Shown one piece after another: positions 1-29,830 of a DNA stretch of 29,830 nucleotides; positions within the stretch are counted from its first letter, which is position 1, and the number at the start of each line of letters is the position of its first letter. The notes under the pieces are model-generated. The model was given only the letters and a program-made list of their open reading frames with translations. It did no database searches and was not told the origin of the DNA. The translations under genes were made by a program, and so were the position numbers. This DNA is from a virus. The DNA lies in IMG/VR virus record IMGVR_UViG_3300046004_001145, positions 1-29,830 of that record. One strand, 5' to 3'.

Positions 1-383
1 GTCTCGCGCACGGCGTCGGCCTGCACAATCTGCGTGAGGCCTGCCCGCCCGACCAGCGCCGCCTTGACCACGCTGTCAAGACGCAGCTTGTTCTCAGTGG
101 TGCAGGGCGCAGGTGCGCCGCCCCGCTCCACAATGCCGCTCCAGCCCACCAGCACGTAGTCTACGAGGGCATCCGCAAACGCTTCCGCATCCGTCTCGGA
201 CTCCATCGCCTTGGTGGCCTTATTCGGCACTCGCTTGGTATGGGCCTTGTGAATGCGTCGCCACGTGTTGGTCGTCAGTTCGCGGAGTTCGTAGCGCACC
301 TCAGGGTCGGCTTCGCTGATATCGTCCAGGTCAGTCTCGGCCACCCAGAAGGTGAGGTCATCGGTCTGTAGCTGTCGCGGCAT
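1..383 (-). CDS. Tail assembly chaperone-like protein (3' end cut by window edge)
   Basis: The frame opens at an ATG at 383 and stays open to the left edge, so at least 127 codons are present and the end is missing. The product starts MPRQLQTDDLTF and contains an acidic stretch, then DYVLVGWSGIVERG and PCTTENKLRL. It lies 30 bases downstream of the tail tube gene, the usual place for the tail assembly chaperone that coats the tape measure protein during tail building. A GGGAG lies about 11 bases before the ATG. Such genes are often extended by a programmed frameshift, but that site would be outside the window. The coding frame is clear; the function is inferred from position and composition. 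Confidence 0.7.
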   Translation of the reverse strand, partial: MPRQLQTDDLTFWVAETDLDDISEADPEVRYELRELTTNTWRRIHKAHTKRVPNKATKAMESETDAEAFADALVDYVLVGWSGIVERGGAPAPCTTENKLRLDSVVKAALVGRAGLTQIVQADAVRE

Positions 384-413
384 GCTCGGTGCGCTCCCTG
401 AAAAGTCCCGCCG

Positions 414-1478
414 CTAGAAGGCGACGAGAGACTGCGTCGTGATACGGGTAATGCGGAACGGATTGACGAAGGCCATGCCGTTCGGTGAGGTTGCGGCCGA
501 CTTGGCGAGGAACACCACCTGCGGCTTCACCTGATTGGCACCGCTCTCGGTCGCCGTGAAGCCGTCCGTGTCCAGTTCCAATGCGGGCCACTCGATGCGC
601 TCGGTGAACCGGTCGGTGGAGTTGATGAACGAGCCAAGGAACTCCATATCAGCCTTAAACACGGTATCTGCGCGCAGGGCCGCGTAGACGCTGTTGGCCG
701 ACACGGTGTTCATGCGCGGGAACGTGATGGTCAGCTTCGTCTCTGGGAACCCAGCATCGGCCGGTTCGAAGATGAAGTCCTGACCCGTGACGTTCGGGGC
801 GTCCTGCGGCCGCGAGAACTCGAACGTGAAGCCTTCGAGGTTGACCGCGTTGGTCGCCGCCAGTGACCCCGCCGACTGCGGGTTGAGACGGAACGTGCCC
901 TGCCGACGGAAGACGCGATTGTCAAGCGCCGGATAGGTGGCCCCGTTGACGGTGCTGCGCGTGTTGACCGAGGAAATGTCGGTCATCTGCGCGGCCATCA
1001 GGTTGAACGTCGTGTCCATCACGCCGGAATCGCCCACGGTCTTGCTCATGCCGTAGACCTTGGCCGAGGTCATCTCGTCCACAAACGTCACCTTGTCGTA
1101 GGCCATCGTGACGCCCAGCCCGTCAATCGACGGGGCAAGGTCAATCACGTGACGCCATGAGGTTGGCGCACTGGCCGTCGACGTGCTGAGGGTCACGGCG
1201 GCTGGGGATCCCATCGCCAGTGCCTCATAGACATACTGAAAGTCCGCGTAGCGGTCCTGCTTCGTCAGCGTGATGTCCTGCGCCTGCGTGTCGCCAAAGT
1301 CGCCGCGGCCCAGAAACGTCTGGCCGAGCGCCTCGTCATTGACACGCAGCCGCGAGAGCTTCGCGCCGCCGTCCGAGGTGAAGTGAATGCCGCGCGTGAC
1401 CGAGGCCGCGACGCCCCATGAGTTCGTCGCAAACTTCGCAAACGCGGCTTTAATTTCTCTGCCGGTCAATCCTGCCAT
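414..1478 (-). CDS. Tail tube (major tail) protein
   Basis: A 354-aa protein beginning MAGLTGREIKAAFAKF, followed by long beta-rich segments and many Thr, Ser and Val residues, with recurrent stretches such as GFTFEFSRPQDAP and LTITFPRMN. Size and composition fit the tube-forming major tail protein of siphoviruses. It sits between a tail-completion candidate and a chaperone-like gene, the standard order. Its start has the ribosome site GGAGAG seven bases before the ATG, in a leader almost identical to that of the major capsid gene, which suggests both are tuned for high expression. Family assignment is by eye and not checked by profile search. Confidence 0.75.
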   Translation of the reverse strand: MAGLTGREIKAAFAKFATNSWGVAASVTRGIHFTSDGGAKLSRLRVNDEALGQTFLGRGDFGDTQAQDITLTKQDRYADFQYVYEALAMGSPAAVTLSTSTASAPTSWRHVIDLAPSIDGLGVTMAYDKVTFVDEMTSAKVYGMSKTVGDSGVMDTTFNLMAAQMTDISSVNTRSTVNGATYPALDNRVFRRQGTFRLNPQSAGSLAATNAVNLEGFTFEFSRPQDAPNVTGQDFIFEPADAGFPETKLTITFPRMNTVSANSVYAALRADTVFKADMEFLGSFINSTDRFTERIEWPALELDTDGFTATESGANQVKPQVVFLAKSAATSPNGMAFVNPFRITRITTQSLVAF

Positions 1479-1490
1479 GTGTGGACTCTC

Positions 1491-1919
1491 CTACACTTGT
1501 GCTTCGTAGTTGAGCGGCATCGTCAAGCGCAACGTGAGATACGACGCGCCAATCGGTGCCGCCACTTCCCAGGCTCGACCAGTATCCGGGACGGTGTATT
1601 CACCTGAGGTGACGTGCCCGTCCTGAATAATCGCTGCGGTGAGACTGGAACAATCTCTGACCAAGGCCGCATGCGTCGCCACGTAGTCCGCGGCAATCTG
1701 CCGCGCCACTTCGATGTCCAGCGTGTCGACCCGGTCTTCTGAATACCCAAACCCTCCGAGACTGTTCCCGCCCCGAATCTTGCACCGGAACACGGCGTCG
1801 CTGCTGCCAGTTCCCTGCAAGGCGAAGTCCTCGCTGCTGACAGCCTCGCGCCAGTAGAACGGCGCATCGACCATCAAGGATCGCACTCGGTTCAGAAGCA
1901 CATCTGGAGTCGTTGCCAT
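1491..1919 (-). CDS. Tail completion / tail terminator-like protein
   Basis: A 142-aa protein from the ATG at 1919, which overlaps the upstream stop codon as TAATG; a longer start at 1934 (MDEGV) is possible but would overlap the neighbour more. The N-terminus (TTPDVLLNRVRSLM) is helical. The C-terminus ends in a beta-strand-like segment (ASYLTLRLTMPLNYE), a pattern common in small tail terminator and head-tail joining proteins. The position directly before the tail tube gene supports this role. No catalytic motif is seen. The exact role (terminator or connector) is inferred. Confidence 0.6.
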   Translation of the reverse strand: MATTPDVLLNRVRSLMVDAPFYWREAVSSEDFALQGTGSSDAVFRCKIRGGNSLGGFGYSEDRVDTLDIEVARQIAADYVATHAALVRDCSSLTAAIIQDGHVTSGEYTVPDTGRAWEVAAPIGASYLTLRLTMPLNYEAQV

Positions 1920-2791
1920 TACGCCCTCGTCCACTGGAAGGACGCGCCGCCGCCGGTCACATCGTCAGCGGTCTGCGTGGTTTCCGTGGTATCCACTTGG
2001 TCATCCACCGTCACGGTGTCAAAGTCGCGCGCGACCAGTGCCAGCGCGCCCTGCATGGCCTCTTCGGCCTCGCGGAAGTAGGCGTCGGCCTTCTCCTGCC
2101 ACGGCCCGCCCTGCATCGTCTGCGCCTCGCGGAAAATGAGGCCCAGCGTTCTCAGCGTCACCGGCCCCGTCAGCGCCGTGCCGCGGATGCAGCCAATCTG
2201 CCCGCAATACGCGCCCGTGGGCGTGGCACTGACCTTGATGCGTGCCCAGTAGAGCGGCGCGGAGCCATTGACGGCGCGCGTCACCCAGTCCTGCGGCATC
2301 TCCCAGCGCACATCCCCGCCGCGGGAGAACGGCTTCACGTTGAGGAACTGCGTCTCGTTCAGCGTGCCCACGCTCGTCCAGGCATCCGACCACACCTGCA
2401 CGGTCAGCGTGCCCGCCGCCGTCGCCACTCGGTCGAGCATGCGAATGGACAGCCCGCGGAACTGCTCCTGCGAGCCGATGTAGAGGAAGTCGCTTGACGG
2501 CGCGGCAAAGACGGTGCCTAGCGGCAGGCCGTCGACGCCAGCCGTCGTGGCGGCGCTGGTGTAGTCCACGTAGCTGCCGCCAGTGTAGCCCCACACCTGG
2601 GCAGGCGCACGGCGCGTCCGCAGGCGCTCGGGCACGTAGCCCGCCTTGGCCAGCGTCGGAAACGCCCAGTCCTCTAGCGCCTTCCGGCGCTTGGCCTGCC
2701 AATCCGTCTTGCCAAACTGCGTCAGGATGCTCTGCTCGTAGTCCTGCAAGTCCGAGTCAAATACCACGTCGTTCGGAAACCAGACGCTCAT
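1919..2791 (-). CDS. Putative neck or virion structural protein
   Basis: A 290-aa protein starting MSVWFPNDVVFDSDLQDYE. It has a helical N-terminal part (about 1-65), a long beta-rich centre (about 70-210, with segments like FLYIGSQEQFRGLSIRM and GTLTVQVWSDAW) and a helical, Thr- and Asp-rich tail. Its ATG overlaps the stop of the upstream glycosyltransferase fusion by four bases (ATGA). The place between capsid and tail genes suggests a head-tail adaptor or surface protein. I do not recognise the family, so the role is positional inference. Confidence 0.55.
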   Translation of the reverse strand: MSVWFPNDVVFDSDLQDYEQSILTQFGKTDWQAKRRKALEDWAFPTLAKAGYVPERLRTRRAPAQVWGYTGGSYVDYTSAATTAGVDGLPLGTVFAAPSSDFLYIGSQEQFRGLSIRMLDRVATAAGTLTVQVWSDAWTSVGTLNETQFLNVKPFSRGGDVRWEMPQDWVTRAVNGSAPLYWARIKVSATPTGAYCGQIGCIRGTALTGPVTLRTLGLIFREAQTMQGGPWQEKADAYFREAEEAMQGALALVARDFDTVTVDDQVDTTETTQTADDVTGGGASFQWTRA

Positions 2792-5709
2792 ACGGCCTCC
2801 AGCGGTTCCACGTCAATCGGCGGCTCGGGCGTGAAGTGCCCCAGCCATTCGGCCTGTTTCGCGGCCAGCAGCGCGGGAATCTGCCCCGCATGCCGCACCC
2901 AGACCCGCGTGGGAGCCGCGCGGCCCTGCAAGCCCTGCTGCCCTGCGGCAAAGGCCAACTCCACCTCAAACGCGCCTGTGACGCGCTTGACGGCCTGCTC
3001 GTAGAACGGCCGCGCCAACTGGTGATACTTGTCGGCGTAGTCGGGGAAGTGCGTCTCGAAGAGTTCGATGCACTTCCGCAGATGCTCGCGGCTCTGGTCG
3101 GTCGGCCCGTGCGATTCCATAATCCACGTGGCGAGGTTCAGGTGGTCGCGCAGTAACAGCAGGTAGTGCAGTCGGCGTTCCGGGAACACCTGCCCGTCGC
3201 GCTGCAAAAGCGGCAGGTTCCGATGCACGGCCTTCGTGCGCCGGATGGCTTCGTTCAGGTAGCCGGTGTGGGCAATGTCCGTGTCGTGCAGTTGCAGGGC
3301 GGGCACGATGTCGCCGTTGCAGTCGCCCATCTGCGGCTGCTCATGCACGCACCCGTAGAACTGGATGTCCGGCCGCTTGCGGAACACGCGGATGGGCGTA
3401 TCGAACGTGACGGGCATGTCCAATTGCAGGTGCTGCTGCTTCAGCCCGAAGCCCACAAAGACCGTCGAGTCGAGATACTTCCGCAGGCACTCCGGCTGCA
3501 TCAGGCGTTCGTCGGTGTCAATCCACATGAACCAATCGCCCGTCGCCGCCTGAAGCGTCGTGTTACGCGCCTCGGCAAAGCCACCGTGCAGGCCATGCAC
3601 CGGGCCGACCTCGATGATGCGGGTCCGCGGATACTCGTCGGCAATCGCGGCCAGCGTGTCAGGATTCACGCCGGTATTGGCTAGGATGATGTCGTCCGCA
3701 ATGTGCCAGATGGAACTCAGGCAGCGCCGGATGTCGATGGTTTCCCCGGCCAGAATTCCCACCGACAGCGTCGGCTTCGGCCGCGTCAGCGCCACGATAC
3801 GGTCAAGGTCACGCGCGCCAAACGCCTTCCGCGAGAACGTGCACGAGACAATCCAGTGCCCGATGCGGTTCCCGCGCGGCGTGACGCCCATATCGAGCAG
3901 CGAGACGTTCAGGGCATCCTGCCCGCCGAAGATGGCCTCCAAGTCACGCGGCGTGAAGCAGTGGACGTGCCCGCGTTTGATGACCATGTCTTGACTGGCG
4001 AGTTCCAGGAACGGCCCCATCGGCATGGTAGCCACCATGCGAGCGCCCGATGAGCATCGCTTCCGCACCGCTGTGAGGAACCCCGGCACGTTCGCAATGT
4101 GTTCGAGGAACTCGCCAATGAAGACCCCGTCAAACGGGCCGTAGGGCTTGAGGCTGTCCAGCGTGGCCTCATGGGCCGTGTGCGTCGTGTAGTCATACGC
4201 AGGCCCGACGAGGAACGTGCAGCGGTCAGCCACGCCCTGTTCCGCGGCGAACTCCTGCGCCACGCGGATATTCTCGGCCGCGTAGTCGAGGCCCACCACG
4301 CGCCGCGTGGGAGACGCCAGTGCCAGTGCCACGGCAAACGACCCGTTACCGCAGGCGAGGTCCAGCACGCATTCACTGCCCGCGAGCGCCTCGATGACTG
4401 GCGCGATGCGGCGGTTGTTGGCCATTTCCAGCCGCGGGTCCATCGCACGGGCGCTGTAATCCTCAGAGACCTGCTCCAGCCCGTCAATGACTCGCGTGGC
4501 GTCTTCCACTACATCTGGCCAGCCCTGCTCGGCCGCGAAGTGACGCACGGCCACGTAGTCGTCCCGCTGCTGAAGCTGCGCCAGAATGCCGCGCGGATTC
4601 GACCGCACCCGCGCCGTCAGACGCTGGGCCACCATCTGTTCCCACTCAGCGGCCACCTCGTTGAACCGGTAGTGGTCGACGTGCAGGAGGCCTTTCTCCA
4701 CGCGGTCCATCACGGGCGTCTGGCCCGTCAGGATGCCCTCCACAATGCCGATGCTCTCGGCCTGGTAGGCAGGGCTGTCGGCGTCGCCTTTGACCAGCCA
4801 GCCATGCGGCACGGTCTCCGGCAGCGCGCCCTTCCACGACCCGACGAACGGTGTGCCGCAGGCTTGCGCCTCAATCGCGGCGACGCAGGATGTCTCGGCA
4901 AAGTCTGCAATGCCCGGATACCACATGACCGCCGACGAGCGGATGGCCTCATACAGGGCAGACTTGCCCAGTTCGCCCAGCCACGTAATGCCGCCCACGG
5001 CGCGGTTGACGGCCTCCACCTGTTCGTCGTAGGCGGCGCACACGCGGCCCCAGCCTGAGGCGTCATACATGCTGTTATAGCGGCAGAGGTGCAACTCGGC
5101 GTCTGGCACGCGGCGCTTCAGTTCGGGCCACATGGCCAGCAGCGGCCGCAGGCCACGTTCCGGGCGGGTGATGTGAATCACCTTTTTGAGATTGCGAGTG
5201 CCTTCGAGCGGCACATAGGACGGGTCGAAGCCGTTCTTGCAGACCCAGCCAATCGGGGCCAGTTCCGGGGCCACGCCTTCCCACTGCTTGCGGTGGTAGT
5301 GCGACACGTAGGCCGACACGTCATAGGCCCACGCCAGCGCCATCGTCATATTCTTGGCGGCGCTGCCTGTCATCAAATCCTGATTCCACAGCACCCGCAG
5401 CGCGGCGTCGATGTTCGCGCCGAAAATGTGCGGCATGCGAAGGGCCACGAAGACATCCCACGCGGTGAACCGTGAGACATCGGCCAGCGCGTTCGTGGGG
5501 TGCCACGTCACGCCCCAGCGGTCAATCGGGCGCGCGTCCTTGTGGAGTTTCGTGGTGAAGATATGCACGCGGTGCCCACGCGCCTGAAGCGCACGGGCCA
5601 GCCCAAGGCAGGCCGACTCTGACCCGCCCAGCGATTCCGTGCCCGCCTGCACGCCGGGCGTGAACTCAACCGAGTCGATATGGAAGGCCCACGTGAGACT
5701 AGCGCGCAT
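2788..5709 (-). CDS. GT4 glycosyltransferase - SAM methyltransferase - GT2 glycosyltransferase fusion
   Basis: A 973-aa protein from the ATG at 5709, which has an AGGAG eight bases upstream; a longer frame from 5742 lacks this. Residues about 1-365 look like a GT-B family 4 glycosyltransferase: GGSES at 28-32 for the acceptor side and an E-x7-E at E272/E280 in FAETSCVAAIEAQACGTP. Residues about 425-630 are a class I methyltransferase: VLDLACGNGSF at 448-458, GLD at 473, EFLEHI at 533-538. Residues about 646-830 are a GT-A family 2 glycosyltransferase with its metal-binding DTD at 731-733, followed by a helical TPR-like tail. The gene lies between the capsid and neck genes. The likely job is building a methylated glycan on a virion protein or on the host surface; modified DNA is an alternative. 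Domains are confident, the substrate is unknown. Confidence 0.85.
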   Translation of the reverse strand: MRASLTWAFHIDSVEFTPGVQAGTESLGGSESACLGLARALQARGHRVHIFTTKLHKDARPIDRWGVTWHPTNALADVSRFTAWDVFVALRMPHIFGANIDAALRVLWNQDLMTGSAAKNMTMALAWAYDVSAYVSHYHRKQWEGVAPELAPIGWVCKNGFDPSYVPLEGTRNLKKVIHITRPERGLRPLLAMWPELKRRVPDAELHLCRYNSMYDASGWGRVCAAYDEQVEAVNRAVGGITWLGELGKSALYEAIRSSAVMWYPGIADFAETSCVAAIEAQACGTPFVGSWKGALPETVPHGWLVKGDADSPAYQAESIGIVEGILTGQTPVMDRVEKGLLHVDHYRFNEVAAEWEQMVAQRLTARVRSNPRGILAQLQQRDDYVAVRHFAAEQGWPDVVEDATRVIDGLEQVSEDYSARAMDPRLEMANNRRIAPVIEALAGSECVLDLACGNGSFAVALALASPTRRVVGLDYAAENIRVAQEFAAEQGVADRCTFLVGPAYDYTTHTAHEATLDSLKPYGPFDGVFIGEFLEHIANVPGFLTAVRKRCSSGARMVATMPMGPFLELASQDMVIKRGHVHCFTPRDLEAIFGGQDALNVSLLDMGVTPRGNRIGHWIVSCTFSRKAFGARDLDRIVALTRPKPTLSVGILAGETIDIRRCLSSIWHIADDIILANTGVNPDTLAAIADEYPRTRIIEVGPVHGLHGGFAEARNTTLQAATGDWFMWIDTDERLMQPECLRKYLDSTVFVGFGLKQQHLQLDMPVTFDTPIRVFRKRPDIQFYGCVHEQPQMGDCNGDIVPALQLHDTDIAHTGYLNEAIRRTKAVHRNLPLLQRDGQVFPERRLHYLLLLRDHLNLATWIMESHGPTDQSREHLRKCIELFETHFPDYADKYHQLARPFYEQAVKRVTGAFEVELAFAAGQQGLQGRAAPTRVWVRHAGQIPALLAAKQAEWLGHFTPEPPIDVEPLEAV

Positions 5710-5887
5710 CGGCCATCTCCTTGCGCGGGCGTCCGGGGCCACGGCGCAGCGGTTCGTCGACGGCGTCCATCACCTCAAGGCGCGGCCCAATCACGTCGGC
5801 CAGATACCGCTGCCACCGCTTAAACACATCCGGCCGCACATCCTGCGGCCCTCGCGCTCGGCAAATCTCTTCCAGAATTGGGTCCAT
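5699..5887 (-). CDS. Small protein with AT-hook-like C-terminus
   Basis: A 62-aa protein starting MDPILEEICRARG with a GGAG about seven bases before the ATG. The body is helical and the end carries RRGPGRPRKE, whose GRP core flanked by basic residues matches the AT-hook that binds the DNA minor groove. It overlaps the start of the glycosyltransferase fusion by 11 bases, so the two are probably translationally coupled. A DNA-binding hook among head genes could mean contact with packaged DNA or regulation; neither is shown. The frame is well supported by the ribosome site and compact spacing. Confidence 0.6.
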   Translation of the reverse strand: MDPILEEICRARGPQDVRPDVFKRWQRYLADVIGPRLEVMDAVDEPLRRGPGRPRKEMADAR

Positions 5888-5926
5888 ACGTCACTCCTCA
5901 CAGGGCGTTGCTCAGACGCCAGAAAC

Positions 5927-5960
5927 CGGCCGGAGCGGCTCACAGGAACCGCCCCGGCCG
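5927..5960 (-). terminator. Strong hairpin just after the capsid gene; partial terminator or attenuator
   Basis: A 12-bp stem (CGGCCGGGGCGG with CCGCTCCGGCCG, one G-U pair) closes a 10-base loop and begins seven bases after the major capsid stop codon. It is followed on the minus strand by GTTTCT, a weak U-tract. It probably lowers downstream transcription or protects the capsid mRNA 3' end, which is common in phages that need far more capsid than other products. Confidence 0.55.
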
Positions 5961-5966
5961 AGGGTG

Positions 5967-7109
5967 TTAGCTCTTGATGCGGGCCATGGCGTTCGGGTGA
6001 TGCACCTCGATGGTGTATTCCCCGGTCAGCAGACCCTTCTTGTTGTCGCCGGTCTTGCCCATCTCGTCATACGAGAACGAGCGACCCTGGAGCGGCACGA
6101 CCTTGACGCGCTCACGCGGGACCAGCAGCAGTTCCGTGCCCGACAGGACGCGCGACAGGATGACGGTCGCGGTGCCCAGCGGCCCGGTGTAGGTGCGAAT
6201 CACGCGCTTGAAGAGTTCGGACTGCTGCGAGTCCTCCACCTTCGTGTCGTTCAGGTTGCTGATATCGCGGAAGTAGGTCGGCCCCGCGACAATCGCCCAG
6301 TTCTCCGTGTCAGGCGACCCGCCCTGCTCGTAAATCTGCTGCCAGACGTTGCCGATGTAGAGGTGCGGGTTGGTCGAGAACGAGGACGCGGTGACGGTGC
6401 TGTTCACGGTGGTCAGCCAGTTCCGCAGGCCCTGCATGGTGCGGGTCTGCGAGGACGAGCCGAGCGAGTTGGTGCTGTTCAGCACGCCACGCACCACGCT
6501 CTTCTCCAGCTGGTGCATCATGTCCACCACGCCCTTGGCCACGGCCTGATCGTAGCTGTCGTTGCCGTAGATGTTGATGGCCAGTTCGGTGCCAGACGCG
6601 GCCACGGGCATCTCGAAGAGGCCCACGGTGTTGGCCTTGCGCTCACCGAGACGGCGCGTGTGGCGTCCGTCGTGGTCAGCGCCTTCAAGGCCCGCCATCT
6701 CACGGACGTAGAGCTGACCGCCAGCGGCCAGCGACCCCACCGCGCCGCCACCGTAGGCGCGCGTGACCACGATGCTGTTGGCCCCGACAATCGAGGACAC
6801 CTGCATCACTTCGGTCTGGGTTTCGTTCTCCAGAATCGTGCCGACCGTCAGCGCCTCGCCCAGACCATTAATCTGGATGCCAGTCGCGGCCGTGGCCGAG
6901 TTGATGGCCGTCGACGCGGTGATGAAGTTGGGCAGCATGTAGTCCTGCACCCACTCATGCTTCGTCGACACGGCGAACACCGACGAATCGCCCAACCAGT
7001 TCAGGAACGGCGTTTCCTTCGGGCTGAGGGTCGCAATCAGGCGCGACACATCCTCCTGCACCAGTGATGCGGTGAACAGGTCATTGGTAGACAGACCAGT
7101 AAATGCCAT
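5967..7109 (-). CDS. Major capsid protein (DUF5309/SU10-like)
   Basis: A 380-aa protein starting MAFTGLSTNDLFTASLVQEDVS. The N-terminal part has SPKETPFLNWLGD, a feature of capsid proteins of the DUF5309/SU10 kind, followed by a long helix-rich spine region (VVDMMHQLEKSVVRGVLN) and RTMQGLRNWL. These fit an HK97-fold shell protein. It follows a scaffold gene at 15 bases, as expected. Its translation start (GAGGAGAGTCC then ATG) resembles that of the tail tube gene. A strong hairpin follows the stop codon. The assignment rests on family pattern and position. Confidence 0.85.
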   Translation of the reverse strand: MAFTGLSTNDLFTASLVQEDVSRLIATLSPKETPFLNWLGDSSVFAVSTKHEWVQDYMLPNFITASTAINSATAATGIQINGLGEALTVGTILENETQTEVMQVSSIVGANSIVVTRAYGGGAVGSLAAGGQLYVREMAGLEGADHDGRHTRRLGERKANTVGLFEMPVAASGTELAINIYGNDSYDQAVAKGVVDMMHQLEKSVVRGVLNSTNSLGSSSQTRTMQGLRNWLTTVNSTVTASSFSTNPHLYIGNVWQQIYEQGGSPDTENWAIVAGPTYFRDISNLNDTKVEDSQQSELFKRVIRTYTGPLGTATVILSRVLSGTELLLVPRERVKVVPLQGRSFSYDEMGKTGDNKKGLLTGEYTIEVHHPNAMARIKS

Positions 7110-7124
7110 GTACGGACTCTCCTC

Positions 7125-7874
7125 TTAGCGGCCAGCCCCCGCCGCGCGTGTGCGAATGGAGCGCACCGCCTGCGTCAGGTTCTTGGCCGATGGGTTAGCA
7201 GCCACCGCCGCCAGCGCATCCTCGTGCGCGGCATCAGCCGGTGTCTGCGTCTGACGGAATGCCGCCCCGCCCTGTGCGCGTCCGGGAATGGATTTCCCGC
7301 CGCGCAGGTGGTGAGGATGCGATCCCAGGTATTCAGCCACCAACCCCTCAATACTCATCGGCTTGCCGTCCACCAGGCGGGGCGCGTTGTCGGCCCCCTT
7401 AACGAACGGGTCCAGATGGTCATCGAGGTCAATATCCGCTCCGAGGAGCTTGACCAGCTCAGGCAGGCTTTCATCACGCGCACCGGCAGCGACGGCGGCG
7501 GCGCGAATCTCGGCCCCGAGCATGGAGCGCAGTCGTGCGTCACGACGCCCGATCTCCGCATCTTTAAGCCGCGCGGTCTCTTCACGCTCGGCAATCTGTT
7601 TGGTAAACCGCTCTTCGCGCAGGCGGGCGGCTTCTTCGTAGTTCTTGTCACGAGTGGCAATCTCTTCACGCAGGAGCTGGGCGTCGGCTTCGACCTGCTT
7701 GAGCCGTTCCCGCTCGGCGGGGTCCACGATGCGCGGCTGCATCTCGCGTTCGACCTTCTGCGCCCCGCGCTTGTAGGCCTCGTTAATCGCGCGGTCCAAG
7801 AAGGACTGCAAGGGCGCTGGCAGCGTGCCGATATTGCCCTGCTCGTCGAGTTCTACGGTAATCGGTTCCGGCAT
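7125..7874 (-). CDS. Capsid scaffolding protein
   Basis: A 249-aa acidic and helical protein. The ATG at 7874 (MPEPITVELDEQG) has a GAGG just upstream; a GTG at 7886 would add four residues. Residues about 40-115 are rich in Glu, Lys, Arg and Ala with heptad-like spacing (ERERLKQVEADAQLLREEI), indicating a coiled coil. The tail is basic (AVRSIRTRAAGAGR), as in scaffolds that bind the capsid through a positive C-terminus. The position directly upstream of the capsid gene supports a scaffold that guides procapsid assembly. No protease motif is visible. Confidence 0.75.
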   Translation of the reverse strand: MPEPITVELDEQGNIGTLPAPLQSFLDRAINEAYKRGAQKVEREMQPRIVDPAERERLKQVEADAQLLREEIATRDKNYEEAARLREERFTKQIAEREETARLKDAEIGRRDARLRSMLGAEIRAAAVAAGARDESLPELVKLLGADIDLDDHLDPFVKGADNAPRLVDGKPMSIEGLVAEYLGSHPHHLRGGKSIPGRAQGGAAFRQTQTPADAAHEDALAAVAANPSAKNLTQAVRSIRTRAAGAGR

Positions 7875-7893
7875 ATGCCTCGTCACTCCCGCG

Positions 7894-8103
7894 TTAGAGA
7901 AGCTGAGAACGCTGGCTCAGTCGGCGCTCCAACAGCACCGAGATGTCGTCCATATCTTGGGGCGTCAGGCCAAAGAACTCGCGCTTGATACGGCTTTTCC
8001 CGGCCCCGGCTATCTGATGATACACGGCTTTTTCTGCGGCGGGCACTTTCCGTGACCGCTGAACCATCGACATCCGACGTCCTGACCCTTTACGGCGTCC
8101 CAT
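7894..8103 (-). CDS. C-terminal-type piece of virion morphogenesis protein, separate frame
   Basis: A 69-aa frame starting MGRRKGSGRR. Its second half (AVYHQIAGAGKSRIKREFFGLTP) resembles the end of Mu gpG-like virion morphogenesis proteins, where an H-Q-x-G segment is followed by R-x-F-x-G-L and an acidic helix. The upstream neighbour ends exactly where this one begins (TGA, one base, ATG) and looks like the N-terminal part of the same family. It is either a split gene, a separately made subunit, or the result of a frameshift or sequence error. The basic start MGRRKGSGRR is unusual for the family. Confidence 0.6.
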   Translation of the reverse strand: MGRRKGSGRRMSMVQRSRKVPAAEKAVYHQIAGAGKSRIKREFFGLTPQDMDDISVLLERRLSQRSQLL

Positions 8104-8104
8104 G

Positions 8105-8392
8105 TCAGAAGGTCAACGTGACTTGCGTGTCCGTGGCAATAATCTGAATCGACCGCAACATCTCGCCCGACAATTCCAGTTTGACGGTATTGCGTGCCAG
8201 GCCTTCTTTGGTGCGCGCGTCGATATAGCCCTGTGAGTAGGGCGTAAAGGGCTTGTTGTATTGGTCCTGCCCACTGCGCGTGCGCTGCAAGATGCGCTCG
8301 CGGGCCAGCAACCCAATCTGATACCAGTCGTCCTTCGTGGTTTTCAGCGTCTCGGTGAGCGGGCCGAAGTTGCGCGTGACGTAGACAGCCAT
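8105..8392 (-). CDS. Virion morphogenesis / tail completion protein, N-terminal part
   Basis: A 95-aa protein starting MAVYVTRNFGPL. It contains RTRSGQDQYNKPFTPYSQGY and later LELSGEMLRSIQI, matching the order 'R-x-G-x-D..G-x-P-x-x-P-x-S' then 'SGxMLxSI' known from Mu gpG-like morphogenesis proteins, which complete heads or tails. Family members usually run on to a conserved R-F-x-G-L segment; here a stop at 8105 ends the frame and that segment appears in the next ORF at 7894-8103. The ATG overlaps the upstream stop as TAATG. Confidence 0.7.
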   Translation of the reverse strand: MAVYVTRNFGPLTETLKTTKDDWYQIGLLARERILQRTRSGQDQYNKPFTPYSQGYIDARTKEGLARNTVKLELSGEMLRSIQIIATDTQVTLTF

Positions 8393-9282
8393 TATGTGGT
8401 GACTCCTCGGGCGCGACGCTGCCGGTCACTCCGTCGCGCCTGCCGCTGCTGGGCCTTGGCCGAGGCAATCTCTTCTTCAAACCCCGGCGCGCGCAGATTC
8501 ATTCCCGCGAGGCTGACCAGTTCATCGGACGCCACCGCCAGAAACGAATGGCGGCAGTTATAGCCGCCGCCGGTCAGGAAGGCATTCGGCAACTGGCCGT
8601 TGTCCATGGCTTCAATCTCGCGGCGTGTATAGACCTTGCCCACGCGGTCGAGGCACCATGTCCGCGTTCGGCCGTCGACGGGGCCGGTATACAGGAAGGC
8701 CTGCTCCGGCCCGAGTGGCTCCGTGGCAATCGCTTCCACCTGCCGCCCCATGATGGACACCTGCGTGTCGAACAGCGTCTGCACCTGGCCGAGTTCCTTG
8801 CTCATCACCTCGGCCAGCGTATCGAGAATGCGCGGGCTGGGCGTCGTCGTCAAAATGAACTGCGACACGGCGCGCATCAGGGCCGTTGTCACGTCTTCGG
8901 CGGTCCCGAGCAGGTTGCTCTCTGACAGCACCGCCAAGGCCCGCAAGCGTGCGGCGCTGGGGCGCACGAGCTTGGCGGCCCCACGGGCCAGACGAGTCCG
9001 CATGACCTCAGCCGCCATCGCTTCAATGGCCGTATTAGAGGCCTCGGTGGCGAAGTCGTCGAACCCGGCGTCCGTCAGCGCTTGCCGAATCTGCCGCCGC
9101 AGGGCGATGCCGCGTGCGGCCTGCACGGTGGCCGTGCGGTCACCGGCAATGGCGCGCGCCAGAATCGGTTTCAGCGCCGCGTCAGCCTTCCGCATGATGT
9201 CGGCCAGGCTCTGCGCGAAGCCAGCCGAGAGGCGCTCAGCCCGCGCGGCGATGCTGACTCCCGCGCTTTCAGGCGTTGCCAT
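8392..9282 (-). CDS. MuF-type head morphogenesis (minor head) protein
   Basis: A 296-aa protein starting MATPESAGVSIAARAERL. The first two thirds are helical and Ala-rich. The C-terminal part has GPVDGRTRTWCLDRVGKVY then MDNGQL and GGGYNCRHSFLAV, the Cys/His-containing core of the MuF/SPP1 gp7 minor head family. Such proteins bind the portal and are needed for infectious heads. The gene follows the portal with a 14-base overlap, the usual order. No C-terminal toxin domain is fused here, unlike many MuF proteins. Confidence 0.85.
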   Translation of the reverse strand: MATPESAGVSIAARAERLSAGFAQSLADIMRKADAALKPILARAIAGDRTATVQAARGIALRRQIRQALTDAGFDDFATEASNTAIEAMAAEVMRTRLARGAAKLVRPSAARLRALAVLSESNLLGTAEDVTTALMRAVSQFILTTTPSPRILDTLAEVMSKELGQVQTLFDTQVSIMGRQVEAIATEPLGPEQAFLYTGPVDGRTRTWCLDRVGKVYTRREIEAMDNGQLPNAFLTGGGYNCRHSFLAVASDELVSLAGMNLRAPGFEEEIASAKAQQRQARRSDRQRRARGVTT

Positions 9283-10876
9283 CGGGCGGCGTCATCTCCT
9301 CGTCGTCTTCGTCCTCGATGTCGGTGTCTTGCGTGTCGAGCCGCGCCGTCAGCGCCGTCATGGCGGCAGTGCGACGCTGCGCGGGTGTCTCCACGGGCGT
9401 GGCCGTGATGTCGTCATCAATCTGCTGGAGCGTGTCCATATGGACGTCTGGCAGCACCGCCCGGGCGGCGCGCTTGCGGATTTCGCCGGTGGCCGTCTGG
9501 CCGAGGTCCAGCGCCATGGCATCGGCAAACTGCTTGATGACCTTTTCCAGATTCAGCGTGTCGAACTGGTCAGGCCAGCGGATGGTCAGTTCGTCGGCCG
9601 CTTCCCACCGGTCAGCTGCGTCACCGTAGGCGGCACGATAGACCAGCCGAGTCACAAACTCGTCTACGCGCTGGAGTTCGTCCGCGAATCCGGCCAACTG
9701 CTGGTTGAGGTCTTCGCGTTTGATTTGCCGAGAGTCCGCAGACTCAGCCCCGCGTCCGTCCGACTCCCACGGCAGCACGCTCAGCCGGTAAATCGTGCGC
9801 TGGAGCCGGTCCATGTGGTCGTGGTAGGACTGGACGTTCGTATTGTCCGGCGACAGCATCTGCGCCGAGTTCGTCGTGAACAGGATATTGCCCGTGCCAG
9901 ACTGCTGGCCGATGAGTTCCTGCTCCTTCTGCACCCCGCCAGGCGTCTCGCCAATCGGCACGTTCAGGATTGAGAACGTCTGCTTGCGGAGCAGTTCGCG
10001 CGTCTCGCTGATGAGGTTGTAGAGGTCGATGTAGAGTTGCGGGTCACCCAGCACCGAGCGCCCCACAAACGGCGTCAGCGCGCGGCGGCGGGCATACATC
10101 ACAAACGCAGGCACCACGCCGAAGTCGTGCGTGCCAGAGGCAATCTCCTTGCCCGACCGGTTCAGCAGTTTCCAGCCTTCGGCGTCCACTACGCGCACTC
10201 GGACGTCCACGCTGTAGGCCGTCGAGGTCTTCGCGTAGCTTTCTCGCGGCACGGCTTCCAGAAACTTGACGCTCACCAACCGGTTGTTATCGTCCACCAG
10301 CCAGTCAATGACGTCGATGGGCGTATACCAGCGCACATACGCGCGGCGCGGGTCATCCGGCTGCACGTCGACGTAGCCCCAGAGATGGCCAAACGCGGCG
10401 CACGGCCCCCACGCCTCTTTGAGCAGGTCGTTCCAGTTCGTGCCGTTGCCGTCCGCGTCATTCCAGAACAGCTCAATGGGGCGCTGCACGGCCACCGTCG
10501 GCGCGTTCGGCCCGAAAGACCGCTGCGGTTTATTGCGGAACAGTGCCCCGCTCAGTTGCTCAATGAGCGTCGACGCGATGTTCTCGTAACGCGCCAGCTT
10601 GCGCCGTTCCTTAAGTTTCGGGGACGGCTTCGACGGGTTGGCGTTGACCTCAAACCGCAGGAGCTGCCCGCCGTCGCCAAACACCGGCGAGGAGTGGTCG
10701 AGCCACTCGCGCGGATGGGCAATCAGGTAGGGCTTGGTGTCGTCGAGAAAGCCCCCCGCGCCTTCGTAGACGTCGAGGAGTTTGACCCAGACGTCGCGCC
10801 ACCGCAGGTAGAGCGGATGCACGACACCGATAACAGAGGACGGCGCACCAAGCGGCGCTGATGCTGGGATAGCCAC
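9269..10876 (-). CDS. Portal protein (DUF4055-like)
   Basis: Residues such as HPLYLRWRDVWVKLLDVYEG, ENIASTLIEQLSGALFRNKP and GVVPAFVMYARRRALTPFVG, followed by IDLYNLISETRELLRKQTF, give the pattern of DUF4055-type portal proteins, the dodecameric ring through which DNA is packaged. The end is strongly acidic (DTDIEDEDDEE). The start is uncertain: the frame is open from a TTG at 10918, but that codon lies inside a hairpin, so I prefer the GTG at 10876 (MAIPASAPLG). No good ribosome site is seen for either. The gene precedes the MuF gene and follows the XRE regulator. Confidence 0.8.
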   Translation of the reverse strand: MAIPASAPLGAPSSVIGVVHPLYLRWRDVWVKLLDVYEGAGGFLDDTKPYLIAHPREWLDHSSPVFGDGGQLLRFEVNANPSKPSPKLKERRKLARYENIASTLIEQLSGALFRNKPQRSFGPNAPTVAVQRPIELFWNDADGNGTNWNDLLKEAWGPCAAFGHLWGYVDVQPDDPRRAYVRWYTPIDVIDWLVDDNNRLVSVKFLEAVPRESYAKTSTAYSVDVRVRVVDAEGWKLLNRSGKEIASGTHDFGVVPAFVMYARRRALTPFVGRSVLGDPQLYIDLYNLISETRELLRKQTFSILNVPIGETPGGVQKEQELIGQQSGTGNILFTTNSAQMLSPDNTNVQSYHDHMDRLQRTIYRLSVLPWESDGRGAESADSRQIKREDLNQQLAGFADELQRVDEFVTRLVYRAAYGDAADRWEAADELTIRWPDQFDTLNLEKVIKQFADAMALDLGQTATGEIRKRAARAVLPDVHMDTLQQIDDDITATPVETPAQRRTAAMTALTARLDTQDTDIEDEDDEEMTPPDGNA

Positions 10877-10912
10877 GGGTTCATTGTGCGTGGCGCAGTG
10901 GCCAGAATCAAG

Positions 10913-10939
10913 GCGCAACCCCTAGATTATGGGTTGCGC
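10913..10939. promoter_or_regulatory. Perfect 9-bp inverted repeat GCGCAACCC across the XRE stop codon
   Basis: GCGCAACCC and GGGTTGCGC flank a 9-base AT-rich loop that contains the stop codon of the XRE regulator gene. There is no U-tract after it, so it is not a simple terminator. It could be an attenuator before the portal gene or an operator; its GCGCAAC half-site also occurs in the 20-bp-spaced repeats at 21149-21196. Confidence 0.5.
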
Positions 10940-11163
10940 GGCGTCAATGTGACCACAAACTGACAGCCTAGCCCTTCTGCAATCTGCACCAGCACCGACA
11001 GGCGCGTGTTTTTGAGGGTCATGACGCGCCCGACTGTGTTCTCGCAGACCCCGGCCAACGCGGCCACTTGCGCGTAGGACATCCGTCGTTCGCGGATGAT
11101 GGCGTCAATCTGCGAGGCAATCGACTCGCAGACTTCTTCCGTGGCGCGCTGCATCAGTGGCAT
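10927..11163 (-). CDS. XRE-family HTH transcriptional regulator
   Basis: A 78-aa protein. Residues about 29-65 carry the helix-turn-helix MSYAQVAALAGVCENTVGRVM followed by the third and fourth helices (SVLVQIAEGLGCQFVVTL). This is the compact Cro/C1-type fold that binds DNA as a dimer. The start may be the ATG at 11163 (GAGG about 10 bases upstream) or at 11154, which overlaps the methyltransferase stop as TGATG. It likely represses a phage promoter or the methyltransferase cassette, in the manner of controller proteins. The inverted repeat at its 3' end is a candidate binding site. Confidence 0.8.
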   Translation of the reverse strand: MPLMQRATEEVCESIASQIDAIIRERRMSYAQVAALAGVCENTVGRVMTLKNTRLSVLVQIAEGLGCQFVVTLTPRNP

Positions 11164-12497
11164 GGTGTAGTGGCCTCATTTGGCCAGAGGGTCGGTTGTG
11201 CGGGCGGGTCGTTTTGCGTGGGCGTCGTGCCATCAATCCGCGCCTGCGCCAGCGCGGCATATCCGGCGTCCTGTTCAATGCCGAGAAACCGAATCCGTTC
11301 GAGCTTCGCGGCGACGCCAGTGGAGCCGCTGCCAGCAAATGGGTCAAGCACCAGCCCTCCCGGTGGCGTCACCAGCCGCACCAGATGCCGCATCAGCGCG
11401 ATCGGTTTCACGGTCGGGTGGTGATTCCGCCCGGCCGCAGTGCGCCCGGCTCCGGCCCTTGGATTGTCCATCCCTGCGCTTCCGGCCGCGCGGCCGACGC
11501 GATCCTCGGCAGAGACTTCCGGAGCGTCGTCCGACAGGCCGAACTCGCGATCGGCCCTGCTCGCCTTTGCACAGTAGAAAAACCGCGCCGCGCTCTCAGA
11601 TGTTCCCGAATCTGACTGCGGGAACATCGCCGTCACAGCCTCGCTGCCGTCGTGGATCAGATTGGCGGGCCAGCGGTTGCCATCGACGCGCCCTGCGTCG
11701 ATGTTGATCCCACCAGTCCCATACGCAAGCACGGTCTCGGCCACCGTCCCGACGATCGGCTTCCGCGCCAGCACTGCCGGTTCGTGTGCGGGCTTCAGCG
11801 CCGTCCCCCATCCGGCCCACTGGCGAGCCTCGTCGGTCGCAGGGGCTGTCAGGTCATATACTCCCGTTGGAGTGCCTCCACCGTAATTCACTACGCCTTC
11901 CTTGCGATCCAGTCGCCAGTTTTGCCCGACCACCTCGCGCGCGGCTTCGTTCATGCTCTCAAACGGAAGCCCAAATGCGTCCTTGATCGTATTAAATTGA
12001 TCGACCGTAGGAAGATTAAATCCAAGCTCCCAATTAGCTACACACCCAGTAAGCCCGCCAGATCGACTTGGAAATAATGCAGCGACTGCCTTCTGCGTGA
12101 TACCACGAGATTCTCTCCAAGCGCGGAACCACGGCCCAAACCATGCAATCTGCGATCCGCCCCGTCGGTCAATTGCCTTACTGATATCCAGCGATTTCGG
12201 GAACCCTGAACCATACAGCCACAACACCTGGTCGCGGATCTGGAAGCCCACATCCTCGACCGCGCACGCCAGCCGGTGATACGTGCGGCTCCCGCCGAAG
12301 GCGATCAGGTGCCCGCCCGGTTTCAGCACGCGCAGGCACTCGCGCCAGACGGTCACATCGTAGGCAATGCCGGATGAATCCCACGCCTTGCCCATGAAGC
12401 CCAGCTCATAGGGCGGGTCGCAGATTACCGCGTCCACTGATGCGTCTGCAATGCCGCGCAGCACCTCCCGGCAATCGCCGTGCGTCACTGACCACAT
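11154..12497 (-). CDS. Beta-class DNA methyltransferase with internal HTH-like insertion
   Basis: A 447-aa protein from the ATG at 12497 (MWSVTHGDCR); GTG codons at 12503 and 12506 are alternatives. The catalytic DPPY is at residues 27-30 and the SAM-binding DPFAGSGSTG lies near the C-terminus. This motif order (IV before I) marks a beta-class amino-methyltransferase making N6-adenine or N4-cytosine. Between them, residues about 118-180 contain WRESRGITQKAVAALFPSRS and VANWELGFNLPTVDQF, which read like an XRE helix-turn-helix. The DNA coding this part (about 11950-12145) is clearly richer in A+T than its surroundings, suggesting insertion. No restriction enzyme gene is adjacent, so it is probably an orphan that protects or marks phage DNA. 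Confidence 0.85.
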   Translation of the reverse strand: MWSVTHGDCREVLRGIADASVDAVICDPPYELGFMGKAWDSSGIAYDVTVWRECLRVLKPGGHLIAFGGSRTYHRLACAVEDVGFQIRDQVLWLYGSGFPKSLDISKAIDRRGGSQIAWFGPWFRAWRESRGITQKAVAALFPSRSGGLTGCVANWELGFNLPTVDQFNTIKDAFGLPFESMNEAAREVVGQNWRLDRKEGVVNYGGGTPTGVYDLTAPATDEARQWAGWGTALKPAHEPAVLARKPIVGTVAETVLAYGTGGINIDAGRVDGNRWPANLIHDGSEAVTAMFPQSDSGTSESAARFFYCAKASRADREFGLSDDAPEVSAEDRVGRAAGSAGMDNPRAGAGRTAAGRNHHPTVKPIALMRHLVRLVTPPGGLVLDPFAGSGSTGVAAKLERIRFLGIEQDAGYAALAQARIDGTTPTQNDPPAQPTLWPNEATTPCH

Positions 12498-12499
12498 AC

Positions 12500-12790
12500 T
12501 CACCACTTCACACGGTTAGACCAGTACGCCGCGCTCATTTTCCCTTTGGCGATGTTCTCGGCATGGCGCGCGCGGAAGGCCTCACGACGCTCACGGTCTG
12601 CGGCCGACTCGCCTTCGCGGCGCGGTGACCCTTTCACGCCCTGTTGGCCGAAGCGGATCGTTTTGACCTCGCCGTCTTCCTTGGCCACCACCACGTGAGA
12701 CTTCGTCGGATGCGACGGCGTGCGCTTCGGCTGGTTGTAGTCTTCCAGCCCCAATCGGGTCAGGCGCGGGTCTTTCGCTTTCTTGGCCAT
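12500..12790 (-). CDS. Conserved phage protein of unknown function
   Basis: A 96-aa basic protein from the ATG at 12790 (MAKKAKDPRLTRLG) with GAGGTG upstream. It contains NQPKRTPSHPTKSHVVVAKE, KTIRFGQQGVKGSP and ends in ENIAKGKMSAAYWSNRVKW. I recognise this arrangement as a widespread phage protein often found near structural genes, but know no function. It is soluble, highly charged and without cysteine motifs. It ends two bases before the methyltransferase start and follows a membrane protein gene. Confidence 0.7.
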   Translation of the reverse strand: MAKKAKDPRLTRLGLEDYNQPKRTPSHPTKSHVVVAKEDGEVKTIRFGQQGVKGSPRREGESAADRERREAFRARHAENIAKGKMSAAYWSNRVKW

Positions 12791-12794
12791 TGGT

Positions 12795-13019
12795 TCACCT
12801 CTGCGTCGTGGTCGTGCGTTGAAACGGCACCACGTTGTCTGGCACGTGGCGTGTGGCCCAGTAGGTCTGCAAGACAATCCCCGCGTTCATGCCGTAGAAC
12901 GTGGCCACCGCCCACGCCCACCACGGCCCGAGGCCCAGCCCGACAATAAAGCCGACGCCGAGCGCCAGATAGGCGGCCATCTGCGCCAGCACGGCCCAGC
13001 CGCTGCGCCTCACAGCCAT
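12795..13019 (-). CDS. Small two-helix membrane protein
   Basis: A 74-aa protein from the ATG at 13019 (MAVRRSGWAVLAQM). Two hydrophobic helices are seen at about residues 8-32 and 33-53, with the basic start suggesting the N-terminus stays inside. It overlaps the large terminase 3' end by ten bases. Size and topology would allow a holin, but no lysin gene is nearby, so this remains open. Confidence 0.6.
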   Translation of the reverse strand: MAVRRSGWAVLAQMAAYLALGVGFIVGLGLGPWWAWAVATFYGMNAGIVLQTYWATRHVPDNVVPFQRTTTTQR

Positions 13020-14281
13020 GACACGTGCCCCATGCCCACGCCGCCACGGGCCACGGGAGGCCATGCCTGGTGAATCCAGTAGCCGAGCGCGTCTGAGATG
13101 TGGGTCAGCATGGGGTTGCTCCGCTTGTCAAGGTCACCCGCGTCAGTATAAACCACTTGCTCTAGGTCGCTGATGAGATGCTCGCAGGACGGGTCCACCG
13201 TCAGCCGTGCCGCCCCGCTGGCCGTCTGGCACCGCGCGTTGACGGCCTCCACGCGGTCTTTCACGTGCGGGGCCACCTTGGGAATGTAGAAGCTGCCCCC
13301 GCCGAAGACCTCACGCAGCACCGCATGGTCAGACGGGCCAGTCGTCTTCCCTGCCCGTCCCGCCGGATCGCCGTAGACCTGCACGGCCCCGCGGTAGCCC
13401 GCCTCGGCCAGCAGGTCACGCGCACGGGACGCCGCCGCGCGGGTCGCCTCGCCCCCGGCACTCGTAATCCAGACTTCTCTCCAGACGCGGGCCTCGTCAC
13501 CGATGCGCTGGCAGATGAGCGCGGTGGCAGGCTGGATGTTGAAGTCGAACGTGACCGCCACGGGTGCCCCAGGCTCCAGCGTGACTGGGCGCACGTGCTG
13601 GCCCCGCACGAAGGCATAGTAGGCGCGGCCAGACAGCGCCTCAAACGAGGCTTCGAACTCCTGCCGGAACGCGCGCGCGTCCATCTGCTGGCGCATCTCT
13701 TCAAGCAATTCGCGCGGGATGTGCGGCGCATCGGCCGTGCGGAACTGCCACGAGGCCCAGCTGGCCCACCGCTGGTCGGTGGACTGGCCCCGCGCGTAGA
13801 GCTGGTAGAGATGGTTGAAGTGCTTCGGCGTGCCCGTAAACAGCGCCGTGCCGCGCGTGGTCAGCAGCATGGGCTGCACCACCTCTTCCCAGATGGCCAG
13901 CCCGTCGCGCCAGTCTTGGAACTCGTCCATGATGGCCTTCCGCAAGCCCCTGCCACGCAACCGGTCGGGATGCTCGGCCGACTTGCACGCCACGCGGCAG
14001 CCCCAGTGCGTCCACAGTTCCATACGCGATTCGTTCGGGTCACGCGCCAACCAGTGCCGCGGCACAATGGCCCGTAGCGGCTCCCACATGAGGTCACGCG
14101 CCATGTCGTAGGTGGGCGCGATATACCAGAGGGTGCCCGGTGTGCCCATCTCGCGGAGCGTCTCAGCCTTGCACAGTTCCGTCTTGCCCCAACGTCGGCC
14201 GCTGACCAGCACGCGGTAAGCGGCGTCGGAGTCGAAGACCTGCGCCTGCCCCGGATGCAGGCTGAGGTCAGCCGTCGCCAC
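13010..14281 (-). CDS. terL: Terminase large subunit
   Basis: A 423-aa packaging motor. The Walker A-like GRRWGKT is at residues 28-34 from the GTG at 14281, and the Walker B with catalytic Glu (MDEF) at 118-121. A C-terminal RNase H-type nuclease domain is indicated by VTFDFN (about 243-248) and VYGDPAG (about 303-308), giving two metal-binding Asp residues. The frame is open further upstream to 14572, but that part reads as a shadow of the small terminase gene, so I place the start near 14281 with a 14-base overlap. It cuts and pumps DNA into the head together with the small subunit. Confidence 0.9.
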   Translation of the reverse strand: MATADLSLHPGQAQVFDSDAAYRVLVSGRRWGKTELCKAETLREMGTPGTLWYIAPTYDMARDLMWEPLRAIVPRHWLARDPNESRMELWTHWGCRVACKSAEHPDRLRGRGLRKAIMDEFQDWRDGLAIWEEVVQPMLLTTRGTALFTGTPKHFNHLYQLYARGQSTDQRWASWASWQFRTADAPHIPRELLEEMRQQMDARAFRQEFEASFEALSGRAYYAFVRGQHVRPVTLEPGAPVAVTFDFNIQPATALICQRIGDEARVWREVWITSAGGEATRAAASRARDLLAEAGYRGAVQVYGDPAGRAGKTTGPSDHAVLREVFGGGSFYIPKVAPHVKDRVEAVNARCQTASGAARLTVDPSCEHLISDLEQVVYTDAGDLDKRSNPMLTHISDALGYWIHQAWPPVARGGVGMGHVSWL

Positions 14282-14723
14282 GGTCAATGCGGAGCGTGAA
14301 GACTGGCGCGTCTCCGAGGATTTCCTGCTTGTCCGGGGCGTCAAGGCCCAGATACTTGGCGCGGCGCTCCTGCACGCGCAGCAGCGTGGCAATCGCGGCC
14401 GTATCGCCCTCAGCCGCCTTCGGCCATAGCGCGGAGACGTAGTCGTCCAGCCGCCGCAGTTCAAGGTCGCGCACGGCTTCGGCGTCCTCCGCGGTGATGG
14501 TGCGGAGGGCCGAGAGTTCCGCTTGCACGTCGGCATACGCCACTTCGACCGAGACACCGAGCCGTTTGCCAATCTGCCGATACGTCAGCCCTTCGCGCCG
14601 CAAGCTCAGAGCCTGCGCGCGGCGCTCGACAATCTGCGTCTCCTCGGCCGTGTGCGGCGGGCGGCGCTTGTCGCTTTTCGTTTTCGCCTTGCGATACGGC
14701 GCGATGGGCTTGGTCACCGGCAT
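14268..14723 (-). CDS. terS: Terminase small subunit-like protein
   Basis: A 151-aa protein. Residues about 38-62 form a helix-turn-helix (SLRREGLTYRQIGKRLGVS) for binding the packaging site, followed by helical segments (LELRRLDDYVSALWP and ATLLRVQERRAKYLGLDAP) typical of the oligomer-forming core of phage small terminases. It sits immediately upstream of the large terminase and overlaps it. The role in recognising viral DNA is inferred from this pairing. Confidence 0.8.
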   Translation of the reverse strand: MPVTKPIAPYRKAKTKSDKRRPPHTAEETQIVERRAQALSLRREGLTYRQIGKRLGVSVEVAYADVQAELSALRTITAEDAEAVRDLELRRLDDYVSALWPKAAEGDTAAIATLLRVQERRAKYLGLDAPDKQEILGDAPVFTLRIDRGDG

Positions 14724-14728
14724 GCGGT

Positions 14729-14932
14729 CTACTCGGCGGGGGCCGTCTCCGTCTCCACCACCGTCTCGGTGGCGTCATCCATCGTGTAGGTCTTGGCCGG
14801 GTCCAGCCCCGCCTCACGTAGCGCGGTGTCGAAGGCGTGCTTTGTCTGCGCGGCCAGCACTTCCAGCTTCATCTGGGCGTTCTGATGCTGCACGACCGCC
14901 GCCTTGAGTTTCCAGTAATTCGTGACGCGCAT
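14729..14932 (-). CDS. Small helical protein of unknown function
   Basis: A 67-aa protein starting MRVTNYWKLKAAVVQHQNAQ. Its first 45 residues are strongly helical, possibly a coiled coil, and the end is acidic and Thr-rich. The ATG overlaps the upstream stop as TAATG, indicating coupled translation. It lies between the fibre module and the terminase genes. No known family is recognised. Confidence 0.65.
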   Translation of the reverse strand: MRVTNYWKLKAAVVQHQNAQMKLEVLAAQTKHAFDTALREAGLDPAKTYTMDDATETVVETETAPAE

Positions 14933-15189
14933 TATTCCTCCACGTCCGGCGGGGCAGGCGGGGCCACGGGCAGGGCCACCGGGATGCCCGTCTGGGCCTC
15001 AATCATGGGCAACATCTGGTTCACGTAGGCCAGCACGTTGGCGACCACCGCCGGGTCGTCGACCGTGTAGCCACGGCTGCCCACGACGCCCAGCACGTCG
15101 TCTTCAATGTTGATGGTGTAGTTCAGAACCGTCGTGCCATCCAGCCGAAACTGGGCCGCGGCCTGGAGCAAGGTGCCTGTGAGTGCCAT
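14932..15189 (-). CDS. Small hypothetical protein, probably virion-associated
   Basis: An 85-aa protein starting MALTGTLLQAAAQFRLDGTT and ending in a Pro- and Ala-rich tail (PVALPVAPPAPPDVEE). Its ribosome site and start (GGAGAG then CCCATGGCA) resemble those of the capsid and tail tube genes, which suggests a well-expressed product. It begins 11 bases after the tail fibre stop, so it may be a fibre-linked component. Function unknown. Confidence 0.65.
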   Translation of the reverse strand: MALTGTLLQAAAQFRLDGTTVLNYTINIEDDVLGVVGSRGYTVDDPAVVANVLAYVNQMLPMIEAQTGIPVALPVAPPAPPDVEE

Positions 15190-15200
15190 GGGTCTCTCCG

Positions 15201-18200
15201 TTAGGTGGCGTTCGTCGTCGCCAGTAAGTAGTATACCGTGCCGTTCACTTTGAGTGCGATTTTGTGGGTCACCGTCGTGCTGGTAATTCCGGCATTGGTG
15301 ACGCCACTCCCCTCACAGTAGATGGCCGGGATCGTATTGCCCGCGCTGCGGTCGACGCTATAGACCTGTACCGTATCGGCCGGGCCGCTGCTCGGCTCCG
15401 TGCCATTCTTCAGGCCCAGCACGCCTGCCGCCGAGGTGCCAAAGGTCGTGACGTTGACGCCCACGTTTCCGCTGCCATCGAGGCGCAGGCGCTCGGAGCC
15501 GCCCGTAAAGATCGCGATGTTGTTGGCTGACGTTTCGGTGATGTAGGTATCGCCACTGCCGTCGACATTATCGAGCAGGAGTTTAGCCGCCGCACCCATC
15601 GCCACATCGCCTGCGGCGGTAATCCTCAGACGCTCCGTGCTGGCCGTGCTGGCATTGGTGGTAGAAAACCGCAGATTGGCCGACATGTTCGTGTCGGACA
15701 CGTAGGCAGAAACAACAGCGCCGATTACCGCCAGCGTGCGGTAATTGGTACCGCCATAGGCTTGGAACGTAAAATTTCCCATCGTGTCTGCGGCGGCGAC
15801 CGCCGATGGCGACGCTTGCGTGCCTCGTGCCTTGCGGATGGTGTTGAGTCCCCCGCTGGCATCGGTGCTATACCGCGTTTGACGGGCCGTGACCGCGCCG
15901 TCACGCATAATGTCGAATACCTGCAAGGCTGTGCCTGCGGCCACCCCAATGCCGAGGTTGCCGTTCGAATCGATGCGGACGCGCTCACTGCCGCCAGTGG
16001 CAATGGCAATTTCATCAGCCACTGGGAAAAACACACCGGTATTCAAGTCGCCGCTAGTCGTGATTGCTGGCGCACTGGCGCTGCCCGCCGTGACCGTTAC
16101 TGGCCCATCGCTGAACACGTAGCCAGTCGTGGCCCCACCAAACGTGAGCGTATTGGCCGCGTGCGTGATGGTGACATCGCCTGCGTTGAAGTTCACGACC
16201 GCGCCAGACGCGAGGAACAGGTCAGACCATGCCGTGCCAGACGCTCCCAGCGCGGCCCCGTCATTCGCCGTCGGACGCACGGTGGCCGTGCCAAATGTGG
16301 TCAGCGTGCCCGTCGTGGAAATTGCCGTGACGCCACCGGCCACGAGGTCGAGCGTGTTCGCGGCTGATTCGACGAGGTAGGTGTCTCCGGTTCCGGCTAC
16401 GCCATCTAGGCAGATGCGCGAAGTTGATGGAATCGCCGCGTGCCCGCTATTATTGACAGTAAATCGAATATTCCCAGCGCCGTCAGACAGTACAAGATAA
16501 TTACTGGCGGTTCGGATATCCAGCGCGGCAGTATTACCGCTGTAGCGTCCAATAATTACGTTATTCGATCCTGTGGTAATGGCTTGTCCTGATAGATAGC
16601 CGATGGCGATGTTTTGATCACCCGTGCAGTTCCTCAGGGCCGTATCCCCAATTGCAATATTGCTGACAAATATTGTGCCCGCGCGTAGCGCATCTGCGCC
16701 GATGCCAATATTGTATTGACCACTGGTATTGCCAGACAGCGCCAATGCGCCAAGCGCAACATTTTGAATGCCACTAGTATTGGCGAGCAATGCACTGCGC
16801 CCAAGCGCCACGTTATATGTGCCGCTGCTATTGGCATTCAGCGCATTCCAGCCTACTGCGGTGTTATGGCTACCAGTCGTCACTGCGCTCAAGGCGCTCA
16901 CACCCACGCAGGTGTTTTCGGCAAGCGCATTGACGCCCTTACCCACTCGGACCGACTGAATCATCACATCGCCGTTGCTAAACGTATACCCGGCCGATGC
17001 ACCAGCGAAGGTCAGGCCTCCACTGCTGGCGGCACTATGGGTGATGGTGACGTCACCGGCATTGAAGTCCACCACCGCACCACTGGCCAGATACACATCG
17101 CTGTAGGCCGTGCCAGACACGCCCAGCGCTGCGCCGTCATCAGCCGTGGGGCGAATCGTGCCTGTGGTCGTCAGATTGCCAGACCCCGCCCACGTGGATA
17201 GCGCGGTGTTCTCCACGTTCGACAGGCCCACGTCGGTCTTGGTCACCGTGTCCCACGCCGGAGCGGCTGAGAGACTGCCCGTGCCCGTCTGCCGCAGGAA
17301 GTTGCGCGTGGTCGTCGTCTGCCCAGCCAGCCGCACATTGTCGGTGCCGTCGTGGTAGATGACGTCGCCCAGTGTCGTCGTCGGAGCCAGCGCATCAAAG
17401 GCGTTGCCCGCTGTGGTCTGCCCAGTGCCACCATTGGCAATGCCGAGCGTGCCGGTAAAGCTAATATCCGGTGTGGCCCCTCCAGACGAGGCCAGCGGCG
17501 CAGAAGCGGTGACAGCCGAGACGCCACCGCCGCCGCCAGTGGCCGACAGCGTGCCGCCCGTAAAGGACAAGTTCGCGCCGATGCTGACCGCGCTGAAGCC
17601 GCCCGAGCCGTTGCCGTAGAGAATGGCCGTGCCCGAGGTAGCAGGCGCGTAGTCAACGCCAGAGGTCGCGGCGGTAAAGGCCGAGGTGCCGTTGCCCTTG
17701 ACCAGCCCCGTCAGACTGCCCACGCCGGTGCCGCCATTGGTGACGGCCACCAGCCCGGTCACGTTTGCGGCATTGCCAGCGATGTTGCCTGAGATGGCCG
17801 AGCCGGGAATGCTCGATACAGCCGTAAAGGCCGACGACCCGTTGCCCACCAGGTAACCGGTCAACGAGGTCGTGCCCGTGCCGCCGCTGCTGACGGCCAG
17901 CGTCTGGGACAGGCCCGCCGCCGTGCCCGTGGTGTTCTGGTTCAGCGTGGGCACATCGGCCGCTTGGATGGCCGACATGACGACGTTGGAGCCATTGCCG
18001 CGCAGATACTGCCCGGAGGTCACTGCCCCAGCGAACGTGTTCATGGCGGCCTGCGCGGTCGACGCCCCGGTGCCGCCGTCCGCGACGGCCAAGTCCGCAA
18101 TGCCGGAGATGGTGCCGCCCGTAATGGCCACGCTCGTGGCGTTCTGCGCCGACATCGTGCCCAGCCCGGTAATGTCGCTGCTGGGAATCGTGGACGCCGC

Positions 18201-19652
18201 GGTCATGGCAGACACGCCGTTGCCCTTGACATAGCCAGTCAGCGTCGCCGTCCCAGTGCCGCCACGCGCCACGCCCAGTTGCCCTGTCCATCCGAGCGTC
18301 AGGTTCTGCGTGTTGATACTGCCGGTCACGTTCGTATCATTCGTGACGCTCTGCACCACGCTGGCATTGAGCCGCGAGGCAGGCAGCGTGCCCGTCCAGC
18401 CCAGCGTCAAGCGCTGCGACGCAATGCTGCCCGTGACGTTGCTGTCATTCGTCACGCTCTGCACGACGTTGGCGTTCAGTCTCGACGCGGCCAGCGTGCC
18501 CGTCCAACCCAGCGTGAGCGAGGCATCGTTCACGAGCGCGGCCGATGGGCTTCCACCAAGCGTCAGCGTCACGTTGGCGTCGTCGGTCTTGGTCAGCGCA
18601 CCAGGTGTGGCATTGACCCACAACGTGTTGCCTGCGTTGCGCTTGAAGAGCTGTCCAGCCGTGGGGCTGGTAATCAGCACGTCGTGCAGCTCGTCCAGTT
18701 CCTGCCCATTGACGACCGAGACGTATAGGATGCCAGCGTCGCCCGGAGCCTGCCGCACGCATAGCCCCATAAAGACGCCGTGCAATGGCTGCGTGGGGCG
18801 CGTGTTGGTCAGTTCTCCAGCCGTCTGAGACAGCCAGACCAGCGCGCCTTCAGTTAGCGCGTTCGTATTGATACCACGCAGCATGCCCGTGATACAGACG
18901 AACCCTTCGGCTGTATGGTCGATGCTTTCTGCGGTGATGCCAAGGGTCGTAGCGGCGGTCAGTTCTCCGGATGCATCAGCTAGCGCCACTTCTGGCCGGT
19001 CGCCATGTGCGCCGAGGATATAGACCGCTTTCCCTTTGGCGATTGTCGTGCCGGTGCGGTTCATGACACGCACTAGCTCTTGCGCGCCCAGTCGGTAACT
19101 CACATTCGCGTTGAGCGCCAGCGTCAGCGTGCTATCTGTGGTGTCCCATGCCATTGGCGCTGCACCGCCGTCCCAGTTGATGGCCCCTGCACTTGGCACG
19201 GCTACGCCGGTAACCGTGCCTCCGGTGATGGCTACACTGGTAGCGTTTTGCAGGGCCATCGTGCCAAGGCCAGAGACGGCACTATTCGGGATTGTCAGTG
19301 ACGCGGTGAACGGGCTACTTCCATTGCCGTAAACGTATCCCGTCAGGCTCGACGCGCCGGTGCCACCATTAGCGACACCGACAATTCCGCTGAGGCTGAT
19401 ATTGGGGCTGAGACTGCCCACCACCGACAGCGGTGACGACGCCGTAATGGACTGCACCGCGCCTGGCACTCCCTGCGGCCCCTGTGGGCCTTCTGGTCCC
19501 TGCGGGCCAATGGCCCCGACGGACGCCACAACCGTGACGGTAGTGCCGTTGTCGATAACCTCAACGACGTTTGGCTGGTCGACGTTTTCGACGCTGCGCT
19601 GGTCCTCGTCGACGTTGACCGTGTTGGGCCGGTCATGATACTCCACGCTCAT
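15201..19652 (-). CDS. Giant tail fibre protein with collagen-like and YadA-like repeats
   Basis: A 1483-aa receptor-binding fibre candidate. Residues 49-65 are collagen-like Gly-X-Y repeats (GPQGPEGPQGPQG). A long part with repeated GGTG..LTGYV.GNG blocks follows, and a 36-residue repeat (LTLGWTGTL..SRLN..VVQSVTN) at about 376-460. Residues about 905-1045 are YadA-head-like (NTAVGWNAL, NVALGRSAL, NIGIGADAL, NIAIGYLSG), a left-handed beta-roll trimer pattern. The C-terminal part repeats TGGSERLRID-type strands and ends VNGTVYYLLATTNAT. No S74 chaperone domain is seen. The start overlaps the upstream stop by four bases. Such fibres are trimers that bind the host surface. Confidence 0.9.
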   Translation of the reverse strand: MSVEYHDRPNTVNVDEDQRSVENVDQPNVVEVIDNGTTVTVVASVGAIGPQGPEGPQGPQGVPGAVQSITASSPLSVVGSLSPNISLSGIVGVANGGTGASSLTGYVYGNGSSPFTASLTIPNSAVSGLGTMALQNATSVAITGGTVTGVAVPSAGAINWDGGAAPMAWDTTDSTLTLALNANVSYRLGAQELVRVMNRTGTTIAKGKAVYILGAHGDRPEVALADASGELTAATTLGITAESIDHTAEGFVCITGMLRGINTNALTEGALVWLSQTAGELTNTRPTQPLHGVFMGLCVRQAPGDAGILYVSVVNGQELDELHDVLITSPTAGQLFKRNAGNTLWVNATPGALTKTDDANVTLTLGGSPSAALVNDASLTLGWTGTLAASRLNANVVQSVTNDSNVTGSIASQRLTLGWTGTLPASRLNASVVQSVTNDTNVTGSINTQNLTLGWTGQLGVARGGTGTATLTGYVKGNGVSAMTAASTIPSSDITGLGTMSAQNATSVAITGGTISGIADLAVADGGTGASTAQAAMNTFAGAVTSGQYLRGNGSNVVMSAIQAADVPTLNQNTTGTAAGLSQTLAVSSGGTGTTSLTGYLVGNGSSAFTAVSSIPGSAISGNIAGNAANVTGLVAVTNGGTGVGSLTGLVKGNGTSAFTAATSGVDYAPATSGTAILYGNGSGGFSAVSIGANLSFTGGTLSATGGGGGVSAVTASAPLASSGGATPDISFTGTLGIANGGTGQTTAGNAFDALAPTTTLGDVIYHDGTDNVRLAGQTTTTRNFLRQTGTGSLSAAPAWDTVTKTDVGLSNVENTALSTWAGSGNLTTTGTIRPTADDGAALGVSGTAYSDVYLASGAVVDFNAGDVTITHSAASSGGLTFAGASAGYTFSNGDVMIQSVRVGKGVNALAENTCVGVSALSAVTTGSHNTAVGWNALNANSSGTYNVALGRSALLANTSGIQNVALGALALSGNTSGQYNIGIGADALRAGTIFVSNIAIGDTALRNCTGDQNIAIGYLSGQAITTGSNNVIIGRYSGNTAALDIRTASNYLVLSDGAGNIRFTVNNSGHAAIPSTSRICLDGVAGTGDTYLVESAANTLDLVAGGVTAISTTGTLTTFGTATVRPTANDGAALGASGTAWSDLFLASGAVVNFNAGDVTITHAANTLTFGGATTGYVFSDGPVTVTAGSASAPAITTSGDLNTGVFFPVADEIAIATGGSERVRIDSNGNLGIGVAAGTALQVFDIMRDGAVTARQTRYSTDASGGLNTIRKARGTQASPSAVAAADTMGNFTFQAYGGTNYRTLAVIGAVVSAYVSDTNMSANLRFSTTNASTASTERLRITAAGDVAMGAAAKLLLDNVDGSGDTYITETSANNIAIFTGGSERLRLDGSGNVGVNVTTFGTSAAGVLGLKNGTEPSSGPADTVQVYSVDRSAGNTIPAIYCEGSGVTNAGITSTTVTHKIALKVNGTVYYLLATTNAT
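16400..16960 (-). other. A+T-rich YadA-head-like segment within the tail fibre gene
   Basis: This part of the fibre gene codes for the repeated NxAxG-type units and is visibly richer in A+T than the flanking fibre sequence, with runs such as AATAATTACGTTATTCG on the plus strand. The units are about 14 residues apart (SHNTAVGWNAL, TYNVALGRSAL, IQNVALGALAL, QYNIGIGADAL). The composition break suggests the domain was acquired separately. Confidence 0.6.
18270..18530 (-). repeat. Tandem 36-codon repeat in the tail fibre gene
   Basis: Two full copies and a third partial copy of a 108-base unit coding LTLGWTGTL..SRLN..VVQSVTN.(S/T)NVTGSI. Copies differ at scattered positions, mostly silent or conservative, so the array is not a recent exact duplication. 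It probably sets fibre shaft length. Confidence 0.7.
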
Positions 19653-20002
19653 CGCGTCACCTCGGCTCTCACCGTGAAGGTGCCCTGCACTAAGCGCGTG
19701 ACCACCGCTCCGTTCACCAGCTCCAGATCATAGACATACTTCTGCGGCGGCAGCGTCGTCATGTCCGCGGCCGTGACAGTCAGCGTGATCGTGCCTGCCA
19801 TGCCGCCGAGGGCAATCCGGCCGTTGCTGTCGGTCAGTTCAAGGACCACAGAATCGTTAGCCACCGACGTCCGGAGTTGCATCCGAGCGGTGTAGCCCGT
19901 CAAGTTGACGGCCGCGCCGGTGTCGTCTTTCCACGTGAGCTGGCGCGTGAACGTCGCGCCTTGGTCGGTGATGATGTGATACTGCCCTGCTGGTGCGGCC
20001 AT
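19649..20002 (-). CDS. Fibre- or baseplate-associated structural protein
   Basis: A 117-aa beta-rich protein starting MAAPAGQYHIITDQGATF. It contains RQLTWKDDTGAAVNLTGYTARMQLR, VLELTDSNGRIAL and PQKYVYDLELVNGAVVTRL, a pattern I know from small phage proteins with an Ig-like or BppU N-terminal-like fold that usually precede tail fibre genes. Here it also directly precedes the fibre, with a four-base overlap. The likely role is to attach or cap the fibre; this is inferred from context. Confidence 0.7.
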   Translation of the reverse strand: MAAPAGQYHIITDQGATFTRQLTWKDDTGAAVNLTGYTARMQLRTSVANDSVVLELTDSNGRIALGGMAGTITLTVTAADMTTLPPQKYVYDLELVNGAVVTRLVQGTFTVRAEVTR

Positions 20003-20005
20003 GGG

Positions 20006-20437
20006 TTAACCCTCAAATCTTGGGGACGTTTGGAGTCCATCCAATATTTTGGATTGGATGGCGGCGCGCACCCACGCATGGGCCACGCCACTGGTCACGT
20101 GCTGGGGGGTCACGCGAAGAAAGCGCCACCCGGCAATGGCCAAGGCGGCAATTTTCTCGCAGTCGCCCATGACGCCGAGACCGCGCACGTGTCGGCCGCC
20201 GTTCCAGATGCCGCCGTCGATTTCCACGGCGAGTTTGTGGCCAGGGAAGGCGATATCGACGCGCCAGAGTCTGACGGGATGGAACCGGTATTCGGGCACC
20301 GCGCCGAGGTCAGCCGTGAGGGCCAGCAAGGTCGCTTGCGCCTTCGTCAGCTTCGGGCTAGTTGCCGTAGGTCTGCGTGGACGGCGTCCAGCCCGTTTTC
20401 CGGAGGGTGCCGTAAACGTAGGCGTCGGCTCTGGCAC
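20006..20437 (-). CDS. PD-(D/E)XK / VSR-like endonuclease
   Basis: A 143-aa protein. The core WRVDIAFPGHKLAVEIDGG (residues 59-76) gives Asp61, Glu72 and Asp74, then HVRG and AALAIAGWRFLRVTP, the strand-helix order of VSR and DUF559-type endonucleases. These cut DNA at mismatches, junctions or specific sites. The assumed start is a GTG at 20437 with AAAGGG about eight bases upstream, which makes it overlap the 45-aa gene by 80 bases; the first 26 residues are basic and may not be part of the domain. Processing of replicating or recombining phage DNA is a plausible role. Confidence 0.75.
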   Translation of the reverse strand: MPEPTPTFTAPSGKRAGRRPRRPTATSPKLTKAQATLLALTADLGAVPEYRFHPVRLWRVDIAFPGHKLAVEIDGGIWNGGRHVRGLGVMGDCEKIAALAIAGWRFLRVTPQHVTSGVAHAWVRAAIQSKILDGLQTSPRFEG

Positions 20438-20495
20438 CGGTCAACCCTTTCTTTTTGGCTTCTTTCCGCAGTTCGGCTTCGAGTTTCTTGGGCAT
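20358..20495 (-). CDS. Small basic conserved phage protein
   Basis: A 45-aa protein from the ATG at 20495 (MPKKLEAELRKEAKKKGLTG) that continues RADAYVYGTLRKTGW. I know this short Lys-rich pattern from many phages, with no assigned function. A weak GGGGACC precedes the start. The 3' end overlaps the nuclease gene in another frame. The frame is supported by its family-like sequence rather than by length. Confidence 0.65.
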   Translation of the reverse strand: MPKKLEAELRKEAKKKGLTGARADAYVYGTLRKTGWTPSTQTYGN

Positions 20496-20524
20496 AGGTG
20501 GTCCCCGTCGTGATGGTAGCACGG

Positions 20525-20602
20525 TCATCGGTCCAGGTAACCGTCTGCCCAGAGCACCACGACGAGGACCGCCCCAAGAATAAGGGCTGCGCCAACCGTC
20601 AA
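20525..20602 (-). CDS. Possible 25-aa single-span membrane peptide (TTG start)
   Basis: A TTG overlaps the upstream stop codon (TTGA) and opens a 25-codon frame coding TVGAALILGAVLVVVLWADG, an almost pure transmembrane helix. There is no clear ribosome site, so expression would rely on coupling to the gene upstream. The frame fills an otherwise empty gap, which is the main support. Confidence 0.35.
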   Translation of the reverse strand: MTVGAALILGAVLVVVLWADGYLDR

Positions 20603-20943
20603 GACTGCGCCAGTGCCCGCCGATAGCGAATATCGGCCCGCGCCTGCGCAATCAGCCGTTCGATTTCGCTGCTCGGAATGTCGCCAATGGCTGGCGTCCG
20701 GAGCTGCTTCTGGAGGTCGTCCAGGCTTCTGGCGTGGACGAGTTGCCCCGGCCGTCGCAGGTTGGCGGGACGCACCTGCTTGCGCTCCCTGCGGAAGTAG
20801 GCGGCGCGATGCTCGCTATTGACGTAAAGGCGCTGCTTGAGTCCTGGCGAGCCGTCGCGCCACGGGATGGTTTGCCCGCAGCCGCACTTGCAGCGTGGGC
20901 GGGCCTTGCCGCTATGCGTCGGGGCGAGGGTCTTCTGTGGCAT
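20599..20943 (-). CDS. Small zinc-motif protein
   Basis: A 114-aa protein from the ATG at 20943 (MPQKTLAPTHSGKARPR) with GGAGG five bases upstream; other starts at 20955 and 21123 are weaker. It carries RCKCGCGQTIP, three closely spaced cysteines, and later YVNSEHRAAYFRRER, which may complete a zinc site and resembles CxC-type fingers in phage proteins. The rest is basic and helical (SSEIERLIAQARADIRYRR). It overlaps its upstream neighbour by 32 bases. Nucleic acid binding is likely but not shown. Confidence 0.6.
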   Translation of the reverse strand: MPQKTLAPTHSGKARPRCKCGCGQTIPWRDGSPGLKQRLYVNSEHRAAYFRRERKQVRPANLRRPGQLVHARSLDDLQKQLRTPAIGDIPSSEIERLIAQARADIRYRRALAQS

Positions 20944-21136
20944 CGGGGCCTCCATGCAGGACCAGGTGTAAGGCGTCGTAGAGTTCTCGAATGCTGTAGA
21001 GCGGTTCAACAATCCAGTGCTGGCTCCCCCAGTCGCGCGGGTCGTGCGCGGCAAGGTGCCAGTCCGCGTCAAGGCCGGTGCGGTAGCGCCACGCGGCTGG
21101 TGGACATGGGTAGTAGGTGTCACGCGGTGTGGTCAT
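20912..21136 (-). CDS. Hypothetical protein, Trp/Tyr-rich
   Basis: A 74-aa protein starting MTTPRDTYYPCPPAAW with GGAGA six bases before the ATG. It contains DWHLAAHDPRDWGSQHW and a helical segment (SIRELYDALHLVLHGG). The start overlaps the stop of a 23-codon ORF by four bases. I do not recognise a family; the early accessory location is the only clue. Confidence 0.6.
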   Translation of the reverse strand: MTTPRDTYYPCPPAAWRYRTGLDADWHLAAHDPRDWGSQHWIVEPLYSIRELYDALHLVLHGGPDATEDPRPDA

Positions 21137-21204
21137 CGTCGTCTCCGGTGTTGCGCGTAGGGTCTAATTGTTGCGCCGATGCGGTCATTGTTGCGCGGAG
21201 TCAT
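21133..21204 (-). CDS. Possible 23-aa leader peptide
   Basis: An ATG at 21204 has a GGAGGG seven bases upstream and opens a 23-codon basic frame (MTPRNNDRIGATIRPYAQHR...), whose stop overlaps the next start as ATGA. The excellent ribosome site and coupling argue that it is translated, perhaps as a leader that delivers ribosomes to the next gene. It also contains the 20-bp-spaced repeats. Confidence 0.45.
   Translation of the reverse strand: MTPRNNDRIGATIRPYAQHRRRR
21149..21196. repeat. Three direct repeats of TGTTGCGC at exact 20-bp period
   Basis: TGTTGCGC (GCGCAACA on the minus strand) begins at 21149, 21169 and 21189. The period of 20 bp is close to two turns of DNA and is not a multiple of three, so it does not come from a repeated peptide. 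This is the layout of an operator or iteron array bound on one face of the helix. Confidence 0.6.
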
Positions 21205-21229
21205 CGCGTCCCTCCGTTCATTTCGCTCA

Positions 21230-21235
21230 ACTATA
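21230..21235 (-). promoter_or_regulatory. Candidate promoter -10 (TATAGT)
   Basis: TATAGTTGAG on the minus strand in an A+T-rich gap upstream of 21204. It matches the core of the promoters at 25751 and 27896 (TATA, two bases, pyrimidine, one base, AG). No convincing -35 is seen at 17 bp. It could serve the genes from 21204 leftward. Confidence 0.35.
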
Positions 21236-21300
21236 CAGATCGCTCAGATACACCAAGCAAACCGCCATTTGCTATACACATACGCCGCCGCTGTGGCTGT

Positions 21301-21489
21301 TCATCGCGCGTCATGGCGTTTCCCAGTTTCCACGAGCCTAACCAGCACTTGCCACATGCCCGCCAATTCTCGCCACTCGTCATCGGTTTGCCAGTAGGCC
21401 ATCTGGTCAGCCAACAACTGGCCAATGCGTTCCCGTTCGGCCTTGACTGCCGCGTCAATACGCTGCTGGATGGCCTGTTCGTCAGTCAT
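21301..21489 (-). CDS. Small helical protein of unknown function
   Basis: A 62-aa protein from the ATG at 21489 (MTDEQAIQQRIDAAVKAERE) with GGAGG ahead of GACGCGATGAC. It is helical throughout (RIGQLLADQMAYW and ELAGMWQVLVRLVE) and may form a coiled coil. The longer frame to 21582 is a shadow of the 40-aa membrane gene. It overlaps that gene by eight bases. No family recognised. The 96 bases that follow it hold only the candidate -10 at 21230. Confidence 0.6.
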   Translation of the reverse strand: MTDEQAIQQRIDAAVKAERERIGQLLADQMAYWQTDDEWRELAGMWQVLVRLVETGKRHDAR

Positions 21490-21604
21490 CGCGTCCTCCG
21501 GGCTCGTCCACCAGATAGTCAAAACACACCGACAGCAGCGCCACCAGCACCACCACCAGCAGGCAGGCGGCGGCAATGACAATGCCCCAGAGCAGTGCCG
21601 TCAT
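21482..21604 (-). CDS. 40-aa single-span membrane protein
   Basis: The ATG at 21604 overlaps the upstream stop (ATGA) and has GGAGG six bases upstream. The product begins MTALLWGIVIAAACLLVVVL and continues with more Val, Leu and Ala, then ends acidic (FDYLVDEPGGRDD). This is one transmembrane helix of about 25 residues with the C-terminus probably inside. It is short and easily missed, but ribosome site, coupling and composition all agree. Confidence 0.6.
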   Translation of the reverse strand: MTALLWGIVIAAACLLVVVLVALLSVCFDYLVDEPGGRDD

Positions 21605-21876
21605 TGCATCCTCCGCAGGGCTTCGCGGTAGCCACTGTCGGCCGCATGGTGCGTGATGCCTTCGTCATGCACTTGGAACCGCTTGGCGCGTTCGTAGCGG
21701 ATGAGCCTCGCCAGACTGGCATACACGTTGGCGCTGGTCTCGTCGCCGTGCCGCGCGGCGTAGCTGCTGCCGCACACGGCGTGGTATAGCAGCTGGTCCA
21801 TGATGTCCCGGCTGGTCGCCTCGCGGATGTTGCGGCCCCAGCGGTCAAGGTCAATGGTTGGCGTGTGCGGCATCAT
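21601..21876 (-). CDS. Hypothetical protein
   Basis: A 91-aa protein from the ATG at 21876 (MMPHTPTIDLDRWGRNIRE), overlapping the upstream stop by four bases. It is mainly helical: SRDIMDQLLYHAVCGSSYAA, then SANVYASLARLIRYERAKRF, and a His-rich end. The longer frame to 21936 is a shadow. No family recognised; it lies in a chain of overlapping small accessory genes. Confidence 0.6.
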   Translation of the reverse strand: MMPHTPTIDLDRWGRNIREATSRDIMDQLLYHAVCGSSYAARHGDETSANVYASLARLIRYERAKRFQVHDEGITHHAADSGYREALRRMQ

Positions 21877-22184
21877 CGCGTCACCGCCTCGAAACTCATC
21901 CACCTGGACGGGTAGACGATGGTGTCGTCGTCGCAATACCAGGTGCCACCGATGCGGCGCGCCCGGTAGATTTCTTCGCCGTCCTGCACCAGCACGTAAC
22001 CCGGACGAGGCGTGTAGACGTCCATGTCCTGCCAGCCGTGCGGGTCGCGCTGGGACTGCTGGAGCGCCTCGATGGTGTCAGCCGCCCAGACCATCAGGTC
22101 GGCCGTATAGCGCTGCGCGTGGGCAATGCGGTCGGCTTGGAGGCGCAGGCAGCGGAGGTTCACTTCACCGGGCGTGCAGCTCAT
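21873..22184 (-). CDS. Hypothetical protein
   Basis: A 103-aa protein starting MSCTPGEVNLRCLRLQADRI. A helical first half (TADLMVWAADTIEALQQSQ) is followed by a beta-rich second half (YTPRPGYVLVQDGEEIYRA, RIGGTWYCDDDTIVYP). The start overlaps the ParB-like gene's stop by four bases and follows a GGTGAG that belongs to a 22-bp repeated junction. No family recognised. Confidence 0.6.
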   Translation of the reverse strand: MSCTPGEVNLRCLRLQADRIAHAQRYTADLMVWAADTIEALQQSQRDPHGWQDMDVYTPRPGYVLVQDGEEIYRARRIGGTWYCDDDTIVYPSRWMSFEAVTR

Positions 22185-22201
22185 CGCTCACCTGCAACGC
22201 G
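22180..22201. repeat. 22-bp junction repeat, copy 1
   Basis: Identical at 21 of 22 positions to 23049-23070. It spans the last codons of one gene (RRVAGER, stop) and the start codon of the next, including its GGTGAG ribosome site. See the finding on duplicated junctions. Confidence 0.65.
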
Positions 22202-23017
22202 CCTTCCAGCCGTCGACTGCGATGCACATGACCGCACAGGATCAATCAGCGGCCACGGGTAATGCACCGAGGTGCCGTACAGCTTCCCGATGGAGTGATA
22301 CTCCATGAACGCCACGATTGCCCGCTGCGTCTTACGAAACGCCTCATGGTACGTCGACTGTCGTACACCCGTCCGCAGCAGCCATTCCCGCAACAGCACC
22401 GCGGGCTTGTCTCCGTCGCCGCTAGGCAGTTCCTGCCCACAGAGAATCCGGCAGAAGTCGCCCAGCCTGTCGAGGTCACGCACATAAAACCACGCAAGTA
22501 CCACCGCGCTCCACACACACGCCGCCGTGACCCCACGCTGCTTCACCGCAATAAACGGCGCAATGAACTCAAGCGGCGATCGCAGCGTGTCGATCATCTG
22601 CGCAACTTCCTGTTTGGACACCTGCCGATTATCGCCTTTGGCATACCGCATTACGCTCCTCGCAATGGCGACCGTCGTCTGTGTCACTACTTCCCCGCGA
22701 TCCAAGGAAATCGAGTCAGAGGCCGTTCGCTTCGCGTGGTCGTCCATCGCAATCTGCGAGGACGACGGTACCCCCCGTGTCACCACCATCCGTTGCGGCA
22801 TACCGCTCTCCACGATGGCTGCGAGCCGATGCTGGCCGTCCAGCAGCGTCCCGTCGCAGTTCAGCGCGATGCCCTGATGCGTCAGCAGCCAACGCCCGGT
22901 CTTCATCTCGCTTGCGTAGTGCGAGACGACCGTGCTGCGCAGCGGTCGGTTGTTGGTGTTTGCGGTTAGCAGTTCAGCCGCACGCGCTGGCGTAATAGTC
23001 TCAATCGTGACATGCAT
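22181..23017 (-). CDS. ParB-like nuclease-domain protein
   Basis: A 278-aa protein from the ATG at 23017 (MHVTIETITPARAAELL), which has GGAGGAG seven bases upstream; the ATG at 23053 would add 12 residues and overlaps the previous stop. Residues 54-67 (CDGTLLDGQHRLAA) are the ParB/sulfiredoxin-fold box II, which holds the catalytic or CTP-binding site in this superfamily. A helical domain follows (EVAQMIDTLRSPLEFIAPF). Phage members are often stand-alone DNA-binding or nicking proteins of uncertain role. It carries a GRRVAGER C-terminus also present in a neighbouring gene. No ParA partner is nearby, so partitioning is unlikely. Confidence 0.75.
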   Translation of the reverse strand: MHVTIETITPARAAELLTANTNNRPLRSTVVSHYASEMKTGRWLLTHQGIALNCDGTLLDGQHRLAAIVESGMPQRMVVTRGVPSSSQIAMDDHAKRTASDSISLDRGEVVTQTTVAIARSVMRYAKGDNRQVSKQEVAQMIDTLRSPLEFIAPFIAVKQRGVTAACVWSAVVLAWFYVRDLDRLGDFCRILCGQELPSGDGDKPAVLLREWLLRTGVRQSTYHEAFRKTQRAIVAFMEYHSIGKLYGTSVHYPWPLIDPVRSCASQSTAGRRVAGER

Positions 23018-23048
23018 CGTTGTCTCCTCCGACGTGTTCTGTTCACCA

Positions 23049-23070
23049 CTCATCGCTCACCTGCCACGCG
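23049..23070. repeat. 22-bp junction repeat, copy 2
   Basis: Second copy of the junction at 22180-22201, here joining the end of the 65-aa membrane protein gene (RRVAGER, stop) to the first ATG of the ParB-like frame. Confidence 0.65.
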
Positions 23071-23247
23071 GCGCAGGCGTGTCGTGGCCACTTCCTGCCG
23101 CTGCTGCCAGTCGTCTTCGTCCCACTTGGCGAGGCTCACGGCGTGGAACTCCAGCTTCCGCGCCAGACGCCACGCGGCCGTGAATCCGACCGCCATGCCG
23201 ACCATTACGCCGAGCATCAAACTTACCCACAGTGTGTCCGGTGTCAT
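23050..23247 (-). CDS. Small single-span membrane protein
   Basis: A 65-aa protein from the ATG at 23247 (MTPDTLWVSLMLGVMVGM), with GGAGG eight bases upstream. One hydrophobic helix covers about residues 6-27, followed by a charged cytoplasmic-type tail (WRLARKLEFHAVSLAKWDED) ending RRVAGER. The longer frame to 23313 lacks a ribosome site and overlaps a tiny ORF. Topology resembles small phage membrane proteins of unknown function. Confidence 0.6.
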   Translation of the reverse strand: MTPDTLWVSLMLGVMVGMAVGFTAAWRLARKLEFHAVSLAKWDEDDWQQRQEVATTRLRRVAGER

Positions 23248-23315
23248 CGCATCATCCTCCGTATGGCGATCCGCGCCAGCCGCCATCGCAGCCAGCGCGG
23301 AAGCCAGGCCCACAT
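23244..23315 (-). CDS. Possible 23-aa Trp/Arg-rich cationic peptide
   Basis: The ATG at 23315 overlaps the upstream stop as TAATG and the frame ends on the next gene's start (ATGA). The peptide begins MWAWLPRWLRWRLARIAIR and is amphipathic and very basic, like membrane-active peptides. There is no near ribosome site beyond an AGGA 13 bases away, so it would depend on coupling. The exact fit between two genes is the main support. Confidence 0.4.
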   Translation of the reverse strand: MWAWLPRWLRWRLARIAIRRMMR

Positions 23316-23584
23316 TAGAACGACCGTCCTGTCAGCATCCGCTCGATGGATGCGCCAGTCATGAGCGACGCCGCGGTGGGCGAGGCATGGCGACGGCCCT
23401 GCCCGTCGACGTAATAGCGCGTCGTGGCACCTCGCCCAGCATACGGGCGCACCGTGATGCGCTGCACCCCTGGATAGGCTGAGTTGATTTCATAAATGGC
23501 CAATGCTCCGGTGCCGGTATCCTGCACGCCGGGGTTGGTTGCGTTGCCAATCGTGGTGTTCCGTGTCCAGTCCGTATTCGTCAT
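23315..23584 (-). CDS. Hypothetical early protein
   Basis: An 89-aa protein from the ATG at 23584 (MTNTDWTRNTTIGNATNPG) with GGAGG six bases upstream. It is rich in Thr, Gly and Asn with beta-type segments (ALAIYEINSAYPGVQRITV, TTRYYVDGQGRRH) and ends with a short helix. It is the first gene after the strongest promoter in the window, so it is probably made early and abundantly. No family recognised; early host-takeover proteins often look like this. Confidence 0.65.
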   Translation of the reverse strand: MTNTDWTRNTTIGNATNPGVQDTGTGALAIYEINSAYPGVQRITVRPYAGRGATTRYYVDGQGRRHASPTAASLMTGASIERMLTGRSF

Positions 23585-23603
23585 GGTGTCCTCCGTTGGT
23601 TGT

Positions 23604-23624
23604 TGTCGGCACCGCCCGCCGACA
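23604..23624 (-). promoter_or_regulatory. 5'-terminal mRNA hairpin at the predicted +1
   Basis: TGTCGGC and GCCGACA form a perfect 7-bp stem around a 7-base loop. The stem begins six bases after the -10 of the promoter at 23631-23659, so it would be the first structure of the transcript and could shield it from 5'-end-dependent decay. Confidence 0.6.
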
Positions 23625-23630
23625 GAAACC

Positions 23631-23659
23631 ACTTTACATGCCTACTTTCAGCGTGTCAA
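23631..23659 (-). promoter_or_regulatory. Strong sigma70-type promoter
   Basis: On the minus strand TTGACA (consensus -35) is followed by exactly 17 bases and TAAAGT (four of six -10 bases). The region just upstream is A+T-rich (GAATAAATCTA), resembling an UP element. It would drive the accessory gene run from 23584 leftward. Confidence 0.75.
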
Positions 23660-23703
23660 TAGATTTATTCAGCCCCCGAAAGATTTAACATCCTTAACAA
23701 TTT

Positions 23704-23925
23704 TCACCACTTCCGCACCGTGCCGCAGACCGTGCAGGCCCATGCGGACGTGAAGAACGGCCCCCGCTGCTCGGCATGGAGCGTGTGCCTGAGCTGCCGG
23801 TGAGCGGCAAACCACACGGCGTCTGGCATCCGCAGGTGGGCCGTGGCGTCTCGGCGTGCGGCGTCCAGTTCGGCCAGCCCGGGATTGCAGCGGCCTTCGC
23901 AGATTAGTCGAGCGGTTCGGTCCAT
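23704..23925 (-). CDS. Small CxxC protein
   Basis: A 73-aa protein starting MDRTARLICEGRCNPG, with AAGGAG about ten bases upstream. It has a C-x3-C near the start and a C-terminal WACTVCGTVRKW, so four cysteines could bind one zinc ion. The middle is helical (LAELDAARRDATAHLR). It overlaps the upstream gene by 22 bases. The 71 bases after its stop hold the strong promoter and no further gene. Function unknown; nucleic acid contact is possible. Confidence 0.6.
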   Translation of the reverse strand: MDRTARLICEGRCNPGLAELDAARRDATAHLRMPDAVWFAAHRQLRHTLHAEQRGPFFTSAWACTVCGTVRKW

Positions 23926-24254
23926 AGTCCATGCTCCTTGAGGGCGGCTTCGTAGCCTTTGGTGTAGCCGCGGTTGTATCCCGTAGTGGCTCCGGCATGA
24001 TAGCCCTTCCGGTAGGCCTTCGCGTAGGCCGTGGGCGCGTCAATCTCGCCAATCATCGCCCGGACACGCTCAAAGTGCTTGCGCTTCGTGGCCAGTGCCC
24101 CGCGTTTGCCGGCGGCTTCGGCCCACGCGCGTAGCCTGGCTTTCTCTTCCGGGCCAATCGTGCGCTTCCGGCACTTGCGCGAGCAGGCCTTCTGCACGGC
24201 GCGTGGCGCGTCGAAGGCCTTCTTGCAGGTGATACAGATTTTCTTCACTGGCAT
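23904..24254 (-). CDS. Zinc-finger-like protein with Gly-Tyr repeat tail
   Basis: A 116-aa basic protein. Cysteines at 7, 10, 24 and 28 (CITC...CSRKC) form a short zinc finger. A basic helix follows (EEKARLRAWAEAAGKRGALA), then a tail of repeated Gly-Tyr units (YRKGYHAGATTGYNRGYTKG). GGAGG lies four bases before the ATG, which sits inside the end of the upstream gene. It is in the replication block and may bind DNA, but no family is recognised. Confidence 0.65.
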   Translation of the reverse strand: MPVKKICITCKKAFDAPRAVQKACSRKCRKRTIGPEEKARLRAWAEAAGKRGALATKRKHFERVRAMIGEIDAPTAYAKAYRKGYHAGATTGYNRGYTKGYEAALKEHGLWTEPLD

Positions 24255-24787
24255 GATGCCTCCGGACCTGCGATACGTGCCGCCAAGCTGTGCTGTCCCA
24301 TCGCCTGCAGGCGCGCCAGAAACTCCGCTTCGGTCATGGTCACCGCCGTGGGCATGAGCTTCGCCCGTGCGCGCTGCTCGGCGGCGCTGATTGGCATCTG
24401 CGACTTCGCGAGGTGGCTAGTATCAGGCGGCGGCACTCGGCAGTCTGGGCAGCGCCTGACGCCTTCGTAGACGGTCTCGCCAAGCCCGTAGCCGCGGAAT
24501 GGCACGGCGTCGATCCACGTCGACCCCGCGCAGGTCGGGCACTTGCGCGAGACCACCTGGTCCGGCGCTTTGAGGGCCGTGACTTCCGCGAGCAGCTCGG
24601 CCAGCGTCGGCCACCAGCGGTCGGTCTTCTTGGCCATGAGGTTGTCCACCGCGCGCGTCAGCCGCTCGGCGTCAATATGCTCCAAGGCCTTGTGCCACTC
24701 CTGCCCCATCGACTCGATGCTGTGGGGCACGTAGTAGCCCGCCAGCGCGAGCCGGTTCATTTCCTCAAAGACGTCGTGTATCCTCAT
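24245..24787 (-). CDS. Putative G39P-like helicase loader with zinc motif
   Basis: A 180-aa protein. Residues about 1-70 show WHKALEHIDAERLTRAVDNL then WWPTLAEL, the pattern of the SPP1 G39P-type helicase loader/inhibitor domain, where a helix bundle ends in a P-x-x-x-E box. Cysteines 83, 86, 113 and 116 (CPTC and CPDC) form a zinc ribbon as in DnaJ-type proteins. The gene overlaps the replication initiator by four bases and has GGAGGG before its ATG. The likely role is to bring the replicative helicase to the origin. The assignment is by pattern only, and no helicase gene is in the window. Confidence 0.6.
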   Translation of the reverse strand: MRIHDVFEEMNRLALAGYYVPHSIESMGQEWHKALEHIDAERLTRAVDNLMAKKTDRWWPTLAELLAEVTALKAPDQVVSRKCPTCAGSTWIDAVPFRGYGLGETVYEGVRRCPDCRVPPPDTSHLAKSQMPISAAEQRARAKLMPTAVTMTEAEFLARLQAMGQHSLAARIAGPEASCQ

Positions 24788-25632
24788 CGGCCCTCCTGCA
24801 TGCGTGCCCTGCGTTCAGCGTTCAGTCGAATGATGCGCGTGACCGGCCCCTCATTGGGGTAGAGGTCGCGGTCCCCGTCGTCCATCTTCTCCGTCCACCG
24901 AGCGTTCCAGAACTCCCACATCGACCCTGTAGGCACCCGCCCAGAAGCCTCCCAGCGCTCCCGCACGGACTGCGCCCAGGCCAGCACCTGCGCGGGCGTC
25001 ATCTTCGCCCGTCGCGCAAACTGGTTGGCCATGTCTTCCGGTAGGCAGACCCAGTCGCACAGTTCGCTGACGTGACCTCCGTGGCGCTTGTGGAAATGCA
25101 ATGGGCTTTCAACCAGAGAACCTCTTCTCTCTGGTTGTACTGACTCTGGTTCAACTACCTCTGGTTTTTGCACAAATCCTTGGGGGTATCCTTGCACAAA
25201 TCCTTGGGGGGGTATCCCCCCACCAATTTGTGCAGCAGCACTCTGTGAGGGCATGTCCTGCTGGTGTGCATGGCTGGGCGACTGAGCGCCATCTGTCGTG
25301 CGCGCGGCCATCTGCGGTGGGGCCACGAAGACCAGCGTATAGTGATTCGTCATGACCTTGCCGTCCTTGGTCATGCGCCGATCCTTGGTCAACGCGCCGA
25401 TGCTGACCAGCTCGCGTAAGGCGTTGGTGACGGTGTTGCGATGCCAGCCAAGGTCATCGGCCAGACGCTGCTGTCCGGGCCAGCATTGCCAGGTCTCGCG
25501 GTTGGCATACCGGCATGCCATCCAGCCAAATAACACCTTGGCGTTGGATTGAATCGGCGCGGTTAACACCCACGCGGGTGTCATGCCAAACGGCCCAAGT
25601 TGTGTGCGAAATCGAGCGGGCGATTCGTCCAT
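24784..25632 (-). CDS. Winged-helix replication initiator
   Basis: A 282-aa protein from the ATG at 25632 (MDESPARFRTQLG), with AAGGA upstream; a frame to 25704 lacks a ribosome site. Residues about 28-100 are a winged helix: AKVLFGWMACRYANRETW, LADDLGWHRNTVTNALREL, then KVMTNHYTLVF as the wing. A low-complexity Gln/Pro linker follows (about 125-170), coded by DNA with iteron-like repeats, and then a helical C-terminal domain. This architecture is that of phage replisome organisers that bind their own origin inside the gene. The next gene is a loader candidate. Its start lies just after a hairpin that hides the ribosome site. Confidence 0.75.
   Translation of the reverse strand: MDESPARFRTQLGPFGMTPAWVLTAPIQSNAKVLFGWMACRYANRETWQCWPGQQRLADDLGWHRNTVTNALRELVSIGALTKDRRMTKDGKVMTNHYTLVFVAPPQMAARTTDGAQSPSHAHQQDMPSQSAAAQIGGGIPPQGFVQGYPQGFVQKPEVVEPESVQPERRGSLVESPLHFHKRHGGHVSELCDWVCLPEDMANQFARRAKMTPAQVLAWAQSVRERWEASGRVPTGSMWEFWNARWTEKMDDGDRDLYPNEGPVTRIIRLNAERRARMQEGR
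25111..25166. repeat. Iteron-like repeats CTCTGGTT, three direct at 15-bp period and one inverted
   Basis: CTCTGGTT starts at 25129, 25144 and 25159, exactly 15 bp apart, and its inverse AACCAGAG is at 25111-25118. The array lies within the initiator gene's linker and codes PE-containing five-residue units. The first two opposed copies can also form an 8-bp hairpin. Confidence 0.65.
25168..25234. repeat. Second repeat family TGCACAAA with a G/C hairpin
   Basis: TTGCACAAATCCTTGGGGG begins at 25168 and again at 25192 (24 bp apart), and TGCACAAA recurs inverted at 25227-25234. Six G and six C bases (25206-25211 and 25216-25221) form a stem with a GTAT loop. The stretch is A+T-richer than its surroundings, as expected for a melting region. 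Confidence 0.65.
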
Positions 25633-25634
25633 CT

Positions 25635-25655
25635 CTGTCCTTTCATGCAGGACAG
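25635..25655 (-). promoter_or_regulatory. Hairpin sequestering the initiator's ribosome site
   Basis: CTGTCCT and AGGACAG form a perfect 7-bp stem with a 7-base loop, ending two bases before the ATG at 25632. The AGGA of the ribosome site is inside the stem, so translation would need the hairpin to open. This is a typical translational on/off layout. Confidence 0.6.
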
Positions 25656-25709
25656 CACCCACGGTACAATGGCGGGAGCCTGTCGCTGCGGATTCCAGCG
25701 TCACGGTCA

Positions 25710-25744
25710 GGGCACGGGCGAGGCCTCATACCTCGGTCGTGCCC
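25710..25744 (-). promoter_or_regulatory. 5'-terminal leader hairpin of the initiator mRNA
   Basis: GGGCACG pairs with CGTGCCC and GAGG with CCTC across a small internal mismatch. The stem begins six bases after the -10 at 25751, at the predicted +1. Together with 25635-25655 it makes a structured leader of about 112 bases. Confidence 0.55.
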
Positions 25745-25750
25745 GTCTAG

Positions 25751-25759
25751 TTTATACCA
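25751..25759 (-). promoter_or_regulatory. Extended -10 promoter TGGTATAAA
   Basis: TGGTATAAACTAGAC on the minus strand agrees at 12 of 15 positions with the promoter at 27896. The TGn before the -10 compensates for the lack of a -35. A GC palindrome (25764-25777, GACGCC/GGCGTC) lies just upstream and could be an operator. It would drive the initiator gene. Confidence 0.55.
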
Positions 25760-25830
25760 GACCGACGCCCCGGCGTCTCTCCTTCCACCTCAATTAAGTG
25801 AAAGCACCGAAGCGTCGGCCCAGATGCAGG

Positions 25831-25921
25831 GCCGGTTGTGCCGCCTCCCAGCGCCGCACACAGCGTGCGGTGGTTTCCGCTCAGGGTTCGGGCTGAAGCG
25901 GGGGCACCGAGCACAACCGGC
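25831..25921 (-). ncRNA. Multibranched RNA structure in the leader region
   Basis: A perfect 11-bp outer stem (25831-25841 with 25911-25921) encloses two hairpins: 25854-25870 (CCGCAC/GTGCGG) and 25877-25901 (8 bp with one bulge). No start codon and ribosome site are seen. A competing small hairpin at 25817-25833 overlaps the outer stem. It lies just after the SSB-like gene's stop and could be a cis-regulatory RNA, a small RNA, or an mRNA end. Confidence 0.5.
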
Positions 25922-25927
25922 ACCACC

Positions 25928-26176
25928 TTAGAACGGAATGTCGTCGCTCGTCACCGCCCGACGGCCGGACGGTGCGGCCGCAGGCGCGGCCTGCTGCCCC
26001 ATCGGCGTCTGTTCGTAGATGCGGTAGTCCGGCGTCTTTTCCCCGTCCTGTTTCTTGCTATTCGGAAACACCACAATGCGCTGCCCGTTCACCGTGCCGC
26101 TCAGATAGGGCATTCCGCTCTTGCTGGTCTGCTTCCACAGACCGCCAATGTCTTTCTTCTGCTGCTGGTCGCTCAC
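25928..26176 (-). CDS. Small SSB-like / recombination accessory protein
   Basis: An 82-aa protein. The GTG at 26176 overlaps the exonuclease stop (GTGA) and has AAGGAG seven bases upstream, so it is preferred to a longer frame to 26203. The core GGLWKQTSKSGMPYLSG and TPDYRIYEQ resemble small OB-like or DUF736-like proteins, and the end, VTSDDIPF, is the acidic tail by which SSB proteins recruit partners. It follows annealing protein and exonuclease genes, which fits single-strand DNA binding during recombination. The fold is not proven. Confidence 0.6.
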   Translation of the reverse strand: MSDQQQKKDIGGLWKQTSKSGMPYLSGTVNGQRIVVFPNSKKQDGEKTPDYRIYEQTPMGQQAAPAAAPSGRRAVTSDDIPF

Positions 26177-26829
26177 GCTGTCACTCCTTCTGGTTGCCGC
26201 CACGTCTGCACGGCCGCGTTGACCTCGGCCAGGAACGGCTCAAGGTAGTCCATCCGATACATCTCCACTCGAATCCTCGATACCACCTCCACCACGAGCT
26301 GCATGTGGGGCGGCATCGCGGGGCAATAGCTGGCGAGCCAGCAGGCATCAGCCCCCGTCACCAGCAGATTGTGCGTGCATTGATCGAGGTAGTCGCGCAC
26401 CATCGCCGTGGGTGCGTTCAGGTAGCGCCAGTGCGTCTTCGGCTTTGGCACCTTCAGTTCCACGATGTCGCCCTGGCTGGTGTAGCCGTCGATGCTGCAC
26501 CCGACCCACGGCACCTGCGTCGATTGCAGGAAGCCAGACTCAAAGATCAGCGTGTCCAGCCGCGTCTCCAAAGCCGACCGCGCCGCGCATTCCAGTTCAC
26601 TGCCGCGGACCATCCACGGCGTGACCACGGCATCCTCGGCACTCTGGCCCGTCAGCCGCTCCACCACCACCTGCGTCAGGTAGTCCTCACGAGCCGCGCT
26701 GGGCTTGCCGTCCTTCCGCGTCGCGGTGATGTCTGAGGCTCTCGACCCGGTCACGTAACCCACACGGGCCTGCAACCACTCCGGCGTGCCCTGCGCCGCC
26801 GGATGCACCGTATACCGGTCGGGCCTCAT
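26173..26829 (-). CDS. YqaJ/lambda-type recombination exonuclease
   Basis: A 218-aa protein from the ATG at 26829 (MRPDRYTVHPAAQGTPEWL), which overlaps the ERF stop by four bases. The YqaJ core is clear: GTPEWLQARVGYVTGSRAS at 14-32, RGSELE at 75-80, SIDG at 112-115 and VELKVPKP at 123-130, giving metal ligands D114, E124 and K126. The family degrades one strand of duplex DNA from the end to feed a single-strand annealing protein. Its pairing with ERF is a classic two-component recombination module. Confidence 0.85.
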   Translation of the reverse strand: MRPDRYTVHPAAQGTPEWLQARVGYVTGSRASDITATRKDGKPSAAREDYLTQVVVERLTGQSAEDAVVTPWMVRGSELECAARSALETRLDTLIFESGFLQSTQVPWVGCSIDGYTSQGDIVELKVPKPKTHWRYLNAPTAMVRDYLDQCTHNLLVTGADACWLASYCPAMPPHMQLVVEVVSRIRVEMYRMDYLEPFLAEVNAAVQTWRQPEGVTA

Positions 26830-27437
26830 GCCTGCACCTGTGCCGCACGGGCCTTGATGCCAGACAAGTGCTGGTCGTAGTGTGTCTTGGCGAAGGTCTT
26901 GTATTCCGGCTTGCTCGTCTTCCAGCACTCGGCCACCGCCGCGGACCCATTTTCTGCCAGCACTTCGAGGTCCAGCAGCCACTGCGAGAAGCCTTCCGGC
27001 TCGGTCACCACCACTTCGTGCGTCGTGGCGTCCGCATCCGGCGTGCCGTCGACGGGCACGCAGAACGCCTGAAACATCGCATACTTGTAGGCGGCAGACA
27101 TCGCCTTGTTCGTGGCCTTGTCTCCAGAGTCCATCGCCTCGCCCATCACGCGGACGGTATGCTTGGACCCATCTTCTGCGGCCACGATGTCGTATTCCAC
27201 ATCCAAAACCACATAAAACAGGGCCGTGCCACGCGCATTCGCCCGTTCAACTACCGTGCGTGACAGCACCCGTGGCAGGAGCATCAGCCCGTGCCGCGCC
27301 ATGACCGGCGATAGCGCGTTCATGACGTCGTCAATGCCCCGGAACCGGAAGCCTTGCGACTCGTTCTTCTGGCGCTTGCCCACGCCCACTTGCGCCAACT
27401 CTGCGGCCACCGCCGCAATTGCCTTGTAGACCTGCAT
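26826..27437 (-). CDS. erf: ERF-family single-strand annealing protein
   Basis: A 203-aa protein starting MQVYKAIAAVAAELAQVGVG. The ERF signature is seen in FRGIDDVMNALSPVMARHGL (about 32-51) and GEAMDSGDKATNKAMSAAYK (about 99-118). These proteins form rings that anneal complementary strands during phage recombination and circularisation. GGAGGG lies three bases before the ATG. The exonuclease and an SSB-like gene follow with overlaps, so the three are one cassette. Length is typical for the family. Confidence 0.85.
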   Translation of the reverse strand: MQVYKAIAAVAAELAQVGVGKRQKNESQGFRFRGIDDVMNALSPVMARHGLMLLPRVLSRTVVERANARGTALFYVVLDVEYDIVAAEDGSKHTVRVMGEAMDSGDKATNKAMSAAYKYAMFQAFCVPVDGTPDADATTHEVVVTEPEGFSQWLLDLEVLAENGSAAVAECWKTSKPEYKTFAKTHYDQHLSGIKARAAQVQA

Positions 27438-27455
27438 ATGCCCTCCGCTGTCGTT

Positions 27456-27560
27456 TTAGAATGCGCCCAATGCCACCAGTGTCCAGAAGGCCATGATGGG
27501 TCCAACCACCACGCCAAACACCAGCGCCTCGCCCCACGTCGGTTCTTTCGGTGTCCTCAT
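27456..27560 (-). CDS. 34-aa membrane peptide
   Basis: The ATG at 27560 overlaps the HTH gene's stop by four bases, with GGAGG four bases upstream. The peptide MRTPKEPTWGEALVFGVVVG continues into PIMAFWTLVALGAF, one transmembrane helix. The larger frame to 27800 is a shadow. The ribosome site and coupling give good support despite the small size. Confidence 0.6.
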   Translation of the reverse strand: MRTPKEPTWGEALVFGVVVGPIMAFWTLVALGAF

Positions 27561-27772
27561 TGTGCCTCCTGCACTTTGCGCGGCCGTCCCGTCTTGCGGC
27601 GCGGCCGGTTCTGGATGGCCTCGCGGTCGGCAGGCGTCAGGATGCAGACGCCGCCAAACTTGGCCAGCGTCAGCCCCGTGGCCTGCACGAGCTGATGCAC
27701 CCGCGCGCGGGTCACCCCCAGCTCGGCCGCATACTCTTTCATGGTCATTGCCCCGTCTGGTCGATTGTCCAT
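27557..27772 (-). CDS. Small helix-turn-helix DNA-binding protein
   Basis: A 71-aa protein. TMKEYAAELGVTRARVHQLV (about 10-29) is a helix-turn-helix of the excisionase/MerR-like type, and the end is very basic (NRPRRKTGRPRK), also with a GRP hook. Three in-frame ATG codons exist (27772, 27748, 27742). The first lies only seven bases from the -10 of the promoter at 27780, so it would be read from a leaderless mRNA; the second has GGGG upstream. As first gene after the terminator it may regulate the recombination block. Confidence 0.7.
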   Translation of the reverse strand: MDNRPDGAMTMKEYAAELGVTRARVHQLVQATGLTLAKFGGVCILTPADREAIQNRPRRKTGRPRKVQEAQ

Positions 27773-27779
27773 GCGAATT

Positions 27780-27808
27780 ACTATACACCATGCAAGACAT
27801 CAGTGCAA
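27780..27808 (-). promoter_or_regulatory. Promoter TTGCAC-N17-TATAGT abutting the HTH gene
   Basis: On the minus strand TTGCAC and TATAGT are exactly 17 bases apart. The -35 starts five bases after the terminator U-tract, so transcription restarts where the previous unit ends. The predicted +1 falls on or next to the first ATG. Confidence 0.6.
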
Positions 27809-27813
27809 GCGAT

Positions 27814-27851
27814 AAAAAAGCCCCGGCACCGTTGGGCGGCAGTGCCGGGGC
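27814..27851 (-). terminator. Rho-independent terminator
   Basis: GCCCCGGCAC and GTGCCGGGGC form a perfect 10-bp G/C-rich stem around a 12-base loop, followed directly by six U on the minus strand. It ends the rightmost transcription unit and the candidate small RNA. There is no U-tract in the plus direction. Confidence 0.9.
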
Positions 27852-27890
27852 AGGCGTGCGGAGGACACGCGCATTCGCGGAGGGCGAATG
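27814..27890 (-). ncRNA. Candidate small RNA with two CCUCC-loop hairpins
   Basis: Between the promoter at 27896 and the terminator U-tract lies a stretch of about 77 bases that is all structure. Hairpin 1 (27872-27890) is CATTCGC/GCGAATG with loop CCTCC. Hairpin 2 (27854-27870) is GCGTG/CACGC with loop TCCTCCG. Hairpin 3 is the terminator. The loops copy the anti-Shine-Dalgarno sequence of 16S rRNA and could pair with the GGAGG sites common in this genome. There is no credible ORF. Confidence 0.55.
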
Positions 27891-27895
27891 TCTCG

Positions 27896-27904
27896 ACTAT
27901 ACCA
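27896..27904 (-). promoter_or_regulatory. Extended -10 promoter TGGTATAGT
   Basis: TGGTATAGTCGAGAC on the minus strand, 12 of 15 positions shared with the promoter at 25751. The TGG gives an extended -10; no good -35 is seen. The predicted +1 (27889-27890) is the first base of the CCUCC hairpin. It lies ten bases after the DUF4406 gene's stop codon. Confidence 0.55.
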
Positions 27905-27913
27905 AAGTTTGCG

Positions 27914-28255
27914 TTAATGCACCACGCCAGACGTCGGCGGCGCAATGGCTGGCGGCTCGGCCTGCATCGGGGCCACAAAGACCGGCAACCCGAGGCACAG
28001 GGCCAGCCAGAGTTCCCAGCGCGCGCCCCGTGAGGCTTCCCAGCTGGGCAGCAGCACGATGGCGTCTGCCAAGCGCAGATGCCACAGGCAGACCAGCAGG
28101 CACCGCCACCACGGCCGTGTGATGGGATTCAGCGTTGCTGGGTTGATGGCCGTAATGCCCCGCTGCCGCAGGCATTCTTCCATGGCATAGAACGCTGGGT
28201 GGTTCCAGCTCGGCAGGCCCGTCATGGGTCCCGCGATATAGACCAGCGGCGTCAC
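27914..28255 (-). CDS. DUF4406 / nucleoside deoxyribosyltransferase-like protein
   Basis: A 113-aa protein. YIAGPMTGLPSWNHPAF at 6-22 is the nucleotide-binding start of the DUF4406/nucleoside 2-deoxyribosyltransferase fold, then AINPA at 36-40 and LADAIVLLPSWEASRGARWE with the presumed catalytic Glu at 81. Related enzymes exchange or cleave nucleobases. Its start overlaps the deoxynucleotide kinase stop by four bases, and together they suggest work on the nucleotide pool. The actual substrate is unknown. Confidence 0.75.
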   Translation of the reverse strand: MTPLVYIAGPMTGLPSWNHPAFYAMEECLRQRGITAINPATLNPITRPWWRCLLVCLWHLRLADAIVLLPSWEASRGARWELWLALCLGLPVFVAPMQAEPPAIAPPTSGVVH

Positions 28256-28833
28256 TGGAACCTCCGTCGCGCGCGGTCTGGGTCAAACGCTCGGTCGACG
28301 AGCCGAATCAGCCGGTCGCGCGCCTCGTCCTGGCGCGCCTCGATGTTGTCGATGATGGCGTCAAACGTGAAGCCGTTCAGCGAGGTCTCGCTGGCGTGGC
28401 CCGCATCTCGGTCGGTCGTGATGACCCGCGAGCCGTCCGCATGCCACCGCCGCACGTCCACGCAGATGCCCCCGTAGGCGCGAATGAACGCGGCCTCGTT
28501 AGGGAACCGGAGATCCGGAATCACGACCAGCAGCCCCTCCGGCGCGCTCTCCAGCCACTCATGGATCGTCCACGCCACAATGCGCACCCACGTGTCCGGG
28601 TCATGCGCGCGGCCCTCCATGCCGAGCCGTTGCAGGAGTGGCCCGTCCTTGGTCGTCATGCCGTAGTCGGCCCGTGCCAGCACCTTCACCGCGTCGGCAA
28701 AGCCCAAGCGGCGGCTGTTGCCGTAGTGGTTGAGCAGGGCATCGGTCAGCATGTCCTTGCCCTGCCGCGCTTTGTGTCCGAGGCCCACGAGGGCCACGCC
28801 GTCAAGATCCGGCCAAGTCGTCGTCGTCATCAT
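28252..28833 (-). CDS. Deoxynucleoside monophosphate kinase
   Basis: A 193-aa protein. The P-loop-like GLGHKARQGKD (17-27) and the conserved IPDLRFPNEA (105-114) match T4 gene 1-type dNMP kinases, which phosphorylate dNMPs to dNDPs for phage DNA synthesis. A lid-like MEGRAHDPDTWVRI follows the GPLLQRLG segment, as in the family. The ATG at 28833 overlaps the upstream gene by 32 bases; a GTG at 28797 is an alternative start. Many members phosphorylate modified nucleotides, which may relate to the methyltransferase, but this is not shown. Confidence 0.8.
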   Translation of the reverse strand: MMTTTTWPDLDGVALVGLGHKARQGKDMLTDALLNHYGNSRRLGFADAVKVLARADYGMTTKDGPLLQRLGMEGRAHDPDTWVRIVAWTIHEWLESAPEGLLVVIPDLRFPNEAAFIRAYGGICVDVRRWHADGSRVITTDRDAGHASETSLNGFTFDAIIDNIEARQDEARDRLIRLVDRAFDPDRARRRFQ

Positions 28834-28999
28834 CCGTGAGTCCGTCAGCCCGTCGTGCGACGGCCATAATGCCCGGGTAGAGCTGGAGCGTCACCCAATC
28901 CAGTGCCCGCAGGATGCCCACGGCCAGCGCATGCAGCAGGCAGATGCCCACCCACACCACGGCCATCGGCGCATACAGCATAGCCCAGAGCAGGCGCAT
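28802..28999 (-). CDS. Small membrane protein with acidic tail
   Basis: A 65-aa protein from the ATG at 28999, two bases after the upstream stop. MRLLWAMLYAPMAVVWVGIC and a further hydrophobic run (LLHALAVGILRALDW) form one or two membrane helices. The end carries a run of six Asp. The longer frame to 29107 is a shadow of the neighbouring gene. Function unknown; the run of Asp may chelate metal or mimic nucleic acid charge. Confidence 0.6.
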   Translation of the reverse strand: MRLLWAMLYAPMAVVWVGICLLHALAVGILRALDWVTLQLYPGIMAVARRADGLTDDDDDDLAGS

Positions 29000-29001
29000 G
29001 G

Positions 29002-29421
29002 TTAGGCCCGCATCAGCAGGGAATGCGACCTGAACTGCCGCAGCCGCAGATAGTCTGGCACGAAGAGGTAGCACCGCCCGTCGCCGTCGATGATGCGCCC
29101 CGCCCACAGGAAGGCAGCATGCCCGTCAGGCCCGTCAATGTCCGTGCAATAGAGGATGCCTGTGTCCGCGTGCAGGTCCGGTCGGCGTTTCACGCGCGTC
29201 TTGATGCCCAGCCGAGACGCCGCGTGGCGAAACTCGGCCCACGGGGCCACGCCTTGCGCCAGCACGCTGGCTGGGTCGTCGAAGGCGGCAAAGGCCGTGG
29301 GCCAGTCGACGCCGCACAGCATGGCCAGTGAGGCCACCGCGCAGTCGCCATGCCCCTGCTGCTGCGGCACAAACCGCACCAGATGCGGGGGACTGCCTAC
29401 CAGCGTGCTGGGTCGAGCCAT
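29002..29421 (-). CDS. C39-like cysteine peptidase-fold protein
   Basis: A 139-aa protein. QQGHGDCAVASLAMLCGVDW (21-40) places a Cys27 at a helix start after the oxyanion Gln, and DGHAAFLWAGRIIDGDG (99-115) supplies His101 and an Asp, which is the C39/papain-like layout. The family includes bacteriocin-processing peptidases and inactive relatives. It lies in the early block with no ABC transporter, so secretion is unlikely. It may cleave a host protein or cell-wall peptide; the substrate is unknown. It overlaps its upstream neighbour by 25 bases. Confidence 0.65.
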   Translation of the reverse strand: MARPSTLVGSPPHLVRFVPQQQGHGDCAVASLAMLCGVDWPTAFAAFDDPASVLAQGVAPWAEFRHAASRLGIKTRVKRRPDLHADTGILYCTDIDGPDGHAAFLWAGRIIDGDGRCYLFVPDYLRLRQFRSHSLLMRA

Positions 29422-29830
29422 ACCATCCGCACCGAGTGCATGTCCGTCCGGCCCTTATGCTGTGTCAGGGTGCAGTAGCCCCGGCGCTGCGGGCGTCCGC
29501 GCACCTGGGCCGAGAGCTGGTAGCCGTGCGTCTCCGTCATGCAGCCGAGTTCGATGAGGAGTTTGTCGGCGCGCCACGGAATCCACGCCAGCTGGTGCGT
29601 GTGGGCTTGGCAGAGGATGCGCCACGGGTCGAGCTGCATGGCCTGTTCCTGGTCGCTCAGCCATTCCTCCACGCCGCGCATGGCCGACCCCGGCACGCGC
29701 GAGAACTTCTCCGCGTGGCTGACGATGATGTCGCCCACCTGCGTACACCACTTTACGTCGAACCGACCCACCTGCACCGGGTTGAACCGCACACTCGGAT
29801 AGCGGCGGCACATGGCGCGCAGCACCGAGA
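29397..29830 (-). CDS. Metallophosphoesterase-like protein (5' end cut by window edge)
   Basis: The frame is open to the right edge, so only the last 144 codons or so are seen. GDIIVSHAEKFS and later ILCQAHTHQLAW match the two C-terminal metal-binding boxes (G-x-x-x-x-x-H and G-H-T-H) of calcineurin-like phosphoesterases, with Ala instead of the usual Gly before HTH. The N-terminal D-x-H and G-D-x-x-D boxes would be beyond the window. Phage members include lambda-type Ser/Thr phosphatases and DNA-repair nucleases. The Ala change does not touch a metal ligand. Confidence 0.65.
   Translation of the reverse strand, partial: SVLRAMCRRYPSVRFNPVQVGRFDVKWCTQVGDIIVSHAEKFSRVPGSAMRGVEEWLSDQEQAMQLDPWRILCQAHTHQLAWIPWRADKLLIELGCMTETHGYQLSAQVRGRPQRRGYCTLTQHKGRTDMHSVRMVWLDPARW

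Follow-up and report, generated by a model that had tools for sequence, protein, structure and literature searches.

What does a short intergenic segment ahead of a phage recombinase gene do, when it seems to bear a promoter and a terminator of its own and presents the anti-Shine-Dalgarno sequence CCUCC in the loops of two hairpins? The segment lies in a 29,830-base record of an environmental phage with a G+C content of 64% (the window, by which we mean the whole stretch of DNA analysed), in which all the recognised genes, coding for the terminase, portal, Erf, YqaJ and a replication initiator, are on the minus strand. A 984-aa ORF in the window (2788-5742, minus strand) also has weak matches to glycosyltransferases in one part and to methyltransferases in another. 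An earlier note on this DNA had proposed that the segment encodes a small RNA acting as a global translation switch between early and late genes. At the level of sequence the small-RNA unit is real and conserved, and the RNA is probably more specific than that proposal holds.

Architecture of the small-RNA unit

The order of elements on the minus strand is DUF4406 gene, small RNA, HTH gene, a 34-aa ORF and erf. The RNA, of about 78 nt with boundaries predicted at 27814..27891, is preceded by an extended -10 element (TGGTATAGT, 27896..27904, with TATAGT at 27901-27896), and its transcription is predicted to start at about 27889-27891. Its first hairpin, CATTCGC-CCTCC-GCGAATG (27872..27890), is followed by a second, GCGTGT-CCTCC-GCACGC (27854..27870), and by an intrinsic terminator (27814..27851) consisting of a stem (27851-27820) and a run of six T (27819-27814). 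The extended -10, the two perfect hairpins with CCUCC loops, the terminator and the six T, all described in the earlier note, were confirmed on the minus strand with two amendments: the terminator scan gives a stem of 12 pairs, not 10, and the second loop, noted as UCCUCCG, is likewise CCUCC given a U-G pair. An 81-nt segment is predicted to fold into exactly these two CCUCC hairpins and the terminator hairpin at -44.1 kcal/mol, against a mean of -25.76 for shuffled sequences (sd 2.65; z -6.92), with none of 200 shuffles as good. The twin-loop pattern (two CCTCC-loop hairpins with stems of at least 5 and loops 12-40 bases apart) occurs once in the window and, among loci L001-L082, otherwise only in the same RNA of close relatives. 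CCTCC in itself is not overrepresented in the window, with 45 occurrences observed against 65 expected. The promoter is called from the extended -10 by itself, as the scan of 26500-29000 for sigma-70 consensus promoters gave none.

The region had also been described as having no ORF. Mechanical ORFs do cross it, including those at 27781-27978 on the minus strand (65 aa) and at 27493-28122 (209 aa) and 27551-28033 (160 aa) on the plus strand, and there is no evidence that any of them is a gene. An extra T in the T run of one relative (L005, below) means that any frame crossing this run is shifted there.

Directly past the terminator and ahead of the HTH gene we noticed by eye a promoter-like pair, TTGCAC-17-TATAGT (27780..27808, minus strand), which did not pass the consensus promoter scan. 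The gene that follows (27557..27772, minus strand) encodes a probable helix-turn-helix protein of 71 aa; the Pfam HTH matches of the window's protein are all below the cut-off, and HTH_17 exceeds it in one of four homologues (L023). A -10-like box stands 7 nt before the ATG in the window and 6-7 nt before it across four lineages, and the mRNA of the HTH gene may hence be leaderless and independent of Shine-Dalgarno pairing. A 34-aa ORF of our own gene calling (27456..27560, minus strand) separates the HTH gene from erf. Its Shine-Dalgarno sequence (window 27560, minus strand) lies in a predicted hairpin, GTGC-AGGAG-GCAC, that could form a kissing contact with hairpin 2 of the RNA. Finally, erf itself (26826..27437, minus strand) encodes a single-strand DNA-annealing recombinase of the ERF superfamily (PHROG 155, E 1.3e-33; PF04404, E 2.5e-20). 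Its Shine-Dalgarno region, GCGGAGGGC (27440..27448, minus strand), is the predicted target of the RNA: GCCCUCCGC in hairpin 1 (27885-27877) is its exact 9-base complement, and the loop of hairpin 2 fits the erf start site together with several others.

Conservation among close relatives

A 111-base query covering the RNA matches five of eight related records, four at 100% and one (L005) at 99%. Of these five, L002, L003 and L006 do not differ from the window anywhere in the 5.3 kb compared and are uninformative on conservation. A fourth, L004, is a mosaic with 95.9% overall identity, in which identical runs of 1065 and 836 bases stand between diverged stretches; erf lies within the longer run, which points to recent recombination at this place. 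L005 has 92.6% identity to the window over 5.3 kb, yet a stretch of 131 window bases (-37 to +94 relative to 27891) is conserved in full, the one difference being the additional T in the T run; only one unchanged run in this comparison is longer. The block starts 37 bases before the RNA, takes in the extended -10 and ends beyond the terminator, as would fit a functional unit extending from promoter to terminator, although the segment may instead have been exchanged recently. The RNA and the erf Shine-Dalgarno region are both invariant among the close relatives compared, so that there is no covariation there with which to test the pairing. The proposal of a discrete, conserved and terminated unit with anti-Shine-Dalgarno loops nevertheless stands on fold, conservation and pairing, and these loops probably pair with ribosome-binding sites.

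Unrelated putative RNAs in the same position of diverged lineages

A search with Erf recovered relatives at 61-64% identity from three further lineages, namely L019/L020/L021 (one lineage), L022 and L023. All belong to the phage group of the window and have in common with it the kinase (44-51% identity), YqaJ (52-54%) and the replication gene (44-49%); L022 and L023 share with it a portal of 70-71% and a capsid of 85-91% identity. Each of the diverged lineages has a short unit between a kinase or DUF4406 gene and the HTH gene, with a -10-like box, a hairpin and then T. With the boundaries in these three lineages set by eye, the putative RNAs across lineages are 70-82 nt long and all have exposed C/U-rich stretches. 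The sequences are unrelated to that of the window RNA, which, used as a query, matched none of three records of the diverged lineages. The predicted folds are also distinct: L022 forms a single 20-pair hairpin with an 18-nt pyrimidine loop and a weak T run (AUUUUC), L023 a single-stranded 5' arm followed by a terminator, and L019 a small hairpin followed by a terminator, with the C-rich stretch in the 11-nt terminator loop. The distance from the RNA start to the erf start on the same strand is 454, 528, 456 and 519 bases in the window, L022, L023 and L019, respectively, and this order is kept for all figures below. The relation to the target appears to have been kept while both sequence and fold were replaced, an unusual feature of this system.

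By eye, we also saw possible further promoters past the HTH gene in two of these records: TAGACA-17-TATAGT in L022, with TTTGGTATAGT as in the promoter of the window RNA, and one with TTGACA and less regular spacing in L020. A similar leader hairpin, GTCGGC...GCCGAC, comes after the possible second promoter in both.

Searches with the HTH protein, Erf, the product of the gene at 29002 and the capsid, and with the twin-loop DNA pattern, yielded no fifth lineage; one of the Erf searches covered the best 80 of 370 matches. An HTH gene was sought in 32 genome loci from a further Erf search, these being checked for this gene only, and none was found at E 0.05. The absence of erf from all 12 capsid-related records proves little, as these records are 4.6-21.4 kb long. 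Pattern matches outside the group, in L245 and L247, were rejected, as neither has a match to any of 16 window proteins in the stretch of DNA examined and by eye both read like coding sequence. A record with a distant HTH relative (L012) was likewise set aside, as it lacks an erf match and shows, on visual inspection, no RNA of this kind ahead of the HTH relative. Among loci L001-L082 and in the pattern search the twin CCUCC loops turned up only in the close group.

Predicted pairing of each RNA with its own erf start site

On visual inspection, the exposed stretch of each RNA looked complementary to the erf start site. The longest exact complement between each RNA and its own erf site is 9 (GCCCTCCGC), 9 (CTCCTCCCC), 14 (CCATCGTTCCCCCT) and 6 bases, and in L023 it runs through the erf start codon. 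When the four RNAs are compared at each erf site, the longest match is that of the resident RNA in the window, L022 and L023, but not in L019. We then ranked all gene starts by pairing energy corrected for accessibility, using regions from -20 to +6 around starts called by our own simple gene caller and the opening cost of both RNAs; one gene too near a contig end was dropped in each of three contigs. By this measure erf ranks first in every lineage (1 of 44, 1 of 56, 1 of 53 and 1 of 23 genes), with energies of -9.4, -14.9, -18.6 and -10.1.

Simpler measures give a less tidy picture, most of all in L019. With the plain duplex energy of the exposed stretches erf ranks 1 and 2 of 45 for the two window loops, 2 of 57 in L022, 1 of 53 in L023 and only 7 of 24 in L019. 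Of all 33-base windows on both strands, those that equal or exceed the erf site in binding number 8 of 5397 (either window loop), 15 of 6228 (L022), 2 of 5682 (L023) and 124 of 2114 (L019). When genes are ranked by their longest exact match anywhere in the RNA, erf leads in L023 only. Its 9 bases in the window are exceeded by the 10 of the gene that begins at 23584 and equalled by another gene; in L022 one gene surpasses it with 10 bases to 9, and in L019, where erf reaches 6, other genes reach 10, 10 and 9. Besides erf, the second window loop matches the starts of three small genes, which begin at 23584, 21604 and 21489.

The pairing figures are somewhat weakened by the fact that erf was singled out by eye on the same data, from four lineages, before testing, and they need to be read together with several controls. 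When the RNAs were swapped between lineages, the foreign RNAs ranked erf 13, 11 and 12 in L022 and 13, 4 and 5 in L023, as against 2, 11 and 1 in the window and 7, 1 and 2 in L019, where the erf site binds two foreign RNAs (-13.0 and -11.8) better than its own (-10.1). Lineage specificity is therefore clear in L022 and L023 and slight in the window, and L019 shows none. Among 60 mononucleotide shuffles of each RNA, 11, 6, 1 and 11 ranked erf first and 5, 0, 0 and 5 reached the real energy, so that C-rich composition accounts for part of the effect in two lineages. Natural segments of the same length from the same contigs ranked erf first in just 3, 2, 1 and 0 of 80 cases (6 of 320), and none of the 320 reached the real erf energy. 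The bare 16S-tail sequence ranks erf 13, 6, 16 and 5, the window rank being a tie at zero as the tail forms no helix at erf there.

A last control concerned complementary words upstream of erf more generally, on the erf strand and in 56 of 68 loci (the 12 left out include some duplicates). Inside the group a match of at least 9 bases lies within the RNA in five of six loci, L019 having none. Outside the group one of 50 loci (L043), two of which have less than 400 bases upstream, has a match of at least 9 bases 400-500 bases upstream; it stands in apparent coding sequence and has no T run. Examination of the erf strand in 35 of the 79 loci from the best 80 of 370 Erf matches (one without a start) gave a single match, L124, which is on the contig of L043. 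Counted on both strands, 9-base words antisense to the erf site number 8 in the window (one in the RNA), 7 in L022 (one in the RNA), 9 in L023 (six in the RNA, every one of them part of the 14-base match) and 7 in L019 (none in the RNA). A plain 9-base match is weak evidence by itself, and the case is carried by the accessibility ranking, the swaps and shuffles and the natural-segment control. The pairing preference is, like the sequence, fold, conservation and position of the unit, a direct result of computation.

Comparison with known regulatory RNAs

At the gathering cut-off no Rfam family matches the window RNA, and none of the ten matches up to E 10 is above its cut-off. The two that score highest in bits, Esr41 (25.2 bits, cut-off 102) and anti-hemB (22.7 bits, cut-off 49.5), were rejected, the clearest agreement in both alignments being at the terminator; the sX13 model gives 19.4 bits (E 0.12) against a cut-off of 50. 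The C4 family and an ar14-type family, both of which we take to be represented in Rfam, are absent among the ten. C4 RNA measures about 77 nt, and its gene precedes that of its target on the same strand. In phages P1 and P7 it is an antisense RNA that prevents translation by pairing around a ribosome-binding site, probably through bases exposed in loops (PMC12197685). The window RNA is like C4 in being upstream of its predicted target on the same strand and in having loops complementary to the ribosome-binding site of that target; unlike C4, its best predicted target is erf and not an antirepressor operon, and it has its own predicted terminator, with the target under a separate predicted promoter. 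The sar RNA of P22 blocks the translation start of a phage gene and is antisense to ant (PMC12197685), whereas the window RNA is encoded apart from its predicted target and on the same strand.

The ar14 or 'cuckoo' RNAs of alpha-proteobacteria, such as NfeR1, present an anti-Shine-Dalgarno motif in the unpaired parts of hairpins with variable stems (PMC10746234). The hairpins of the window RNA similarly bear such a motif unpaired; but that source gives the motif CCUCCUCCC in three hairpins, as against CCUCC in two here, and the ar14 RNAs act on many transporter mRNAs, as against a predicted target in a neighboring gene. Similarly, the sX13 RNA of Xanthomonas is described as having three stems with C-rich loops and repressing mRNAs with G-rich motifs near the start (PMC3771888); it is bacterial, with many targets and C4/C5 loops, in contrast to a phage RNA with CCUCC loops. 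The window RNA thus resembles C4 in its layout and putative mechanism, and ar14/cuckoo RNAs and sX13 in loop chemistry. Its sequence features do not place it in any of these three families, the upstream same-strand layout of C4 being the one defining trait that it appears to share.

A proposed mechanism and its alternatives

We lean, with some reserve, towards the interpretation that a separate small RNA encoded upstream of its target blocks the translation of erf. A promoter just after the DUF4406 gene would drive synthesis of the RNA of about 78 nt, ending at its own terminator, and this RNA would act on the mRNA of what is predicted to be the next operon, comprising the HTH gene, the small ORF and erf. 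The CCUCC loop of hairpin 1 and its closing base pairs would pair with the erf Shine-Dalgarno region, barring the 30S subunit, and less Erf would be made; the presumed purpose of such repression would be to limit or time recombination. Hairpin 2 might provide a second contact with erf or reach the few other phage start sites that its loop fits. As the first gene of this mRNA, the HTH gene would be spared, since a probably leaderless message needs no Shine-Dalgarno pairing.

The fit of loop 2 to those other genes, the exposed C/U-rich stretches of all four RNAs and the occasional preference of mononucleotide-shuffled RNAs for erf would also agree with a broad anti-Shine-Dalgarno riboregulator, in which the loops mimic the 16S anti-Shine-Dalgarno sequence and lower many Shine-Dalgarno-led phage or host mRNAs, the leaderless HTH gene escaping. 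We regard this as unlikely, given that erf is the best accessibility-corrected target in four of four lineages, that the bare 16S tail fails to single it out, and that the 14-base match of L023 spans the Shine-Dalgarno region and continues into the start codon, which generic anti-Shine-Dalgarno pairing does not need. On the first and last of these counts the global switch between early and late genes suggested in the earlier note is not our main reading either. The 14-base match, hard to obtain by chance, speaks equally against a small RNA directed at host mRNAs with its fit to erf arising from shared Shine-Dalgarno sequence, as does the fact that each RNA fits its own neighboring phage gene best once accessibility counts; phage RNAs acting on host genes do exist, for instance PreS on dnaN (PMC12197685), yet here we judge such a role improbable. 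A strong predicted terminator does stand between two transcription units, and the element could be a mere terminator or insulator with two incidental hairpins. That the unchanged block takes in the promoter and hairpins as well, together with the accessibility-corrected pairing and the natural-segment result, makes us very doubtful of this.

Implications

In the searched text of open-licence papers we found neither RNA control of a phage single-strand-annealing recombinase nor a phage RNA aimed at a recombinase; the main text of a 2025 review of phage small RNAs contains no word beginning 'recombin' (PMC12197685). We give about an even chance to the wider proposal that a regulatory RNA has here been kept by its place and its partner and not by its sequence, with four lineages each having an RNA of its own fold fitted to its own erf start. 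If true, the four RNAs would constitute a fast-evolving antisense brake on phage recombination. Single-strand-annealing recombinases drive phage mosaicism, and such a brake would therefore bear on the speed at which phage genes are reshuffled. The case also suggests that small RNAs may be found by conserved place and fit to a target where an Rfam search finds nothing.
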